DNA of 64,000 nucleotides from Vibrio ishigakensis (GTDB lineage Bacteria; Pseudomonadota; Gammaproteobacteria; Enterobacterales; Vibrionaceae). Of this stretch, positions 1-64,000 are shown piece by piece. Where the stretch lies: assembly GCF_024347675.1 (NCBI RefSeq), contig NZ_AP024882.1, positions 372,001 to 436,000 of the forward strand, given 5' to 3'. Under the pieces are notes generated by a model. The model did no database searches, was not told the origin of the DNA, and saw nothing but the letters and a program-made list of their open reading frames with translations. The position numbers were made by a program, and so were the translations under genes. Each line of letters opens with the position of its first letter. Position 1 is the first letter of the stretch.

Positions 1-54
1 CCCGGCTATGAAAAGAAGAAGTATATCCATCGCAATCTATTCAGTGTTCCTTAA
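1..54 (+). CDS. C-terminal fragment of an unidentified protein cut by the left edge
   Basis: The first 18 codons read open from base 1 and end at TAA (52-54), giving a basic tail that ends NLFSVP. The stop shares the bases TTAA with the stop of the convergent acetyltransferase gene, a common arrangement for tail-to-tail genes. Too little is present to name a family, and a chance open frame cannot be excluded. Confidence 0.35.
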   Translation, partial: PGYEKKKYIHRNLFSVP

Positions 55-605
55 AGGACCTGTTCCCTTGTTTTGTTGACGGCAGAACATATGGCTTGCC
101 ACTCGGAGCGCAGAACCCCAAATTTCACCGAATCGTAGTAGTGGCCTCGATAGTAGCGAACCTTACGCAACCTCGCCTCTTGTTGAAAGCCAAGTTTAAG
201 GGCTAAGGCCATCATTCGCGGGTTTCCAGACCAGGTAGTCATGCCCACTCGCTCAATAGCATGCGTATCAAACAGATAACTCACCCAAAGGCGAACGGCT
301 CTCGCAGCCACACCTTTGCCCCAAACAGAGGAGTCATAGATAACAACGCCAGCTTCAAGCCAACGTGTCTCCTCACACTCCCAGTAACTGCTAACTGTAC
401 CTACAGGAACATCATCCAGTGTGACTAACTGGATATCTTTACCTGAGAGTAGCCTTTTGAAGGTAGAGTTCTTGAACTCATCTAGCGTTGGATGCTGGTA
501 GGGGAAATACGGCCCGTTAAATTCGGTCCACTCTTGATTAGAGGTGACAAGATGATAGACCAGCTCTAGTTCGCTAGGGTGGGCCGGTCTGATTGCTACT
601 GTCAT
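51..605 (-). CDS. GNAT N-acetyltransferase, RimJ/RimL-like
   Basis: This is a predicted cytoplasmic acetyl-CoA-dependent N-acetyltransferase of 184 residues. The acetyl-CoA binding loop is visible as WGKGVAA near residue 95, followed by the SGNPRMMALALKLGF segment and a C-terminal RYYRGHYYDSVKFG block typical of the RimL-like branch. The ATG at 605 is chosen because AAGGAG lies 9 bases upstream; an ATG ten codons earlier has no such site. The gene stands alone and converges with the fragment at the left edge. The family acetylates protein N-termini, amines or small metabolites; the substrate here cannot be read from sequence. Confidence 0.85.
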   Translation of the reverse strand: MTVAIRPAHPSELELVYHLVTSNQEWTEFNGPYFPYQHPTLDEFKNSTFKRLLSGKDIQLVTLDDVPVGTVSSYWECEETRWLEAGVVIYDSSVWGKGVAARAVRLWVSYLFDTHAIERVGMTTWSGNPRMMALALKLGFQQEARLRKVRYYRGHYYDSVKFGVLRSEWQAICSAVNKTREQVL

Positions 606-797
606 TATGACGCTCTCCTTGTCACTTTGAATCACTGGCTGACATGGTGCCGTTTTTCACACAGCACTTCAATCTACAAGCACTCAAAGCGTGCCCGGCT
701 TATTGTTCCATTCACCTCACAGAGTTTACCCGTCCAATTGGCGCAACTCTGGATTATTATCCATATTTAAAGTGTGGTTATTTGCGAGGGCATCAAG

Positions 798-1049
798 ATG
801 AAAAACGATCTAGATTCGAGCAAAGTATTGCAAGCCTATGAGTGTGTGATGAACAACGGCACACCAACAGAGCATGGCAAAATCTACGAAGGCGTTGAGG
901 CGTTTTCTGATTACGACGGCTATAACGTGTTTTTACGAGGAAATGGGGTGGAGCTGAAAGTAGGTTTTCACAACACCTATCATTTGGAATACGACCAAGA
1001 ACACCTAAGAGATAGCTTTCTGAAAAAAGTGGCGTTTCTCGCCAAGTAG
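798..1049 (+). CDS. DUF3081-like small protein
   Basis: This 83-residue soluble protein of unknown function resembles the DUF3081 group of marine gamma-proteobacteria, from memory of its TPTEHGKIYEGVEAFSDYDGYNVF core. It has no signal peptide or membrane segment and is rich in acidic and aromatic residues. The ATG at 798 is preferred over an in-frame ATG at 774 because GAGGG precedes it at a suitable distance and the product then has the family's usual length. It is monocistronic and converges on pdxY; the two are separated by a terminator hairpin. No function is assigned. Confidence 0.75.
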   Translation: MKNDLDSSKVLQAYECVMNNGTPTEHGKIYEGVEAFSDYDGYNVFLRGNGVELKVGFHNTYHLEYDQEHLRDSFLKKVAFLAK

Positions 1050-1072
1050 CCTTTTTGCTTGCGGCGTTCAAT

Positions 1073-1099
1073 AAAAAGGGTCTGACTAACATCAGACCC
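1073..1099 (-). terminator. Rho-independent terminator of pdxY
   Basis: An 8-bp stem (GGGTCTGA at 1078-1085, TCAGACCC at 1092-1099) with a 6-base loop is followed on the minus strand by TTTTTAT. It lies 29 bases past the pdxY stop and probably ends the minus-strand lipoprotein-pldA-pdxY transcript. Confidence 0.85.
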
Positions 1100-1127
1100 T
1101 CGGAAAGCTTGTTGCGTTAGAGAAAGA

Positions 1128-1985
1128 TTAACTCACCTCTTGCACCGCATAGTTAGAGCTCGGCTCCACAAATTCGTCTTGAGCTTTGATGGTCTGAAGC
1201 TCCCAAGTTTGAGATTCGTGTGTAACCTTCAATACCCCATAAGCGGCGTTATGCGCATGCTCAAACGCCTGTTTTGGTGATTTACCCTTCACCAGACCTG
1301 CGGTGAACAAGCCTGAGATTAAGTCACCTACACCAACCGGTTGTTTAGCGAACTCTAGATGCGGACGCTGAGCTAAATAAACACCATCTTCTGTGGCTAG
1401 CATCATAGAGAAGCTTTCATCAGACAATGAGTGAAGATGCTTAACCAGTACCATTTTCGGGCCTTTACTGATGGCATGACGACAGGCAGCAATCGCATCT
1501 TCTAGGGTGTTAATTTCCATCCCAGTAAACTGAGTCAGCTCGAACTGATTTGGCACTATCACATCAGCTAGAGACATCAAGCCATTGACCAATTTATCGG
1601 TAACTTCCTCTGGCACGATGCAACCCTTTTTCGGGTCCCCCATCACAGGGTCACACACATACAAGGCATTCGGATTGCGCTCCTTTAATTTAGCCACGGC
1701 AGCAGCAACTGAGTCACATTGAGCGCCGCTACCTTGATAGCCAGAGACCAAAGCATCACAGTTGGCCAGTTGCTCAATCTTGTCGATGCCTGCAATCAAG
1801 TCCGTGATGTCTGAAGAGTCAAATGCACGACCACTCCAGCCCTGCTGATACTGGGTATGGTTAGAAAATTGCACCGTATGGATTGGCCATACTTCCACAC
1901 CCATTCTCTGCATTGGAAAAACCGCAGAGCTGTTCCCTGCATGGCCAAATACAACATGGGATTGGATAGAGATGATATTCGTCAT
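1128..1985 (-). CDS. pdxY: Pyridoxal kinase PdxY
   Basis: The enzyme phosphorylates pyridoxal with ATP to pyridoxal 5'-phosphate in the cytoplasmic B6 salvage pathway. The 285-residue length matches PdxY. The ribokinase-fold signatures are present: [12 protein letters not shown] at residues 10-21 in the substrate site, CDPVMGD at 111-117, and the anion-hole/catalytic segment [10 protein letters not shown] at 218-227 with the catalytic Asp. The gene follows pldA by 29 bases and may be cotranscribed with it, although no functional link between phospholipase and B6 salvage is known. PdxK is the main alternative, but the N-terminal motif and length favour PdxY. Confidence 0.95.
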
Positions 1986-2014
1986 TGCCTGTTCTCTGTA
2001 AAAAGGTTCTTCAA

Positions 2015-3001
2015 TTAAATAAAGTCTGTAAGGAGCACACCAACACCGATGCGCTGTATGTTGTAATTGTAATCAATCAAGCTCTCACCGTAGCCTTGGT
2101 AGTACTGCACATAACCTCGTACTTTTTTCAGGTATGGCAGTGGGAAGCTAACCCCCGCTTCAACGCCACCATAGCCAGTATCAAAGTTGTATCGAGCTAA
2201 ACCGGTGAATTCGAACACACTTAGGTTGTACGCTGCGGTCAACTCATAGTGACCAAGATAGTCTTCAATATCTTTGTTAGCATGATCCATACCACCAGCG
2301 GTAATCCAAGGTTGTAGGTACACCATAAAGTCTTTTTCTTCGTAGCCGATACCCGCAAACAATCGGTTCCAGCTGCGACTTAGCTCTTCCGTACGACCGT
2401 TGGACTCATGCTCGAAGCCCACACGGGTAAACCAGACGCCCTCGCCCATATCAATAGGAAGCGTAGTCTCATAAAAGAATTCGGGGCGGTAGTTGATGTC
2501 ACGAAATGGCGAAGAAATCTCTTCAGCATAAGCCTGCAAAAATGACTTCATAGTAAAGCCAAAGTAAATCTCATCATCCTCAAAGAAGACATCGTCAAAC
2601 ATGGAAATCTTAAAGCTGATCTGAAACTTGATCTCTTTGTTATCCAACTTGTCTGCACCATCACCAAACACATCGTCTGTGTACGGTGCCGTATTTATAT
2701 GGTCCATGTTGGTAATAGGCAAGAAATAGTTTTGCCTATACGAAGTGATGACAAAAGGATTGTCCTCTGACTCCTTCTCCAATTCATGACGCACCGTAGT
2801 GTGATGAGTTTTTGTCTCCTGAAGACATGTTTGTTTAATTTCGTCGAGATTATCTTGCTCGACATCCATATGGATTTTACGAAGCAAACAGTTATCAAAA
2901 GATTGTTCTTGGCTAGTAGTTTCTTGCGCAAACGCTTGTGAAGCCCCTAAAGCAAGTACCAGCAATAAGGCTTTAGAATGGCGAGCAGATAATTTCATCA
3001 T
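2015..3001 (-). CDS. pldA: Outer membrane phospholipase A (PldA)
   Basis: This is a calcium-dependent outer-membrane enzyme that hydrolyses acyl chains of phospholipids appearing in the outer leaflet. A signal peptide spans about residues 1-25 (ending AFA). The catalytic set is intact: His198 and Ser200 in FEHESNG and Asn212 in SRSWNR, with the same spacing as His142/Ser144/Asn156 of the E. coli enzyme. The C-terminal part alternates as a beta-barrel and ends in a terminal aromatic segment. At 328 residues it is slightly longer than E. coli OMPLA. It starts 7 bases after the upstream lipoprotein gene, with AAGGA before the ATG; a second ATG follows immediately. Confidence 0.95.
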
Positions 3002-3008
3002 TCAGTCC

Positions 3009-3668
3009 TTACATATAGAGTGTATGAAGAATAAATTCAGCACCCTGCTGAGTAATTTTCTCTACGTCTTTGTCCAGCACCTTGCTGGTGATCTTTGAAT
3101 GGTCGTTCTCAAGCACGCCATTGTTGTTGATAGCGAATACACGACGAGCCAAGAGATGACCGTCTGCTTTATCATTCACATCCACATCTACAATTAGGCG
3201 AACAGAGCGGTCGCGGGTACCAGCTGCTAGTTTCGCTAGGCCAATCGCAGCGCCAACAGGAATGAACTCTCGCACTCGGATATCTTCTTCTAGGTCTTCA
3301 ACCTTGATGATATTTACATCTACCATTGCTTGTTTTTGGCTAGCGGTATCATGAGGGAACAGCTTGTTAGACTTCTCAGTAAGAGAGGCTTTGATCTCAG
3401 CCTCAAATCTTGCGACCACTTCTGGGCTGACTTTGTCTTTGATGCTCTGGCTTAGCTGGATTTTTACATCATCCACAATGACGTTTTGGTATTCGTCAAT
3501 CTTGTAGTCATCTGATTTCCAAAAGAGACCTTGTTCATCAGATTTATAATCAAGTTCTTGGTATTTGTGGTTGCCATTAAGTAGAGCGAGTTCATCTTTC
3601 TCTGGTAGTGCGCTCGCACATCCAGCAAGTGCCGTCGCTATAGCTAGTAGAAGGATTTTGGTTTTCAC
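3009..3668 (-). CDS. Predicted lipoprotein of unknown function upstream of pldA
   Basis: The product is a 219-residue predicted lipoprotein with a lipobox LAGC at residues 14-17 and no transmembrane segment beyond the signal. Its mature part contains a segment VSPEVVARFEAEIKASL and a hydrophobic stretch FIPVGAAIGLAKLAAG, loosely like the DUF3313/DUF4410 type of periplasm-facing lipoproteins; this resemblance is from memory and weak. It is the first gene of a tight minus-strand run (7 bases to pldA), which suggests an envelope role linked to the outer membrane. The residue after the lipobox Cys is Ala, so outer-membrane sorting would be expected. Confidence 0.8.
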   Translation of the reverse strand: MKTKILLLAIATALAGCASALPEKDELALLNGNHKYQELDYKSDEQGLFWKSDDYKIDEYQNVIVDDVKIQLSQSIKDKVSPEVVARFEAEIKASLTEKSNKLFPHDTASQKQAMVDVNIIKVEDLEEDIRVREFIPVGAAIGLAKLAAGTRDRSVRLIVDVDVNDKADGHLLARRVFAINNNGVLENDHSKITSKVLDKDVEKITQQGAEFILHTLYM

Positions 3669-4014
3669 GTCGATGTTTCCTATTTAGGTTGAGGTTGAAA
3701 TCGACGGCAAGTATGCAGGGCAAATCTGATTAAGAAATAAACCAAATCACAAGCTTGAGTAACCTTTAAATCTTTTATTTATTGAGGTGGAAGCATGGGC
3801 AATAAACTTATAATAAATTTATAAAAACCCATTACTATCAGAGCCTTAATGTGTAGGTGTTGGATTTCTATATGTAATCAGAGTTTGAAAATAGGGCAGA
3901 GAAAAAAATACGAAACCAAGCTATCGAATGCGGTTTTAGCCGTTCATTATGTTTTGTATTAGGACAACTCAGTGGCAACCAGTAGCTTGTCTTCCCCAAG
4001 CAAACAATTGGAAA
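3669..4014. other. AT-rich intergenic segment, no gene seen
   Basis: These 346 bases lie between the lipoprotein gene and the aaeB terminator. They are AT-rich, especially around 3800-3830, and presumably hold the minus-strand promoter of the lipoprotein-pldA-pdxY run. No convincing coding frame or repeat was seen. Confidence 0.5.
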
Positions 4015-4045
4015 ACAAAAAGACTCATCCTTTGCAGGATGAGCC
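4015..4045 (-). terminator. Rho-independent terminator of the aaeXAB-like operon
   Basis: GACTCATCC (4022-4030) pairs with GGATGAGCC (4037-4045) around a 6-base loop, and the minus strand continues with TTTTTGTTTT. It lies 12 bases past the aaeB-like stop. Confidence 0.85.
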
Positions 4046-4057
4046 ATAAATATCAGG

Positions 4058-5881
4058 TCAAGCATGAAGTAATCTCGACAGAGCGAACCAGTTGTAGTTC
4101 ACCTCTTCTTTACTCCCAGTTTTATGCTCAATTAAATCCACCAACTTCTGGTTAAGCTTGAGATTTGTCTTTCCATTGTCGATTGACGCGAGCAGCAGTT
4201 TACGTTGCTCTTGGTCCAACTCTTCTTCATCCAGAACCCGAGTAAGGGCCTTGGTGTATAAGAGCGTAAATACTGAGTCATCATCCGACTCATCTATTAA
4301 GAATGAGTACGATGAAAGAATAAGATTATTGATGTTAATCTTGGTTTTAGTGTTCTTATCTCCATGCTTTAGCCTTTTCACCAAGCGAGTCAGGCGCTTC
4401 TTGATTACATCCGCCGTTCTGCGAGATGGCAACACTTGATAAGAGGTCCAAAGAACAAGCAAGCCCACCAGATTCGCCACAACAGAATTTAGGAAATGGG
4501 CAAAGTCATAAGATGGTGACGCGGTCAGTGGCACCAAATTACTCCATGAGAATAGCGATACCATAAACACTATCTTCATCAGAGAGCGACTCTGCCAGAA
4601 CCAGTAGGCCATTGTGTATACGCCGATAAAGCCAGTGATAAACAAGATCACGGGAGAGCCTATCGGCATGACAATGAAGTTAACCAAAAAGGCAAACGCC
4701 CCTGCCAAAAACTGAGCATAGATGTTGGTGCTAAATGCTCCCTCAGCCCCTGGCTGAGAGGCATACACCGAACTGATCATGCCCGCCATAATGATGGCAC
4801 TCATTCCATCTTGCCATTGCAGTTCTATCCACATAAACGAAAGTAAAAAGAGTGCGAGCGTTGCTCTAGCCATATTACTGAGCACGAGGAAGCCATCAGT
4901 GAAATTGTTAATATCATCGACATACTTACTCTCGCTGTAATCGTACACAATCTCTTGTTGATTAAAGCTTTGCAGTTGAAGAGCAAAGTCAGCTGAACGC
5001 TCCTCAAACAGTTCAAGCAAAGGCCCTGGTGCCAGTTGCCATTTCTCTCGATATTCTGTGTCTAGCTTAAAGCCACTGTCTTCTAACTCCTGCCACGCTG
5101 ACTGCGACATACCAACGGCATCACCCAGCTTCCTGTACTCAATCGCCTGTACGCCAATATTAATGCAGTCGTAAAAGGTAGCTCGGCTCTTTTCTTTCAC
5201 ACTTTTATCGCTGTGACTGCCATAGATTTCATCATCTACCGCCAGCCACTTCTTACCCACTAGGCTCAAGAATGTGCGTATTAGCTTGGTAACCTTTGAA
5301 GCCTCTGAACGGAACAGCTCGGAGATAAACTTTTCTGTTTGCGCCTTAACAAACAACAGCTCACGTTTATCATCCGCATAGGGAATGATGTAGCTCGCCA
5401 CCATCGACATTAGGATGCCGAACGAAATCCCAATACATCTCAGCTGAACATGGTCAAACAGGTTGGTCATATCCGCTTCTGCTGCAATAGGAAAGCCCAC
5501 CAGCGAGAGGGTGATACCCACCACGGCAAACATATAGGCTACACGGCGATGAAAGTAAGAAGCGATACCGAGACTAACCACTATGCCGAGGATAATAAAG
5601 GCGTTAAACAACCAAGCATCGATCATGGTGGCACTGGCCACGAACAAAACGTAAGCGCCGCCAATAAAGGTGCCAGCCAATCGCGCTACAGATTTTTTGA
5701 TGCTTGCGCCACGTGTGCCGGTTATTTGGATGATGGCTGCAGTCATCATTGCGGTTCCTGTAGCCTGAGAATCAAACAACAGAGATATCATCCAAGTCAG
5801 CAGCACAGCTAAGCAAAAGCGAAATGCAAAGGTCATAGAGTCAGGGTTTGACCACTGTCGAATCCAAGTCATCAACATCAT
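4058..5881 (-). CDS. aaeB: FUSC-family efflux protein, AaeB-like
   Basis: This inner-membrane protein of 607 residues has the FUSC layout: about six N-terminal membrane helices (residues 15-165), a large cytoplasmic region (about 170-345), a second set of helices (about 345-485) and a soluble C-terminus. In E. coli the homologous AaeB, with AaeA, exports aromatic carboxylic acids such as p-hydroxybenzoate. The start overlaps the stop of the membrane-fusion gene as ATGA, and the DUF1656 gene precedes both, which is the exact aaeXAB order. No LysR-type aaeR is adjacent. The substrate here is inferred only from the family and operon order. Confidence 0.85.
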   Translation of the reverse strand: MMLMTWIRQWSNPDSMTFAFRFCLAVLLTWMISLLFDSQATGTAMMTAAIIQITGTRGASIKKSVARLAGTFIGGAYVLFVASATMIDAWLFNAFIILGIVVSLGIASYFHRRVAYMFAVVGITLSLVGFPIAAEADMTNLFDHVQLRCIGISFGILMSMVASYIIPYADDKRELLFVKAQTEKFISELFRSEASKVTKLIRTFLSLVGKKWLAVDDEIYGSHSDKSVKEKSRATFYDCINIGVQAIEYRKLGDAVGMSQSAWQELEDSGFKLDTEYREKWQLAPGPLLELFEERSADFALQLQSFNQQEIVYDYSESKYVDDINNFTDGFLVLSNMARATLALFLLSFMWIELQWQDGMSAIIMAGMISSVYASQPGAEGAFSTNIYAQFLAGAFAFLVNFIVMPIGSPVILFITGFIGVYTMAYWFWQSRSLMKIVFMVSLFSWSNLVPLTASPSYDFAHFLNSVVANLVGLLVLWTSYQVLPSRRTADVIKKRLTRLVKRLKHGDKNTKTKININNLILSSYSFLIDESDDDSVFTLLYTKALTRVLDEEELDQEQRKLLLASIDNGKTNLKLNQKLVDLIEHKTGSKEEVNYNWFALSRLLHA

Positions 5882-6729
5882 TTGATATCCACTGAAACGG
5901 TTGTACCAGCGATCAATCTCTCTCTCGCGATAACCTCTTTAGGGATGCTGATACGAACAGGGACACGCTGAGCCAAACGCACCCAAGGCACGGTTGGGTT
6001 AACATTAGAGATCAAGCCCGAACTGTCCGCACTTTGGTCAGAGATAGCACGCCCTACCCCCTCGATTGTTCCATAGAAAGACTCACCTGAAGAGAAAGGA
6101 TGAACGGTCACTCTATGCCCTTCTTGGATATCTTTGATCTTGGTTTCAGTGAAGTAGGCTTGCACGTAATAGGTGTCACTTTCCACCAGTGCCACAAAGG
6201 TTTCACCGGTATTGATAAAATTTCCTTCGCGCTGATTAAGGTTGGTCACATAGCCATTTTTAGGTGCGTAAACCTTGGTTCGGCTTAGGTCTAACTCCGC
6301 CTTTTCAAGGTTCACTTTACTCTGCTGAAACTGAGCCTTGTTGGCCTCTACCTGCAGCTTTTCAGAGATAACCTGCTCTTGAGAGATAAGCTTTGCTGGA
6401 AGCAGTTTCGAATCTCGTCGATAGACGCTTTGTGATTGCTTAAGCTCTGCCTGTGCTTTTAGCATGGCAAATTTCGCCTGTGACAGGTTATTCCTGTAGT
6501 CCGCGTCGTCGATTACAAACAGCAAATCTCCTTCATTCACATACTGATTATCCTGCACCTTGATAGCGACAATCTCCCCCGATACCTTGGGTGAGATCTC
6601 TGCTATCTCAACATGGATTTTGGCATCTCGTGTCCATAAAGATTCAGTGTAAGCGGTATAAGATGAGTAACACGTTACGCCCGCACCTAGCACTAGAGCA
6701 GCTGGCAGAATAAATTTAAGAACATTCAC
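5878..6729 (-). CDS. aaeA: Periplasmic membrane-fusion protein, AaeA/HlyD-like
   Basis: The 283-residue product has one N-terminal membrane anchor (about residues 4-22), a split lipoyl/biotinyl-like domain (EISPKVSGEIVAIKVQDNQYVNEGDLL near 40-66 and GYVTNLNQREGNFINTGE near 165-182), a coiled-coil hairpin between the halves, and a beta-barrel C-terminus. It should link the AaeB-like pump to an outer-membrane channel. GTG at 6729 is chosen as start because AGGTG lies 7 bases upstream and it follows the DUF1656 stop by one base; an earlier in-frame ATG at 6765 would overlap that gene. Confidence 0.88.
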   Translation of the reverse strand: MNVLKFILPAALVLGAGVTCYSSYTAYTESLWTRDAKIHVEIAEISPKVSGEIVAIKVQDNQYVNEGDLLFVIDDADYRNNLSQAKFAMLKAQAELKQSQSVYRRDSKLLPAKLISQEQVISEKLQVEANKAQFQQSKVNLEKAELDLSRTKVYAPKNGYVTNLNQREGNFINTGETFVALVESDTYYVQAYFTETKIKDIQEGHRVTVHPFSSGESFYGTIEGVGRAISDQSADSSGLISNVNPTVPWVRLAQRVPVRISIPKEVIARERLIAGTTVSVDIK

Positions 6730-6730
6730 T

Positions 6731-6931
6731 TTATTGCACCTGTAATATAAGCAGTTGCCCAGCAATAATTACCACCAGACATAATTCAATGAGAGATGGG
6801 TTTACAAAGTTATTTCTTCGTAACAACCCACCTAATAAAAACTTAACAACATATAGTGCAATCAAACTAACTATGACCCACACCATAAAAACTGGGATAT
6901 ACACATGGCCCAACAAAATATGATCACGCAT
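6731..6931 (-). CDS. aaeX: DUF1656 small inner-membrane protein, AaeX-like
   Basis: This 66-residue protein has two hydrophobic helices (about residues 12-32 and 46-63) and a conserved-looking VYIPVFMVWVIVSL segment, the hallmark of DUF1656. In E. coli AaeX is the first gene of aaeXAB, and this one is likewise first and sits one base before aaeA. Its role in the efflux complex is not established in the family. The upstream region (6932 onwards) is shared with the divergent gadB gene. Confidence 0.85.
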   Translation of the reverse strand: MRDHILLGHVYIPVFMVWVIVSLIALYVVKFLLGGLLRRNNFVNPSLIELCLVVIIAGQLLILQVQ

Positions 6932-7631
6932 TATTTAGACCTTATTTATTGATTGTTGGCTTTCAGCAGAATAAGTAAATACGTTCCCATCAGATACACT
7001 AACCAATATGGCCTGTATCGATAAAAAACTTACAGACAACAGCAATGAACAATTACTGTCTGAAAAAATATGCCCTTGCATGGTTCGACCTCGATATACA
7101 CCCTGATAAGGAGTCCGCTTGCTTGTTGAGCTAGGCTGCCTCCCATGAAAATCTGCAGAAAATTGTATGCACCACGTCAGATAAAGTACTTAATCGAGCA
7201 TCATTTATAGATAAAATGCGCTTAGCAAAAACAATCAAACCATTGATTTATTTACATTATATTTTCTTGATGACTGATTTCTGGCGAATGGGAGAGTTGA
7301 AGCAGTAGTTTCAATCAATGTGTAGCGAATTGTGTCCAACCCTATGTCTGTCGGGCTTTAGGGAGATGATACTTTGCTAATACTCTTGCAGTATCACAGA
7401 CCACCACCCTCCCTTTTTCTGCGCGAAGTTCCCATCAAACCTTGGTATCAATCTAGATTTTATCGTTTTAATACAAGGGAATTAACTCATGTATTTTTAA
7501 ATTATTAACTCTTTATTTTCTAATTATGGAATTGATTTCTAGCTCAGCAATAATTCGTCTCGTCCAAAGCGAGATTGCTTTTACAAACAAGTAATCGCAT
7601 CTCATTCATTTAAATCATTGTGGAGCTACAC
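6932..7631. promoter_or_regulatory. 700-bp divergent control region between aaeX and gadB
   Basis: No convincing gene is present here. Both promoters should lie in this segment. On the plus strand a terminator-like hairpin occurs at 7360-7418 (listed separately). Downstream, 7480-7560 is very AT-rich, as expected for a promoter, so gadB may start there with a leader of under 100 bases. A small imperfect hairpin with AAAGC/GCTTT arms lies at about 7566-7582. The unusual length suggests additional regulation or a small RNA. Confidence 0.5.
7360..7418 (+). terminator. Terminator-like hairpin upstream of gadB
   Basis: AGGGAG (7360-7365) pairs with CTCCCT (7409-7414), and inside it TGATACT (7367-7373) pairs with AGTATCA (7390-7396); five T follow (7414-7418). 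No plus-strand gene precedes it, so it could end a small RNA or act as an attenuator for a longer gadB transcript. Internal asymmetry of the loop lowers confidence. Confidence 0.5.
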
Positions 7632-9017
7632 ATGCTACTTAACGACGTAAACCCTCAGTCAATTGATGATGTATTTGCAGATGAATTGCTAGATTCAACT
7701 GTTAATAAGACTACATTTCCTAGTAATGAGTCTAATCCAGATGCAGCTTATCAATTGGTATCTGACGAACTAATTTTAGATGGTAACTCTCGCCAGAACT
7801 TGGCTACTTTCTGCCAAACTTGGGTTGACGATAATATCCATAAGATCATGGACGAATGTATCGATAAAAACATGATCGATAAGGATGAATATCCTCAAAC
7901 TGCTGAGATTGAAAACCGCTGCGTTCACATGCTGGCTGACCTTTGGAATTCACCAGACGCAGAAAACACTATGGGCTGTTCAACAACAGGCTCAAGTGAA
8001 GCAGCAATGCTAGGTGGCATGGCAATGAAATGGCGCTGGCGCGAGAAGCGTCGCAAAGAAGGCAAATCTACTGACAAGCCAAACCTTATCTGCGGCCCTG
8101 TTCAAGTATGTTGGCACAAGTTTGCTAAATACTGGGACGTTGAACTTCGTGAAATCCCTATGGAAGGCGACCGTCTGCTGATGACTCCTGAAGAGGTTTT
8201 AGCGCGCGTTGATGAAAACACCATCGGCGTAGTTCCAACTCTTGGCGTTACCTTTACTTGCCAGTACGAACCAGTAAAAGCAATCGCAGATGCTCTAGAC
8301 AAGCTAGAAGCAGAAACTGGCCTAGATATCCCAATGCACGTAGATGGCGCGAGCGGCGCATTCATCGCACCCTTCGTTGACCCAGAGCTAGAGTGGGACT
8401 TCCGTATTCCTCGCGTTAAGTCTATCAACGCATCTGGTCACAAATATGGTCTAGCACCTCTTGGTGTGGGCTGGGTGGTATTCCGCGAAGCTCAAGACCT
8501 TCCAGAAGATCTTATCTTCCGCGTGAACTACCTAGGTGGCGACATGCCAACCTTCGCACTGAACTTCTCTCGCCCTGGTGGTCAGATCGTAGCTCAATAC
8601 TACAACTTCCTGCGTCTTGGTAAAGAAGGTTACCGTCGTATCCATGAGGCTTGCTACCACTCGGCACAGTACCTATCTGACGAAGTAGAGAAAATGGGCC
8701 TATTCGACATCATCTATGACGGTCGTGGCGGTATCCCTGCGATGAGTTTCAGCCTTAAAAAAGATGTAGATGCGGGCTTTAACCTATTCGACCTAAGCGA
8801 CGCTATCCGTGCTCGCGGCTGGCAAATTGCGGCTTACTCAATGCCGTCAAACCGTGAAGACCTAGTGATCATGCGCATCCTTATTCGTCACGGCGTAAGC
8901 CACGACATGGTTGACCTACTGGTTCAAGACCTAAAACGCACTATCGAAAAATTCCAGAAATTCCCGATAGTGAATTCTGTAGATGAAGAGAGCTCAAGCA
9001 CCTTCAACCACGGTTAA
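7632..9017 (+). CDS. gadB: Glutamate decarboxylase (PLP-dependent)
   Basis: The enzyme converts L-glutamate to 4-aminobutyrate and CO2, consuming a cytoplasmic proton. The 461-residue product aligns along its whole length with E. coli GadA/B as I remember it: [11 protein letters not shown] near residue 54, the [13 protein letters not shown] cofactor segment near 117, [13 protein letters not shown] near 236, and the PLP lysine K271 in [10 protein letters not shown]. The C-terminus ends FNHG, which keeps a penultimate His like the pH-sensing His465 of GadB. ATG 7632 is chosen because GGAG lies 6-10 bases before it; GTG 7620 is a weaker option. It is followed by an AspT-family antiporter, which suggests a decarboxylation/antiport cycle. 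Confidence 0.95.
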
Positions 9018-9025
9018 TCACATAA

Positions 9026-9114
9026 GGGGCTAGGTTCTCTAGCCCCACATTCAACTCAGTTAAGCACACCAAAGCCAGCTCGGGCAAAGCCCTGGAGTGA
9101 GGGACTTCTTTGGT
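9026..9114 (+). other. Intercistronic RNA hairpins between gadB and aspT
   Basis: A perfect 8-bp stem (GGGGCTAG 9026-9033, CTAGCCCC 9039-9046) with a 5-base loop lies nine bases after the gadB stop and has no T-run. A second structure pairs ACCAAAG (9068-9074) with CTTTGGT (9108-9114) and encloses GGGC-AAA-GCCC. Such elements often stabilise the upstream message or tune expression of the downstream gene. Confidence 0.6.
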
Positions 9115-9148
9115 TTGCAGAAAAGAAACAACTCACTCAGAGGTTAAA

Positions 9149-11032
9149 ATGGCATTTCTTGCAAAGCTATCTCCTTCAAAGTATTTGAAGCAACTATTCT
9201 TGAGTTTGCTGGCAGTCTTCATGCTAGCGGGCAACGTCAACCTTGACGCACAACCATCTACTTCTTCTATCAGTTTGTTCAACACAGCTATGGCACAAGA
9301 GCAGGCGGTGGCGGATCAACACACGGACACTGCGGTAGTGAAAGCTCCTGCGAAAGCAGAGCCGATGTGGATCGTAAAAGTATTCCGCTCTCACCAAGCT
9401 CTGGCTATCTTCGTGACCTTGGGTATAGGTTACTGGCTTGGCGCACTTAAATTTGGCCACTTCAGCCTTGGCGCAGTAACAGGCACCCTAATTGCTGGTG
9501 TGCTTATTGGTCAGTTGGATATCTCCATCTCCTCACAGGTTAAATCTGTCTTCTTTACCATGTTCCTGTTTGCGGTGGGTTACGGCGTTGGTCCTCAGTT
9601 TGTTCGAGGTGTAGCTAAGAACGGTGCTCCACAGGCAATATTTGCAGTGCTGATTTCACTACTTTGCTTCGCGGTTACCTACGCAGGAGCAAAAATTGCG
9701 GGCTACGATGTGGGTCTAGCGGCAGGTCTATGGGCAGGCGCACAAACTATCTCGGCTTCTATTGGTCTTGCTACGGATGCGATTAACTCATCGGGTGCAA
9801 GCAATGCTAAAGAGCTTCTTGACCAAATCCCTGTGGCATACGCTATCTGCTACCTGTTCGGTACTATCGGTACTGGCATGATCTTGGCTTACGTAGGCCC
9901 AACTCTACTGGGTGTAAACCTAGAAGAAGCGTGTAAAGACTATGAAAAAGAGATGTCTCAAGGCACACCAGAAGAAGGTATCGGCCGTGTTTGGCACCGC
10001 ACTGAGTCTCGCGTTTATCGAGTGAACGCAGACATCGCGGACTCAACCGTTGCTGAATTCGAGTTCCAACACGATGAAGAGCGTCTGTTTATCGAGAAGA
10101 TAAAGCGCGACGGCGAGCTTATCGACTTCGATCCAAACACTAGACTGCAAACTCGAGACATCATCGCCCTAACCGGTCACTCAGATGCGCTGGTTCATGC
10201 TCAGCAGTATCTGACTGAAGTGGTAGACGAAGAGCTTGAGAATCTACCTCTAGAAACCGTTGACCTAGTGGTAACCAACAAGAAGTTTGCTAACCGTACA
10301 TTGGTTTCTCTTGCAGAAGAACACTACGCACGTGGCGTATTCCTTAACAAAATCACTCGTGGCGCTGCTAGCCAAGAGGTGCCAATGCTGGCTCAAACTG
10401 AGATCCACCGTGGCGATATCCTAAGCATCACAGGTACTAAGACTCATACTGAACGTATGGAGAAAGAGGTTGGTCACGTAGACAGAACCACAACAGAAAC
10501 CGATATGGTTTGGGTTGGTCTATTCATCGTGGTATTCGGTCTACTAGGTGCACTTGCAGTAAATGTAGATGGCGCGCCAGTAACTCTATCGGTATCCGGT
10601 GGCGTGCTAATCGGTGGTCTAGTACTAGGTTGGCTACGCTCAATCCACCCAACCTTTGCGCGACTACCTGAGCCAACACAATGGTTCATGAACTCAGTTG
10701 GTCTTAACGTATTCATCGCTATCGTAGGTATCTCAGCAGGCCCAGGTTTTGTGGCAGGCCTTAAGAGTGCAGGCCTAGGTCTGTTCGGCATCGGCGCTGC
10801 AGCAACCGCTATCCCAATGCTACTAGCACCACTGATCGGTAAATACATCTTCAAGTTCCACCCAGCAATCAACTTGGGTGTATGTGGCGGCGCCCGCACC
10901 AGTACAGCATCAGTTGCTATGGTGGGCGAGAAAGCAAACAGCAACATTCCAATGCTTGGCTACACAGTGCCTTACGCTGTATCCAACACACTGCTTACTC
11001 TGATGGGTATGTTTATGGTGTTGTTTTACTAA
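9149..11032 (+). CDS. AspT/YidE/YbjL-family antiporter with N-terminal extension
   Basis: This 627-residue membrane protein has the AspT layout: five or so helices (about residues 75-250), two cytoplasmic TrkA-C-like domains (about 285-455), and a second helix bundle with the duplication-domain motifs GISAGPGF and CGGARTSTASVAMV. AspT of Tetragenococcus exchanges aspartate for alanine, coupling decarboxylation to proton motive force. Located after gadB, this one probably exchanges glutamate for 4-aminobutyrate; that is inference. The N-terminus is unusual: a signal-peptide-like segment and linker (residues 1-70, ending NTAMAQE...) before the first family helix. ATG 9149 follows AGAGG; GTG or other upstream starts lack a site. 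Confidence 0.88.
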   Translation: MAFLAKLSPSKYLKQLFLSLLAVFMLAGNVNLDAQPSTSSISLFNTAMAQEQAVADQHTDTAVVKAPAKAEPMWIVKVFRSHQALAIFVTLGIGYWLGALKFGHFSLGAVTGTLIAGVLIGQLDISISSQVKSVFFTMFLFAVGYGVGPQFVRGVAKNGAPQAIFAVLISLLCFAVTYAGAKIAGYDVGLAAGLWAGAQTISASIGLATDAINSSGASNAKELLDQIPVAYAICYLFGTIGTGMILAYVGPTLLGVNLEEACKDYEKEMSQGTPEEGIGRVWHRTESRVYRVNADIADSTVAEFEFQHDEERLFIEKIKRDGELIDFDPNTRLQTRDIIALTGHSDALVHAQQYLTEVVDEELENLPLETVDLVVTNKKFANRTLVSLAEEHYARGVFLNKITRGAASQEVPMLAQTEIHRGDILSITGTKTHTERMEKEVGHVDRTTTETDMVWVGLFIVVFGLLGALAVNVDGAPVTLSVSGGVLIGGLVLGWLRSIHPTFARLPEPTQWFMNSVGLNVFIAIVGISAGPGFVAGLKSAGLGLFGIGAAATAIPMLLAPLIGKYIFKFHPAINLGVCGGARTSTASVAMVGEKANSNIPMLGYTVPYAVSNTLLTLMGMFMVLFY

Positions 11033-11058
11033 CTGAACACCTTTATAGCTAGAAACAG

Positions 11059-11090
11059 AAAGGAGCTCATAACGAGCTCCTTTACTTTAT
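11059..11090 (+). terminator. Rho-independent terminator after aspT
   Basis: AAAGGAGCTC (11059-11068) pairs with GAGCTCCTTT (11074-11083) around a 5-base loop and is followed by ACTTTAT. It also reads as a terminator on the minus strand, where it would end the small membrane-protein gene at 11130-11249. Confidence 0.85.
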
Positions 11091-11129
11091 TAGGCACCAG
11101 CGCTAGTCGAGGGCCGCGAGACAACCTAA

Positions 11130-11249
11130 TTAGTCACCACTTAAACGGTGTTTAATGTAGGCAAAAACACCCACTACAGCCCAGATACAACCAAGCAAAA
11201 TATACCAATGCGTTGTATCACTTGGCAGTGAAGACAGGAACCAATTCAT
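11130..11249 (-). CDS. 39-residue single-helix membrane protein
   Basis: A 40-codon minus-strand frame starts at ATG 11249 behind a very strong GGGGGAAG site 5-6 bases upstream and ends at TAA 11130. The product begins MNWFLSSLPS, has one hydrophobic helix (about residues 15-32, WYILLGCIWAVVGVFAYI) and a short basic tail ending KHRLSGD. This is the profile of a genuine small inner-membrane protein. I do not recognise a family. It converges on the gadB-aspT operon and shares its terminator region. The strong ribosome site and helix argue against chance, but there is no homology evidence available here. Confidence 0.6.
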   Translation of the reverse strand: MNWFLSSLPSDTTHWYILLGCIWAVVGVFAYIKHRLSGD

Positions 11250-11654
11250 AACACTTCCCCCAGAAATCTAATAAGACATCACCACAACGACACTGATCTA
11301 TCGGTATGCTGAAATGAACTGCTTGATTTTAGGTTGTCTGCTCTGGTTTTCGCTTAGTGGTTATTTAGATTTCATGTAGCTTAGATGTTTATAGTGGTGC
11401 TTTGGGTGTGTATCCGTAAATCTTTATTTTCCCCAGTGTCTTTTCCTGTTCTAAAGGTAACGTATACGGTTAAAAAAGTGATAGCGGGTGGGCCCGTGTA
11501 TATGTAAAGCAGGATGCGAAATATGACGTGTATGCTTTATTTTTTAGTAACTTATGGTAGCTTGATTAGATGTTAGGCAAGCCGAGAAGCAAGCAAGTTT
11601 GTTATTAAGGATGTTGTCGCTCTGGCTCCCACAATAGTCTATTGGAAGTAATTA
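11250..11654. other. AT-rich intergenic segment before the islet, no gene seen
   Basis: These 405 bases separate the small membrane-protein gene from the PD-(D/E)XK-like gene. They hold the minus-strand promoter of the former and probably the promoter of the latter. No coding frame with a start site was seen. A GTTAGGC heptamer at about 11571, of the form found at cassette attC boundaries, is present but unsupported by a partner. Confidence 0.4.
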
Positions 11655-12266
11655 ATGGATATACATCAGATACTGACAACGGCCTTAAACAAACGCTCTA
11701 TTTTTCATTCAGAGGCTGATTTTCAGCATCACTTTGCGTGGGAAATCCATAGAGCAGCTAATGCTGAGGTTGATATTCGCTTAGAATTTCCTTTATCGAG
11801 CGTTGGTTCAAATCGATGGGAATACTGTGATGTTCTGATTCGAGGCGCGTCAACTATTGGTATTGAACTTAAATATAAAACGAAGAAATTGAGTGTTGAT
11901 GTTGATTGTGAGCTATTTGAATTAAAGCAACAGGGTGCTCAAGATCTGGGAAGATATGATTTTCTTAAAGATATTTGTCGTTTAGAGTCTTGGTGCGAGC
12001 AGCAAAAAATATCAAAAGGTTATGCAATACTGTTAACAAATGATCCAAGCTATTGGTCAATGCCACTGCGGACTAACACTGTCGATAAAGCTTTCCGTTT
12101 ACATCGTGATGCTTTGCAAGGAGAGCTAAGATGGGACTCATCTGCCTCTAAAGGAACTACTCGAGGGCGAGAAACCAATTTAGTTTTAAAGAACCGCTAT
12201 TCATTAACTTGGTTTGATACTCCTAGGTTGGGCTTTAGATATTTGTTGGTTGAAGTAGAGCGCTAA
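11655..12266 (+). CDS. PD-(D/E)XK nuclease-like protein of unknown role
   Basis: I do not recognise a named family for this 203-residue soluble protein. It contains a plausible PD-(D/E)XK nuclease core: Glu30, then Asp59 in EYCDVLI, then E71-L-K73 in IGIELKYK, in the beta-strand spacing expected of the fold. The rest is rich in charged residues with no membrane segment. It is AT-rich compared with its neighbours and lies with another orphan gene in an islet between housekeeping genes, a setting typical of defence or mobile-element genes. The start ATG 11655 follows GGAAG 9 bases upstream. A plain DNA-repair or restriction-related role is equally possible. Confidence 0.6.
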   Translation: MDIHQILTTALNKRSIFHSEADFQHHFAWEIHRAANAEVDIRLEFPLSSVGSNRWEYCDVLIRGASTIGIELKYKTKKLSVDVDCELFELKQQGAQDLGRYDFLKDICRLESWCEQQKISKGYAILLTNDPSYWSMPLRTNTVDKAFRLHRDALQGELRWDSSASKGTTRGRETNLVLKNRYSLTWFDTPRLGFRYLLVEVER

Positions 12267-12397
12267 CAATAAACTCAAACTGGTAGCTAAACCTTAGCAT
12301 TTTTAGTCCTGTTAGCTTCAGTGTTTACGATGTCTTTGCTTAGTTGGGACGGTTGATTAGCTGCAACTTAGCAAGGAGTTATATATATTGGCTGACT

Positions 12398-13027
12398 ATG
12401 AAAAAAAGATCTTCAGAACAGTATCTAGAAGCAATTCGCGAACTTGATAAACAACTTATAAAAACAGTAGGTAAAATAACTCGAGCTAACAATGGAGCTA
12501 TATATCAAATGGATCTTCTTAGTTCGGCAGTAGTTAACCGATCCTTAGAGTTATCAAAAGGCTTTGAAAGTATGGTTAAAGCCAAGCTGTTTTTATGCGC
12601 TGCTCCATTGCTTAGATTACAACTGGATAACTTACTAAGATACTCGGCACTATGGTTAGTAGAAAATCCTGATGCAGTTTGTCTAGATGTACTTGGTGGT
12701 AAACCGATTAGAAGGATAAAGGACAAAAATGGTAAAAAGATGACAGACGCTCATCTTGTTTCTGTCCTGTCTAAAGAAACTGAATGGATCTCTTCAGTCT
12801 ATGAGAAAACTTGTGGTTATGTACACTTTAGCGAAAGTCATTTCCACAAAACCTTATTATCTGCAAAGGGTGACAAAGTAGAAGTGGGTATCGGCGACAA
12901 AGCTAAATCAGTCCCTGATTCAGCGCTAGAGGAGGCCTGTGCTGCATATCAGGCTATAACTATCGAATTGTTAAGATATTTGGATGGATGGTTGCTCACG
13001 AAACAGTCATACGAACAGTATACCTAA
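12398..13027 (+). CDS. Islet protein of unknown function, mainly helical
   Basis: The product is a 209-residue, lysine-rich, largely helical soluble protein. A region near the middle reads KETEWISSVYEKTCGYVHFSESHFH, resembling the Y-x-H-x-S segment of DUF5677-like or abortive-infection-type HEPN-fold proteins, but the match is from memory and weak. ATG 12398 is the best codon, although AAGGAG (12373-12378) is too far upstream for it; an in-frame TTG at 12344 is an alternative, so the start is uncertain. It is 131 bases behind the PD-(D/E)XK-like gene with similar AT-rich codon use, and the pair may have arrived together. Confidence 0.6.
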   Translation: MKKRSSEQYLEAIRELDKQLIKTVGKITRANNGAIYQMDLLSSAVVNRSLELSKGFESMVKAKLFLCAAPLLRLQLDNLLRYSALWLVENPDAVCLDVLGGKPIRRIKDKNGKKMTDAHLVSVLSKETEWISSVYEKTCGYVHFSESHFHKTLLSAKGDKVEVGIGDKAKSVPDSALEEACAAYQAITIELLRYLDGWLLTKQSYEQYT

Positions 13028-13259
13028 CAGAGCATTTAATAGTGGTTCCAGTGTTTAGTATTTTTTATTCCACCGTTGGTTTTTTAAGGTGGTGAAGCTG
13101 AGTTTTTTGGAAACATTGCCCGCACCTGATTGTGGCGCTATTTTCACATACTCTAGCCATGCCGTTATATTCTAATTACGTAATATAGTAAGTCAAAGCT
13201 TCGGATCGCTTTTGAACTCGTTCTAACCCCATAAGTCGAAAAAGCCAGTATATTTGTGC

Positions 13260-13835
13260 CTACTCCCTCACTTCCCCTCGCTCATTCTCAAGAATCCGAC
13301 GAATCAACTTCGCGGGCGTTCCACCATATAAAGAGTCAGGCGGTACATCAGAATTCACCACCGAGTTTGCCGCAATCACTGAGCGCGCGCCTATGGTTAC
13401 GCCTTGATTGATAACCACATTGCCACCGATCCAAACATCATCTTCCACTACGATAGGCTTGCAGAAGGTTTCCCATCTGCGGCGGGATTCAAAATTCAGA
13501 GAGTGGCTCGCGCAATAGAACTGGACGCTTGGGCCTACCAAGACGTTATTGCCGATTGAGATCTTGGCACCGTCTAGCATGACCACGTTCATGTTGAGGA
13601 ATGTGTTTTCACCAATAAATATGGTCTTACCGAACTCACAGCTAAATGGGGAGCGGATAATGCTTGAGCTTGGCATTGAGCCCATCAGCTGTTGCAAGAT
13701 GTCGGTGCGCTGTTGGCCATCTATGGTTTGATTTAACTGCTGAAGAAGAACCGCAGCGGTATCTCGGATCTCGTTGATACCTTTATCGCCACCATCAAAA
13801 TCTTGTCCTTCGAGCATCTTTTCAAATTCGGTCAT
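13260..13835 (-). CDS. Sugar O-acetyltransferase, Maa/NodL-like
   Basis: This 191-residue protein is a left-handed beta-helix acetyltransferase that transfers acetyl from acetyl-CoA to a sugar hydroxyl. It has an N-terminal helical maltose-acetyltransferase segment (MTEFEKMLEGQDFD at residue 1 onwards), hexapeptide repeats (IFIGENTFLNMNVVMLDGA, VWIGGNVVINQGVTIGARS), and the catalytic-His region FYCASHSLN. It ends with the family's GGTPAKLIRRI motif. ATG 13835 is preferred because GGAAG lies just upstream; the longer frame from 13892 adds 19 unrelated residues. It stands alone. The true acceptor could be maltose, galactoside or another sugar. Confidence 0.88.
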   Translation of the reverse strand: MTEFEKMLEGQDFDGGDKGINEIRDTAAVLLQQLNQTIDGQQRTDILQQLMGSMPSSSIIRSPFSCEFGKTIFIGENTFLNMNVVMLDGAKISIGNNVLVGPSVQFYCASHSLNFESRRRWETFCKPIVVEDDVWIGGNVVINQGVTIGARSVIAANSVVNSDVPPDSLYGGTPAKLIRRILENERGEVRE

Positions 13836-13990
13836 CTTACTTCCAGTCTTCCTACAAAATACGTCCTGAACTATACCTATAAAATTCCTCACTCAATAGC
13901 GATGATGACCCATATTTCATATTAACTCAGGTCTATACTGATATCGGAGACCACCATGGATAGGTCAATCTGACAGTTTAGGGAGAAACC

Positions 13991-14842
13991 ATGAGCGAGC
14001 GAACTTACTCAATTCGAACCATGAATCGCGCGGAGATAGACACTGCGGTTGAGTGGGCTGCCAATGAAGGTTGGAACCCCGGGTTAAATGATGCCGATTG
14101 CTATTTCATTGCTGACGCCGAGGCTTTTCTCGTGGGTTATCTAGATGATGAACCCATCGCCGTCATCTCAGTGGTCAAATACGATGAGTCATTTGGCTTT
14201 CTTGGGTTTTATATCGTTAAGCCTGAGTATCGTGGACAGGGCTATGGGATACAGATCTGGGATGCAGGCATAAAGCGATTATCAGGACTGAATATTGGTC
14301 TTGATGGTGTGGTTGATCAGCAAGAGAACTACAAGAAATCTGGCTTTAAATTGGCTTACCGCAACATTCGCTATGAGGGAACGGGCGGTGGCTCAGTTCC
14401 TGATAATCCTAACATCGTGGAGCTTTCATCGATTCCCTTCGATACCTTAAATGCCTATGATCAGCCTTTCTTTCCTGCCAACCGAACTGAATTTACTAAG
14501 GCATGGATAAGCCAACCAGACAGCCACGCACTAGGTATCATGGCTGAAGACAAACTGGCGGGTTACGGCGTGATTCGACAGTGTCGAAATGGCTACAAGA
14601 TTGGCCCTCTGTTTGCCGATTCTCCTGAACTCGCAGAACAGATTTTCTTAGCGCTCAAATCAAAGGTCACTGCCTCCAATGCCATCTTCCTTGATACACC
14701 AGAGGTCAATCCATCTGCGGTGGCATTGGCAGAGAAATACCAGATGACGAAATCCTTTGAAACGGCTCGTATGTACACTGGTGCGTTTCCAGATCTACCT
14801 CTAGAGTGGACCTTTGGCGTTGCTTCCTTTGAGATTGGCTAG
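13991..14842 (+). CDS. Two-domain GNAT acetyltransferase
   Basis: This 283-residue cytoplasmic protein has an N-terminal GNAT domain with the acetyl-CoA loop YRGQGYGIQIW near residues 79-89 and a C-terminal Acetyltransf_18-like domain (about 155-275), the layout of YitH-type proteins. The family acetylates small amines, but the substrate is unknown. The start ATG has GGGAG 8 bases upstream. It is divergent from the maa-like gene, sharing a 155-bp promoter region, and is otherwise isolated. Confidence 0.85.
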   Translation: MSERTYSIRTMNRAEIDTAVEWAANEGWNPGLNDADCYFIADAEAFLVGYLDDEPIAVISVVKYDESFGFLGFYIVKPEYRGQGYGIQIWDAGIKRLSGLNIGLDGVVDQQENYKKSGFKLAYRNIRYEGTGGGSVPDNPNIVELSSIPFDTLNAYDQPFFPANRTEFTKAWISQPDSHALGIMAEDKLAGYGVIRQCRNGYKIGPLFADSPELAEQIFLALKSKVTASNAIFLDTPEVNPSAVALAEKYQMTKSFETARMYTGAFPDLPLEWTFGVASFEIG

Positions 14843-14942
14843 GGTCTAATGATTCTGAATATAAGCAATTGCATTCATTTGACATTCAAGATGAAAAAAA
14901 CAGCTACAAAATCGAATTAACAGTAAATATTAGGAACAGAAG

Positions 14943-15293
14943 ATGCTTCAACTATCGAATATATTTTCTAGCGCAAATCTGTATTTAAAGCGTGTTGGTG
15001 TTTACGGACTACTTTCAATTGCCTTCGCACCGGGATTCGCCTATGCCGCAATAGATAAAGAGGCTTATCAGCAATGCATTACCGAAAGCGTTGCGCCCGC
15101 TGAAGATTGGTTTTCAGCACAGCCTATCAAGCGAGCCTGCACCGCTTTGTACGACAACTCTTCTATGCTGAGCGACGATGATATCGGTTATTACCAATGC
15201 ATCATTCAGTACATGCCCACGGCAAACAATAAAGTGGCAGTGAAAGAAATTGAAGATGAGTGCAACGACCAGCACCGCAGCCTTTTCAATTAA
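14943..15293 (+). CDS. Secreted four-cysteine protein of unknown function
   Basis: This is a 116-residue exported protein: an N-terminal region with a hydrophobic stretch ending FAYA (about residues 17-35), then a mature part with exactly four cysteines in QQCI, RACT, YQCI and DECN contexts. Even spacing suggests two disulfides in a small helical fold, as in four-cysteine periplasmic families of Vibrio/Aliivibrio. The N-terminus is long for a signal peptide, and a later start is possible though none has a better site; AGGAACAGAAG precedes the ATG. It lies between the GNAT gene and peroxiredoxin without overlap. No function is assigned. Confidence 0.7.
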   Translation: MLQLSNIFSSANLYLKRVGVYGLLSIAFAPGFAYAAIDKEAYQQCITESVAPAEDWFSAQPIKRACTALYDNSSMLSDDDIGYYQCIIQYMPTANNKVAVKEIEDECNDQHRSLFN

Positions 15294-15374
15294 TCTCTCA
15301 ATATTCAATTCAACCTAAGATGAATCCAACAATAAGCTAAACTCATCTGTACTAGACGAAACGGAGATTAAAAA

Positions 15375-15854
15375 ATGATTCAGAAAGGACAAACAATTCC
15401 TGCGGCAACCCTAAGTGAACTCACTGATGCAGGCATGGTCAATCACAGCACAGATGACTTATTTGCCAATAAACGCGTGGTCCTGTTTGCTGTACCGGGA
15501 GCATTCACCCCAACCTGTTCAGAGGCTCACCTGCCAGGATTCGTTGTTCATGCCGATCAAATCAAAGCCGCGGGTATTGATACCATTGCTTGTGTTGCTG
15601 TGAACGATGCCTTCGTGATGCACGCATGGGGTGAGGCACAAAATGCCAGCGAGATACTCATGCTAGGTGACGGGGGTGCCAGTTTCACTAAAGCTCTGGG
15701 ACTTGAGATGGATACGGCCAACTTCGGTGGCATCCGCTCTCAGCGCTATTCCATGGTGGTAGACAATGGTGTAGTCACCCATCTAAATGTCGAGAAGGGT
15801 GGTGAATTTGAAGTGAGTAACGCAGAAACCATACTGGGTGCGTTAAAGGCTTAA
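15375..15854 (+). CDS. Peroxiredoxin, Prx5 type
   Basis: This 159-residue cytoplasmic thiol peroxidase reduces hydrogen peroxide and organic hydroperoxides with glutathione/glutaredoxin. The peroxidatic Cys48 lies in PGAFTPTCSEAHLPGF, the signature of the Prx5/AhpE-like subgroup, and the C-terminal part carries the YSMVVDNGVV strand. There is no fused glutaredoxin domain, unlike the hybrid Prx5-Grx enzymes of some Vibrio and Haemophilus. GGAG lies 9 bases upstream of the ATG. The gene is monocistronic and followed by a terminator. Confidence 0.92.
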   Translation: MIQKGQTIPAATLSELTDAGMVNHSTDDLFANKRVVLFAVPGAFTPTCSEAHLPGFVVHADQIKAAGIDTIACVAVNDAFVMHAWGEAQNASEILMLGDGGASFTKALGLEMDTANFGGIRSQRYSMVVDNGVVTHLNVEKGGEFEVSNAETILGALKA

Positions 15855-15863
15855 ATAACTTCC

Positions 15864-15893
15864 AAGGGGTCAGCTTCTGCTGGCCCTTTTTAT
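15864..15893 (+). terminator. Rho-independent terminator of the peroxiredoxin gene
   Basis: AAGGGGTCAGC and GCTGGCCCTTT form an imperfect stem with a 4-base loop TTCT, followed by a T-run at 15887-15891. Confidence 0.75.
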
Positions 15894-15980
15894 TTCTATA
15901 TCCACTGTCCTTATTGCTCGCTTTTGCAATAGCTGATACCTTGCCCCCGATTTCAATTCATTACTAAGGAGGCATCTGCA

Positions 15981-16040
15981 ATGATTCATTCTCAACAAGC
16001 TATTTCTACCAAGCGTCCTTACGGCATTTCAAAGAAATAA
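15981..16040 (+). CDS. Candidate 19-residue leader peptide
   Basis: A 20-codon frame with an almost perfect AAGGAGG ribosome site (15966-15972) 8 bases before its ATG encodes MIHSQQAISTKRPYGISKK. It ends 53 bases before the ATG of a SAM-dependent methyltransferase whose own ribosome site is weak. That arrangement resembles translational attenuation leaders, such as those of Erm rRNA methylases, but no pairing arms were proven. It could also be a free-standing small protein. Confidence 0.45.
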   Translation: MIHSQQAISTKRPYGISKK

Positions 16041-16093
16041 CCTAAGCCGAAAGTAAGGACGACGAACCTAACTTATTGTCGGAATTACAAAAA

Positions 16094-16933
16094 ATGTTCA
16101 AAAAAATCGACGAGGCTAGTGCAAAGCCTGTTGTTTGGTCTGCTTATACTGCTGATGTATTGTGGACTGATAGTCATATTGCAAAGCAGATGCTGGCGTT
16201 TCATTTAAATCCTGATCTTAGCCTCGCATCTCGCACCGCAGAGTTTATTGATGCATCTGTGGATTGGTTGGTTTCTGAGTTCAACCTGAGTGCAGAATCT
16301 AAAACCCTAGACTTCGGTTGCGGTCCTGGCCTTTATACTCAGCGCCTAAAATCTAAAGATGTTGGCACAGTGGTTGGTCTGGATTTCTCACAAAACTCCC
16401 TTGAGCACGCAATAGAGCAAGCCAAGGAATCAAAGCTTAATATCGAGTATCACTACGGGAACTACCTTGAGTACAGTGACACTCGTAAGTTCGATTTAAT
16501 CACCCTGGTGATGTGTGACCTTTGCGCCCTAAACCCAGAGCAACGTGCCATCCTATTAGGCAAGTTCAAATTCCTGCTAGCGCCTAACGGCTCTATTGCA
16601 CTGGATGTTTACACTACGACTCGCTTTGCCGCACAAACCGAATCTAGAAACATTGAGAAGAACGCCATGGGTGGTTTTTGGAGTGCAGAAGATTACTGGT
16701 GTCTGCAATCAAACTTCAAATACGAGCCTGAAATGGTGACCCTAGACAAATACGTCATCTTTGAAGATGAACGAGAGTGGACAGTCTATAACTGGTTACA
16801 GCACTTCGACTTAGAAATGCTGGCCAGTGAGCTAGAGCCACACGGCTTAGAGATCAAAGCTAAATATAGCGATCTTAAAGGCAGCCCATTTGCAGGTGGT
16901 GACGAGATGGCACTGATCATCGGCCACAAATAA
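16094..16933 (+). CDS. Class I SAM-dependent methyltransferase
   Basis: This 279-residue soluble protein has a Rossmann-fold methyltransferase core: motif I LDFGCGPGLYTQRL (about residues 73-86), motif II VVGLDFS, and a post-motif region LITLVMCDLCALNPEQ. The N-terminal 60 residues and the C-terminal beta-rich part are outside the core. The methyl acceptor cannot be inferred. ATG 16094 has GGAA nine bases upstream; TTG 16076 is an alternative that would add six residues. The 19-residue ORF upstream may control its translation. It is followed by a terminator. Confidence 0.85.
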   Translation: MFKKIDEASAKPVVWSAYTADVLWTDSHIAKQMLAFHLNPDLSLASRTAEFIDASVDWLVSEFNLSAESKTLDFGCGPGLYTQRLKSKDVGTVVGLDFSQNSLEHAIEQAKESKLNIEYHYGNYLEYSDTRKFDLITLVMCDLCALNPEQRAILLGKFKFLLAPNGSIALDVYTTTRFAAQTESRNIEKNAMGGFWSAEDYWCLQSNFKYEPEMVTLDKYVIFEDEREWTVYNWLQHFDLEMLASELEPHGLEIKAKYSDLKGSPFAGGDEMALIIGHK

Positions 16934-16943
16934 AACAAACATA

Positions 16944-16969
16944 TGGGGCGAACAATCGCCCCATTTTTT
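16944..16969 (+). terminator. Bidirectional terminator between methyltransferase and PepSY genes
   Basis: TGGGGCGA (16944-16951) and TCGCCCCA (16956-16963) form a perfect 8-bp stem with loop ACAA and a following six-T run. It terminates the plus-strand methyltransferase gene and lies just past the stop of the minus-strand PepSY gene. Confidence 0.9.
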
Positions 16970-16972
16970 GGC

Positions 16973-18412
16973 TTAGCGAAAGGCCAAGCGTAGCCTCTCT
17001 ACTCGACTGAACAGCAACCAATCAAGAAGTAGCGCGGCGATAATAGACAAGCCCGCTAACGGAAAAGCGACAGCAATAACTATTAATGTCACTAGACCTG
17101 TTTTCCATACTCCCGTTGATTGAAAACGAGGAGGCACGCCAAGTTTGGATGAGCCGCTCGGACGACGTATCCACCACATTACAAAGCCTGTTATCGAGAT
17201 AACAATAAAGGCTAAGCAGAAGAACACATTCAAGGCTTTATTCCAGATACTCAAGTCGCCCTGATGAAGCGAAGTACCAGCCGCCATGAACTTGGCAAAT
17301 AGGCTGTAGTCCTCCCAAGTTACATCCACCAGCAAACGTCCTGAATACTGGTCAAAGTGACTGGTTCTGTCTTGTCTTGGGTCGGTCACCTGCCCTGCCA
17401 TAGAGTTTGCCGAGATAGTAAATACACCTGTCTCAGACTTAGGAAAAAACAGGCTGTATTGCTCAAATCCCATCTGGATTGCACGAACAATTAGCTGGTC
17501 GATATCTATGGAATAACTAGAGTTTGACTGAGCTTGCTCATGACCCATTTTACTGTGGTCGTGAGCCTCTTTATCCTCCGAGTGAGGCATTGGCGTTTGC
17601 TCTAGGTTCCACGGCATCTCTTCTTCAGCGCCATGATTTAGGCTGGCATGAGTCAGCACAGACTCTGGCTTGGCTCCATAAGCGTAGTAGGTCGGAAAGG
17701 TATTCCATGCTTGCACCAGTTTTGCTCCCCATACCCCAGTCCAGGCAAGACCAGAGATAAGAAAAAACAGAAGCACAATGGACAGTGCACCACCTAGGTT
17801 GGCATGCAGATCTCGCATCATTATACGAGAGCCACTGTTTAGTCGAACCATGAGAAAGCCTGCTTTAGAAGCATTATCTCGTGGAAGCCAGAGATAGATA
17901 CCACTGACCAAAAGCAATATTCCCAAGCTGGCAGATACCTCTATCAGATAGTCTCCCCAGTCCCCGATTAGCAAGGTCGCGTGGATGTCGTTGGCTAGGT
18001 TATAGATACTGTCGCTTCTGTCTATGGTTCCGAGCACCTCCCCTGTATAAGGGTTTACCGTAGCGAACACTGAGTGACCATCAGGAGATTGGATGGAAAA
18101 GCGGTTTGCAAGGTTACTCTCTTTCGCCGGTACAAACTGCGTTACCGAGTGCTGTGGAAAAGCCTGTTTTACCTGATTTAGCTGCTCACTAATTGAGACC
18201 ATTTTGTCACTTGGTTCTACCTGCAAAATGGATTGATAACGAGCCATTTCAATCTCATCATCAAACAGCATAACCAGCCCCGTAAGACTGAGCATCAACA
18301 TAAATGGGATAACAAACAGACCAGCATAAAAGTGCCAACGCCAAGTCATGAAATAGAGGGATTTTGCGCGTGACTTATCGCTCACACGCGATGGTGTTGA
18401 GTCATTCAACAT
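16973..18412 (-). CDS. PepSY-associated TM helix protein
   Basis: This is a 479-residue inner-membrane protein of the PepSY_TM family, often found with TonB-dependent receptors and thought to act as ferric or cupric reductases in metal uptake. Membrane helices lie at about residues 27-50, 155-176, 205-230, 385-408 and 425-465, with large periplasmic segments between. A His-rich stretch around residues 290-310 (HSEDKEAHDHSKMGHE) could bind metal. Helix-embedded His (WRWHFYAG, LHANLGGALS, TSLHQGD) are plausible haem ligands. It follows the DUF2946 gene by 66 bases and probably shares its transcript. Confidence 0.82.
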   Translation of the reverse strand: MLNDSTPSRVSDKSRAKSLYFMTWRWHFYAGLFVIPFMLMLSLTGLVMLFDDEIEMARYQSILQVEPSDKMVSISEQLNQVKQAFPQHSVTQFVPAKESNLANRFSIQSPDGHSVFATVNPYTGEVLGTIDRSDSIYNLANDIHATLLIGDWGDYLIEVSASLGILLLVSGIYLWLPRDNASKAGFLMVRLNSGSRIMMRDLHANLGGALSIVLLFFLISGLAWTGVWGAKLVQAWNTFPTYYAYGAKPESVLTHASLNHGAEEEMPWNLEQTPMPHSEDKEAHDHSKMGHEQAQSNSSYSIDIDQLIVRAIQMGFEQYSLFFPKSETGVFTISANSMAGQVTDPRQDRTSHFDQYSGRLLVDVTWEDYSLFAKFMAAGTSLHQGDLSIWNKALNVFFCLAFIVISITGFVMWWIRRPSGSSKLGVPPRFQSTGVWKTGLVTLIVIAVAFPLAGLSIIAALLLDWLLFSRVERLRLAFR

Positions 18413-18477
18413 AGTAATTTCCTTTACCTAGAGATCGTTCTAGCACGACCTAATTCATTGTTATTAATAATTTTTAG

Positions 18478-18843
18478 TTAGGTAAAAAGAGATGGCGGCG
18501 CTCGCGGTGTATGCTGTTCAAACCTAACCGCTAGGCTTGGATGTGAATACTCGCCATCGACCACAAGAGACTGACTTTCCCTCGGAAGGGTTAATTTAAG
18601 CTTGTGTTGATGAAAAGATGAGAAATAACTAAACGGACACGGCTTGGCGTGTTGCTGGGTATGTGGATTCGCCTCTTCAATCTGAACTAGCTTGAAGCCG
18701 TTCAGGGTACACAGGGATGCCCACACTCCCGCGTTGCTTCCATGGGCATTGATAACAGGCATCAAGGTTACCAGCACCCAACTTAAGGCACTGATAAGCA
18801 ACATAAATCGATGCTTTGAGTCTGTCAGTCGCACACGCAACAC
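18478..18843 (-). CDS. DUF2946-like small exported protein
   Basis: This 121-residue protein has one N-terminal hydrophobic segment (about residues 12-32) and a mature part with VWASLCTLNGFKLV and HAKPCPFSYFSSFHQHK, the Cys/His pattern of DUF2946 proteins that accompany copper or iron uptake genes. The C-terminus is low in structure and rich in Pro. It precedes the PepSY gene on the same strand, which supports a joint metal-related role. The start is the first ATG; no strong ribosome site was recognised, so an alternative start is possible. Confidence 0.65.
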   Translation of the reverse strand: MLRVRLTDSKHRFMLLISALSWVLVTLMPVINAHGSNAGVWASLCTLNGFKLVQIEEANPHTQQHAKPCPFSYFSSFHQHKLKLTLPRESQSLVVDGEYSHPSLAVRFEQHTPRAPPSLFT

Positions 18844-19059
18844 CCTGAAAACAAATTGCCCGCAACCTTAACACTAACTCAACAATTGCGTGTAGTTCTC
18901 ATATCCATTTTTGTGACACGTAATTCACGTCAGAGAAGGTTGATTAGTCATTATTTTTCAATGAATTACTAGGCAGTGCTCACAATTCCATCAGGATGCA
19001 TTTGAATACCGTATGCCTGTATGAAAAATTATTAAAGCAACGGTTTTCAGGAGGGAAGC

Positions 19060-19323
19060 ATGGTTGAACAAGGAAACATCTTAGGCGACTTGATAGTCTC
19101 TGACAGGTACGAGCTACTTGGTATGTGCACGGGAAACGTGATAGTTCAGCGCAACAGTGTTCTCTACCTGTATGGCATAGTCTCTAAATCCATTACCTTA
19201 GAGCCGGGTTCCAAGGCCTTTATTCAAGGTATCGTTGGCGGGGATATTATCAACAATGGTGGGCATTACAGTATCACAGGTAGCGTACTTGGAAACATTA
19301 TCGAGCCATCAGAGATCGAGTAA
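19060..19323 (+). CDS. Small beta-helical (bactofilin-like) protein
   Basis: This 87-residue protein consists of short beta repeats (GNILGDLIV, GNVIVQRNSVLYLYGIV, AFIQGIVGGDIINNG, YSITGSVLGNIIE) like one turn set of a bactofilin/polymer-forming right-handed helix. It is shorter than true bactofilins and has no membrane segment. Such small repeat proteins occur as stand-alone genes in Vibrio, with no known role. AGGAGG immediately before ATG gives a strong start. A terminator follows. Confidence 0.7.
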   Translation: MVEQGNILGDLIVSDRYELLGMCTGNVIVQRNSVLYLYGIVSKSITLEPGSKAFIQGIVGGDIINNGGHYSITGSVLGNIIEPSEIE

Positions 19324-19340
19324 TTCTGTAAAAGCAAAAA

Positions 19341-19378
19341 AGCCGAATGTGCAATACATTCGGCTCTGAGTTTTCTTT
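19341..19378. terminator. Bidirectional terminator
   Basis: AGCCGAATGT (19341-19350) pairs perfectly with ACATTCGGCT (19356-19365) around GCAAT. T-rich sequence follows on the plus strand and TTTTTTGC on the minus strand, so it serves both the bactofilin-like gene and the GH20 gene. Confidence 0.9.
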
Positions 19379-19379
19379 C

Positions 19380-21827
19380 TTACTTAAGCTGATTCAACAA
19401 CTGCTCTGTCGGTCTAACAATCGCCACTATGGTCTCATCTAAGATGATAGCCGCAGCGTCAATCTGCGCTTGGTACGCCTTAGCGTCAGTTTCAGAAAGC
19501 TTGTCTCCTGCTTTAGCTACCTCTACTAACTTGAGGCCAAGCTCAGCAATCTCTTTCGCCTTCTCTGCCACTATCACCGTATCAACTGAAGATACGTTAT
19601 CGGCAAAGATAGGCTTGGATGCGATGGCTGACATCTGTGCTTTTTGATAATGCATTTTGAGCTTATCTAATGCGCTCTCATCACCAGTACCATAAGCTTG
19701 AACAAGGTCTTGCATCTCATACACCGCCATACTCTCCACCGGAAGAGCATCTACAAAACGGTTCAGACGCTCATATTGGTTGTATAGCTCACCATGAGGT
19801 TCTGTAGAGATCCACTTCTCCCAGTTGCGGGCGTAATACTGAGCCGGCTCGATATAGTTTCCGAGAGTGCGTAGGTCGCCAATATTTTGTCCCTTAGCAA
19901 TACGCTTAAGAAGCATATCCGCGTCCGCGTGATGACGAAGTCCTACCGAAACCTCAGACCAAGTGTCCATTACTTGCATACGCTTATACATACTGCGCTC
20001 ATCGGTCAGATTTTGATCCGACCACAGGCGCTCTGCAATAGCGTAGCTACGAGGCCACAGATAGTTTTCAACCGTATAGCTGTCTTTGTTTTCAAGCCAG
20101 ATGGTGATCTCGCCACCTAGGATAAGCTTCTCTTCATCCTTGTTCAGTACCGCCGGATAGCCGCCGTTTGGCTCAGGGATAACACTGCCTTTAATACTGC
20201 TGCTTGCAATCACCTCACCTGTGGTTGGCCAGCGTACATTACCGATTAGCTGATAACTGCCATCAGCAAAGCCTTTATCATCCAGCTTCAGGTTGAATTC
20301 GGTATAAGACATGAAGTTGTCGAAGTGGCCTACAAAGCTCTTACCCGGTACATACGACTTAATGAAGATCTCTTCACGAGACTTACCGTTATAGTCACTA
20401 AAGGCGCGGAAGCTACCATCTTTCGCTTCAATGATAGTAAGCGTTCCCTTACGTGGGCCACCCTTAGAGCGAGGCTTTAGCCATTGATAGGTAACGAACT
20501 TCTCGCCTTCATGCAGTTTGTCGTCTACCGTGATGCCCTTCGGCATAGGGTCATTACGATAGTGGTAGCTGGTCGGTTGAGGCTGATCTAGGTAGTAACC
20601 CGTTGAAAGAATACCTGGATATCCCTCTTTGGCTGCGCGACCAATACTGTCTTGGCCGCGCCAACTTTGAATGACGATGGAAGTCGGTAGGTCTTTGTGC
20701 CAGATTTCATCCCAGCCAGTCATCTTCTTGCCACGCTCTTCTAGCATCTTCTCGATCTTGACGTTCAAGTAAGATTGCAGACCGCGCTCACCGTCTAGGT
20801 TATTGTCTTTAATGAATTTTTGATGCTTTTCACTGTTTATCCATTGGGCGTAATTTGGCTCATCACCACCAATATGGAAGTACTCATCCGGGAATAGCTC
20901 TACCATTTCATCGAACACATCGCCCAGCATCTCATAAAGCTCTGGATTTAACGGGTCCATCAGCGGCTCGAATACCCCCCAACCACGCTCTTGCTCGTAG
21001 CTTTGCCCCTCACCACCAGACATCAGTCTTGGGTAAGCGTGAGCCACTGCTGAAGAGTGTCCTGGAAGAGAAACCTCTGGGATCACGCGGATACCTAAGT
21101 TTCTTGCATACTCTACCAAGTAACGTACTTGATCCTTGGTGTAGTAGTTGCCGTCCGAGGTTTCAGACCACAAACGAGTCCACGAATCCGTCTGAATGCG
21201 AATGCCTTGGTCGTCCCAGAAGTGCCAGTGGAAGACGTTCATTTTGGCAGATGCCATAGCGTCCAATTGCCTTAGCAGAACATCAAATTTGATAAAGTGG
21301 CGAGAGGTGTCATAAGAGATGCCACGCCAGCGAAAACGGGGTTCATCCACCACTGCAATCGCTGGAATGAAATAGCCGTCTGCTGTGGTGTTCACTAGCT
21401 GTAGTATGGTTTCGATACCATGGATAGCACCATATGGGCTAGGTGAGCTCAGGGTGATTTGATTGCCCTTGGTGGTGATCTTATACGACTCAACAGAGTC
21501 GATATTTTGAATCTCAGCCTTGGGTGCAGCCTCTATATCAATGATCAGGTTAGCATCTTTAGCATTGTCTACCTGCCAATCTAGGATAGGTACACCCGTT
21601 TGGCGCTCTAATCGCTCAATGAAGCGCTTGGCGGTGAACTCTACGCGGTCTGAGTTGAAGCCTTTGATAAATACCTTGAAGTTACCATCAACGGTTACTT
21701 GCCCCGATTCAAGCTCGACGCTTTGCGGATATGGCATAAGGTTTAAGTCTGTATTTGGTGCCATTGCAGAGGCCATTGGAGAGATTACTGCACCTGAGAT
21801 TAGTAGAGATAAGAGTGTTTTTTTCAT
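19380..21827 (-). CDS. Secreted GH20 beta-N-acetylhexosaminidase
   Basis: This 815-residue exported enzyme should remove terminal GlcNAc/GalNAc from glycans or chitin oligomers by substrate-assisted catalysis. A signal peptide spans about residues 1-21 (ending ASA). A GH20b-type N-terminal domain (about 27-160) precedes the TIM barrel, which begins PRFRWRGISYDTSRHFI. The catalytic pair Asp322-Glu323 lies in FHIGGDEPNYAQW. A long insert and a helical C-terminal region (about 640-815) follow. It is the last gene of a minus-strand run with a D-aminoacylase, RidA and a Na+ symporter, although a terminator sits between the symporter and this gene, so it may be partly uncoupled. Confidence 0.92.
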   Translation of the reverse strand: MKKTLLSLLISGAVISPMASAMAPNTDLNLMPYPQSVELESGQVTVDGNFKVFIKGFNSDRVEFTAKRFIERLERQTGVPILDWQVDNAKDANLIIDIEAAPKAEIQNIDSVESYKITTKGNQITLSSPSPYGAIHGIETILQLVNTTADGYFIPAIAVVDEPRFRWRGISYDTSRHFIKFDVLLRQLDAMASAKMNVFHWHFWDDQGIRIQTDSWTRLWSETSDGNYYTKDQVRYLVEYARNLGIRVIPEVSLPGHSSAVAHAYPRLMSGGEGQSYEQERGWGVFEPLMDPLNPELYEMLGDVFDEMVELFPDEYFHIGGDEPNYAQWINSEKHQKFIKDNNLDGERGLQSYLNVKIEKMLEERGKKMTGWDEIWHKDLPTSIVIQSWRGQDSIGRAAKEGYPGILSTGYYLDQPQPTSYHYRNDPMPKGITVDDKLHEGEKFVTYQWLKPRSKGGPRKGTLTIIEAKDGSFRAFSDYNGKSREEIFIKSYVPGKSFVGHFDNFMSYTEFNLKLDDKGFADGSYQLIGNVRWPTTGEVIASSSIKGSVIPEPNGGYPAVLNKDEEKLILGGEITIWLENKDSYTVENYLWPRSYAIAERLWSDQNLTDERSMYKRMQVMDTWSEVSVGLRHHADADMLLKRIAKGQNIGDLRTLGNYIEPAQYYARNWEKWISTEPHGELYNQYERLNRFVDALPVESMAVYEMQDLVQAYGTGDESALDKLKMHYQKAQMSAIASKPIFADNVSSVDTVIVAEKAKEIAELGLKLVEVAKAGDKLSETDAKAYQAQIDAAAIILDETIVAIVRPTEQLLNQLK

Positions 21828-21892
21828 TATTTACCATCCTTAGGAAGCTACCCGCTCCGGTGAGGAGCACTTTGGGGGATGGAGCGAGTAGA

Positions 21893-21926
21893 TATATAAA
21901 AATGGCTCTGGAATGCAGAGCCATTT
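21893..21926 (-). terminator. Terminator after the symporter gene
   Basis: AAATGGCTCTG (21900-21910) and CAGAGCCATTT (21916-21926) form an 11-bp stem with a 5-base loop; the minus strand continues TTTATAT. It lies between the symporter stop and the GH20 start, so it may reduce rather than abolish GH20 read-through. Confidence 0.8.
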
Positions 21927-21941
21927 GAGGGGGAAAGAAGA

Positions 21942-23447
21942 TTAGTTAGCCGCAGCAGGACGCTGTGGTGCGCGCTCTTCAGCTTTCTCTTCAGAAACTT
22001 CCATTTCCATAGCCGCGCGCTCTTCATCAAGAATCGCTTTCGCTTGCTCTGGCGTTACTTGGTTAGCTGGAGTCACTAGGCTCACCACTACACCTGCTGT
22101 TAGCGCGAACAGGCAAGATGGGATTACAGGGTTACCCCAGAATGCGGTGAAGTCAGCGTTTAGCATTACAGTGAATGAAGCAACCGAAGCACCTACTAGC
22201 GTTGCGATAGCGCCTTGCCAGTTGTAACGCTTCCAGAAGCGACCCAACATACCGCACACGAACATGCCTGACATTACGGTTGAGATCATCTTAGTGATGT
22301 AGCCGATGATGTCGTTCGAAGTAAGAGCAAACAGTAGCGCCATGCCGATAACAATAACTAGAGCTAGACGAGAGTACTTCAGCATTGACTCTTTCGCTGG
22401 AACACGACCCGTGAACATTACGTATACGTCGCGCAGTAGGATAGATACGCCTGCGATAGCATCAGAGCTTGCGCTCGACATAGTTGCCGACAGACCTGCG
22501 ATAAGAACAATCATGCCGATACCCACTGGCAGAACCGTTGCTGCAATGTATGGGAACGAGAAGTTCGGGTTAGTCAGTGTTGGGTCGATAGCGTGCGCTG
22601 CCATACCAATGATTGCTGGAATGATAGAGAAGAAAAGGTATAGAACACCAGAGCCAACGAACGAACGACGGATAGTCGATACGTCTTTACCTGAGTAGAT
22701 ACGCTGACGGAAAGACGGAGTCGCCAGTACGCCTACACCGATTACTACTGCTAGAGATACCGCAGGGATGATGCCCAGTTTTTCAATCGCTAGGAAGCTG
22801 GTCGCTGCTGGGTCCATCGCTGAATATAGGTTTTCCATACCGCCGATGTGTTGCACAGACAGCACAGCCATTAGAATGAAGCCAACAAAAAGGATGATAG
22901 CTTGAATGGTGTCAGTCCAAACAACCGCTGTGTAACCACCGATAACAACATAGATGGTAAAGGCTGCTGCAATGATGATCTTAGCAAGGTTAAGGTCGAT
23001 GTCCGCAATCCACGCTAGGTACATACCACCACCTAGAATGTGCGCGCCAAGCCAGCCGATTGAAGCAACAAAGATTAGGATGCCTACTAGGTTCTTAACA
23101 ATGCGATTCGCACCTACATAGTAAGCAAGCTCTTCACTCATGGTCATAAAGTTCATCTTACGAACTGGAGCGAACCATAGTGCGAGAAGTAGAATACCGA
23201 TTGCACCGCCGATGCCGTAAAGCGCACCTGCCCAACCGTTAGCATAACCAAAGCCTACAGCGCCCATACTTGAGCCTGTACCCACCATGGTTGCTACTGT
23301 GGTACCAAGTACCAAGAATAGTGGAAGGCCGCGGCCACCCAACAAGAAATCTTCGCCTGATTTTTGGTTGCGGGATACAAACCACCCTAGCCAAATAAGA
23401 AAGCAGACGTAAACGCCAAATCCAGTTAAAAATAGCGTACTGTTCAT
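21942..23447 (-). CDS. Sodium:solute symporter (SSS family)
   Basis: This 501-residue inner-membrane transporter has about 13 helices and typical SSS motifs: GEDFLLGGRGLPLFLVLGTTVATMVGTGS near residues 31-60 in the LeuT-fold first helix, and IGGYTAVVWTDTIQ near 171-184. It imports a solute with Na+. Located downstream of ridA and the D-aminoacylase gene, it is the probable importer of the N-acyl-D-amino acid or D-amino acid used by this cluster; that is inference from position. The C-terminus is a charged cytoplasmic tail (EERAAMEMEVSEEKAEE). Confidence 0.88.
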   Translation of the reverse strand: MNSTLFLTGFGVYVCFLIWLGWFVSRNQKSGEDFLLGGRGLPLFLVLGTTVATMVGTGSSMGAVGFGYANGWAGALYGIGGAIGILLLALWFAPVRKMNFMTMSEELAYYVGANRIVKNLVGILIFVASIGWLGAHILGGGMYLAWIADIDLNLAKIIIAAAFTIYVVIGGYTAVVWTDTIQAIILFVGFILMAVLSVQHIGGMENLYSAMDPAATSFLAIEKLGIIPAVSLAVVIGVGVLATPSFRQRIYSGKDVSTIRRSFVGSGVLYLFFSIIPAIIGMAAHAIDPTLTNPNFSFPYIAATVLPVGIGMIVLIAGLSATMSSASSDAIAGVSILLRDVYVMFTGRVPAKESMLKYSRLALVIVIGMALLFALTSNDIIGYITKMISTVMSGMFVCGMLGRFWKRYNWQGAIATLVGASVASFTVMLNADFTAFWGNPVIPSCLFALTAGVVVSLVTPANQVTPEQAKAILDEERAAMEMEVSEEKAEERAPQRPAAAN

Positions 23448-23565
23448 GTAGCACCTCTCAGAGACATATTAAATCCATTTAAGAATTTTTTTCTATTTCG
23501 TTTTATATTTCAGTTAGTTACTTTATTATTAATACTGCGAAGTAACTTTTTTAATATGTAGGGTT

Positions 23566-23614
23566 GAGAGTATCCGGAGGATATTAACAATATCCCCTAT
23601 TTCCAAATACTCTC
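23566..23614 (-). promoter_or_regulatory. Long imperfect hairpin in the symporter leader
   Basis: GAGAGTAT (23566-23573) pairs with ATACTCTC (23607-23614), and inside it GGATATT (23579-23585) pairs with AATATCC (23589-23595). There is no T-run on the minus strand directly after it. It lies between ridA and the symporter and could be a processing site, a regulatory leader or a weak terminator. Confidence 0.5.
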
Positions 23615-23660
23615 TAGGTAAATTTTTGTGATATTAAATTGTGATCTATTCCGCGTTTTA

Positions 23661-24053
23661 TTAACGACGGTCTTCGCGATAACAGGTCACATCAACTTCA
23701 ACTTTTACATCTACCACTAGGTCACAAACCATGCAGATGCGCGCCGGTGGGTTTGCACCGAAGAACTCTTTAAATACCTTGTTAAAAGACTGGAAATAAC
23801 GCGAGTCAGTAAGAACAACCTTCACATGAACCACGTCTTCAAGGCCGTAACCCGCTTCAGTCATAATGTCGACACAGTTTTGAATAGCTAGGCGAGATTG
23901 ATCAATGATGCCACCTTCAACGACTTCACCGTCTGTCATTGGCGTTTGACCTGATACATATAGGAAACCACCTGCCTCTGTTGCGCGAGAAAATGGTAGG
24001 TGCTGACCACCTGTACCTGTACCACCTTCAACACCGTAACGCTTAATAGTCAT
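23661..24053 (-). CDS. RidA-family enamine/imine deaminase
   Basis: This is a 130-residue cytoplasmic protein of the RidA/YjgF/UK114 fold, which hydrolyses reactive enamines such as 2-aminoacrylate to keto acids and ammonia. The active-site arginine lies in NPPARICMVC, with GFLYVSGQTP and the C-terminal VDVTCYRED. It sits 78 bases after the D-aminoacylase gene in the same direction, and the enzyme encoded divergently would produce 2-aminoacrylate from D-serine, so the pairing makes biochemical sense. It may be a pathway-specific paralogue rather than the housekeeping RidA. Confidence 0.9.
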   Translation of the reverse strand: MTIKRYGVEGGTGTGGQHLPFSRATEAGGFLYVSGQTPMTDGEVVEGGIIDQSRLAIQNCVDIMTEAGYGLEDVVHVKVVLTDSRYFQSFNKVFKEFFGANPPARICMVCDLVVDVKVEVDVTCYREDRR

Positions 24054-24131
24054 TTTTAACTCCAGTTATTTACTTTAAATATTGATATTCTTACCAATAT
24101 ATTTTTTACAGTTAGCTTGGTTAATATTTAT

Positions 24132-25565
24132 TTACTTGCGGTAAATAAACACACCAGAACGATTATTTTTAACTTCACCTTTTTGGTAAGTTAATTGTCC
24201 GTTTACAAAGACACTGATAATTCCATCTGCAACTGAAATAGGATTTTCAAAGGTTGCTGTGTCTTTAATACTTTTCGGGTCGAACAGAACTAAATCGGCA
24301 AATGCACCGCATTTGATTTCTCCTCGTCCAGATAGGTTGTAACGTTCAGCCGACATGCCCGTCATCTTGTGAATAGCTTCTGGAAGGTCGAACAGCTTTT
24401 CATCACGGCAGTAATGGCCTAACACCTTAGGGAAAGTGCCCCACAATCTTGGGTGTGGATGCGGGTCATTCGGCAGACCATCCGAGCCCACCATGGTTAG
24501 CTTGTACTTAAGCACACGCTTCACGTCGTCTTCATCCATGCAGTGATACACAGCACCGGCTGGTTGAAGTGCTTTAGCCGCCTCCATCAGTGGCAGGTTC
24601 AAATCATCAGCAATGGCTTTAAGTGTCTTGCCTGCATGCTCTGGCATAGACTTCGACCAAGTAATGAAGATGTCGAAGTCATCGGTCACCTGTTTGAGGT
24701 CTAAAGTCGAAGAGCTCGCCGAATACGGGTAGCAATCACAAGAAACGTCTTGATGCTTGGAGGTCTTATCCATCAGATCGAGCACCTCTACGGTACGCCC
24801 CCAATTGCCAGCACCAGCACATTTCAGGTGAGAGATAACAACAGGCACCTTGGCATACTGACCTGTTTCAAACGCCTCTTCCATCGCACTTAAAATCTCT
24901 TCAAACTCAGTGCGCATATGTGTGGTGTAGATACCGCCATGACCAGAAAGCACCTTAGCTAACTGCATCACCTCGTTGGCATTGGCTTGCTTAGCACTGG
25001 CATAAGCCAGACCTGAGCTCAAACCCAAAGCACCCTGCTCCATAGCCAGGTCTAGATTGGACTGCATCTTGGCAATCTCTTCTTCTGTCGCAGTGCGCTG
25101 CAGATCATCCATCACTTGGTTACGCAGGGTCGTATGCCCAACAAGAGCGGCCACGTTTACGGCAGGCTTAGCCTCTGCCACAGCTTCTGCGTATGCCTTA
25201 AAGGTTGGATATTTGAAATCTTCTTGATTACCCAACAGGTTCATCGGATCAGGTGGATCGCCCGCTAGAACCGTTGGTGATGCACTGATACCACAGTTGC
25301 CAACAATAACCGTGGTCACGCCTTGGCTTATCTTTGGTAGGCAGTCTGGGTAACGAATTACGTTAGTGTCATCGTGGGTATGTACATCGATAAAACCGGG
25401 CGCTAGCGCCATGCCAAAACCTTCAACTAGCTCTGCTGCTGATTCATGGTCGATATGGCCGATCTCAACGATTTTTCCATCTTGGATTGCTACATCAGCG
25501 TGAAACGATTGCTCACCTGTGCCATCAAACACTTCTACATTTTTGATTATGGTGTCGAACAACAT
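24132..25565 (-). CDS. N-acyl-D-amino-acid deacylase (D-aminoacylase)
   Basis: This 477-residue amidohydrolase-superfamily enzyme hydrolyses N-acyl-D-amino acids to the D-amino acid and a fatty or acetic acid. The metal motif is H62-x-H64 in PGFIDVHTHDD; GNCGISASP, HMRTEF and HLKCAGAGNWGR lie in the usual order, and the C-terminal GRGEIKCGAFADLVLFDP is the typical tail. It lacks an obvious signal peptide, so it acts in the cytoplasm after uptake. It is the first minus-strand gene and shares a 177-bp control region with the divergent D-serine-dehydratase-like gene. Acyl and side-chain preference cannot be read from sequence. Confidence 0.9.
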   Translation of the reverse strand: MLFDTIIKNVEVFDGTGEQSFHADVAIQDGKIVEIGHIDHESAAELVEGFGMALAPGFIDVHTHDDTNVIRYPDCLPKISQGVTTVIVGNCGISASPTVLAGDPPDPMNLLGNQEDFKYPTFKAYAEAVAEAKPAVNVAALVGHTTLRNQVMDDLQRTATEEEIAKMQSNLDLAMEQGALGLSSGLAYASAKQANANEVMQLAKVLSGHGGIYTTHMRTEFEEILSAMEEAFETGQYAKVPVVISHLKCAGAGNWGRTVEVLDLMDKTSKHQDVSCDCYPYSASSSTLDLKQVTDDFDIFITWSKSMPEHAGKTLKAIADDLNLPLMEAAKALQPAGAVYHCMDEDDVKRVLKYKLTMVGSDGLPNDPHPHPRLWGTFPKVLGHYCRDEKLFDLPEAIHKMTGMSAERYNLSGRGEIKCGAFADLVLFDPKSIKDTATFENPISVADGIISVFVNGQLTYQKGEVKNNRSGVFIYRK

Positions 25566-25742
25566 TTTTCACTCTCTCAACCCGCTGTTTTGATGTGATT
25601 ATGTTAGAAAAGTGAGCGTCGTTTTTTAGTGACAAAACACACAAACTATTTTAAATTGTGTGATAGTTTCTATCTTGAAACATATAAAAATAAAGCTTAT
25701 ATCATAAAAAACATACACTTAAGCTATGTTAGGAAACAAACA

Positions 25743-27017
25743 ATGAACTCTGTTACTGCCCAAATCGATGTTACTAAGTATCATCAAGATAGTTTCTCAC
25801 TACTACAAAAAGGCCAAAAAGGGAGAGCTGTTTCACAGTCTGAAAACCAGACTTACAGCCTACCTAAAGAAGAGGTTTCTTTACCCGTCGCGGTTATCAA
25901 GCAATCAGCGCTAACTAACAACCTAAATTGGATGCAAAGCTTCGCTGACCATCACCAAGTAAAACTGTGTCCGCACGGCAAAACTGCCATGACTCCTAGC
26001 TTCTTTAGTCAACAACTGGCTACTGGCGCATGGGGTATTACGGTTGCAACACCTGCTCAAGCTGAGGTTGCAGCAATGGCTGGCGCTAAACGCATCATCA
26101 TGGCTAACCAACTGGTGGGTAAGGCCAACATGGCCATCATTGCTGAGCTTATTCGTGATTTTGATGCGGATTTCTACTGCTGCGTCGACTCCCTAGTGAA
26201 CCTGCACCAACTTGATAGTTACTTCTCAAATTCCGAGCAACAGCTAAACGTACTAATTGAGTTTGGTGTGGAAGGCGGACGCTGTGGTGCACGCTCTGCA
26301 TCAGAAGTGCTAGAGCTAGCAGAAGCTATTCAAAGCATGCCAGCACTCAAGCTAGGCGGTATCGAACTGTATGAAGGTGTAATTCATGGCGAAGGTGCCG
26401 AGCAGCGCATTCGTGATTTTCTTGGTCAGGCACTGAATCTGGTTGAGTCCTTGTCTATGGACGGGCTTATCCAAGGAGAGCCTATCCTTACCGGTGCTGG
26501 CTCTGCTTGGTATGACGTTGTAGCAGAATGCCTTTCAAACCTAACCCATTGTCTCGCAATTATTCGCCCAGGTTGCTACGCCATTCACGACACGGGCATC
26601 TACTGGGATGCTCAAAGTAAAGTAATGCAACGCGCGCAGGTAAACCAAGGCTATGCGTGCGAACTGGGTGGTGATCTTGAATCTGCACTAGAAGTTTGGG
26701 CCTATGTTATCTCTCGCCCTGAAGCCGGAAAGTTGGTTGTGGGCTTAGGTAAGCGTGATGTTGCATTTGATGCTGGATTGCCTATCGCAGAGCGTGGTTA
26801 CAGAAGCGGCGAGCCTATCTCTGTGGAGGGTTTAGTATCGACTGCGGTGATGGACCAACACACCTTCGTTGAAGTGAATCCGAACAGTGATATTGAAGTG
26901 GGTGACATGATAGCATTTTCTACCTCACACCCATGCTTAACCTTTGATAAGTGGCGATATATTGCCATCTGCGATGATGAATATCAGATTACCAACTGGG
27001 TAGAAACCTGTTTCTAG
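25743..27017 (+). CDS. D-serine/D-threonine dehydratase-like amino acid deaminase
   Basis: The 424-residue cytoplasmic PLP enzyme belongs to the DSD1/alanine-racemase-like fold III group annotated as amino acid deaminase. The PLP lysine is K80 in KLCPHGKTAMTPSF; the C-terminal metal-dependent domain includes the STSHPCLTFDKWR segment that holds the zinc ligands His and Cys in D-serine dehydratases. ATG 25743 follows AGGA at proper distance; the longer frame from 25629 runs through the promoter. It should convert D-serine (or D-threonine) to 2-aminoacrylate or 2-aminocrotonate, feeding RidA encoded nearby. Confidence 0.85.
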   Translation: MNSVTAQIDVTKYHQDSFSLLQKGQKGRAVSQSENQTYSLPKEEVSLPVAVIKQSALTNNLNWMQSFADHHQVKLCPHGKTAMTPSFFSQQLATGAWGITVATPAQAEVAAMAGAKRIIMANQLVGKANMAIIAELIRDFDADFYCCVDSLVNLHQLDSYFSNSEQQLNVLIEFGVEGGRCGARSASEVLELAEAIQSMPALKLGGIELYEGVIHGEGAEQRIRDFLGQALNLVESLSMDGLIQGEPILTGAGSAWYDVVAECLSNLTHCLAIIRPGCYAIHDTGIYWDAQSKVMQRAQVNQGYACELGGDLESALEVWAYVISRPEAGKLVVGLGKRDVAFDAGLPIAERGYRSGEPISVEGLVSTAVMDQHTFVEVNPNSDIEVGDMIAFSTSHPCLTFDKWRYIAICDDEYQITNWVETCF

Positions 27018-27099
27018 ACCTTTATAATAGCGTCAGATCTTGGGCTCACGATTTACAGTGTAAAGGTTGAGCCCTCCCTACCGATAAGGATCAGCAACC

Positions 27100-27963
27100 T
27101 TGAGTTTAGAAGTAGACATTATCTCCCAGATCACCGAGCGCTTCCCTGCACTGCGCGAGGCAGAAAAGAAAGTCGCTAAATTGATCGTGGATGATATTAA
27201 CTTTGCCGCTAACGCCAGCATCACAGAGCTAGCTGAAAGTGCCCAAGTGAGTGAGGCAACCATTACCCGCTTTGCTAAGGCCGTGGGCTGTAGCAATGTT
27301 CGAGACATGAAGATAAAGCTGGCTCAAAGCCTAACCGTAGGTCAGCGTTTTATCCTAGAACCTGTCGACCAGACTGGCTATCAAGGCATCTATGAATCTA
27401 TCAAGCAAAGCTTAGATATCAACCGAAAACTGTTTAAAGAACAAGACGTTGAAACTGCAGTTAGCTGGCTACACAACGCACGTCAGATAATAGCGGTAGG
27501 TATGGGTGGCGGCTCAACCATAGCCTCAAAAGAGCTTCAGCATCGCCTGTTCCGCTTGGGCTATCCGGTGGTTGCCTACAATGATGGTTTGCTATCACGC
27601 ATGGTAGCGGCAACCGCTGATGCCAACGATGTGCTAGTAATGATCTCGGCAACCGGCTATACCCCTGTCATTACCGAAACCGCAGAACTTGCCAAGCAAT
27701 ATGGCATCAAGGTGATTGCAATTACCCCAGATGAAACACCGCTAGCCAAGATTGCGGATATCCTGTTACCAATCAAGCACATGGAAACGGACTTCATCTA
27801 CAAGCCGTCTGCCTCTCGCTACGCCATGCTGGCTTTAGTGGATGTGATCTCTATGGGTCTAGCGGTAAATCATAAGAACCGCTCCAGAGATAAACTGCGT
27901 CGCCTTAAGGTCGCACTGGATTCACACCGTGGTGGCGGTGATCGTCAACCACTTGGGGATTAA
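27100..27963 (+). CDS. MurR/RpiR-family transcriptional regulator
   Basis: This 287-residue regulator has an N-terminal RpiR helix-turn-helix (residues 1-77, with SITELAESAQVSEATITRFAKAVG) and a C-terminal SIS domain (about 110-260) that in the family binds phosphosugars. It begins with TTG at 27100, supported by AAGGA 9 bases upstream and by the match of the N-terminus to the family. It follows the D-amino acid deaminase gene and is the likely regulator of this divergent cluster. A SIS effector domain suggests that an amino-sugar phosphate, possibly from GlcNAc released by the GH20 enzyme, is the signal; that is inference. Confidence 0.88.
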   Translation: MSLEVDIISQITERFPALREAEKKVAKLIVDDINFAANASITELAESAQVSEATITRFAKAVGCSNVRDMKIKLAQSLTVGQRFILEPVDQTGYQGIYESIKQSLDINRKLFKEQDVETAVSWLHNARQIIAVGMGGGSTIASKELQHRLFRLGYPVVAYNDGLLSRMVAATADANDVLVMISATGYTPVITETAELAKQYGIKVIAITPDETPLAKIADILLPIKHMETDFIYKPSASRYAMLALVDVISMGLAVNHKNRSRDKLRRLKVALDSHRGGGDRQPLGD

Positions 27964-27968
27964 CACTA

Positions 27969-28000
27969 AAAAGGGCTCTAAATGAATTTAGAGCCCTTTT
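27969..28000. terminator. Strong bidirectional terminator
   Basis: A perfect 15-bp stem (AAAAGGGCTCTAAAT 27969-27983 and its complement 27986-28000) separates the convergent rpiR-like and DUF3087-like genes and carries T-runs on both strands. Confidence 0.92.
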
Positions 28001-28024
28001 CGTAATGTCTGGTGCTGCTGTGCA

Positions 28025-28531
28025 CTAAAACCCTTTCAAAATATCCGAGTGGTAAGCGGCAGTGTCCAACTGCACATCATACTTTTTTGCCCAATCATCC
28101 AACTTGTTCTGAGCTTGGTTTAGGCTACTCATAGTTAGGGTGTTATCGTCTAATTCCCAAAGCTGACGGGAACCCTCATAGCTAAATTGAAGTGCAAGCA
28201 TTGCTTCAGCGTTGCCCTGCTCTGCTGCAGCAAGTAGCTTTCGGTTCTTACGATAAATGAGATTCAGCGCCTGCTTTAAATCCCACACATAAGCGACTTC
28301 TTTCATTTTTGGGTGGCTTTTAAACTTAATCAACACAGCAGCCAAAGCAATCGCACTCACGACTACGCCCAATAGGTTCCAGTGGAAGTGGCTTCCTGTT
28401 TCAGAAGGGAAAATGAGAATTAGCGACTGAGAAATGGCCAAACTGGCAATGGCAAGGCTAGCAATACAGCCGACAATAACGACCTTTAGGCGTGAACGGT
28501 ATACTTGCTTGTCGATCTTCTGTAACTGCAT
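28025..28531 (-). CDS. DUF3087-like membrane protein
   Basis: This 168-residue protein has two membrane helices (about residues 15-37 and 50-68) and a cytoplasmic helical C-terminus (KQALNLIYRKNRKLLAAAEQG...YEGSRQLWELDD) that matches my memory of DUF3087, a gamma-proteobacterial family without known function. It stands alone and converges with the rpiR-like gene through a shared terminator. The start ATG has AAGG-type sequence just upstream. Confidence 0.75.
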   Translation of the reverse strand: MQLQKIDKQVYRSRLKVVIVGCIASLAIASLAISQSLILIFPSETGSHFHWNLLGVVVSAIALAAVLIKFKSHPKMKEVAYVWDLKQALNLIYRKNRKLLAAAEQGNAEAMLALQFSYEGSRQLWELDDNTLTMSSLNQAQNKLDDWAKKYDVQLDTAAYHSDILKGF

Positions 28532-28940
28532 CTTTGTCCTTTAGGGTAAAACATTGAGTCAATTGGCTTGAGTGTCAGGGATTATACATTCATCAACAGT
28601 CAGAATAAGGGGATGTTGCTGGAAAGCAGACTTTTGTCTGAGAAATTATGACGATCAGGAAAGGCGTGTTAGAGATTTAGGGGCTAAGGCCTGTAGCTCT
28701 CTGCTGTTTTTGAAGAGTCGACAGACCGAATTGAAACACGTTTTTGCCCCAAAGTGTGTTTGTCTTATTCAAAAGCTCTCTTTGTTAGTTAAGCAACACA
28801 GCTTAGGTTAGCTAATGTCTGTTACGGCTCCAAAAAGGGGACAACTCATGTTAACTAAACCTTGAAATATAAAGTCGACTTTAGGGTTGGTAACTACTCT
28901 TTTTCACTAAATCATCCAATACAGCTTTGTCTTCCAAATA
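28532..28940. other. Intergenic segment without a supported gene
   Basis: This 409-base stretch between the DUF3087-like gene and the first copy of the duplicated element shows no frame with a start site and family-like composition. It holds the promoter of the DUF3087-like gene and perhaps the upstream part of the next transcript's promoter. Confidence 0.4.
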
Positions 28941-29046
28941 ACAGCAATTTGGGACACGGTATTTTTTCTTCATTGTTCAATACTAATGCCTGAAAGCGAC
29001 TAGTTGGTCGCCCAATGTATCTCGTCGAGCGTGGGAGTGGTATATG
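28941..29046 (+). repeat. Duplicated upstream element, copy 1
   Basis: This 106-base segment matches 29912-30017 at a constant offset of 971 bases with no gap; I count about 14 mismatches (about 87% identity). Both copies begin with ACAGCAATTTGGGACACGG and end at an ATG followed by AAT. Copy 1 leads into the 56-residue ORF and the membrane regulator gene. Confidence 0.9.
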
Positions 29047-29214
29047 AATCAGCCCAGATTTATACCGCTTATGGTGGTTGGATGTGTAGGTGGAAAATCA
29101 ATAATGACGTGTAAGTGTAATGATGAACAGTATATGGAACGCGTTGAATGCTTCATTAATGAGTATGGTTATCCCGAATCGAATTGGTGGTTAAGCTCAG
29201 GATTAGAACCATGA
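29044..29214 (+). CDS. 56-residue ORF, possible amine-oxidase N-terminal remnant or small lipoprotein
   Basis: A 57-codon frame begins at the ATG ending the duplicated element, behind GGGAG. Its start, MNQPRF, mirrors MNRRRF of the downstream amine oxidase, and the piece QYMERVECFINEY resembles YMNKYVRRVDCFTNEY in that oxidase, so it may be the eroded 5' end of a duplicated oxidase gene with an internal deletion. A lipobox-like VVGC is present at residues 11-14. Its TGA overlaps the ATG of the regulator gene (ATGA), so whatever its origin it may now serve to couple translation of the regulator. Expression is not proven. Confidence 0.5.
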   Translation: MNQPRFIPLMVVGCVGGKSIMTCKCNDEQYMERVECFINEYGYPESNWWLSSGLEP

Positions 29215-29732
29215 AAATTAGATATAATATTGATGACAAATTTGTCTTTGTTCCACAAGATAACACTCTTATTAAAGTGGAGAATAAAAGTCAGCATCTC
29301 TCTCTTGGTACAAACGAGACTCGGCTACTTGAGTATTTTGTGGAGCATCGCAATACGACCATTTCACGACATGAGCTGGTCTCAGCACTTTGGAACAATC
29401 GAGACGTTTATGTGAACGAATCAAGTCTCAGGCAGTCTGTATCAACATTAAGAAAAGCTCTTGGCGATTCCACTAAGTTACCCAAGTTCATTAAAACCGT
29501 ACCGAAGGTTGGGTATGAATTCATCGCTATCGCAAACCCTATTTCCTTTGTTTCAAACGAACACAGTTTATTCAGTAAAAATGAACCTAATTTTACTGAC
29601 AACAGCGTGGTTAAAGGCACACTTACCCCCCCCTATTTAATGCATCATAAACAACTCATTAGAATTGAGGCCTTTGTTCTCTTACTGGTGCTTACTCTTT
29701 TAGCCGAGTTACTCTATTGGTTCTCGCAATAA
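29211..29732 (+). CDS. ToxR/CadC-like membrane-anchored transcriptional regulator
   Basis: This 173-residue protein has an N-terminal OmpR-type winged helix (about residues 5-105, with LSLGTNETRLLEYFVEH, ISRHELVSALWNNR and KFIKTVPKVGYEF) and a single membrane helix near the C-terminus (about 148-170), leaving only a few periplasmic residues. That is the ToxR/CadC/TfoS plan with the periplasmic sensor nearly absent, so signal input would need a partner or the membrane itself. ATG 29211 overlaps the stop of the 56-residue ORF. It lies upstream of a Tat-exported amine oxidase, and both have the same upstream element, so it may regulate both. Confidence 0.85.
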   Translation: MKIRYNIDDKFVFVPQDNTLIKVENKSQHLSLGTNETRLLEYFVEHRNTTISRHELVSALWNNRDVYVNESSLRQSVSTLRKALGDSTKLPKFIKTVPKVGYEFIAIANPISFVSNEHSLFSKNEPNFTDNSVVKGTLTPPYLMHHKQLIRIEAFVLLLVLTLLAELLYWFSQ

Positions 29733-29911
29733 AGAAGACCGCTCTATCACGTGTTGAATCAAATAAGGTTAGGCTCGTAACACATTTTAGTAATGCTGGT
29801 ACGTGAGTCTAGCCACCCACTAATACACGCCGTGCAATAAGCTTTGCGAGCTTCTTTTCTTTCACATCCTAATGCAACCCATTTTGACAAATTGACTTGG
29901 TTTGCCAAAGA

Positions 29912-30017
29912 ACAGCAATTTGGGACACGGTTTTTTTTCTACCTTGTTCAATACTAGTGCCCAAAAGCGACTAGCTGGTTGCCCAATGTATCTCGTCGAT
30001 TGTAGGAGTCATAAATG
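29912..30017 (+). repeat. Duplicated upstream element, copy 2
   Basis: Second copy of the 106-base element at 28941-29046. It includes the ribosome site (TAGGAG) and start of the amine oxidase gene. Conservation through the whole non-coding stretch, not only the ribosome site, points to a duplicated promoter/operator region. Confidence 0.9.
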
Positions 30018-31427
30018 AATAGACGCAGATTTTTGGCTCTCTTAGCGGCGAGCCCTTTAGCTGGATGTGTGAGTGCGAGACCAATGAGTGTAGAAAAGTA
30101 TAATGGTTCAGAGGTGATTGTAATTGGAGCTGGGCTTTCTGGTCTGATAGCAGCAGTAAGACTAATCGAACATGGTGTCAGTGTCACACTGGTTGATAGT
30201 GAACCTCGAGTCGGTGGGCGTATTTACTCCGTACCTATCGGAGGTACTCATGCCAACCTTGGTGCGCAGTACGTTTTTGAAAGCGACAACGAATATATGA
30301 ATAAATATGTGCGACGTGTCGACTGCTTCACTAATGAATACCCTAAGCTATTCGATCCCAATACGGGGAACCATGGCATCCTCTGGAATGGCCAGTTTGT
30401 CAAGGATCGCGGCGAGGGCGTTTTTCAGAAACTTCCAATAGGTCGAGAGTCTTTACTGCAATGGGATGAGTCTCTCAAACAAATGGCAAAACACCGTAAA
30501 GAGATAATGAAAAGTCGTAATTATGTTTTTGATAAAGAACCTCCTTCACAGCTTTGGTTGGCATTGGATCAAATGTCAGGCTCGGATTATCTGTCTAAAT
30601 ACAACCCAGATGTTGAGGACCTTTTTAATATGATGTTGACCCCTGAAGGAGGTGTTGGTACTTCAGAAACATCGGCCTTGTTGATGGCAGGTTGGTACGG
30701 TGGTGAAGAGAAAGGCATGAGTTATTTGGTTGAAGGGGGCAACCAAGAAATGGCAGAAGCCATTGCAAAAGATATCCGTGCCAAAGGTGGGAAAATATCA
30801 CTCTCAACTAAGATTATCAGCGTGGAAAACGTGGAGGATAAGGTTATTGTGACAACAGAATCGGGGCAAAATTTGTCATCAGACTATGTCATTGTTACCA
30901 CTCCTGCACCCATCACACGAGGCATTGTTAAAGGATTAAGTGCGGAAAAAGCACAAGCACTTGAAGCGGTAAGCTATGGTGCCAGCATGCAAGTTGCTTT
31001 GCATATCAAAGACTATACCAGTGATAAAAAACTCGCGTCTTGTCTTTTCCATAATGAGAAAGTGAATGCATATATGGATCAAACTAGAACACATGAAGAC
31101 AATGAAACCGTAGTTAGCATAAACATTGCTGGCAGCGAAGCACAAGATTTAGATGACAGTGCTATTCTCAATCGAGTCGCTGAGCCTCTCTCAAAGATAC
31201 ATCCAAATTTTACTCTGGATAAGTCCGTCATTGATTACAAAATAAAGAAATGGCCGCTTGGCATAGCAAGGTTCCCTCCAGGCTTTCTAACCCAGAACAT
31301 TGATCAAATTAGACTACCGGTTGGTCGTATATATTTCGCAGGTGACTATACCCACAGTCCAGAATTGTCCGGGGCTGCATGGTCTGGTGTCAGAGCCGCA
31401 AATGATATCTTGTCTGAGTTGAGCTAA
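30015..31427 (+). CDS. Tat-exported flavin amine oxidase (predicted lipoprotein)
   Basis: The 470-residue product is a flavin monoamine oxidase-family enzyme. It begins with a twin-arginine signal (NRRRFLALL, residues 2-10) followed by a lipobox LAGC at 15-18, so it should be folded with FAD in the cytoplasm, exported by Tat and lipid-anchored. The FAD dinucleotide motif VIGAGLSGLIAA lies at 36-47, GGRIYSVPIGGTHANLGAQYV follows, and the C-terminal FAD segment is GRIYFAGDYTHSPELSGAAWSG. It would oxidise an amine or amino acid to an aldehyde or keto acid, ammonia and peroxide. The substrate is unknown. An AraC-type regulator gene follows 42 or 78 bases downstream, depending on its start. Confidence 0.88.
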   Translation: MNRRRFLALLAASPLAGCVSARPMSVEKYNGSEVIVIGAGLSGLIAAVRLIEHGVSVTLVDSEPRVGGRIYSVPIGGTHANLGAQYVFESDNEYMNKYVRRVDCFTNEYPKLFDPNTGNHGILWNGQFVKDRGEGVFQKLPIGRESLLQWDESLKQMAKHRKEIMKSRNYVFDKEPPSQLWLALDQMSGSDYLSKYNPDVEDLFNMMLTPEGGVGTSETSALLMAGWYGGEEKGMSYLVEGGNQEMAEAIAKDIRAKGGKISLSTKIISVENVEDKVIVTTESGQNLSSDYVIVTTPAPITRGIVKGLSAEKAQALEAVSYGASMQVALHIKDYTSDKKLASCLFHNEKVNAYMDQTRTHEDNETVVSINIAGSEAQDLDDSAILNRVAEPLSKIHPNFTLDKSVIDYKIKKWPLGIARFPPGFLTQNIDQIRLPVGRIYFAGDYTHSPELSGAAWSGVRAANDILSELS

Positions 31428-31505
31428 AGGCTCAGGGTTGAAATTAACTGGCTAAGTATTCATAGTGGAATGCAAATAGATTTCGTTACTTTCACTGTGG
31501 ATACC

Positions 31506-32399
31506 ATGAAACATCCCACATTCAGCATTGTTCCCGAACAAACCCTGTTCGCTACATTGCCTCCTCATCTTCGTCAGCGTTTTGAGGTTGCGCTTGAGCT
31601 GATGCATGAGAAGTTGTACGAAAGTTTGTCATGGGAAATGGTTGCAGAAAAAAGTGCTATTTCTCCACACCACTTTCATCGCCAATTTAGCGAACTATTT
31701 CAAGAGACACCGGGACACTATTTAAGTCGAATACGGTTGCAGCAAGCGGTTCATCTACTGATGGCTAATAGTCAAACAAAGGTTATTGATATCGCACATA
31801 GTTCTGGATACTCGTCATCTCAAGCTCTAGCAAAGGTACTTAAAAGAGAGCTGGGGGTGACCGCAAATGAGATCCGTCTCGCGAGCGCTAATGCAACACC
31901 CGATCAAATCTGTGAAATGCTTGATAAGCTCTCACATCCTAGATGTGGCGATAGCTTTGAAAAACATCTGGCGATGTCTATGCCAACAGAGCTGGTTTGG
32001 TATGTTGAGCGCGGTGTTAAAGTGATAGAAGTCCAAAACTTTGATTGGGATACCGCATACGAGAAGCTGGGCGATCAAAGTAAAAGACTGCTAACTATAA
32101 CCCCTATAAAAGGTATAGATAGAGAATGGCGCAATGCATCTATGACTGTGGCAGATTGGGGAGCCCCAACTTACCAACACAACGGTACGATTAAAGAGGG
32201 CTACTATCTGTGTTGCGAGGTACTTGTGCTTACTGATGTTGCTTATATCACAGCTATTAAGTCGTTGTTTGAACAGGCCAACAAGCTCAAGTATCAAGTT
32301 GATGAATCACGAGACTTGATTGAGATGATGCTCAATGTCCATCATGAGGGAAAAAAAGGGGCTACGTTCTCTTTTCAACTACCAGTTAAAATAGTGTAA
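31506..32399 (+). CDS. AraC-family regulator with GyrI-like effector domain
   Basis: This 297-residue protein has an N-terminal AraC-type double helix-turn-helix (about residues 25-125; SWEMVAEKSAISPHHFHRQFSE and VIDIAHSSGYSSSQALAKVLKREL) and a C-terminal GyrI-like small-molecule binding domain (about 165-297), the layout of Rob/SoxS-type multidrug-sensing regulators. ATG 31506 has GTGGA at good distance; ATG 31470 is also in frame with a poor site. It follows the amine oxidase on the same strand and may regulate it or an unlinked target. Confidence 0.85.
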   Translation: MKHPTFSIVPEQTLFATLPPHLRQRFEVALELMHEKLYESLSWEMVAEKSAISPHHFHRQFSELFQETPGHYLSRIRLQQAVHLLMANSQTKVIDIAHSSGYSSSQALAKVLKRELGVTANEIRLASANATPDQICEMLDKLSHPRCGDSFEKHLAMSMPTELVWYVERGVKVIEVQNFDWDTAYEKLGDQSKRLLTITPIKGIDREWRNASMTVADWGAPTYQHNGTIKEGYYLCCEVLVLTDVAYITAIKSLFEQANKLKYQVDESRDLIEMMLNVHHEGKKGATFSFQLPVKIV

Positions 32400-32629
32400 G
32401 CAATTGGCTTTTTGACAGACTTGGCTGAGGTGCTTCTGAGGCTAAACAAACAGTTACTTTAGAAGAGACTCGATTGGAGTGCTTGCTATCTTTGAGTGCG
32501 ACTATGGTAGAGTTCTGACTGACTTACAGTAATCCGTTAATTGCTAAATTAGCAAAGTCCATAACACGGAAATGTCCAAAAATGTGTTACTAAAGTAGAG
32601 AGATGATGGAAGTAACGACTTTGGAAAGA

Positions 32630-32674
32630 CAAGCAACTATATCTATTTTGTTTAAACATAGTTGCTTGTTGATT
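32630..32674. terminator. Possible bidirectional terminator
   Basis: CAAGCAACTAT (32630-32640) and ATAGTTGCTTG (32658-32668) form an 11-bp stem with a large AT-rich 17-base loop between the convergent AraC-like and lipoprotein genes. T-rich sequence follows on the plus strand. Confidence 0.6.
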
Positions 32675-32687
32675 TTAAAAATTGAAG

Positions 32688-33671
32688 TTATTTCACTTCA
32701 TATCTCAGTAGAACTTCATTATCTAAAACAACATTGGTAGACCAGATAAAGTTTGCTCCTGCGCCGCTGAATTTCTCAATAAAATCCATATAAGACTTCT
32801 TATTGTCTACACCAATCTCATCTTCTGAATATTGGGTTGCTTGAGGCCATGAGTTGGAGTCGAAACTTTGCTTCATCCAATCGCTTGGGGTTTCCCAGTG
32901 AGCAGCGTACGCATTTTCTCCATTGTCTGTACCTTCAGTGGTGCAGGTTTCAGACAAACGTTTACCATCCACTTCACTCAGGCAGCTTAGGTCGTAGATA
33001 GGGGCTGTGTAGAATGTTTGTGCTTGCCAATCGGAGTTGGTTACGGTTCCATCGCTAAAGCTCGCGATAAACCCGCCATCACCAGGGTGAAATGCCTTTC
33101 CTCGATTATCTTCGGTACCCAGGCCTAGGTTTTCTTCCCAGTCAATGACCTTGACCGCAATGGTATAAGGCTTGTTAACCTTGAATTTTACGATACTAGA
33201 ATTGAAGGGAGTGAAGGGAACTGTGTCTACCGCAACCAGTTGACCATTAATGTACAGCTCAAAGTAGTTATCAGCAAAGATATAGCCAGTGATCTCTTCT
33301 CCGTCAGCATCTACAACGGCTAAAGGGACTGAGTCTTCATCAACATCTGCAATACTTTGAGGGGTGATGTTGGAGCACTCTTCATACAAGTCCTTCGCTT
33401 TCGGCGCAGTAGTAAAGTGGTTATCAGCAGGAACCGTCCATACCTTGCCGTCAGAGCTAGTAATCTCGCCAACACCAGCAACACGACTTCTTCCATTCTC
33501 ACACTGAAAAAGGTTTTCCTCGATTGTCTTAGCACGCCCTTGAGTGATGCTAGCTGAACCCTTGTAATCACTAATGCCAGTGCTAGCAACCGAGTCAGAT
33601 GAAGGAGAGCACCCCGCTAAAAATAAGGTTACAGATGAAAGAGCGATAACTTGGCTGTTTTTGATAACCAT
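32688..33671 (-). CDS. Predicted lipoprotein with beta-sandwich character, function unknown
   Basis: This 327-residue exported protein has a lipobox LAGC at residues 18-21 followed by a Ser-rich linker. The mature part is acidic and beta-rich, with a segment NYFELYINGQLVAVDTVPFTPFNSSIVKFKV that looks like a galactose-binding-type jelly roll, two Cys pairs, and many Trp/Asp. I do not recognise the family. Neither catalytic motifs nor membrane segments were seen. It stands alone between convergent and divergent regulators. A role in carbohydrate binding at the cell surface is a guess from the fold impression only. Confidence 0.75.
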   Translation of the reverse strand: MVIKNSQVIALSSVTLFLAGCSPSSDSVASTGISDYKGSASITQGRAKTIEENLFQCENGRSRVAGVGEITSSDGKVWTVPADNHFTTAPKAKDLYEECSNITPQSIADVDEDSVPLAVVDADGEEITGYIFADNYFELYINGQLVAVDTVPFTPFNSSIVKFKVNKPYTIAVKVIDWEENLGLGTEDNRGKAFHPGDGGFIASFSDGTVTNSDWQAQTFYTAPIYDLSCLSEVDGKRLSETCTTEGTDNGENAYAAHWETPSDWMKQSFDSNSWPQATQYSEDEIGVDNKKSYMDFIEKFSGAGANFIWSTNVVLDNEVLLRYEVK

Positions 33672-33910
33672 TGGCGGAGATCCTGTTTGGGTAAGAAGTT
33701 TAAGCGTAGTTTTAACCAGAGAGAGGTCAATTCGACTCTCTAAATAAGGTGCGTATTCTGCCCATTAGACTGTAAACGAACGTAAACAGCACGCAATGTT
33801 GGGTAAACTTATGCTCTCATCTTGAGCAATTTTAGGAACAGATTCAAAACTACGACTCTCTGCTAGTTTCTGATTGCTATTCCTACCTCATTCGCTAATA
33901 ATCGAGGCAA

Positions 33911-33923
33911 TGTTACCGTAACA
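33911..33923. promoter_or_regulatory. GntR-type operator upstream of gntR
   Basis: TGTTACCGTAACA is a perfect odd palindrome 12 bases before the gntR start codon. It matches the half-sites of the two operators before ascF (TGTTAC/GTAAC), suggesting autoregulation by GntR. Confidence 0.7.
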
Positions 33924-33935
33924 CTTAGACGTACT

Positions 33936-34931
33936 GTGAAGAATAAAAGGACATCTCTGCAAGACATTGCCGACCAAGTTGGCGTAACCAAGATGACGGT
34001 GAGTCGCTACCTAAGGGACCCAGAAAAGGTATCGCAAAAGACTCGTGACAAGATTGAAAAGGTCATCACAGAAACCGGCTATATCCCCAATAAAGCCCCT
34101 GCTCTGCTCTCGAACTCCAAGAGTTTCGCTATCGGTGTTCTGGTTCCTTCACTCACCAACCAGGTATTCGCAGATGTTATTAGTGGTATCGAAGAGGTCA
34201 CTGAACCCGCCGGCTATCAGGTGATGTTGGCCCACTACGGCTACTCTCCTGAAGTAGAAGAAAAGCACATCACCTCGCTGCTTTCATATCAAATCGACGG
34301 TCTGATCCTATCCGACTTCGAACACACCGAAAGAACGCTCGCCATGATTGAGATGGCAGGTATTCCAACTATTGAAATCATGGGCTCGAGTAAGACTCCT
34401 ATCCATCAATCTGTCGGCTTTGATAACAAAAAAGCGGGCTATTTGATGACTAAGGCACTTCTAGAAAAGGGGTATAAGCATCCTGTTTATCTTGGTGCTC
34501 AGCTCGATAGACGAACCGAGCTAAAGCGCGAAGGCTATCGAGACGCCGTTGAAGAGTTTGGTGTTATGCCAATTGAGATGCTGACCGAAGAAGGCTCCTC
34601 TTTCTCTCTAGGACGTGAATTACTGACCAAGACGCTAGAGCAACATCCACAAGCCGACAGCTTCTTCTGCACCAATGACGATATCGCAACTGGGGTTGTG
34701 TTTGAGTGCCAGCATCAAGGGATCTCAATACCTGAGCAAATCGCAGTAGCCGGATTCCATGGTCTGGATGTAGGTCAATCACTAGTGCCAAGGCTTGCCA
34801 GTGTGGTTACCCCTCGTAAAGAGATAGGCGAAATCGCAGCAAAACAGCTACTACAAAGAATCGAAAGTAAATCGAAGAAAACCGACAACATCTGCCTAGA
34901 TGTAGAGTTAGATTTTGGAGAAAGCGTCTAG
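33936..34931 (+). CDS. gntR: LacI-family gluconate repressor GntR
   Basis: This 331-residue repressor has a LacI-type helix-turn-helix at residues 7-28 (LQDIADQVGVTKMTVSRYLRDP) and a periplasmic-binding-protein-like effector domain. It matches E. coli GntR closely as I remember it (LGVLVPSLTNQVFADV, MLAHYGYSPEVEE, FCTNDDIATGVVFECQ, GFHGLDVGQ), so gluconate or 6-phosphogluconate is the expected inducer. It starts with GTG 33936. An operator-like palindrome lies just upstream, and two more lie before ascF 2 kb away, with elbB in between on the other strand. It probably controls the ascF-ascB-gntK-edd operon. Confidence 0.9.
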   Translation: MKNKRTSLQDIADQVGVTKMTVSRYLRDPEKVSQKTRDKIEKVITETGYIPNKAPALLSNSKSFAIGVLVPSLTNQVFADVISGIEEVTEPAGYQVMLAHYGYSPEVEEKHITSLLSYQIDGLILSDFEHTERTLAMIEMAGIPTIEIMGSSKTPIHQSVGFDNKKAGYLMTKALLEKGYKHPVYLGAQLDRRTELKREGYRDAVEEFGVMPIEMLTEEGSSFSLGRELLTKTLEQHPQADSFFCTNDDIATGVVFECQHQGISIPEQIAVAGFHGLDVGQSLVPRLASVVTPRKEIGEIAAKQLLQRIESKSKKTDNICLDVELDFGESV

Positions 34932-34939
34932 CGTTAACA

Positions 34940-34976
34940 GGGTCTATAACGGCTTATAGACCCATCTCAATTTTAA
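34940..34976. terminator. Terminator between gntR and elbB
   Basis: GGGTCTATAA (34940-34949) and TTATAGACCC (34954-34963) form a 10-bp stem with loop CGGC between the two convergent genes; TTTT occurs at 34971-34974 on the plus strand. Confidence 0.8.
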
Positions 34977-35623
34977 AGCTTTTTAGACAAAACACTCAGC
35001 GCGCCACTAATACCGGTTTCTAGTTCAACCAGATTGCTTGCCAGCATATAAGCTGGAGTGGTGATCACCTTATTCTCTTCATCCACATGATGCTCAACTG
35101 CAGAGCAAGCAATATGCTTAACGCCTGTCGGCTCAAGTGCCTGGATGGTATCGGCATCACTGCCAATGGTCAGAGATACGTTTGGTAGGGATTTGGCCAC
35201 CAACACAGGAGCGATACACATCGCCAATACCCATTTTCCTTGTCCATGGAAATCGTTGATTGCTTGGCTGATCTCAGGAAGCACACCGTACTCAGCGCCT
35301 TTCACTGCAAAATCAGAGAGGTTCTTGGCGGCACCGAAGCCACCCACAAACACCAAGGCATCGAAGTCACTTTGGTTGAGCTTAGCAAGTGACTGGGTAT
35401 TGCCGCGGCTAACTCTGTTGGATTCTGCCAATACATTACGTTGCTCAGATTCAAACACCTCACCAGTTTGGTGATTTACGACATGAAGTTGAGTGATATC
35501 CGGAGCAAATGTTTGGTACTCAATGCCGAGCTTTTCTAATGAGAGCATAGTAATCACACTTTCGTGAAGCTCCGAGCCATCAAATACACCCGAACCTGAC
35601 AGTACAACTGCGACCTTAGCCAT
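34973..35623 (-). CDS. elbB: DJ-1/PfpI-superfamily glyoxalase ElbB
   Basis: The 216-residue cytoplasmic protein is a class I glutamine-amidotransferase-like member of the DJ-1 superfamily. It matches ElbB in length and signatures (VAVVLSGSGVFDGSELHE at the N-terminus, FVGGFGAAKNLSDFAVKG in the middle, and the nucleophile Cys in LAMCIAPVL). E. coli ElbB has weak glyoxalase activity and a historical link to isoprenoid synthesis. It lies between gntR and its likely target operon on the opposite strand, with no evident link to either. Confidence 0.92.
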   Translation of the reverse strand: MAKVAVVLSGSGVFDGSELHESVITMLSLEKLGIEYQTFAPDITQLHVVNHQTGEVFESEQRNVLAESNRVSRGNTQSLAKLNQSDFDALVFVGGFGAAKNLSDFAVKGAEYGVLPEISQAINDFHGQGKWVLAMCIAPVLVAKSLPNVSLTIGSDADTIQALEPTGVKHIACSAVEHHVDEENKVITTPAYMLASNLVELETGISGALSVLSKKL

Positions 35624-35938
35624 AATGCGTTTCCTTATCTTGTTGTTGGTTTATTCCAATATATGCCTGCTGATAAGAAACATAAATTTTCGATGTGACA
35701 ATCTGACTGCTGAATAGAGAGTAAACCTCACAATTGTGATCCACTTAAACCTGCGCTACTCATCTCCATTTGCTTTCATTTTTTTAGATATATATGCATC
35801 ACTCTAACTAAGCTTGAAAACTCGATAAAATACATATCCTGTAACAGTACGCATCCCCTTAAAGCCTTTGTATAGCCTCGTTTTAACGATCCAGATCTCA
35901 ATTTTTAGATGAATCTCAAAATCCGCTTTATTTTACAA

Positions 35939-35968
35939 ATGTTACTGGTAACTTGTTACCCGTAACTT
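35939..35968. promoter_or_regulatory. Two tandem GntR-type operators upstream of ascF
   Basis: ATGTTACTGGTAACTT (35939-35954) and TTGTTACCCGTAACTT (35953-35968) are two nearly adjacent palindromes with TGTTAC/GTAAC half-sites, spaced 14 bases centre to centre. They resemble the known E. coli GntR site and the palindrome before gntR itself. About 200 bases separate them from the ascF start. Confidence 0.75.
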
Positions 35969-36165
35969 AGAGCATAACAATCCAACTCTAAGAAAAACTA
36001 TCGCGAGGTCTCCCCCGAGTCTGGCGAATACAAACAGAAGAAGAATGTCGCCACATGAGTGGCGGTGCGTGAACTCAAAAGTCGGCTATCTGGCTGTGAT
36101 AGACCGCAAAATGACTTGGCTACAAACGACTTAGCCAACCTCTGCACACTTAGGAGTGATAAAAA
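35969..36165 (+). promoter_or_regulatory. Structured leader of the ascF operon
   Basis: The 197-base leader contains GCCAC-ATGA-GTGGC (36050-36063 region) and TGGCT...AGCCA (about 36117-36137) hairpins. A 29-codon frame from ATG 36045 to TAG 36132-36134 is open but has only a weak purine-rich ribosome site, so it is noted, not called as a gene. Confidence 0.4.
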
Positions 36166-37656
36166 ATGTCCAACAATTTCAGCGCCCTAGCCAATTCGGT
36201 AGTGGAGAAGATGGGTGGAGCGAGCAATGTGATTGCCCTTACCCACTGTATGACCCGCCTGCGTTTTGTTACCAAAGACGAAGCGGGGATCGATGCCGAT
36301 GCGCTTAAGAAGATCAAGGGTGTTATGGGCGTTGTGCAAAACGGTGACAAGTGCCAGGTTATCGTGGGTAACAATGTGGCTGCGGCATACAAAGAGGTGA
36401 TGAAACTGCTTAACCTTGATGGTAGTGCAGCAGATGACGCTCCAGCTCCTAAAGTGAAACTGACTCCTAAGGTTATCGGCGCCAAGATGCTTGATGCACT
36501 TGTGGGCACCATGTCACCGCTTATCCCTGCCATCATCGGTGGCTCTATGGTTAAGCTTGCGGCCATGCTTCTGCTGATGTTCAACGTTTACGAAGCTGAC
36601 CACTCGACCATCATCCTACTGAACACCATAGGTGACGGTGCCTTCTTCTTCCTACCTATCATGGTAGCGGCATCGGCAGCGATTAAATTCAAAACCAATA
36701 TGTCATTGGCCATCGGTATTGCCGGCGTCTTGGTTCACCCTAACTTTATTGACCTGATGGCTCAGGCGGCCGAAGGTAAGCATGTTGACCTATTTGGTAT
36801 CCCAGTAGAGTCTGTGCGCTACACCTACACCGTTATTCCTGTGCTTATCATGACTTGGATTCAGTCATACATTGAGCGCTGGGTAGATAGCATTACTCCT
36901 ACCGTGACTAAGAACTTCCTTAAGCCAATGCTTATCGTTCTAATCGCAGCGCCAATCGGCATCCTTCTGGTAGGCCCTATGGGTATCTGGATTGGTACGG
37001 CTATCTCTACTCTGGTTTACACCATCCACGGCACTCTAGGCTGGCTAGCAGTAGCTATCATGGGCGCACTATGGCCACTACTTGTACTGACTGGTATGCA
37101 CCGTGTGTTTACACCAACCATCATCCAAACCATCGCTGAAACTGGTACCGAAGGCATGGTAATGCCATCTGAAATCGGTGCAAACATAGGTATGGGTGGC
37201 GCATGTCTAGCGGTAGCTTGGAAGACTCGTAACATCGCTCTTAAACAAACCTCTATGGCAGCAGGTGCATCAGCCCTAATGGCGGGTATCTCAGAGCCAG
37301 CACTATACGGCGTATTGGTTCGCTTGAAGCGACCACTCATCGCGACCCTAATCACAGGCTTTATCGTAGGTGGCCTAGCAGGCTATGCGGGCATCGCCAG
37401 CCACTCAATGGCCGCACCTAGCCTATTCACCAGCGTGCAGTTTATCGACGTAAACGACCCAATGAGCTTGGTGTGGGTACTTGGCCTAATGGCACTGTCG
37501 GTAGTTCTTTCGTTCGTCCTAACCCTAATGCTTGGCTTTGACGATATCCCTAACGAGGAAGAAGACGACATGAACAAGTCTCACAAGAAAGAAGCGGATA
37601 AAAAAGAAGAACCAAAGCTTACTGAAGCTCCAGTAGCTGCCAAAGCCACCGCTTAA
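36166..37656 (+). CDS. ascF: PTS EIIBC for aryl/alkyl-beta-glucosides, AscF
   Basis: This 496-residue inner-membrane permease imports and phosphorylates a beta-glucoside at C6 of the glucose unit. The EIIB domain (residues 1-80) has the phospho-Cys28 in ALTHCMTRLRF, and the EIIC domain (about 105-465) includes GTMSPLIPAIIGGSMVKL and GMHRVFTPTIIQTIAETG. Like E. coli AscF, it lacks an EIIA domain and must use one from elsewhere. The C-terminus has a charged tail ending in Ala/Lys repeats. It is the first gene of an operon with ascB, gntK and edd, behind two GntR-type operators rather than an AscG site. AGGAG lies 9 bases before the ATG. Confidence 0.92.
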   Translation: MSNNFSALANSVVEKMGGASNVIALTHCMTRLRFVTKDEAGIDADALKKIKGVMGVVQNGDKCQVIVGNNVAAAYKEVMKLLNLDGSAADDAPAPKVKLTPKVIGAKMLDALVGTMSPLIPAIIGGSMVKLAAMLLLMFNVYEADHSTIILLNTIGDGAFFFLPIMVAASAAIKFKTNMSLAIGIAGVLVHPNFIDLMAQAAEGKHVDLFGIPVESVRYTYTVIPVLIMTWIQSYIERWVDSITPTVTKNFLKPMLIVLIAAPIGILLVGPMGIWIGTAISTLVYTIHGTLGWLAVAIMGALWPLLVLTGMHRVFTPTIIQTIAETGTEGMVMPSEIGANIGMGGACLAVAWKTRNIALKQTSMAAGASALMAGISEPALYGVLVRLKRPLIATLITGFIVGGLAGYAGIASHSMAAPSLFTSVQFIDVNDPMSLVWVLGLMALSVVLSFVLTLMLGFDDIPNEEEDDMNKSHKKEADKKEEPKLTEAPVAAKATA

Positions 37657-37669
37657 ACATCAAATTATT

Positions 37670-37694
37670 TAGCCACCTCAGCTTGGGGTGGCTA
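37670..37694 (+). other. Intercistronic hairpin between ascF and ascB
   Basis: TAGCCACC (37670-37677) pairs with GGTGGCTA (37687-37694). The following A-rich sequence makes a terminator unlikely; a role in message stability or differential expression is more plausible. Confidence 0.65.
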
Positions 37695-37705
37695 CAAAAA
37701 ATTAA

Positions 37706-39145
<1,440 letters not shown>

Positions 39146-39157
39146 TACCGACTATAA

Positions 39158-39175
39158 GTGCGGCAGAAGCCGCAC
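39158..39175 (+). other. Intercistronic hairpin between ascB and gntK
   Basis: GTGCGGC (39158-39164) and GCCGCAC (39169-39175) form a 7-bp GC-rich stem with loop AGAA and no T-run. Confidence 0.65.
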
Positions 39176-39204
39176 AATTATTATAAAAATCTCATGAGGG
39201 GTTT

Positions 39205-39726
39205 ATGAATAACAACACCGCAGTTTTTATCATTATGGGTGTTTCAAGCACCGGTAAATCGACTGTTGGCGAGATGTTCGCACAGGAGATCCGCGCTAAG
39301 TTTATCGATGGCGACGATCTGCATCCTAAAGCGAACGTTCTAAAAATGTCTCAGGGTGAAGCGCTAAACGATCAAGACCGCAATCCTTGGCTAGAAAGAA
39401 TCCGTGATGCTGCATTTAGCATGGAGATGAAGAACGAGCGTGGCGTGATTGTCTGTTCAGCGCTCAAGAAATGCTACCGCGATAAAATCCGTGAAGGGAA
39501 CCAAAACGTTATCTTCCTGCACCTTCACGCCGACAAAGCAATCATCGCAGAGCGTATGCAAAATCGTGAAGGGCACTTTATGCCACTGTCACTGCTTGAT
39601 GATCAGTACGCGACCATGGAAATGCCGACTGATTTAGAGACTAAAACCCATCAGGTGGATGTGTCTAACGACCTCTACGAAGTGGTTTCTGAATGTGTCA
39701 CCTTAGCGAAGCAATATCTGGATTGA
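39205..39726 (+). CDS. gntK: Gluconokinase GntK
   Basis: The 173-residue cytoplasmic kinase phosphorylates D-gluconate to 6-phosphogluconate. The P-loop is GVSSTGKST at residues 12-20, followed by FIDGDDLHPKANVLKMSQGEALNDQDRNPWL, the gluconokinase signature, and REGHFMPLSLLDDQ near the lid. Length matches GntK/IdnK. GAGGGG precedes the ATG. It is the third gene of the operon and ends 4 bases before edd. Its presence is the key sign that gluconate is an intermediate of the pathway. Confidence 0.95.
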   Translation: MNNNTAVFIIMGVSSTGKSTVGEMFAQEIRAKFIDGDDLHPKANVLKMSQGEALNDQDRNPWLERIRDAAFSMEMKNERGVIVCSALKKCYRDKIREGNQNVIFLHLHADKAIIAERMQNREGHFMPLSLLDDQYATMEMPTDLETKTHQVDVSNDLYEVVSECVTLAKQYLD

Positions 39727-39730
39727 AAGA

Positions 39731-41518
39731 ATGAACAACACAGTTATTCAAGTTACCCTCGACATCATTGAAAGAAGCAAACAGCGTCGTGAAGACTATG
39801 TTCAGCGCATGCAAAAACAAGCACAGCACGGACCAAACAGAGGTTCTCTTTCATGCAGTAACATGGCACACACTGTGTCGATCTGTGGTGACCAGCAGCG
39901 CGATAAAGTACTTGATTTCACTAAGATTAATCTGGGTATCGTAACGGCATACAACGATATGTTAAGCGCCCACCAGCCTTATGAAACCTATCCTGAACTC
40001 ATCAAAGAGGTGATGTCTAAGATGGGTCACAGCGCTATGGTTGCGGGTGCCACGCCTGCAATGTGCGACGGTGTTACTCAAGGGCAAGAGGGCATGGATA
40101 TCTCCATGTACTCACGCGACCTTATCGCCCAGTCCACGGCGGTTGCTCTAAGCCACAATACCTTCGATTGTACGGCGCTTTTGAGCATCTGCGACAAAAT
40201 TGCACCAGGCCAGTTGATGGGTGCTCTCTCTTTTGGTCACCTGCCTACTTCATTTATTCCAGCCGGCCCAATGTCCTCTGGCATTTCTAATGCTGAAAAG
40301 GTCAAAGCAAGACAACAACACGTTGCGGGCGAAATTAATGATAGAGAGCTTCTAGAGAAAGAGTGTGGAGCGTACCACTCACCAGGTACTTGTACCTTCT
40401 TTGGCACAGCCAATACCAACCAATTGGTGTTTGAAGCCATGGGTCTAATGCTACCAGGCTCAGCCTTCGTGCCAGTTGGTAGCGAACTCAGACACGCACT
40501 GAATATCGCCTCTATCAAGAACATGGTTGCCATCTCTGGTGGTCAAGGGCGTCCGCTGTACAAAGTGGTAGACGAAAAATCTATCGTTAATTCACTGGTG
40601 GCTCTTATTGCGTCAGGCGGCAGTACCAATCACACCATTCATATGATAGCGGTAGCCAGAGCGGCGGGTTTGATAGTGACTTGGGATGATCTCGATGCCC
40701 TATCAAGCGTCGTACCACTACTGGCACGTGTTTATCCAAACGGCCCCGCTGATATCAACTATTTTGAGCGCGCGGGCGGTGTTCCAGCACTACTGAAAAA
40801 CCTTTCTGAGCGTGGCTTGATCCATATGGATGCGACGCCGGTGTACGGCACCATGCAGGATTATCTGAAGACGCCAAATCTGGAGAACGGCAAACTGGTT
40901 TACTTGCCAATCCACGATAGCCAAGACTCGGATGTGATTGCTCCGCTAGGTAAAAGCTTCAGCGAACAAGGTGGCCTTAAGGTACTGGCCGGTAACCTAG
41001 GCCGTGGGGTGATGAAGATCAGCGCGGTTGCTGAAGAGAATCATGTAATCCAAGCACCTGCATTGGTGTTTCATAGCCAACATGATGTGAAGCGTGCCTA
41101 TGAGGCGGGAGAGCTGGATAGAGACGCAATCGTAGTGGTGAGACATAATGGCCCTGCGGCCAACGGTATGCCTGAGCTTCACATGCTGATGCCAGTTCTT
41201 GGCAATGTAATGAAAAAAGGCTTCAAGACAGCGCTTTTGACCGATGGTCGTCTTTCAGGGGCATCAGGTAAGGTACCTGCACTTATTCATATGACACCTG
41301 AAGCGCAGCACGGTGGACCTCTATCTAAGGTAGAGAATGGCGACATCATCACCATCAATGGTCAAACCGGTGAAGTAAACGTCGAGCAAGACATCCAGCA
41401 TAGGGAACAGACTGAGTTTGATCTCGCTTCCCAACACTTCGGTTCTGGTAGAGAGTTGTTCAGCATCTTTAGGCACAATATCTCCAGCGCAGAAGCAGGA
41501 GCCACCATCCTAGAGTAA
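39731..41518 (+). CDS. edd: 6-Phosphogluconate dehydratase Edd
   Basis: This 595-residue IlvD/Edd-family [4Fe-4S] dehydratase converts 6-phosphogluconate to 2-keto-3-deoxy-6-phosphogluconate in the Entner-Doudoroff pathway. Cluster-binding cysteines occur in GATPAMCDGVTQG and HNTFDCTALLSICD, with SPGTCTFFGTANTNQ and the C-terminal LLTDGRLSGASGKVPA segment in place. The full length and order match Edd rather than IlvD. It starts 4 bases after gntK. The KDPG aldolase gene eda, which usually accompanies edd, is absent from this operon and must lie elsewhere. A terminator follows. Confidence 0.95.
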   Translation: MNNTVIQVTLDIIERSKQRREDYVQRMQKQAQHGPNRGSLSCSNMAHTVSICGDQQRDKVLDFTKINLGIVTAYNDMLSAHQPYETYPELIKEVMSKMGHSAMVAGATPAMCDGVTQGQEGMDISMYSRDLIAQSTAVALSHNTFDCTALLSICDKIAPGQLMGALSFGHLPTSFIPAGPMSSGISNAEKVKARQQHVAGEINDRELLEKECGAYHSPGTCTFFGTANTNQLVFEAMGLMLPGSAFVPVGSELRHALNIASIKNMVAISGGQGRPLYKVVDEKSIVNSLVALIASGGSTNHTIHMIAVARAAGLIVTWDDLDALSSVVPLLARVYPNGPADINYFERAGGVPALLKNLSERGLIHMDATPVYGTMQDYLKTPNLENGKLVYLPIHDSQDSDVIAPLGKSFSEQGGLKVLAGNLGRGVMKISAVAEENHVIQAPALVFHSQHDVKRAYEAGELDRDAIVVVRHNGPAANGMPELHMLMPVLGNVMKKGFKTALLTDGRLSGASGKVPALIHMTPEAQHGGPLSKVENGDIITINGQTGEVNVEQDIQHREQTEFDLASQHFGSGRELFSIFRHNISSAEAGATILE

Positions 41519-41547
41519 CAAAACGCACTTCACTCGAAATAATACGG

Positions 41548-41586
41548 CGGCGTATAGGGTCTTTATGTTCCATATACGCCGTTTTT
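41548..41586 (+). terminator. Rho-independent terminator of the ascF-edd operon
   Basis: CGGCGTAT (41548-41555) and ATACGCCG (41574-41581) form an 8-bp stem with an 18-base loop, followed by five T. Confidence 0.85.
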
Positions 41587-41619
41587 GCGTATGAGAGATA
41601 AGTTGCCAAGGAGGTAGTT

Positions 41620-41790
41620 ATGAAGTGGATGTTAATAGCTCTAGCAATGGCATTCTCAGGCTCTGTTTTTGCAGGATACGGCACAGGTGGTGTCCCGTCG
41701 GTACCCTGCTACATAGACGGAAAATACGAAGGCACCATCCCTATTAACGAGTGCCATCGCATTGGCGGTAAGGTGCCCGGAGAGAAATGA
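41620..41790 (+). CDS. 56-residue secreted two-cysteine protein
   Basis: A 57-codon frame starts at ATG 41620 behind a consensus AAGGAGG site (41608-41614) and ends at TGA 41788. The product has a textbook signal peptide of 18 residues (MKWMLIALAMAFSGSVFA) and a 38-residue mature part, Gly/Pro-rich with two cysteines (PCYIDG and ECHRIGG) that could form one disulfide. I do not recognise a family by name. It ends one base before the stop of the convergent MATE gene. The ribosome site and signal peptide together make a real gene likely. Confidence 0.75.
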   Translation: MKWMLIALAMAFSGSVFAGYGTGGVPSVPCYIDGKYEGTIPINECHRIGGKVPGEK

Positions 41791-41791
41791 C

Positions 41792-43144
41792 CTAGCCTGC
41801 CTTCACCAAATTCAGCGGTTCATCTAGCACCCTGCTTTTATACCCACGAAGCATTACCAAGCTGATAACCGCTGTCACCGTTTCTGCAAACAATATACTC
41901 CCCCAAATGCCATTTTCTGGAAAGAAGTATGGCAACACTAGTATGCCCAATGCCACAAACACGAATCCTCGACTTAGCGATATCATGGTCGCCTGTCTAG
42001 GGCTAGCCACCGCTTGAAACAGGTTGGCAATAACCATATTCAGCCCCATCAAAGGCACACCAAAGAAGTAGAAAGTAAGGGCTGTTGCAGCCAAGCCCGT
42101 CAACTGAGAATTATCACCCAAATAAAGGTTCGCTATCTGAGGAGCTATCAACCAAACAAGGCTCATAAAAACCAAGCCACAACCAATCGCTGACTTAAGC
42201 CCGAGCTTTAAAATACTTTGGATGCGTCTAGGCTTACCTGCCCCATGGTTAAAACTAACGATAGGCTGGCACGCTTGCGCTATTCCCACCATGACAAAGA
42301 GGGCAAATACACCAATATTAGAAGTCAAACCATACGCTATGATGTAGCTCTCACCGTAATGGTGAAGCAAGGTATAGTTGAACATGAAAATAGTCATTGC
42401 CGAGGTGATTTCGATAAAGAAGATAGGTGTGCCTATCCTCAAGATGTCACGACTGCGACCTAGGCCCATCCCCTTAAATGAAAGCTCGAGATTACCCTTT
42501 TTATACACGAAGTGGCTTAGCAAAATCAGAGCAATCACTACCTGTGAAATTACCGTCGCATAGGCGGCACCCTTCATACCCCAACCAAACTTGAGTACAA
42601 AGAAGTAATCCATAACCAGGTTGCTGATGGCGCCTACAGACATGGCAATAGTGGCAAGTTTAGGGTTGGTGTCGTTGCGCACAAAGCAAGACAGAACCCA
42701 TGCAAGGGAGTAAAGCACGAACATTTTCAGCAGTACCGAAAGGTACTCATGTGCTAAGGTTGCAATGTTCCCTGTAGCTCCAACCATGCCAATGATTTCA
42801 TCCAGCCAAAACAAGGCTAGGGTTACAGCAATGGTGGTGAGGATGGCCGTCAGTAGCATTGACTGATTAAACAGTACTTGCCCGGCTTTTTTATTACCCT
42901 TGCCTACCTCGATGGACATCATGGCAGCACCACCAATACCCACCATCATAGAAATAGCGGTAAAAATAGAAAAAGCAGGAATGGTGATAGCGATAGCACC
43001 CAAGCCATCCGCACCGACACCTTGCCCAATAAACCAAGCATCTCCCATGATATAGAGAGACTTGATCACCATGCCTGTCAGCGCTGGCCAAAGGTACTGG
43101 AAAAATGATTTAGATACGGGATCAGTTTTTAGATTAATGCTCAT
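41792..43144 (-). CDS. MATE-family efflux transporter
   Basis: This 450-residue inner-membrane protein has 12 helices in two homologous halves and MATE features (FFQYLWPALTGMVIKSLYIMGDAWFIGQGVGADGLGAIAITIP at the N-terminus, and QACQPIVSFNHGAG in the second half). The family exports cationic drugs with Na+ or H+; this branch resembles the MepA/YPNP type. It lies 76 bases downstream of an AraC-type regulator gene on the same strand, which probably controls it. The ligand is unknown. Confidence 0.9.
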   Translation of the reverse strand: MSINLKTDPVSKSFFQYLWPALTGMVIKSLYIMGDAWFIGQGVGADGLGAIAITIPAFSIFTAISMMVGIGGAAMMSIEVGKGNKKAGQVLFNQSMLLTAILTTIAVTLALFWLDEIIGMVGATGNIATLAHEYLSVLLKMFVLYSLAWVLSCFVRNDTNPKLATIAMSVGAISNLVMDYFFVLKFGWGMKGAAYATVISQVVIALILLSHFVYKKGNLELSFKGMGLGRSRDILRIGTPIFFIEITSAMTIFMFNYTLLHHYGESYIIAYGLTSNIGVFALFVMVGIAQACQPIVSFNHGAGKPRRIQSILKLGLKSAIGCGLVFMSLVWLIAPQIANLYLGDNSQLTGLAATALTFYFFGVPLMGLNMVIANLFQAVASPRQATMISLSRGFVFVALGILVLPYFFPENGIWGSILFAETVTAVISLVMLRGYKSRVLDEPLNLVKAG

Positions 43145-43220
43145 AGTAGAGACTTATCCGCAATAGATTGAATACGGGTATTATCAATACATCGGAAAGC
43201 CTAAGTAAGGGATAAACTGC

Positions 43221-44069
43221 CTATTGTATGGCACTATCTGCACATCGCTCGCGAAACTCCGCCGGAGTCTCTTGCATCTGGCCACGATAAAAGCGGCTAA
43301 AATAGGAAGGGTCTTCAAAACCAAGTTCGAACGCTATGGTCTTAATTGTTTTGTTTGAAAAAATCAGATCGCGATTAGCCTCTAGTATCACCCTATCATG
43401 AATAAGCTGTGTGACAGTTTTACCCCGTTCGGCTTTGCAGAGCTCATTAAGGCGCTTACTGGTCAATGCCAGAGCATCGGCATAGAACTGGCTTTTTTTC
43501 TCTAGCTTATAGTTATCCTCTATCAGCCCTACGAGCTTAGATACCCTAGCATCACGCTCTTCACCAACACCCTGTGAGGGAATACTAAAGCGCACTATAT
43601 AACGCAAAAAACTGATAATAAGGGATTCGACTAAGTCCCAATCGGACTCTTGTCGCTCACACTCCTCTTTGAGCAAGCCAAATATGGATTCAAGGTGCGT
43701 GCTCTGTTCAAGGTAGCAATCAAGATAGGGTACACGGTTATCATGGGTAGCAAATACGCTCTCCACCAACTGAACATTCCTCGGGTTTGCCATCAGAAAT
43801 CCCGGAGAAAATACCAGTAAACGTACATCCTTTCCCATATAAGCCGAGTTGTGAACCTGGCCAGGAGCTATGGTGAAAAAACGATGGTTCTTGTTCTCAT
43901 ATTCCACAAAATCAATGCTTTGGCTGCCAGAATCATCAAGACACCAAAGTATCTCCCAATACTCATGACGATGAGGTTCTAGAAAGGCTTCATCAGCCTC
44001 TTCATGTATCTCTTTAGCCTTGCAAGGCTTTCCCTTCGACAGGTGAACATGCTTAATAAGGTGTTTCAT
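43221..44069 (-). CDS. AraC-family transcriptional regulator
   Basis: This 282-residue regulator has an N-terminal cupin-like sensing domain (about residues 20-110; FLEPHRHEYWEILW) and a C-terminal AraC DNA-binding domain (about 185-275; ALTSKRLNELCKAERGKTVTQLIHDRVILEA and TIAFELGFEDPSYFSRFYRGQM). It precedes the MATE gene on the same strand and is divergent from the hydratase gene across a 167-bp region, so either or both could be its targets. The effector is unknown. Confidence 0.88.
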   Translation of the reverse strand: MKHLIKHVHLSKGKPCKAKEIHEEADEAFLEPHRHEYWEILWCLDDSGSQSIDFVEYENKNHRFFTIAPGQVHNSAYMGKDVRLLVFSPGFLMANPRNVQLVESVFATHDNRVPYLDCYLEQSTHLESIFGLLKEECERQESDWDLVESLIISFLRYIVRFSIPSQGVGEERDARVSKLVGLIEDNYKLEKKSQFYADALALTSKRLNELCKAERGKTVTQLIHDRVILEANRDLIFSNKTIKTIAFELGFEDPSYFSRFYRGQMQETPAEFRERCADSAIQ

Positions 44070-44236
44070 GGGATATTCTTGCTTTTCTCTTTAATGCGCT
44101 TTGGAACTACTTGCGAGTCATCAAATCTCACTAACAATAATAGTCTGTTGCTACGGGTCTCAAAAGCACGTGTAGCAGTTTCCCTTATCAATTAATTCTT
44201 ATATTATCTGGGCAGTTACGATAAAGGTATTACAAT

Positions 44237-45001
44237 ATGACTATAGAATTCGCACAAGCTGCTACCGAGCTACTTTCTCGTCGTGTAGCAGGTACTAAAG
44301 CCCCTCGCCTAGCAACCGAACAACGTCCAACCAACATTGAACAAGCGCTTCAAGTGCAAGCTGAAATGATCGCTCAGCGTACTGATGTAGTTACGGGCTG
44401 GAAATGTCTACAGCCTCTAGCAGAAGACAAGTTCGTGGTAGCGCCTATCTTTGCAGATAGCATCCAAAAAGGCGAAAGCTGCGAGCTATTCAAAGACAAC
44501 GGCAAGGCCCGCGTTGAGCCTGAAATTGCTTTCATTCTAGGTAAAGACCTGCCAGCAAAAGCAGAGGGTTACACAGAAGCTGAAATCAACGAAGCTATCG
44601 GTGCAACTCACATGGCTCTTGAGCTAATGCAAGCACGCTTTGCAGACGACAGCGGCGCTGAGTTCTATGAGAAACTGGCTGACTGCCTAGTAAACCAAGG
44701 AATGTTCATTGGTCCAGAGATCGACCGTGAAGTGGCATTCGCTGCCTCTAAAATCGACATCACAGTATCTCAAGGCGAAGCAGTACAGACCTTTGCCGGT
44801 GAACACCCAAACACTATGCCAGCTAGCCCAATCTACTGGCTGATTGACTTCATGTCTCGCCGTGGCACGAGCTTCAAAGCAGGTGAAGCCATCATTACTG
44901 GCTCATACTGTGGCATCGTTGAGGTAGATTTCGATAAAGCTACCGACATCAAATACACCGGTATTGGTGAGTATCAAGTTACCTTCAACGAGAAGAAGTA
45001 G
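44237..45001 (+). CDS. 2-Keto-4-pentenoate hydratase-like protein (FAH superfamily)
   Basis: The 254-residue cytoplasmic protein belongs to the fumarylacetoacetate hydrolase superfamily, in the MhpD/HpcG hydratase-decarboxylase branch. It shows GWKCLQPLAEDKFVVAPIFADSI, the metal ligands in RVEPEIAFILGKDLP (Glu-x-Glu), and ALELMQARFAD, with a C-terminal ITGSYCGIVEVDF segment. The family hydrates 2-hydroxydienoates in aromatic meta-cleavage or decarboxylates oxo-acids. No aromatic-degradation genes are adjacent, so the substrate is open. It is flanked by a divergent AraC gene and a downstream DeoR gene. Confidence 0.85.
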   Translation: MTIEFAQAATELLSRRVAGTKAPRLATEQRPTNIEQALQVQAEMIAQRTDVVTGWKCLQPLAEDKFVVAPIFADSIQKGESCELFKDNGKARVEPEIAFILGKDLPAKAEGYTEAEINEAIGATHMALELMQARFADDSGAEFYEKLADCLVNQGMFIGPEIDREVAFAASKIDITVSQGEAVQTFAGEHPNTMPASPIYWLIDFMSRRGTSFKAGEAIITGSYCGIVEVDFDKATDIKYTGIGEYQVTFNEKK

Positions 45002-45011
45002 CGGAAACATA

Positions 45012-45038
45012 AAGAGGGGCTAAAAGCTCCTCTTATTC
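45012..45038 (+). terminator. Terminator after the hydratase gene
   Basis: AAGAGGGGC (45012-45020) and GCTCCTCTT (45026-45034) form a 9-bp stem with one G-U pair and loop TAAAA, followed by ATTCTT. Confidence 0.75.
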
Positions 45039-45115
45039 TTCTAGCACACCCTTTCATTTCCTAATCATAGCTGTTAACGTTTTGTCACTAGTTTGAGATA
45101 CACCAAAGCACAGCC

Positions 45116-45877
45116 ATGATTCCTTCACAACGCCAATACGAAATGATGAAGCTTATCGATGAGAAAGAGTTCATCAGCATCTCTGAGCTCACCGAGCGTT
45201 TCGAAGTATCACATATGACTATCCGTCGCGATATCGAGAAGCTTGAAGCAGAGAGCTTAGTGGAGTCTGTAGTTGGCGGTGTAAAAAAGAGTATGCCAAG
45301 TGCCAGTGAGCCACTTCGTCATCAAAAAGAGAAGATTCGCCGCGAGCAAAAGCAAGCTATCGCTCGAGCTGCAGAACCTCTAATCGATACAGCAAAAGTG
45401 ATTTATCTGGACGCTGGCAGTACCTCTGCTCAGTTGGCGTATCGACTAAAGACTCGCGATGACCTCACTATCCTAACTAACGATCTCGCTATTCTAGAAT
45501 TCTTCATGACCCATGGCTTGAGTGAGGTCTACAGCACAGGCGGAAAGCTTGATAGAGAGAATGGCTCTTTTGTTGGTCAGCGCGCGGCAGATAGTATCAA
45601 TCAGTTCAATATCGATCTCGCCTTCATCTCAACTTCTTCTTTCAACAGTAAAGGCCTTGCTACTTCTAACGAGGGGAAAGTAGCTGTTAAACGCGCCGTA
45701 GCCGACGTAGCCAATCGCTGTATTCTTCTTGCGGATTCGGATAAATATGGCAATGCTTCGGCTCATCGATGCCTTCCACTGACCACCTTCGAGACCATCA
45801 TCACCGACTGTGACCTGACAGATACAGACAAAGAAGAGATGGAGATGCACTGCTCTACCGTTATTAGAGCAGAATAA
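45116..45877 (+). CDS. DeoR/GlpR-family transcriptional regulator
   Basis: This 253-residue repressor has a DeoR helix-turn-helix (residues 5-58; ISISELTERFEVSHMTIRRDIEKLEAESLVESVVGGV) and a DeoRC sensor domain (about 75-235) with IYLDAGSTSAQLAYRL, TNDLAILEF, DLAFISTSSFNSKGLATSNEG and the AVADVANRCILLADSDKYG phosphosugar-site block. Family members respond to sugar phosphates. No sugar operon is adjacent; it lies between the hydratase gene and a LuxR-type gene, so its target is unclear. Confidence 0.9.
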   Translation: MIPSQRQYEMMKLIDEKEFISISELTERFEVSHMTIRRDIEKLEAESLVESVVGGVKKSMPSASEPLRHQKEKIRREQKQAIARAAEPLIDTAKVIYLDAGSTSAQLAYRLKTRDDLTILTNDLAILEFFMTHGLSEVYSTGGKLDRENGSFVGQRAADSINQFNIDLAFISTSSFNSKGLATSNEGKVAVKRAVADVANRCILLADSDKYGNASAHRCLPLTTFETIITDCDLTDTDKEEMEMHCSTVIRAE

Positions 45878-45964
45878 TCCTACACTTATTGATCTGAGTG
45901 CATATCAAATACATTCACCAAGCTGATAGAATTAAATCAATCAGAAACAATTGGTTACATATGG

Positions 45965-46675
45965 ATGTACCTAGATCAGAAAGGGAAAGACTTTCCACAA
46001 CTCTCAGTTACCTCACCTATTTGGATTCAAAAAACGATAGAGGCGAGCCTACGCTTCTATGGTGTTGAGCAGGTTGCTTTTTATATCTTCGATGAAGATG
46101 AGAACATACAACACGAAATTATCGAGGTGATTGGTACAAATCTCGACATTAGCCCTTGGATACACAATCAAGGCAGCAAGATGCTCGGTTACTTTAAGCA
46201 TCAAACTCAGCAAGAGATAATAGAATCTCCACAGCGCTGCCGAGTTCTCTCGCATGATCTCAGCCTATATACCGGCGTTGCTGACCTTTGCTACGGTGCT
46301 CGAGCAGGTTTCTGTTTGTACTCTATCCTGCCACTAACCAAAACTGCCTTGATGAATATTCAGCAAAGCTGGAAGCTGATCCAAAGTTGGGCAAACTCTT
46401 GGGTGTCTCACTATCAGATGCTAGAGCATTGGGAGGCGCTGTATAACAAGAACCATCAAGACAGTCAGTTAACGCGCACCGAGAGCGATATCCTTGAGCT
46501 TCTAGTATCTGGACTAAACGGCCCTGAAATAGCCAATCTAAGGTCTGTTTCCAAAGAGACCATTAAAAGCCAGATCAAGAGCATTCTGCATAAGACCCAA
46601 TGCCGACATCAGAACGAACTAGTAAGTCGATTCTGCTTTGGGCACTGGGTAGCGAGACCTAAACTGGAAAGCTAA
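45965..46675 (+). CDS. LuxR-type helix-turn-helix regulator
   Basis: This 236-residue protein has a C-terminal LuxR/GerE DNA-binding domain (about residues 160-225; LTRTESDILELLVSGLNGPEIANLRSVSKETIKSQIKSILHKT) and an N-terminal region of about 150 residues with no recognised sensor family, although the CYGARAGFCLYSILPLTKTALMN segment is GAF-like in feel. It lacks a response-regulator receiver domain. No autoinducer synthase gene is nearby. Its stop overlaps the stop of the convergent PQ-loop gene by 4 bases. Confidence 0.85.
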   Translation: MYLDQKGKDFPQLSVTSPIWIQKTIEASLRFYGVEQVAFYIFDEDENIQHEIIEVIGTNLDISPWIHNQGSKMLGYFKHQTQQEIIESPQRCRVLSHDLSLYTGVADLCYGARAGFCLYSILPLTKTALMNIQQSWKLIQSWANSWVSHYQMLEHWEALYNKNHQDSQLTRTESDILELLVSGLNGPEIANLRSVSKETIKSQIKSILHKTQCRHQNELVSRFCFGHWVARPKLES

Positions 46676-47295
46676 GACGCACACTCGCAACTTTCTAAAC
46701 ACTGTGCTTGCTTGGCTCTGTGCTTGAGCGCTTTGGTGCGCACAATCAAAATAGCAAACACTAGGAAATTCACGCCCGTCATAGCGACGGTAAATGACGC
46801 CGTCTCTACCGATATAGTATTGAGCACTGCAGTTGCTGCGCCAAAGCGAATACCGTTTAGTAGCCAAGTTGATGGAGTCTCATGACTTGGGTTTATCCAA
46901 GCATTTCGAATAGTCGGAATCGAGGCGATAACATTGATGGTAGCGGCCATAAGCGCTGCCACAGCACCACTAGTGAAATACCAGACTGGAATCGCCATCA
47001 AGCTAGCTGTAAGGAAAACCTTGTCGCTCTTGGTAGCGTCGGAGGCATTCTTAAAGGTAGAGATTGCGATGATCAGTGCGGACACCGCCCCTATCGCAAT
47101 CGGAATTAAGCCAATGCCTCCGTGACCCAGCGCCGCAATGGTAATGGAAATACCGCCAATAAGCGCCCAGATAAGCCAGGTATAGAAGTGTGGCTTGATG
47201 TTACCGCGCACAGTGTTGAGCACATAGGGAACATAGCTATACACAGTAATAGCGGTAATGATTGCAGTAACGGAGAGCTTGATTGCCGGAGTCAT
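46672..47295 (-). CDS. PQ-loop-like multi-helix membrane protein
   Basis: The 207-residue protein has six or seven predicted helices and two PQ-loop-like repeats: YVPYVLNTVRGNIKPHFYTWLIWALIGG (about residues 21-48) and IASIPTIRNAWINPSHETPSTWLLNGIRFG (about 120-150), related by the Pro-x-x-x-x-x-x-Arg/Asn pattern of SWEET/SemiSWEET-type transporters. It could be a tandem SemiSWEET-like carrier, but the usual PQ dipeptide is changed. The C-terminus is Cys-rich (CLESCECAS). It is monocistronic and convergent with the LuxR gene. Confidence 0.7.
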   Translation of the reverse strand: MTPAIKLSVTAIITAITVYSYVPYVLNTVRGNIKPHFYTWLIWALIGGISITIAALGHGGIGLIPIAIGAVSALIIAISTFKNASDATKSDKVFLTASLMAIPVWYFTSGAVAALMAATINVIASIPTIRNAWINPSHETPSTWLLNGIRFGAATAVLNTISVETASFTVAMTGVNFLVFAILIVRTKALKHRAKQAQCLESCECAS

Positions 47296-47506
47296 GGTTA
47301 TTAATTCGGTAAATGAGACCTGCCAAGGTTAACCAAAGCTCAGAAAAAACGCGATAAAGATCACATAGATTCATAACAATCAAAGATTGCATGCATGATC
47401 TCAGCTGCTTATTTCCACGCAACATATCAGCTATAGATAGTATTCATTATCTGAACACTATCTAACCCATTACCCTAGGCACACGCTCCACGCTTAGGGT
47501 AAATCT

Positions 47507-48157
47507 ATGTCTCGGTTTCTTGTAACCACCTTAATTGCTTCTAGTTTTTGGGTTTCATCTGGCCACGCGTTGGCTAAAAACGACAAACAGACACCAGACA
47601 TGGCTGATCCAACTGCAGTCTACTCTAGCGTTGGAGCGCACCTCTACACCAATGGTGACCTTGACCTATCCGCAGGCTTCGCATGGGGCAAAAATTTGCT
47701 CGGTGTGGAATCTAAAGGCGGATTCGATGCGCTTAACTTTCGCTATGCACACATGAACCTGTGGAACAATCTAGGTGTCTACGCTGAATCCACGATTCAA
47801 ATGGAAGAGGACTTCGGCTCCACCGCGACTGTCGGAGCAATATCCACACTCAAACTTGGTGACAGGCTAACCTTCTATCCAATACTAACTCTGGGCGGTC
47901 TAGAAGTTCGAGAGGATAAATGGATAACCACCACTACATTCGGTGCCTACACCCGCTTCAAATTAGAAAAAGGCTTTTCACTGGGCTTAGATCCTTTTGT
48001 CACCTATGGTGAATCGGACTACAACAGCCTGAGTACTGACGTGTTCATAAACTACCAATATAGAAACCATCAAGTCCGACTGGGCTATACAGGCTCGAGT
48101 GTGGAGTCGTCGAACTTCGATGGCGAAGGCTACCTTGAGTACAAGATGGCGTTCTAG
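47507..48157 (+). CDS. Predicted outer-membrane beta-barrel protein
   Basis: This 216-residue exported protein has a signal peptide ending HALA (about residues 1-23) followed by alternating beta-strand sequence and a C-terminal Phe (YLEYKMAF), the usual outer-membrane assembly signal. The size suits an 8- to 10-strand barrel. No family name is recognised. Its stop overlaps that of the convergent zevB-like gene by 4 bases. A role in permeability or metal uptake next to zevAB is conceivable but unproven. Confidence 0.7.
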   Translation: MSRFLVTTLIASSFWVSSGHALAKNDKQTPDMADPTAVYSSVGAHLYTNGDLDLSAGFAWGKNLLGVESKGGFDALNFRYAHMNLWNNLGVYAESTIQMEEDFGSTATVGAISTLKLGDRLTFYPILTLGGLEVREDKWITTTTFGAYTRFKLEKGFSLGLDPFVTYGESDYNSLSTDVFINYQYRNHQVRLGYTGSSVESSNFDGEGYLEYKMAF

Positions 48158-48975
48158 TTCACTAAGTTAAGTGTCGAGACATCAGCAAACTTAAACAGTA
48201 CTATGCCTGATGCGATTAGAAGAGCAGACAACAGAAGGGAAACCGACCTTGGCAATTCTTGATGCTCTTGTTCCTGAATAAAAGCCTTGGTCGCCAGCGC
48301 CTTATACACGAGAAGTGAGTTAGTGGTCGCCGTCCCAACCGCCATAGTGTATGCACTTACTACACCCAACAGCTCGGCATGGAAAGTATTGGCAAAGAAA
48401 AGGACTAAGATCGCACCGGTACAAGGTCTCATGCCGACTAGCAACAACGGCTTCCACGATCCTTTGCTTATTTTTTGCGACAACTTAGAGCTGAACTGCA
48501 CTAACGCCTGCTTTATCCCAACCAAAATAATCAAGGTAGCGCACGCTTGAGTCAGCACCTTAACGTTATTGGAAAGGCTTAAGGATAATATCTCGGAGAG
48601 ATAGGTCGCACCAAACACCAACACACATGCCGATGTGGCCTGCAGGGCAGCGACCAGAAGCACCAGCTGTAAACTCTTAAACCGAGAATAGCCGTTAACT
48701 AGGCTCATACTGACGATCATCGTCTTACCATGACCGGGGGCTATGGAATGAATCAGTCCGTAGAGAAACGTGGCTAAAAGCAATCCAAATATATAACTCC
48801 AGCGGCCTTGTCCTGCATAGAAGAGCGAGGTACTGATGTGTTCCACCAACTCGCGCTGCGCGCTAGACATCTGCATCCACAGCATTGGAAAGTTCTTCCA
48901 TACTAAGATGCCCAAGATCAGAACTATACCGCCCAATAAGGCTTTTCTGTTTACTCGTTTATTTATCACAGTCAA
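48154..48975 (-). CDS. zevB: NicO-family metal permease, ZevB-like
   Basis: This 273-residue inner-membrane protein of the NicO (RcnA/NixA-related) family has about seven helices, with the metal-site motif LIHSIAPGHGKTMIV at residues 74-88 and a second motif GMRPCTGAILVLFF further on. It overlaps the DUF1007 gene by 17 bases; this pair matches ZevA-ZevB of Haemophilus influenzae, which is needed for zinc acquisition. The Zur-like site upstream of the pair supports zinc rather than nickel or cobalt. Direction of transport is inferred from that system. Confidence 0.85.
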   Translation of the reverse strand: MTVINKRVNRKALLGGIVLILGILVWKNFPMLWMQMSSAQRELVEHISTSLFYAGQGRWSYIFGLLLATFLYGLIHSIAPGHGKTMIVSMSLVNGYSRFKSLQLVLLVAALQATSACVLVFGATYLSEILSLSLSNNVKVLTQACATLIILVGIKQALVQFSSKLSQKISKGSWKPLLLVGMRPCTGAILVLFFANTFHAELLGVVSAYTMAVGTATTNSLLVYKALATKAFIQEQEHQELPRSVSLLLSALLIASGIVLFKFADVSTLNLVN

Positions 48976-49621
48976 TCACAGCCTTCTGCGTAAATAGTTT
49001 GCCTAGTTCATCATCTGGGTCACTATCGACAGCTAGAGACATGGCATAAGCGATCTGCTCCGAGGTAGGCTTAGGCTCAATCACCTTAATATGGCAATTA
49101 CCCTGATAGTTATCACTGAAGCTCACCTCTGCTCGCTTATCCCAGCTCATATCTATGTAATAGGTTGGATCGAAGATAAACAGGCTCAAATCTGGGGTGT
49201 CTAGGCTGACGGGTTCGGCAAGTTCTAACTCGAATTGCAGTCTCATCCTTGGACCTATCATGGAGATCTCACCAATATCTACCTGCTTATAACGAATGGG
49301 CTCATCCTTGGTGTAGAAATAGGTGAAGTAGTGCTTATAGAGCAGGTTCTCTAGGATATCCCCTTGCAGCTTGTGAAATACCTCTTTCCGGTTTTGAGGA
49401 GTGATTCTCTGCCCTGCAAAGGTATATGCCGTAGTCATAGGGTCGAAAGACCAATCCATGCTGATGGAGACTATTTTGCCGTCTTTAACGTTCAATACAC
49501 TGTTAGTTGAAACCCAAGAGTGTGGATGGGCAAAGCTTGATGTTGAGAAGACAAGAGCGCATAAAATAGATGCATACCCAATAAACCGGATATGCATCTT
49601 ACTGAATTTAATAAGAAACAT
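48959..49621 (-). CDS. zevA: DUF1007 periplasmic protein, ZevA-like
   Basis: This 220-residue exported protein of DUF1007 has a signal peptide (residues 9-31, ending SFA) and a mature N-terminus starting HPHSWV, the conserved His pair of the family that may bind zinc. It should work with the ZevB-like permease, whose gene overlaps it by 17 bases. Two in-frame starts exist: ATG 49621 and ATG 49597. The second gives a normal-length signal peptide but neither has a strong ribosome site. A Zur-like palindrome lies immediately upstream. Confidence 0.85.
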   Translation of the reverse strand: MFLIKFSKMHIRFIGYASILCALVFSTSSFAHPHSWVSTNSVLNVKDGKIVSISMDWSFDPMTTAYTFAGQRITPQNRKEVFHKLQGDILENLLYKHYFTYFYTKDEPIRYKQVDIGEISMIGPRMRLQFELELAEPVSLDTPDLSLFIFDPTYYIDMSWDKRAEVSFSDNYQGNCHIKVIEPKPTSEQIAYAMSLAVDSDPDDELGKLFTQKAVIDCDK

Positions 49622-49626
49622 GTTTC

Positions 49627-49648
49627 AAATGATATAGTGTAACATTAC
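49627..49648. promoter_or_regulatory. Zur-like operator of zevAB
   Basis: An AT-rich imperfect inverted repeat has half-sites AATGATATA and TGTAACATT (reverse AATGTTACA), closely like the gamma-proteobacterial Zur site pattern AATGTTATA-N-TATAACATT. Its position just before the first zevA codon fits repression by zinc-loaded Zur. Confidence 0.65.
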
Positions 49649-49730
49649 GGTAATTAGTAACCTATTCCGCACTAAAGTTCACTTATTTCTTATCTTGGAG
49701 CGGGATTGACTGTTACATAAGTTTGCGAAC

Positions 49731-49943
49731 TTAACTCACCTTAATCACGTTTGGATGCTTAGCAGTAGCCATTTCATGATAGATATCGTCCAGATATCCA
49801 GCGAGTTGATCCTCAGTCAATTCTTCAGGGATCACCACATCGTAGACTCGCACTGCCATCCCAACATCGCTGTCGCGAAACAACTGCCATTCGCCCGACT
49901 TTCGCAGAACCTTCATTGGGGTGCCAAATACGTTGAATCTCAT
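49731..49943 (-). CDS. Small conserved-type protein, DUF7661-like
   Basis: This 70-residue soluble protein begins MRFNVFGTPMKVLRKSGEW and contains IPEELTEDQLAGYLDDIYHEMA. The layout of a short beta sheet followed by a helix resembles a small family found across Vibrio and Shewanella (DUF7661, from memory). No function is known. GGAG lies 7 bases before the ATG, which supports expression. It is a single gene between zevAB and eptA. Confidence 0.65.
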   Translation of the reverse strand: MRFNVFGTPMKVLRKSGEWQLFRDSDVGMAVRVYDVVIPEELTEDQLAGYLDDIYHEMATAKHPNVIKVS

Positions 49944-50202
49944 TGATGATCTCCTTTTTTGCTGAGCTCTTTGAACCTTCTAATAAGCTACTCATATCCC
50001 AAAACATATGCAACGCATTGATTTTACAATCAAACCACTAATGCGCTATTTACGACTAAACTTATAGCCCAAGCTCAAAAAACGAACAAACTCATAATAA
50101 TTTCAATCTAATATTTACTCAGCCACAACCCTGTAGAGAACTGCTACGTTCCCCGCACTTTCAGAGTTGTCACTATCCAAAAACGTTTGGAAAGGGGGGA
50201 AA

Positions 50203-51825
50203 ATGCAGTTCTTATTTCGCATGATCACTGGGCAATACCGCTTAGTTTGGATCGTGTCTTTCGTCTACTCAGCACTATTTAACTTTGCCTTTTTTCGAGA
50301 CTTTACCACCGCTTTTCCGCTAGATGCCGGAAACTGGGGCTTTTTCATCAGCGTTTGCTTCTTCCTTTTTGCTGTTCACATCTTTGTTTTCTCACTTCTT
50401 GCTGGACGCCTATTCACTAAGCTCGTGTTGAGTTTGGGTTTCCTAATTGGAGCAAGTGCTGCCTACTTTTCATGGACCTACGGCATAGTGATCGACACCG
50501 TTATGCTACAAAACATCCTTGAAACAGATACTGGAGAGGCATTCGGACTCTTTTCCATTGAGCTTGTGGCCGCCATGATTATTGGTGCTCTGCTTCCTAT
50601 CTATCTGGTTTGGAAAGCACCAGTGGGCTACCAAAACTTCTGGCGAGAGAGCCGTGCGAAACTCTTCTCCATGACCTTTGCACTGCTTATCATTGCCATT
50701 GCATTAGTTCCATTTAGCGCTAACTACGCCTCTTTTTTCCGAGAATATAAGCACGTTCGCTACTATTCAGCACCACTTTTCCCTGTTTACTCAGCCGGGA
50801 AATACATCGCTAAGGCCAATGCTAAGCCGCACCCGACCGAAGATCAGATGGAAGTAGTCGCGGCTGATGCCAAGGTGGTTCATCCAGATAAAAAGCATGA
50901 CCTTATTGTCCTTATCGTAGGTGAAACAGGGCGTTGGGATCACTTTGGATTAAACGGATATGAGCGAGATACCAATCCTCGTCTAAGCAAACGTAAGGGC
51001 GTCATTAGTTTCACCCATATGACCAGCTGCGGAACTTCAACAGCCGTTTCAGTACCCTGCATGTTCTCATCCGATCCTCGTAGTGACTTTAATGGTGACT
51101 CCATCTACTACAAACTGAATGCTCTAGATACCCTAAAGGAGAACAATGTTGCTGTGCTTTGGCGTGATAACAATTCCTCTTCAAAAGGCGTAGCAGAACG
51201 CGTTGATTATCAATCATTTAGGTCATCAGATATCAATACCGTCTGTGATCCAGAATGCCGTGACACTGGCATGTTAGTAGGTCTGGATGACTATGTAGAG
51301 CAGCACCCAGACCAAGACGTAGTAGTCGTACTCCACGCTTTAGGCAGTCACGGCCCTGAGTATTACAAGCGCTACCCTGCGGCATTTGAGAAGTTCAAGC
51401 CAGTGTGTAAAAGCAACCAACTCGCCAGTTGTAGTCATGAAGAGATAGTTAATGCCTATGACAACACCATGCTGTTCAACGACTTCTTTATCGATAAAAG
51501 TATCGCTTGGCTGGAGAACTACTCAACTGACTATCACACCGCCCTTTTCTATGTAGCTGACCATGGTGAGTCTCTGGGTGAAAATGATGTTTACCTTCAC
51601 GGAATGCCTTTCGCTTTCGCGCCAGAAAGCCAAAAGCACGTTGGAGCGATTGCTTGGGTAAATGAAGGTTCAGAGTACAAATATGAGGATGTGGTGAAAA
51701 ACAAAGACGTTCCTTTCTCACAGGACAACTTCTACTGTTCCGTGCTTTCTTTATTGGACGTTGAAACCAGTATCTGCGGTCACGAACAGTCGGTTTTCTA
51801 CCCACATACCGAACAAGATCAGTAG
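50203..51825 (+). CDS. eptA: Lipid A phosphoethanolamine transferase EptA
   Basis: This inner-membrane enzyme transfers phosphoethanolamine from phosphatidylethanolamine to lipid A in the periplasm, lowering surface charge and polymyxin binding. The 540-residue product has five N-terminal helices (about residues 10-175) and a zinc-dependent sulfatase-fold domain. Glu241 in IVGETGRWDHFGLNGY and the nucleophile Thr280 in SCGTSTAVSVPCMFS (C276 and C286 flanking) match the catalytic residues of EptA/MCR enzymes; VADHGESLGENDVYLHG is also present. ATG 50203 follows AAAGGGGGG; an in-frame GTG/ATG upstream at 50167 has no site. No PhoPQ- or PmrAB-type genes are adjacent. Confidence 0.94.
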   Translation: MQFLFRMITGQYRLVWIVSFVYSALFNFAFFRDFTTAFPLDAGNWGFFISVCFFLFAVHIFVFSLLAGRLFTKLVLSLGFLIGASAAYFSWTYGIVIDTVMLQNILETDTGEAFGLFSIELVAAMIIGALLPIYLVWKAPVGYQNFWRESRAKLFSMTFALLIIAIALVPFSANYASFFREYKHVRYYSAPLFPVYSAGKYIAKANAKPHPTEDQMEVVAADAKVVHPDKKHDLIVLIVGETGRWDHFGLNGYERDTNPRLSKRKGVISFTHMTSCGTSTAVSVPCMFSSDPRSDFNGDSIYYKLNALDTLKENNVAVLWRDNNSSSKGVAERVDYQSFRSSDINTVCDPECRDTGMLVGLDDYVEQHPDQDVVVVLHALGSHGPEYYKRYPAAFEKFKPVCKSNQLASCSHEEIVNAYDNTMLFNDFFIDKSIAWLENYSTDYHTALFYVADHGESLGENDVYLHGMPFAFAPESQKHVGAIAWVNEGSEYKYEDVVKNKDVPFSQDNFYCSVLSLLDVETSICGHEQSVFYPHTEQDQ

Positions 51826-51839
51826 TTTATAAGCGAATC

Positions 51840-51870
51840 AGGCGCCTCAAATAAAAGAGGCGCCTTTTTT
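51840..51870 (+). terminator. Rho-independent terminator of eptA
   Basis: AGGCGCCTC (51840-51848) and GAGGCGCCT (51857-51865) form a 9-bp stem with an 8-base loop and a six-T tail. Confidence 0.92.
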
Positions 51871-52014
51871 ACAAATATAGAGAGAATTTCGTACCGTATT
51901 TGCACACTTACATCTCGATTAGCTCTTTTTTTGGAATATTTCCTATAGTTCTAGCCATAAATGTGCACTTGGTTGCACCACATTCCCTAAAAATTCATCA
52001 CTAAAGGAACGAGT

Positions 52015-53472
52015 ATGAGCACCAAAACATCTCGGTTTAAGCTACCCACGGTTTACACCATACTGTTTTTAATCATCGCCCTAGTCGCGGCTATGACTTG
52101 GGTAATCCCAGCAGGTAAATACGACTACAAAACCGCAGATACCGGTCAACTTATCAAGGCTGCAGATGTTGCCGACTATTCCGGTGGCGAACGTCTACTA
52201 CCCGTTCCGGGGTCATACACTGAGCTTGAGTCTTCTCCGCAAGGCGTCGGTGATGTGCTATTAGCACCTATCAAAGGCTTCCACGAATCGGTTGATGTCG
52301 CACTTTTCGTTATCATCATTGGTGGCTTCCTAGCTGTGACTATGAGCACAGGTGCCATGGATGCCGGCGTTGCCGCCGTGGTAGATAGATTCAAGGGTCG
52401 AGAACAATTTTTAATCCCAATTCTAATGACCCTGTTTGCTATTGGTGGCACCTCATTTGGTATGGCTGAAGAGACAGTCGCCTTTTGGGCCCTGATCATG
52501 CCGGTGATGAGCGCTGCAGGGTACGACCGTATGGTTACGGCTGGTGTTATCCTGCTTGGCTCAGGTGTGGGCGTGCTGGCCTCAACGGTAAACCCTTTTG
52601 CTACAGGGATCGCATCCCGATTTGCAGGCTTGCCTATCGGTGAGGGCGTAGTGCTCCGCCTTATTATCTGGGCAACGCTGTTGCTTATCGCTATCGTATA
52701 TGTGATGCGTTACGCCAAGAAAACCAAGGCAGACAAGTCTCAATCTATTCTTGCAGGCATCGAGTTTGATGATGAGTTCAGTAAAGAGCCTCAAACCTTA
52801 GAGTTCACTCCAATCCGCAAGCTCACCATGAGTGTGTTCTTCGGTACTTTCTTGGTTATGATCTACGGCGTGATCCCTTGGTCTGATATGGGTATTGAGT
52901 TTATCCCAACCCTAGGTTGGTGGTTCGATGAGCTTTCTACCTTGTTCTTCACCGCATCTATCATCATCGCACTGATCAACCGCATGCCTGAGGCGAAATA
53001 CATAGAGAAGTTTATCGAGGGTGCTCGTGACCTTATCGGTGTTGCACTAGTAGTAGCGGTTGCTCGTGGTATCTATGTGGTTATGGGCGATGGCCAGATC
53101 ATCGATTCAATCCTGAACTGGTCTGAAGGCATGGTACAGGGGCTAAACGGCGGCGTATTTACCGTGGTGGCTTATGTAGTACACATAGTGCTGGCTTTCT
53201 TTATCCCATCCACTTCAGGTCTAGCAACCGTGTCTATGCCACTGATGGGCCCGTTAGCAGATTTCTCAAACGTAAGCCGTGATGTAATGGTAACCGCCTA
53301 TCAATCGGCATCGGGTTGGATCAACCTATTCGCTCCAACTGCAGGCCACTTAGTCGCGGGGCTTGCTCTAGCAAAAATCCCTTACGACAAATTCCTCAAG
53401 TGGGTAATGCCGTTTATCGTTATCGCTTTCTTGGTGACCGCAACACTGCTGTTTGTCGGTGCAACGCTTTAA
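52015..53472 (+). CDS. YfcC-family transporter
   Basis: This 485-residue inner-membrane protein of the YfcC/DcuC-like family has about 11-12 helices. It has the N-terminal KLPTVYTILFLIIALVAAMTWVIPAGKYDY, the SFGMAEETVAFWALIMPVM hairpin and STSGLATVSMPLMGPLADF, all typical of YfcC proteins, which are thought to carry amino acids, peptides or C4-dicarboxylates. The substrate is not known. AAAGGAACG precedes the ATG. The gene is monocistronic, with a terminator after it. Confidence 0.88.
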   Translation: MSTKTSRFKLPTVYTILFLIIALVAAMTWVIPAGKYDYKTADTGQLIKAADVADYSGGERLLPVPGSYTELESSPQGVGDVLLAPIKGFHESVDVALFVIIIGGFLAVTMSTGAMDAGVAAVVDRFKGREQFLIPILMTLFAIGGTSFGMAEETVAFWALIMPVMSAAGYDRMVTAGVILLGSGVGVLASTVNPFATGIASRFAGLPIGEGVVLRLIIWATLLLIAIVYVMRYAKKTKADKSQSILAGIEFDDEFSKEPQTLEFTPIRKLTMSVFFGTFLVMIYGVIPWSDMGIEFIPTLGWWFDELSTLFFTASIIIALINRMPEAKYIEKFIEGARDLIGVALVVAVARGIYVVMGDGQIIDSILNWSEGMVQGLNGGVFTVVAYVVHIVLAFFIPSTSGLATVSMPLMGPLADFSNVSRDVMVTAYQSASGWINLFAPTAGHLVAGLALAKIPYDKFLKWVMPFIVIAFLVTATLLFVGATL

Positions 53473-53485
53473 CACTGACCTAAAA

Positions 53486-53514
53486 AAAGGTGCTCTTATG
53501 AGCACCTTTAATTC
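53486..53514. terminator. Terminator between yfcC-like and gst genes
   Basis: AAAGGTGCTC (53486-53495) and GAGCACCTTT (53500-53509) form a 10-bp stem with loop TTAT between convergent genes; A/T runs flank it on both sides. Confidence 0.85.
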
Positions 53515-53538
53515 ACCAAGACCTTGTTTCAACAGCGC

Positions 53539-54156
53539 TTAGCCATACTGCTGTTCAAGCTTTTCTGCTGCGCGATATGCCTCATGGGTGGCCAACTGTT
53601 TAGCGTATCTGGCTATATTCTCGTAGCGTTCTAGGATGCCAAAGTTAGCTAGGATATCGATAATAAAGGAGAGCATGATATCCGCACCCGTTAGCTTATC
53701 AGCAACCAGATATCGTTTTCCCTCTAGCCTTTGATTCACATAGCTCATGACTTTGTCTATCTCAGCTTCAGCGTAGTCTCCCAGAAAGTTGGTTTCTGCC
53801 CCATCTTTGGCCACAAAAAGCTTGAGTAGTAACGGTAGTGCTGCTGAACTCTCTGCAAAATGTAGCCACTGCAAATAATCTAGGTAGTCATCACTTCCTG
53901 CCTCAGGAGCCAATGTCTGCGCACCATATTTACTAATCAAGTACTCGGTAATAGCACCAGACTCTGTAATCACCTTGCCATCTTCTTCAACGACAGGTGA
54001 CTTGCCCAATGGATGCACCGATTTTAACTCTGGCGGAGCGAGAAAAGAGACACTGTCGCGCTGATAAGGACGGATGGTGTATTCAACACCCAGTTCTTCT
54101 AGCAGCCAAATAATGCGCTTAGAGCGAGATTGATTTAAGTGATGCAGTGTAATCAT
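53539..54156 (-). CDS. Glutathione S-transferase
   Basis: The 205-residue cytoplasmic protein has an N-terminal thioredoxin-fold GST domain (residues 1-80; HHLNQSRSKRIIWLLEELGVEY with the catalytic Ser/Asn region, and GKSPVVEEDGKVITESGAITEYL with the glutathione-binding ES motif) and an all-helical C-terminal domain. It is the last gene of the tetR-curA-gst run, starting 9 bases after curA with AGGAG at good distance. Joint control by the NemR-like repressor suggests a role in removing electrophiles. Confidence 0.9.
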   Translation of the reverse strand: MITLHHLNQSRSKRIIWLLEELGVEYTIRPYQRDSVSFLAPPELKSVHPLGKSPVVEEDGKVITESGAITEYLISKYGAQTLAPEAGSDDYLDYLQWLHFAESSAALPLLLKLFVAKDGAETNFLGDYAEAEIDKVMSYVNQRLEGKRYLVADKLTGADIMLSFIIDILANFGILERYENIARYAKQLATHEAYRAAEKLEQQYG

Positions 54157-54165
54157 GATGAACTC

Positions 54166-55197
54166 CTATTTAGGCTCATTGGTTTTAATAACCAATTTGC
54201 CGAAGTTCTTACCTTCCAACAGTCCAATAAAGGCCTCTGGAGCATTCTCCAGTCCTTCGATTAGGTGCTCACGATAATGGATTTTGCCCTCTGCTAGCCA
54301 CTTCGACATGTCCGCTGCAAATTCACCATATCTATGTGCGTAATCATCGAAGATAATGAAGCCCTGCATCTTGATACGCTTGATCAGCAATTGCCCCATT
54401 AGCATGGATAGGCGATCCGGCCCCTCTGGTAATGACGTCGCATTGTATTGTGAAATCAAACCACATAGAGGAATGCGTGCCCCAGTATTGAGCAGTGGCA
54501 TCACGGCATCAAACACCTTACCGCCCACATTCTCAAAATAGATATCGATACCTTTATCGCAGGCTTGCGCTAATTGCTGTGCAAAATCATCAGCGGTATG
54601 GTCAATACATTCATCAAATCCAAGCTGGTCTTTGGCGTATTGACATTTTTCAGTACCACCAGCTACACCAATGACTCGACAACCTTTCAGCTTACCGATT
54701 TGGCCAACCATAGAACCCACAGCGCCAGTTGCAGCTGCAACCACAAGGGTATCTCCTTCCTTTGGCTGACCAATATCAAGAAGTCCCATATAGGCAGTAA
54801 AACCAGGCATCCCCATCACACCTAGTGCATAAGAAGGGTATTCAGGTTTTTTACCTAACTTAATCAGTCCCTCACCCGTTGAGATACCGTAATCTTGCCA
54901 ACCACTGTACGCTAATACCCATTCACCCACTTCAAACTCAGAGTTATTCGATTCGACTACTTGGCAAACCGTTCCTCCCACCATCACTTCATCGATAGCA
55001 ACTGGATCGGCATAGGATTTCGCATCATTCATACGTCCGCGCATATACGGGTCAAGAGAAAGGTAAACACTGCGAAGCAGTATCTCGCCTTGTTCCGGAG
55101 ACGGCTGCTCGGCCTCTTCCAAGCGGAAATTAGCTGGCACAGGCGCCCCAACCGGGCGAGAGGCAAGTACAATACGGCGATTAATGGAGTCAGTCAT
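54166..55197 (-). CDS. NADPH-dependent oxidoreductase, CurA/leukotriene-B4-dehydrogenase type
   Basis: This 343-residue zinc-independent medium-chain dehydrogenase reduces alpha,beta-unsaturated carbonyls with NADPH. It has LSLDPYMRGRMND near residue 50, the nucleotide motif AATGAVGSMVGQIGKLKG near 145-163, and a C-terminal FGKLVIKT. It matches CurA/YncB-type enzymes. ATG 55197 follows GAAGGG; a longer frame to 55245 would run through the operator. One NemR-like operator lies 21-35 bases upstream of the start, the other before tetR. Confidence 0.92.
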   Translation of the reverse strand: MTDSINRRIVLASRPVGAPVPANFRLEEAEQPSPEQGEILLRSVYLSLDPYMRGRMNDAKSYADPVAIDEVMVGGTVCQVVESNNSEFEVGEWVLAYSGWQDYGISTGEGLIKLGKKPEYPSYALGVMGMPGFTAYMGLLDIGQPKEGDTLVVAAATGAVGSMVGQIGKLKGCRVIGVAGGTEKCQYAKDQLGFDECIDHTADDFAQQLAQACDKGIDIYFENVGGKVFDAVMPLLNTGARIPLCGLISQYNATSLPEGPDRLSMLMGQLLIKRIKMQGFIIFDDYAHRYGEFAADMSKWLAEGKIHYREHLIEGLENAPEAFIGLLEGKNFGKLVIKTNEPK

Positions 55198-55217
55198 GAT
55201 AGTCCCTTCAATAAAAT

Positions 55218-55232
55218 TAGACCGGTCGTCTA
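55218..55232. promoter_or_regulatory. TetR operator upstream of curA
   Basis: TAGACCGGTCGTCTA is a 15-base palindrome (TAGAC-N5-GTCTA) within a segment that repeats, with one mismatch, before tetR. It resembles the NemR box TAGACC-N4-GGTCTA. Confidence 0.8.
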
Positions 55233-55277
55233 GTGTGTATTTCAAAAAATCCCGTCTGTATCAAGACGGGAATAAAA

Positions 55278-55862
55278 TCAGTCGCTTAGCAGTGCCTCTG
55301 TCACTTCCAAGCAATGTTCTAGGTTTGAGCAATCTTGCGCTAGTTTGTTCAGCAAACTGGCACCCAACCATTGTTGATAGAGTTGACGTGCTAGGGCATC
55401 GGCACTCTTAGTACGGATAGAGCCTTCTTGCATGCCTTTCACAATCTGCTGTGACAGTTGTGTAACGATACGCTCTGTACCTTTTGCTAAGGTCATTCGC
55501 ATAGGCTCGGAAAGATCCGCCACCTCTGCACTCAACTTAACAACAAGACACTTGTTGGCATTGCAAACCCCGTTTTCAGTTTCCAGCCATCGAGAAAAGT
55601 ACCGAAGCACCTTGTTTCTGCTGCCCAGATTGGGATCAGAAAAAAGGGTATCAACACGCTTCATATAGTTTGAGAAGTACTCACCGATCAGCGCTTCACC
55701 AAATTGCTCCTTGGATGCGAAGTAATGATAGAAGGAGCCTTTAGGTACGTCCGCTGCTCTCAACAGCTCAGATAAGCCAACAGCGGTAAAGCCCTTGTTG
55801 ATGACCAATTGGTAACCAACTTCGAGAATATGCTGTCTTGTGTCTTTAGTTTTTGCATTCAT
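55278..55862 (-). CDS. TetR-family repressor, NemR/AcuR-like
   Basis: This 194-residue repressor has an N-terminal TetR helix-turn-helix (residues 10-57; FTAVGLSELLRAADVPKGSFYHYFASKEQF) and a C-terminal ligand domain whose NGVCNANKCLVVKLSAEVADLSEPMR block corresponds to the Cys-containing region of NemR/AcuR-type electrophile sensors. It is the first gene of the tetR-curA-gst run, with nearly identical operators before itself and before curA, so autoregulation plus control of detoxification is expected. Reactive carbonyls, quinones or hypochlorite are likely signals by analogy with NemR. Confidence 0.88.
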   Translation of the reverse strand: MNAKTKDTRQHILEVGYQLVINKGFTAVGLSELLRAADVPKGSFYHYFASKEQFGEALIGEYFSNYMKRVDTLFSDPNLGSRNKVLRYFSRWLETENGVCNANKCLVVKLSAEVADLSEPMRMTLAKGTERIVTQLSQQIVKGMQEGSIRTKSADALARQLYQQWLGASLLNKLAQDCSNLEHCLEVTEALLSD

Positions 55863-55882
55863 GGAGCAAAGATAAATAAAAT

Positions 55883-55897
55883 TAGACCAGTCGTCTA
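55883..55897. promoter_or_regulatory. TetR operator upstream of tetR
   Basis: TAGACCAGTCGTCTA lies 21-35 bases before the tetR start codon. Together with its flanks (55876-55899) it repeats the segment 55211-55234 with a single base change. Confidence 0.8.
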
Positions 55898-56023
55898 GTG
55901 AATATCATTGCTACTTTAATCAGCACTCTCAGAGACAGCACTCGTCTGCCTTGCGAGCTAGTTGGAACTTGATACTACCGCGTAGTCTGGTGCACAGTAG
56001 GCACATATAACAAGGAGAGCACC

Positions 56024-56320
56024 ATGATTCGTCATATTCTACTGATTAAATTTAAAGACCAAACCAGTGAACCGGACATCTCGGAACTTAAAGCTCTATT
56101 CGAAGCTATTCCAAGCAAGATAGAGGGTGTTGTGGCGGTGGAATGGGGAGTTAACGATAGCCCCGAGGGTAAAAATAAAGGCTTCACCCACAGTGTTTTG
56201 ATGACCTTCGCCGATGAGGCCGCTCGCCAACGCTACTTGCCTCACCCTGAACACGACGCCCTAAAAGTTGTGTTTCGTCCTATTCTTGAAGACTTAATTG
56301 TGTTGGATTATCAGTTCTAA
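56024..56320 (+). CDS. Dabb-family (stress-responsive alpha/beta barrel) protein
   Basis: The 98-residue soluble protein has the Dabb domain over its entire length: MIRHILLIKFKDQTSEPDI at the start, GVVAVEWGVNDSPEGKNKGFTHSVLMTFADEAARQRYLPHPEHD in the middle. The His-containing YLPHPEH segment is typical. These dimeric ferredoxin-like proteins range from plant stress proteins to polyketide cyclases; bacterial single-domain members have no firm function. AAGGAG lies 8 bases before the ATG. Confidence 0.88.
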   Translation: MIRHILLIKFKDQTSEPDISELKALFEAIPSKIEGVVAVEWGVNDSPEGKNKGFTHSVLMTFADEAARQRYLPHPEHDALKVVFRPILEDLIVLDYQF

Positions 56321-56437
56321 CCTAAAACGCCTGACTGACAAATAGAAGCTTTGTGCCTAAATTGAGACACCTGCCCCCGTGCGATTTTTGTCCCTTGATA
56401 TACTCAAGAAACATTCTCAAAAGGTGATGGTGACTCA

Positions 56438-56698
56438 ATGTCAAAAACCAACAAGCTCCACAATGAAGATAAGCTGGTCAAGCGAGCCATAGAGGTCGTT
56501 TTCAAGTTGGCCAAGATGCAGGGCATAGACCTTCCAGATAGTACAATGCCACTCAAGGTTAAATCAGCTTATCTTTTCTTGGTAGAAGTAAACCAGATCC
56601 CACCACTACCAGAGAGCAAGCATGATGGAGCGAGCCTTAAGCACCGCCTCGCGCTTTGGATGCACAGTGCATTGCCAGATGGCGATCCACTGAAATAG
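56438..56698 (+). CDS. DUF5062-like small protein
   Basis: This 86-residue soluble helical protein resembles the Vibrio family DUF5062, from memory of its KLVKRAIEVVFKLAKMQG and LKHRLALWMHSALPDGDPLK blocks. There is no signal peptide or membrane segment. AAAGGTGATGG precedes the ATG. It stands alone and converges on the ydjM-like gene; a weak hairpin with GGGGTAGA/TCTACCCC arms at about 56711-56731 may terminate both. Function is unknown. Confidence 0.8.
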   Translation: MSKTNKLHNEDKLVKRAIEVVFKLAKMQGIDLPDSTMPLKVKSAYLFLVEVNQIPPLPESKHDGASLKHRLALWMHSALPDGDPLK

Positions 56699-56737
56699 AA
56701 GATAAAAGTAAGGGGTAGATTCATCTACCCCTTTTCA

Positions 56738-57766
56738 TTATTGGTTATAACTAAGCTCGAGCCGTTGCAGGTTGGCATCAATGCTTTGGTCGCCCTTCAA
56801 GCGCTCCCATAATGCACTCAGATGCTCTAAGCCTCGCTCACTTGGATAACGCCAGGTAGAGTCGAGCAATTCCCATTCACCTTTATCGTCTTTCTCCGCA
56901 AGAACAAACTGGAACGATAGGCTATCTGCCATACCCAGTCTCAAGTCGGTCACTATCAGAGCATCGTTTTCTTCACGATATTTTAGATAGTTGTGAGAAA
57001 AGGCTTTCAAACCTTGTAGGGTTTCAGGCTTTTCCTCCAATGGCCAACTTCCAGTCGGGCGAGAGACGAAATCAATACGGTCGTCTTTGTCTAAGATTGA
57101 AGCCAAACCCTCCCAGTATTTACCCTCATCCATGACTACCACCCGCCACAATACGGTATTGAAAGGCGTCGGCATTACGATAACATTCTCACTTGGAAGG
57201 TTCTGCGCAGCCAGATTCTCTTGCACTCGCTCAGTAACGCTCTGTTGGGCTGCATACCCCCATACCAAGTACAGAGTAGAGATAAGCACTACCGCCTGGC
57301 ACCAGCGCCCTCCTCGGCTCCTAGAAAACAGCGCCACACCAATGGCTATAAGCAGAGGTAAAGTGTAGAGGGGGTCAATGATGAAAATATTCCTAAGCTC
57401 AAAGTAGCCCTCAAACGGCCACAGCAACTGGGTTCCGTAGGTGGTCATAGCATCGAGTAAGGTGTGTGTGACCAACACGCTGATGGTCAAAAAGAAGACT
57501 CGACCCAAAGTCCAAAACGCATCTGGACGAAAGCGACAGTAGATCCAAGAAAGGAGCAGAGCAAAGGGTGGCATTAGTAGCAAGGAATGGGTGAAACCAC
57601 GATGCTTGATGGTGTTGCTCACCGCATCGCCGTAATCCAACATCACATCTAGATCTGGCAAGGTACCAAGGGCTGCGCCCACGGCTAGCACTTTAGCGTT
57701 GCATCGCTTTCCTGCTATCGCACCGGCAACGGTGGCACCCAGTGCTGCTTGAGTAATGGAATCCAT
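56738..57766 (-). CDS. YdjM-like membrane-bound metal-dependent hydrolase
   Basis: The 342-residue membrane protein of the YdjM/DUF457 family has the family start MDSITQAALGATVAGAIAG, the metal-site HRGFTHSLL near residue 55 and THTLLDAMTTYGTQLLWPF near residue 100, with four or five helices in the first 180 residues and a soluble C-terminal domain of about 150 residues. The family is predicted to hydrolyse lipid-linked substrates with a bound metal, but activity is poorly known. It stands alone. Confidence 0.9.
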   Translation of the reverse strand: MDSITQAALGATVAGAIAGKRCNAKVLAVGAALGTLPDLDVMLDYGDAVSNTIKHRGFTHSLLLMPPFALLLSWIYCRFRPDAFWTLGRVFFLTISVLVTHTLLDAMTTYGTQLLWPFEGYFELRNIFIIDPLYTLPLLIAIGVALFSRSRGGRWCQAVVLISTLYLVWGYAAQQSVTERVQENLAAQNLPSENVIVMPTPFNTVLWRVVVMDEGKYWEGLASILDKDDRIDFVSRPTGSWPLEEKPETLQGLKAFSHNYLKYREENDALIVTDLRLGMADSLSFQFVLAEKDDKGEWELLDSTWRYPSERGLEHLSALWERLKGDQSIDANLQRLELSYNQ

Positions 57767-57985
57767 ATCTGAACTACTTTTGCTCTTTCTCTATGTAAAC
57801 AAGCTCATAAAAATAAGTGTGAATAATAAGCGCGTCAATCGGTTAACGCCCCTTATCGACCATCTTTACTTTGTTTTACGCTTTGCCTCTTCCGAAAATC
57901 CAATTCAAACAAAATTCTAATTTTTGTGATCTCTGATTTATGTAAAGCGTAATAACAAAGGTTTGGAACAATAGAGGAACGAGCC

Positions 57986-58237
57986 ATGGAACTGCTAGTT
58001 GAATCATTGGAAGGGGATATCTATCTTGCTTACCAAGTGCAAGGCGATTCAAAGACGCCATTTCTCGACCACAACAGCAAGCCAATGCGCTTTCACAGCC
58101 TAGAGCAGATTCGGTCACATTGTGAGGGCACCACCTTTCAGTCTGCATCCTTGAGACAAAACACCGCCTATGACGAAATGTGTGGCTCCAACTCTATGGG
58201 TTCCAACATCATGGTAATAGACCTTAACTGGTACTAA
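57986..58237 (+). CDS. DUF6482-like small protein
   Basis: This 83-residue soluble protein, MELLVESLEGDIYLAYQVQG at the start, resembles the DUF6482 family of gamma-proteobacteria (from memory). The middle carries SLEQIRSHCEG and the C-terminus YDEMCGSNSMGSNIMVIDLNWY. AGAGGAACG 8 bases before ATG supports it. It is a single gene followed by a strong terminator. No function is known. Confidence 0.8.
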   Translation: MELLVESLEGDIYLAYQVQGDSKTPFLDHNSKPMRFHSLEQIRSHCEGTTFQSASLRQNTAYDEMCGSNSMGSNIMVIDLNWY

Positions 58238-58267
58238 CCGCATCCTTTGCGTTCTTAGTGTCTGTTT

Positions 58268-58296
58268 GACGAGTCCCCTGCGACTCGTCTTTTTTT
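58268..58296 (+). terminator. Rho-independent terminator after the DUF6482-like gene
   Basis: GACGAGTC (58268-58275) and GACTCGTC (58282-58289) form an 8-bp stem with a 6-base loop and a seven-T tail. Confidence 0.93.
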
Positions 58297-58389
58297 GGTT
58301 TGTATTTATCCTCACGACAAAAAAGTAGATTTGTTGTTGGCAACCCAAATCTCCATATTGAGCTCAGATTAATTATTGAGCTCTTTTAT

Positions 58390-60282
58390 ATGCAAAAGCA
58401 CTTCTCACTGATAGACAAGCCAACCTTTTTTGGCGCTCTATTCTTGTTACTTAGCGTGGTCTTTCCCCTCGTGCTGTTCCCAGAGCAGGGGGCAGAGTGG
58501 ATCAGCGTGGGTAAGACCTTTATGACCGACAAACTCGGGGTTCTGTACCTGTCTCTAGGTATCGCTGCCATCTTGTTTATGCTGTATGTCATCTTTAGTG
58601 ATATGGGGCAGATCAAGCTGGGTGAAATTGATGAAGAGCCTGAATTTAATACCTCCTCTTGGGCTGCCATGCTGTTCTGTGGTGGTATCGGTGCCAGCAT
58701 CCTGTATTGGGGTGGCATCGAGTGGGCTTACTATTATCAGTCGCCTCCGTTCCAACTAGAGCCTGGCAGTGAAGAAGCGATCCGCTGGGCGGCAACCTAT
58801 GGTCTATTCCATTGGGGGCCTATCGCTTGGTCTATCTACCTAGTACCTGCACTTCCAATTGCCTATTTCTACTATGTGCGCAAACAACCTGTGCTGAAAA
58901 TCTCGAGCGCCCTTATGCCGGTGCTTGGTGAGAAACGTGCTAGTGGCGGTATGGGTAAGTTCGTCGATGTGTTGTTTGTGTTTGGTATGCTGGGCGGCGC
59001 TGCCACCAGCCTTGGCTTGGCTGCACCTCTTATCAACGGTGGCTTACACCATATCTTCGGTATCCCAAACAACACCTTAAGTCAGGTAGGTGTACTGCTA
59101 TTGTGTACCGCGATATTCGGCTATTCCGCCTACGCTGGTCTGGAAAAAGGCATCAAGTTTCTCAGTAACATCAACTTCTGGGGAGCCATGGGGTTGCTTG
59201 CGTTTGTGTTTTGCGCAGGGCCGAGCGTATTCATGCTAGAGACTGGCCTCGACTCTATTGGCCGTATGCTGTCGAACTTCTTTGTGATGGCGACATGGGC
59301 TGAACCTTTCGGTGGTTATGGGGAGTTCACAGACACCCATTTCCCACAAGACTGGACCATCTTCTATTGGGCATGGTGGCTAGTGTTCGCTCCATGTATG
59401 GGGCTATTCGTAGCTCGTATTTCTCGCGGACGAACCATAAAGCAAATGGTGGTGGGCTCTATTTTTTATGGCTCACTAGGGTGTTTCATGTTCTTCATCA
59501 TCCTTGGCAACTATGGCCTGTCGCTGCAGTTAACAGGAGAGCTTGATGTTATCAGCATATTGAATGCGCAAGGTGCGCCGACAGCCATCTTCGCTATCTT
59601 GGATACCCTACCTATGAGCACTATCGTGGTAGGCGTGTTCACTCTGCTGTGCATCATTTTCACCGCAACATCGTTTGACTCCATCTCCTACATCTTGGCG
59701 TCTGTGGTGCAAAACAATGTTAGTGAGGAACCGATGCGCTGGAACCGTTTGTTCTGGGCATTCACCCTTTCCTTCCTACCGACAGTGTTGATGTTTGTAG
59801 GCGGATTATCGACCTTGCAAACCGCAGCCATCGTCGGTGGTCTTCCACTGTTGATTATCTCGGTAATGCTGATGGTTTCGTTTGTGCGTGCGGCAAGTTT
59901 GGATATTCGTCATCAGAAAGAGTATGAAGAGCCAACGATCAATATAGAGGAACTGCCTGATATCGACCCTTGGTCAGCAGAAGGCATGGCCTTTGCCAAG
60001 TTTGAACGCTTCAAAGACTTGGCTCAGCAAGCGGCGGAAGAAGAGCGTGAAGCCATGAGTGCGCTGATGTCTCTGCGTAAAGAGATACGCGCTTTTGCCC
60101 TAGAACATAAAGATGAGGCAGAGATGGCGGTCAAATTATTGCCGGAAGATCTGCAACTAGAACTGCAACGACTGACCGAGGCTCTGCTTGCAGCGAAAGA
60201 GAAAAAGGTAACGCTTTCAGATCAGGTTCAGGAATCTCGAGCCGAGTTTGATAGCTTGATGCTGGCAATAGCGGCAAGCTAA
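58390..60282 (+). CDS. BCCT-family transporter with C-terminal helical extension
   Basis: This 630-residue inner-membrane protein of the betaine/choline/carnitine transporter family has 12 helices and the conserved WGGIEWAYYYQSPPF and family Trp-rich segment GPIAWSIYLVPALPIAYFYY. The second half has MATWAEPFGGYGEFTDTHFPQDWTIFYWAWW, the BCCT signature. A cytoplasmic tail of about 110 residues (about 520-630) is Glu/Lys-rich and helical, possibly an osmosensor domain as in BetP. ATG 58390 gives the family N-terminus; the longer frame from 58300 begins inside the preceding terminator region. Its ribosome site is weak. Confidence 0.9.
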   Translation: MQKHFSLIDKPTFFGALFLLLSVVFPLVLFPEQGAEWISVGKTFMTDKLGVLYLSLGIAAILFMLYVIFSDMGQIKLGEIDEEPEFNTSSWAAMLFCGGIGASILYWGGIEWAYYYQSPPFQLEPGSEEAIRWAATYGLFHWGPIAWSIYLVPALPIAYFYYVRKQPVLKISSALMPVLGEKRASGGMGKFVDVLFVFGMLGGAATSLGLAAPLINGGLHHIFGIPNNTLSQVGVLLLCTAIFGYSAYAGLEKGIKFLSNINFWGAMGLLAFVFCAGPSVFMLETGLDSIGRMLSNFFVMATWAEPFGGYGEFTDTHFPQDWTIFYWAWWLVFAPCMGLFVARISRGRTIKQMVVGSIFYGSLGCFMFFIILGNYGLSLQLTGELDVISILNAQGAPTAIFAILDTLPMSTIVVGVFTLLCIIFTATSFDSISYILASVVQNNVSEEPMRWNRLFWAFTLSFLPTVLMFVGGLSTLQTAAIVGGLPLLIISVMLMVSFVRAASLDIRHQKEYEEPTINIEELPDIDPWSAEGMAFAKFERFKDLAQQAAEEEREAMSALMSLRKEIRAFALEHKDEAEMAVKLLPEDLQLELQRLTEALLAAKEKKVTLSDQVQESRAEFDSLMLAIAAS

Positions 60283-60308
60283 CAGCTTTATAGTTTGATA
60301 TTGACTAG

Positions 60309-60353
60309 GTAGAACAAACGCTCTACCCTAAAAAGTAGAATGAACGCTCTACC
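60309..60353. promoter_or_regulatory. Two tandem TetR-type operators
   Basis: GTAGAACAAACGCTCTACC (60309-60327) and GTAGAATGAACGCTCTACC (60335-60353) are near-identical, partly palindromic sites (TAGA...TCTA) 26 bases apart. They lie directly before the tetR start at 60360, so the regulator should repress itself and the adjacent oxidoreductase. Confidence 0.75.
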
Positions 60354-60359
60354 TGGTTA

Positions 60360-60878
60360 ATGTCTATGCTAAAACAACAAATCGCCTCTCGTCTCGAGGT
60401 GGCTTTCAGCCAATACGGCTTCGCTGAAGCCAGTGTCGCTCAGCTAAAAAACGCCAGTGAAGTGAGCTTGCGCACCCTATACAAGCACTACCCCTCCAAG
60501 GAAGAGATGATCGTTGGCGCCCTAGAGCACCGACATCAGAGATACCTAGATTTCTTGCTGGATGGTTCTCCCGAAAAAGGGCTAGATGCGGTTTTGCACA
60601 TCTTCGAAAAGCTGGATCATTGGATGGCAGAGTTTGCGCCCCACGGGTGCCTGTCTATCAACGCTATCTCGGCTTATCCAGACAACCTAGAGATCAACCA
60701 AGCGGTGCATAAACACAAGCTTGAGGTAAGAGAACTACTCGGTGAGCAAAGTGGTAAACCTGAGCTCGCCACTGCCCTATTCTTGATACACGAAGGTGTG
60801 TCCAACGCCTGGCCTGTACTAGGCAAAGAAGCCTCAGACAGTGCCAAGCAAACCCTAATTCAACTACTAGAGAAATAA
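60360..60878 (+). CDS. TetR-family transcriptional regulator
   Basis: The 172-residue repressor has a short N-terminal helix-turn-helix (residues 8-53; FAEASVAQLKNASEVSLRTLYKHYPSKEEMI) and a helical ligand domain with a single Cys in PHGCLSINAISAYPD. Two operator-like repeats lie within 51 bases upstream. No ribosome site is visible before the ATG, and a second ATG follows two codons later, so the message may be leaderless or poorly translated. Its stop is followed two bases later by the oxidoreductase start. Confidence 0.88.
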   Translation: MSMLKQQIASRLEVAFSQYGFAEASVAQLKNASEVSLRTLYKHYPSKEEMIVGALEHRHQRYLDFLLDGSPEKGLDAVLHIFEKLDHWMAEFAPHGCLSINAISAYPDNLEINQAVHKHKLEVRELLGEQSGKPELATALFLIHEGVSNAWPVLGKEASDSAKQTLIQLLEK

Positions 60879-60880
60879 CC

Positions 60881-61927
60881 ATGACTGCTATCCCAAGTAA
60901 GATGAAAGGTGTTCAACTTATCGGACACGGCGGCCCAGAGATGCTTGAGTATCGCGAGGATATCGCAGTGCCAACACCGAGTGCTAATCAAGTACTGATC
61001 CGTGTATCAGCCGCTGGTGTGAACAACACGGACATCAATACCCGCATCGGCTGGTATTCAAAGGGTGACGCCGACAGCGAAGATGCTTCTTGGTCCGGTG
61101 TAGCGCTCAAATTTCCACGCATCCAAGGTGCGGATGTGTGTGGCACTATCGTGGCCGTGGGTAAAGATGTTGATTCCGCACGCATCGGTCAGCGTGTGAT
61201 CATCGAGCCAAGCATGAGTGAATATGGCGAACAGCCTCTAACCTCACCTTGGTATTTCGGGTCTGAGTGCGACGGTGGTTTTGCGGAATACACGGTAGTG
61301 GCGTCGAAGCATGCCTTTAGTCTAGATACTGACCTAACCGATATCGAACTTGCTTCTCTCCCTTGCTCATACTCAACCGCAGAAAACATGCTCACTCGTG
61401 CCGGTGTCAATGCCAACGACAAAGTGCTTATCTCAGGTGCGTCTGGTGGTGTTGGCTCTGCAGCTGTGCAACTGGCTAAAGCCCGAGGCGCTTATGTCAT
61501 CGCCATCACTAGCCCTAGCAAAAATCAGGAACTGCTAGCTCTTGGTGCGGACGAGGTGGTTGCTCGCGATGCAAACCTAGTTAAAGCAATTGGTACAAAC
61601 AGCGTCAACGTGGTGATCGACCTAGTAGCCGGTGATGCATGGCCTCAATTTCTAGAAGTACTTAAGCCTAAAGGTCGCTACGCGGTATCCGGTGCTATCG
61701 GCGGAGCTATGGTGGAATTAGATGTGAGAACCCTTTATCTGAAAGACCTCAGCTTCTTTGGCTGTACCGTGCTTGAAGAGGGCGTATTCCAAAGCCTGAT
61801 CAACTGGATTGAGACAGGTAAGGTAAAACCTATCGTAGCTAAGAGCCTACCTCTTAAAGAAATCAACACCATGCAGGAGCTGTTTCAACAGAAGAAGCAC
61901 ACAGGCAAGTTGGTGCTTGAGGTATAA
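60881..61927 (+). CDS. NAD(P)H:quinone oxidoreductase-type medium-chain dehydrogenase
   Basis: This 348-residue zinc-less alcohol-dehydrogenase-superfamily enzyme has a GroES-like domain (residues 10-130; VLIRVSAAGVNNTDINTRIG and GADVCGTIVAVGKDV) and a Rossmann domain with VLISGASGGVGSAAVQLAKARGAYVIAI near residues 180-210. It probably reduces quinones or enals with NADPH. It starts two bases after tetR, so it is cotranscribed and presumably induced by the compound that TetR senses. Confidence 0.92.
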   Translation: MTAIPSKMKGVQLIGHGGPEMLEYREDIAVPTPSANQVLIRVSAAGVNNTDINTRIGWYSKGDADSEDASWSGVALKFPRIQGADVCGTIVAVGKDVDSARIGQRVIIEPSMSEYGEQPLTSPWYFGSECDGGFAEYTVVASKHAFSLDTDLTDIELASLPCSYSTAENMLTRAGVNANDKVLISGASGGVGSAAVQLAKARGAYVIAITSPSKNQELLALGADEVVARDANLVKAIGTNSVNVVIDLVAGDAWPQFLEVLKPKGRYAVSGAIGGAMVELDVRTLYLKDLSFFGCTVLEEGVFQSLINWIETGKVKPIVAKSLPLKEINTMQELFQQKKHTGKLVLEV

Positions 61928-62046
61928 CTCATAAGTCATTGGTCTTTATGTGGATTGCCCATCTATGCAATCATTCTTTTTGTCCCTTTAAAAGAGTTGT
62001 TGCTCAGATTAAATAGAGCACTGAAGTTGTAAATTAAGGAAAGGTA

Positions 62047-62469
62047 ATGCCACATAAAAAAATTGAAGTAAGCACCAAGATGAGCAAAGGCTGGAAGGTA
62101 ACTGCACAGGTGCGCGAGCATTCGCTTGTTATCGACCAGCCAAGCGGTGGCAATGAAGGTGCGAACCCACTTGAGACCTTTGTTTTCTCATTGGCTGGCT
62201 GTATTTCTACAATCGCTAAGATGGTTGCTAGAGAACAGAAGATCGAGCTTAAGGGTATCGAGGTAGACATCTCTGCTGACATCAATACCGATGGCCTTAT
62301 CGGCAAACAGAGCGATGACCCTGTGGGCTTCAAGAGTATAGATATCAAGGCCAACATCGATGCGCCACTGACAGACGAAGAGAAACAAGCCTTCCTAGAC
62401 CTTGTCTGTCACCGTTGCCCTATCCACGAGAACCTACTTCGTCCAACGGTAGTGACTCACTCAGCTTAA
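62047..62469 (+). CDS. OsmC/Ohr-family protein
   Basis: This 140-residue cytoplasmic protein of the OsmC superfamily has the two redox cysteines expected: Cys52 in FSLAGCISTIAKMV and Cys121/Cys124 in DLVCHRCPIHENL. Members reduce organic hydroperoxides through lipoylated or thiol partners; this short form with the CHRCPIHENL tail belongs to the YhfA-like branch. The ATG follows AAGGAAAGGTA. It is followed by a terminator and is not visibly in an operon. Confidence 0.9.
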   Translation: MPHKKIEVSTKMSKGWKVTAQVREHSLVIDQPSGGNEGANPLETFVFSLAGCISTIAKMVAREQKIELKGIEVDISADINTDGLIGKQSDDPVGFKSIDIKANIDAPLTDEEKQAFLDLVCHRCPIHENLLRPTVVTHSA

Positions 62470-62477
62470 GATTTTCT

Positions 62478-62505
62478 AAGGTCTGGTTTTCCAGGCCTTT
62501 TTTAT
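62478..62505 (+). terminator. Rho-independent terminator of the osmC-like gene
   Basis: AAGGTCTGG (62478-62486) and CCAGGCCTT (62491-62499) form a 9-bp stem with one G-U pair, loop TTTT and a T-rich tail. Confidence 0.85.
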
Positions 62506-62612
62506 TTTCGAACTTTCGCTCTCAACTGTCATCAAATGGCAATCCAACTTAATAATTAATCATTAATATCTCTCTCGAATCCAACGCAATCCAAGCTAAG
62601 AGAGAATATTAC

Positions 62613-64000
62613 ATGTTCAAGAAATCAGTTATTGCTGCATCCCTAGCACTAGTTTCTGCAACCGCTTTTGCGGCTCCTGCTCCAGCGCCTGCTAAGCCAC
62701 CGGTTGCAGTTGAAGCACCTCAAGTTGTTGTGTTCAAGAACGTAAATATCTTCAACGGAACTGAAAACAAACTTTATAAAAACCATACTGTAATCGTGAC
62801 TGGCAACAAGATCACCGCTATCCAAGCAGGTGACGCAGAAGCGCCAGCTGACGCTAAGATCATCGACGGTGAAGGTCGTACGCTAATGCCAGCACTTATC
62901 GATGCGCACATGCACCTGACCCTACCGAAAGGCCTGCTTGGTACCAATGATATGCGTTGGACCGAGATTGCTATTCACGGCCAAAAGTTCGCTGAAATGT
63001 ATTTAGACATGGGCTTCGGTACTGTGCGTGATGTAGGTGGCGCTGATGGTTCATGGACTAACATGGAGCAAACTGGCTACCTAGAAGAAGTACCGCGTAT
63101 CTACGCATCAGGTGCTCCAATTGCACCAATCGGCTCACACGCTGATGTAGGTCTACAGTCTCGTCGCCTAACTGACTCTCCTCAAAACCTAGAGATCCTG
63201 AATATCATGACTAATGCCAACGGCGCAGAAGATATTAAGGAGCAGGCTCGCTATCAATATCGTCAAGGAGCTCAGTTCACTAAGATTTTCCAGAGCGGTG
63301 GTGTTTCTTCTAAGTTTGACCCATGGCAGTACACCTCTTACCTAGACGACGAGCTGCGCGCTGCAGTAGCTGTGGCAGATACTTATGGTTCTTACGTAGC
63401 AACGCACGTTTACTCATACACCGCGATGCATGATGCACTCGACGCTGGCGTGAAATCACTAGAGCACGGCTTCATGTTCCACGAAGATATGGTGCCTAAA
63501 TTTAACCAAAATGGCGCATTCATCGCGACTAACCTAACAGCATTCTCACCAGAGCTTGCAAAGGTTCCAGCAGTGCAAGACCCACTGATTCAAGCAAAGC
63601 TAAGAAGTGCACAAAAAGCGTTTGATAACTACGTACCACGCATGAAGAAAGCGGAAGAAAATGGCTTTGACCGTCGTGCCTTTAATGTGGACTGTATCGG
63701 TGACACTAACACCTGTGCCAAGCAGATTGCACATGAAATCTATCTAAACGCTGAATTCTTTGGTAACTACTCTGCGCTACGTGCAATGACCTCAACCGCA
63801 GGCCGAATCTCAGCTGAGTTGATGCAAGACTGGATCAACCCATACTCTGATGGCAAGCTAGGTGTTATTGAAGTTGGTGCGTATGCAGATATCCTGCTAA
63901 TCGATGGTAACCCACTAGAAGACATCACCCTAATCGGTGGTCGTGAAGATTGGTTTACCAACAATGCTAAGCCAGACGGTTCTCACCTAACTGAAATGGA
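62613..64000 (+). CDS. Secreted metal-dependent amidohydrolase, truncated by the right edge
   Basis: An open frame from ATG 62613 runs 462 codons to the end of the window without a stop. It has a signal peptide of about 20 residues (ending AFA), a Pro/Ala linker, and an amidohydrolase barrel: H99-x-H101 in LIDAHMHL, a Lys in AQFTKIFQSGG suitable for carboxylation, THVYSYTAMHDALDAGVKSLEHG with further metal His, and the tail GVIEVGAYADILLIDGNPLED. It resembles imidazolonepropionase-like or Xaa-Pro/Xaa-Arg dipeptidases. The usual strand-eight G-T-D motif is not evident; a CIGDTNTC segment stands about where it is expected. AGAGAG precedes the ATG. Confidence 0.85.
   Translation, partial: MFKKSVIAASLALVSATAFAAPAPAPAKPPVAVEAPQVVVFKNVNIFNGTENKLYKNHTVIVTGNKITAIQAGDAEAPADAKIIDGEGRTLMPALIDAHMHLTLPKGLLGTNDMRWTEIAIHGQKFAEMYLDMGFGTVRDVGGADGSWTNMEQTGYLEEVPRIYASGAPIAPIGSHADVGLQSRRLTDSPQNLEILNIMTNANGAEDIKEQARYQYRQGAQFTKIFQSGGVSSKFDPWQYTSYLDDELRAAVAVADTYGSYVATHVYSYTAMHDALDAGVKSLEHGFMFHEDMVPKFNQNGAFIATNLTAFSPELAKVPAVQDPLIQAKLRSAQKAFDNYVPRMKKAEENGFDRRAFNVDCIGDTNTCAKQIAHEIYLNAEFFGNYSALRAMTSTAGRISAELMQDWINPYSDGKLGVIEVGAYADILLIDGNPLEDITLIGGREDWFTNNAKPDGSHLTEM

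Follow-up and report, generated by a model that had tools for sequence, protein, structure and literature searches.

A 64,000-nucleotide window of the Vibrio ishigakensis genome carries what is, with a probability of roughly 0.7, an operon under GntR control for the catabolism of a beta-glucoside with a gluconate aglycone, most likely cellobionate. The gluconate genes seem to have been rewired here, such that a glucose-gluconate disaccharide, in place of free gluconate, is imported and split inside the cell and both halves are burned under the gluconate switch. The initial annotation had described gntR and an ascF-ascB-gntK-edd operon, and this proved real in genes and coordinates: the unit spans positions 36166-41518, 3′ of gntR (33936-34931), with NCBIfam matches above cutoff (Table 1). 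We also observed elbB between gntR and ascF, a gene absent from the initial annotation; it had no match in the other 38 ascB loci surveyed and is probably a bystander. The hairpin between ascB and gntK might tune gntK-edd expression. An Rfam search gave no match within 33600-41800, and a promoter scan returned no plus-strand sigma-70 match 5′ of ascF.

Table 1. Features of the gntR-ascF-ascB-gntK-edd region, in window coordinates.
Feature	Position	Strand	Basis and remarks
GntR-type operator	33911..33923		13-mer TGTTACCGTAACA, one spacer base, 12/12
gntR	33936..34931	+	LacI-family regulator, GntR/IdnR subfamily; NCBIfam and pairwise identity
elbB (DJ-1/PfpI family)	34973..35623	-	NCBIfam PRK11780, 267.2 bits, cutoff 180
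GntR-type operator 1, tandem pair 5′ of ascF	35940..35953		TGTTACTGGTAACT, 11/12
GntR-type operator 2, tandem pair 5′ of ascF	35954..35967		TGTTACCCGTAACT, 11/12
ascF, PTS enzyme IIBC, beta-glucoside family	36166..37656	+	PRK09796
ascB, GH1 6-phospho-beta-glucosidase	37715..39145	+	PRK09852
Hairpin GTGCGGC-AGAA-GCCGCAC, weak tail, between ascB and gntK	39158..39175	+	pattern scan only
gntK, gluconokinase	39205..39726	+	TIGR01313
edd, 6-phosphogluconate dehydratase	39731..41518	+	TIGR01196

AscF scored 830.8 bits against its NCBIfam model (cutoff 722), which places it in the AscF type, and consists of EIIB and EIIC domains (PF00367 and PF02378) with no IIA domain, the EIIB motif HCMTRLR lying at residue 27. 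AscB matched its model over the full length (970.4 bits, cutoff 623), as an AscB-type enzyme, and carries the motifs TFNE, ENG and SKRYG, which we take to be the catalytic glutamates and the phosphate-binding S/K/Y motif; among 62 AscB rows (two duplicates and one split-gene piece included), TFNEIN and ENG[LFY]G were present in all and the exact 10-residue motif in 44. The two proteins are orthologous to E. coli AscF and AscB, with 70% and 77% identity, respectively. PDB searches with both found relatives, none bearing on aldobionates. GntK (194.8 bits, cutoff 113.75) is the sole match of its kind in the genome, and Edd (818 bits, cutoff 708.25) the sole close one; two further Edd matches (30% and 38% identity) share a single 616-aa open frame elsewhere that looks like ilvD.

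From these assignments we propose that AscF could be the permease and kinase of a beta-glucosyl-gluconate and AscB the hydrolase that would give glucose 6-phosphate and gluconate. AscF, together with a general EIIA, would import the disaccharide acid and phosphorylate its glucosyl unit, and AscB would then split the phosphorylated sugar into those two products; GntK would convert gluconate to 6-phosphogluconate and Edd would convert this to KDPG, the reactions known for their families, and KDPG would be split by an Eda encoded elsewhere. The proposed inducer is intracellular gluconate, which would inactivate GntR; without gluconate, GntR would sit on the tandem ascF operators and on the gntR operator.

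Oxidised cellobiose (cellobionate) is the likeliest candidate substrate. E. coli growth on cellobionic acid requires AscB (PMC4403981), a link also invoked by the initial annotation, and the same paper hypothesizes that in E. coli phosphorylated cellobionate is cleaved to glucose 6-phosphate and gluconate. In PMC4403981 (2015), an in vitro AscB assay was not achieved and the transporter was left without an identity. The same mechanism could instead serve one or more other beta-glucosyl-gluconates, laminaribionate and gentiobionate being examples, a reading that overlaps with ours and has a sizeable chance, well short of even, of being the correct one. The sequence fixes no glucosyl linkage, and a cellulose source is not established by the AA10 lytic polysaccharide monooxygenase, known by family only; against this, the only printed AscB-family phenotype with such acids that we met is that of E. 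coli on cellobionate (PMC4403981). The suggested search for polysaccharide oxidases did find one AA10 gene in the genome (C1:2208146, open frame of 533 aa), but no link to the operon was drawn: the gene is placed by its family and not by its substrate, and it was therefore kept out of the evidence. A different route shares the substrate of the proposed pathway, that of cellobionic acid phosphorylase, which acts by phosphorolysis of the free acid, as opposed to the PTS phosphorylation and subsequent hydrolysis proposed for the window. The Neurospora phosphorylase rescues an E. coli ascB mutant on cellobionic acid (PMC4403981).

The regulator scored 409.9 bits with the IdnR model (cutoff 500) and 404.7 bits with the GntR equivalog PRK14987 (curated cutoff 433), below the membership threshold in both cases, and we accordingly filed it as GntR-like only. 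Of the three E. coli regulators compared with it pairwise, GntR was the nearest at 53% identity, ahead of IdnR (43%) and AscG (28%), so the description of the regulator as GntR and not AscG was right. AscG had no match among the ORFs around ascF, so that the locus does not class as an E. coli-type Asc operon. All three palindromes claimed at the outset, two in tandem 5′ of ascF and one 5′ of gntR, were located. The two ascF operators are exactly adjacent, one ending at 35953 and the other starting at 35954, and their motif is that found at E. coli gntK and edd, which marks them as GntR-type sites of a putative GntR-regulon operon. In E. coli, gntK is preceded by two 11/12 sites 13 bp apart, resembling the tandem pair of the window, and edd by one 11/12 site. 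The gntR operator, TGTTAC-C-GTAACA, ends 12 bp 5′ of the gntR start, and gntR is probably autoregulated through this predicted site at 33911-33923. A perfect 13-mer also lies 16-46 bp 5′ of gntR in loci L114, L117, L129-L135 and L145, and a perfect 14-mer takes its place in L122, L123, L125, L126 and L136.

Looser forms of the motif carried little signal. The two-base-spacer motif with up to three mismatches was not enriched in the window (23 matches against 27.2 in shuffles), the tandem ascF pair being the window's only matches with fewer than three mismatches, and genome-wide the palindrome with two mismatches occurred 180 times in forward orientation and 157 times in the reversed control. 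Because such counts are close to control, only tight or tandem sites 5′ of relevant genes were used below. The tandem pair stood upstream of none of the 399 other ORFs in 39 ascB loci.

A sample of 296 Vibrionaceae genomes yielded 39 with an AscB orthologue; the survey counts ignore kinship, and many loci are near copies of one another. The proposed synteny search bore fruit: gluconate genes adjoin ascFB in 29 of the 39 genomes, in at least four gene orders, and ascB is unlinked to them in the other 10. No ascF was found beside ascB in 9 of the 39 loci; one of these, L137, has a TRAP transporter. In L133, two large neighbours resemble PutA and PutP, and the same clusters recur in L134, L135, L137 and L145; they are probably bystanders. 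A GntR-type site lies 5′ of the ascFB unit in 29/29 linked loci and in 7/10 unlinked ones, two of these seven being ascB without ascF (L148 and L151, one of them split), and the tandem pair is present in 25/29 and 4/10, respectively. The unlinked loci without a site are L128, L138 and L150. No two-base-spacer site of 10/12 or better was found at 18 AscG-type loci or at E. coli ascF.

A search for the GntP family revealed no close GntP-type permease in the window genome and no family member among the ORFs of the locus, which does not therefore class as a gluconate-uptake locus with a GntP-type carrier; a gluconate carrier from another family may still be encoded in the genome. The genome's sole GntP-family gene (83.6 bits, 26% identical to a Vibrio GntP) adjoins an apparent glycerate kinase and a CdaR-like regulator. 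With one query and a threshold of E 1e-60, GntP was present in 2/29 linked genomes versus 7/10 unlinked ones, the window genome being among the 27 linked genomes without a match. Among 126 GntK-positive genomes, GntP was called in 9/37 with AscB versus 73/89 without AscB, gntP-like pieces lying in 2 of the 16 genomes scored as having GntK without GntP or AscB (L196 and L202). If the pathway is one for glucosyl-gluconate, gluconate should form intracellularly, which fits the 27 linked genomes without a GntP match, and ascFB should be under GntR control, which fits the sites at unlinked ascFB loci. An ordinary beta-glucoside operon for cellobiose, salicin or arbutin, joined to Entner-Doudoroff genes and using gluconate as a general signal only, is an unlikely explanation. 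The NCBIfam family matched by AscF is named for cellobiose, arbutin and salicin, and Edd could take 6-phosphogluconate derived from glucose 6-phosphate, but neither accounts for a gntK without a close gluconate permease or for GntR-type sites 5′ of unlinked ascFB, nor for the exchange described next.

The plain Vibrionaceae gluconate locus, with eda-gntP divergent from gntK-edd, has the same kind of operator, gntK-edd and often gntR in common with the window, and has gntP where the window has ascF-ascB. Between the P. profundum and P. indicum loci the cassette beside the operator differs, being eda-gntP or eda-ascF-ascB, and this swap beside one operator bears out the glucosyl-gluconate interpretation, which the relatives thus support as first put forward. 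A distant relative of GntP is still present in P. profundum. That a PTS-glycosidase pair stands in the place of the gluconate permease in the window lineage is the best explanation. The filled permease place would also suit an AscF that carries gluconate itself, with AscB acting on other glucosides; we regard this as very improbable, because a PTS would phosphorylate gluconate on entry and make GntK unnecessary, ascB has stayed alongside ascF, and the permease is still close to its E. coli counterpart (70% identity). In the AscB tree the window sequence groups with L114-L117, whereas a grouping of the window Edd with the Edd of these loci was rejected (p-AU 1.8e-64). This conflict indicates that ascFB joined gluconate genes more than once, and the joining recurs in separate gnt lineages. 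Linkage can be neutral among close relatives, yet the repeated joining and the sites at 7/10 unlinked loci make it hardly credible that ascFB and gntK-edd are chance neighbours whose operators serve gntK-edd alone.

The E. coli systems differ from the window in arrangement. E. coli ascFB, which has been termed cryptic with respect to cellobiose, salicin and arbutin, has a divergent AscG repressor, no GntR-type site 5′ of ascF and no gluconate genes in the 10 kb examined, and E. coli gntK adjoins the permease gene gntU where the window has a PTS permease and a phospho-glucosidase. The parts are thus known and the wiring is apparently undescribed; in line with the initial annotation's remark that this is not a standard unit, the matches listed in a search of open-access titles and abstract openings included no prior description of ascFB tied to gluconate genes or GntR.

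Loci of this kind suggest that AscF/AscB proteins natively serve to import and split glucosyl-gluconates, and point to AscF as a candidate for the E. coli cellobionate transporter, a gap left by PMC4403981. They imply that bacteria have a pathway dedicated to oxidised disaccharides such as those that lytic polysaccharide monooxygenases release, and the exchange of gntP for ascFB in two related Photobacterium loci offers a ready-made comparison. More tentatively, and at slightly less than even odds, GntR-gntK-edd may be an exchangeable chassis of marine gammaproteobacteria that accepts uptake and enzyme cassettes, each for a different gluconate-bearing or -related sugar. Free gluconate would then be served by gntP and glucosyl-gluconate by ascF-ascB, and further cassettes would be a Lac/cellobiose-type PTS EIIC with a second GH1, an MFS_2-type symporter with a GH43, and a TRAP transporter with a short-chain reductase. 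If so, aldobionates would be a recognised class of marine nutrient, and AscFB proteins, those of E. coli included, would have glucosyl-gluconate, not cellobiose, as their native substrate.

gntR and the four genes of the proposed GntR-controlled ascF–ascB–gntK–edd operon lie, as the initial annotation had placed them and all on the plus strand, on the second of the two contigs of the 4.79-Mb genome. Because the gaps between ascF (PTS IIBC), ascB (GH1 6-phospho-β-glucosidase), gntK (gluconokinase) and edd (6-phosphogluconate dehydratase), calculated from the gene coordinates, are only 58, 59 and 4 bp, these genes likely form one operon. A domain search of AscF detected the EIIB and EIIC domains, EIIA being absent. 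The hairpin revealed by a pattern scan may set a lower gntK–edd level.

Genes, palindromes and hairpin of the window locus
Feature	Coordinates	Strand	Remark
TGTTAC-N-GTAACA	33911-33923		Perfect; immediately upstream of gntR
gntR	33936-34931	plus	
elbB	34973-35623	minus	Sits between gntR and ascF
TGTTAC-N2-GTAACT, site 1	35940-35953		Upstream of ascF; abuts site 2
TGTTAC-N2-GTAACT, site 2	35954-35967		Upstream of ascF; abuts site 1
ascF	36166-37656	plus	
ascB	37715-39145	plus	
Hairpin	39158-39175		Separates ascB from gntK; T tail poor
gntK	39205-39726	plus	
edd	39731-41518	plus	

The regulator had been named GntR rather than AscG and, in pairwise comparison with the E. coli proteins, it is nearest to GntR (53% identity, against 43% for IdnR and 28% for AscG), yet it scores under the curated GntR cutoff, and under that for IdnR as well. 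E. coli GntR binds sites of this kind and responds to gluconate. The palindromes noted initially, one before gntR and a tandem two before ascF, were recovered. The identical scan of E. coli, scored out of 12, found two 11/12 sites 13 bp apart upstream of gntK, one 11/12 site upstream of edd plus a 12/12 site within the edd start, and zero such sites upstream of ascF. The one-base-spacer 13-mer occurs at the gntR promoters of the window and of loci L114, L117, L129–L135 and L145 from other genomes. At the asc and gntK promoters the spacer is two bases long, making the motif a 14-mer; the gntR promoters of L122, L123, L125, L126 and L136 have the 14-mer as well. Judged from sequence, these look like two spacings serving apparently one regulator.

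Among 296 Vibrionaceae genomes, 39 encoded AscB at at least 81% identity (including G196, by a partial match at 86%), and the next GH1 proteins among the matches listed reached at most 58%. A check of synteny across these genomes found gntK, edd, eda and/or gntR within the fetched ascB neighborhood, mostly adjacent, in 29 of the 39, hereafter linked loci. Seven of the 29 (L137, L140, L142–L144, L146 and L149) had no edd in the fetched neighborhood; L137, whose kinase is just 38% identical, was counted as linked through gntR. The order ascF–ascB–gntK–edd of the window becomes gntK–edd–ascF–ascB in L136, while either eda–ascF–ascB (L114–L117, L121, L129–L132) or ascF–ascB–eda (L122, L123, L125, L126) runs divergently from gntK–edd, and further orders exist. 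ascF was not found in 9 of the 39 ascB loci (L128, L133–L135, L137, L138, L145, L148 and L151). In L151 (8648-9969; genome G196), ascB is broken into two overlapping ORFs, and in three loci closely related to one another (L118–L120) a sulfatase-like gene (domain tested in L118 only) lies ahead of ascFB and its GntR-type sites.

A two-base-spacer site scoring at least 10/12 within about 500 bp upstream of the ascFB unit was present in 29/29 linked and 7/10 unlinked loci, the latter including the lone ascB of L148 and the split ascB of L151; unlinked L128, L138 and L150 had no qualifying site. Tandem pairs 14 bp apart occurred in 25/29 linked and 4/10 unlinked loci. In L127 the scan stopped at a site inside ascF, and a pair is present in the ascF–gntK intergenic region. 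As within-locus controls, we scanned 300 bp upstream of every ORF in the ascB loci. Tandem pairs preceded 26/29 gntK, 16/30 ascF and 8/13 eda genes, counts that are not independent because divergent genes have a common upstream region, and preceded 0/399 other ORFs, 0/27 gntR and 0/22 edd genes; a single site of at least 11/12 preceded 9 of the 399 other ORFs. Outside the family, 20 of 35 matching loci were fetched, 18 of which contained AscG (not adjacent in L184); in the 400 bp before ascF, neither E. coli nor any of the 18 had a two-base-spacer site of at least 10/12. Also extra-family, L183 is an ascF–ascB–gntR locus with sites of 11/12 and 10/12, and L166 has ascB, with ascF and AscG both absent.

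Genome-wide, gntK of the window had a single match and edd one close match; two more edd matches (30% and 38% identity) both fall in one ilvD-like open frame of 616 aa. The best eda match (64%; C2:1757317) is downstream of two ORFs that, from their translations, we take to be kdgF- and kdgK-like. No close GntP (gluconate permease) was found in this genome, a Vibrio GntP query giving weak matches (best, 26% identity), and one gene (83.6 bits) exceeded the cutoff of the Pfam GntP model. Because this gene lies between what are presumably, from reading, a glycerate kinase and a CdaR-like regulator, it more likely encodes a glycerate permease than a gluconate permease. A gluconate carrier from a family other than GntP is possible; the presence of a gluconokinase in a genome that lacks a close permease for gluconate fits an intracellular origin of gluconate. 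GntP (E ≤1e-60) was present in 2/29 linked versus 7/10 unlinked genomes (Fisher p = 2.4e-4, uncorrected for relatedness) and, among 126 GntK-positive genomes (E ≤1e-30), in 9/37 with AscB versus 73/89 without (p = 1.3e-9, likewise uncorrected). Sixteen of the 126 had neither GntP nor AscB; the GntP threshold may overlook fragmentary genes, as two of the 16 (L196, L202) have gntP-like pieces in the gnt locus.

The Photobacterium profundum (L029) and P. indicum (L038) loci are 93.8% identical over 9.6 kb, from just upstream of the operators through gntK–edd, and 91% identical over 2.5 kb of outer flank. Between these stretches, one locus carries a metallophosphatase-like gene with ascB, ascF and eda; the other has eda plus gntP there, its eda being 72% identical in DNA to that of the first. 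Both operators are retained in each, the second slightly different. This is a natural swap, with ascFB in the place of gntP. P. profundum has a distant GntP relative (33%) elsewhere in its genome.

In a quick-method AscB tree of 59 rows, 19 AscG-type rows split from the other 40, two of which (L166 and L183) come from outside the family, with support 100, and the window grouped with L114–L117 (support 93). In a quick-method Edd tree of 68 rows, the window lay beside L190 (86) and L193 (99), away from most other asc-linked Edd proteins. Constraining the window Edd with L114–L117 was rejected (p-AU 1.8e-64), as was placing every one of the 22 asc-linked Edd rows in a single clade (p-AU 4.9e-37). 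The AscB grouping together with the rejected Edd grouping indicates that one ascFB lineage is paired with differing gluconate-gene lineages.

Linkage, operators, permease distribution, the swap and the trees thus support the initial interpretation by comparative genomics. AscF would phosphorylate a disaccharide acid, AscB would cleave the phosphorylated form, and gluconate would act as inducer; the substrate would be some β-glucoside of gluconate. In an E. coli study, deletion of ascB abolished growth on cellobionic acid and complementation restored it, and its authors hypothesized glucose 6-phosphate and gluconate as products; AscB could not be assayed there and the transporter was left unknown (PMC4403981). 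The parts are known and the wiring is apparently new: no title or abstract opening among the matches listed in our literature searches described it.

Other cassettes occupy gluconate loci. In L133 (13960-16869), and likewise in L134, L135 and L145, a PTS EIIC of the Lac/cellobiose family, accompanied by a second GH1 (domains tested in L133 only), adjoins gntR, edd, gntK and ascB, with ascF missing. A GntR-type site lies ahead of EIIC in L133, L135 and L145, with none listed in L134; this is perhaps a second aldobionate cassette. In L075 (5791-8830; L206 is the same record) and in L200, an MFS_2 symporter and a GH43 with a xylosidase-type C-terminal domain stand in the gntP place, opposite gntK–edd, with GntR-type sites nearby, and a TRAP plus short-chain reductase cassette occurs in L007, L190, L197, L198 and L201. 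L137 (8767-14990) has an apparent operon of TRAP genes (DctP-DctQ-DctM), a weak gluconokinase, gntR and ascB, with ascF absent and two GntR-type sites upstream. Because varied cassettes take the permease place in other gluconate loci, we suggest that the gluconate genes may be a plug-in chassis serving several gluconate-related sugars.
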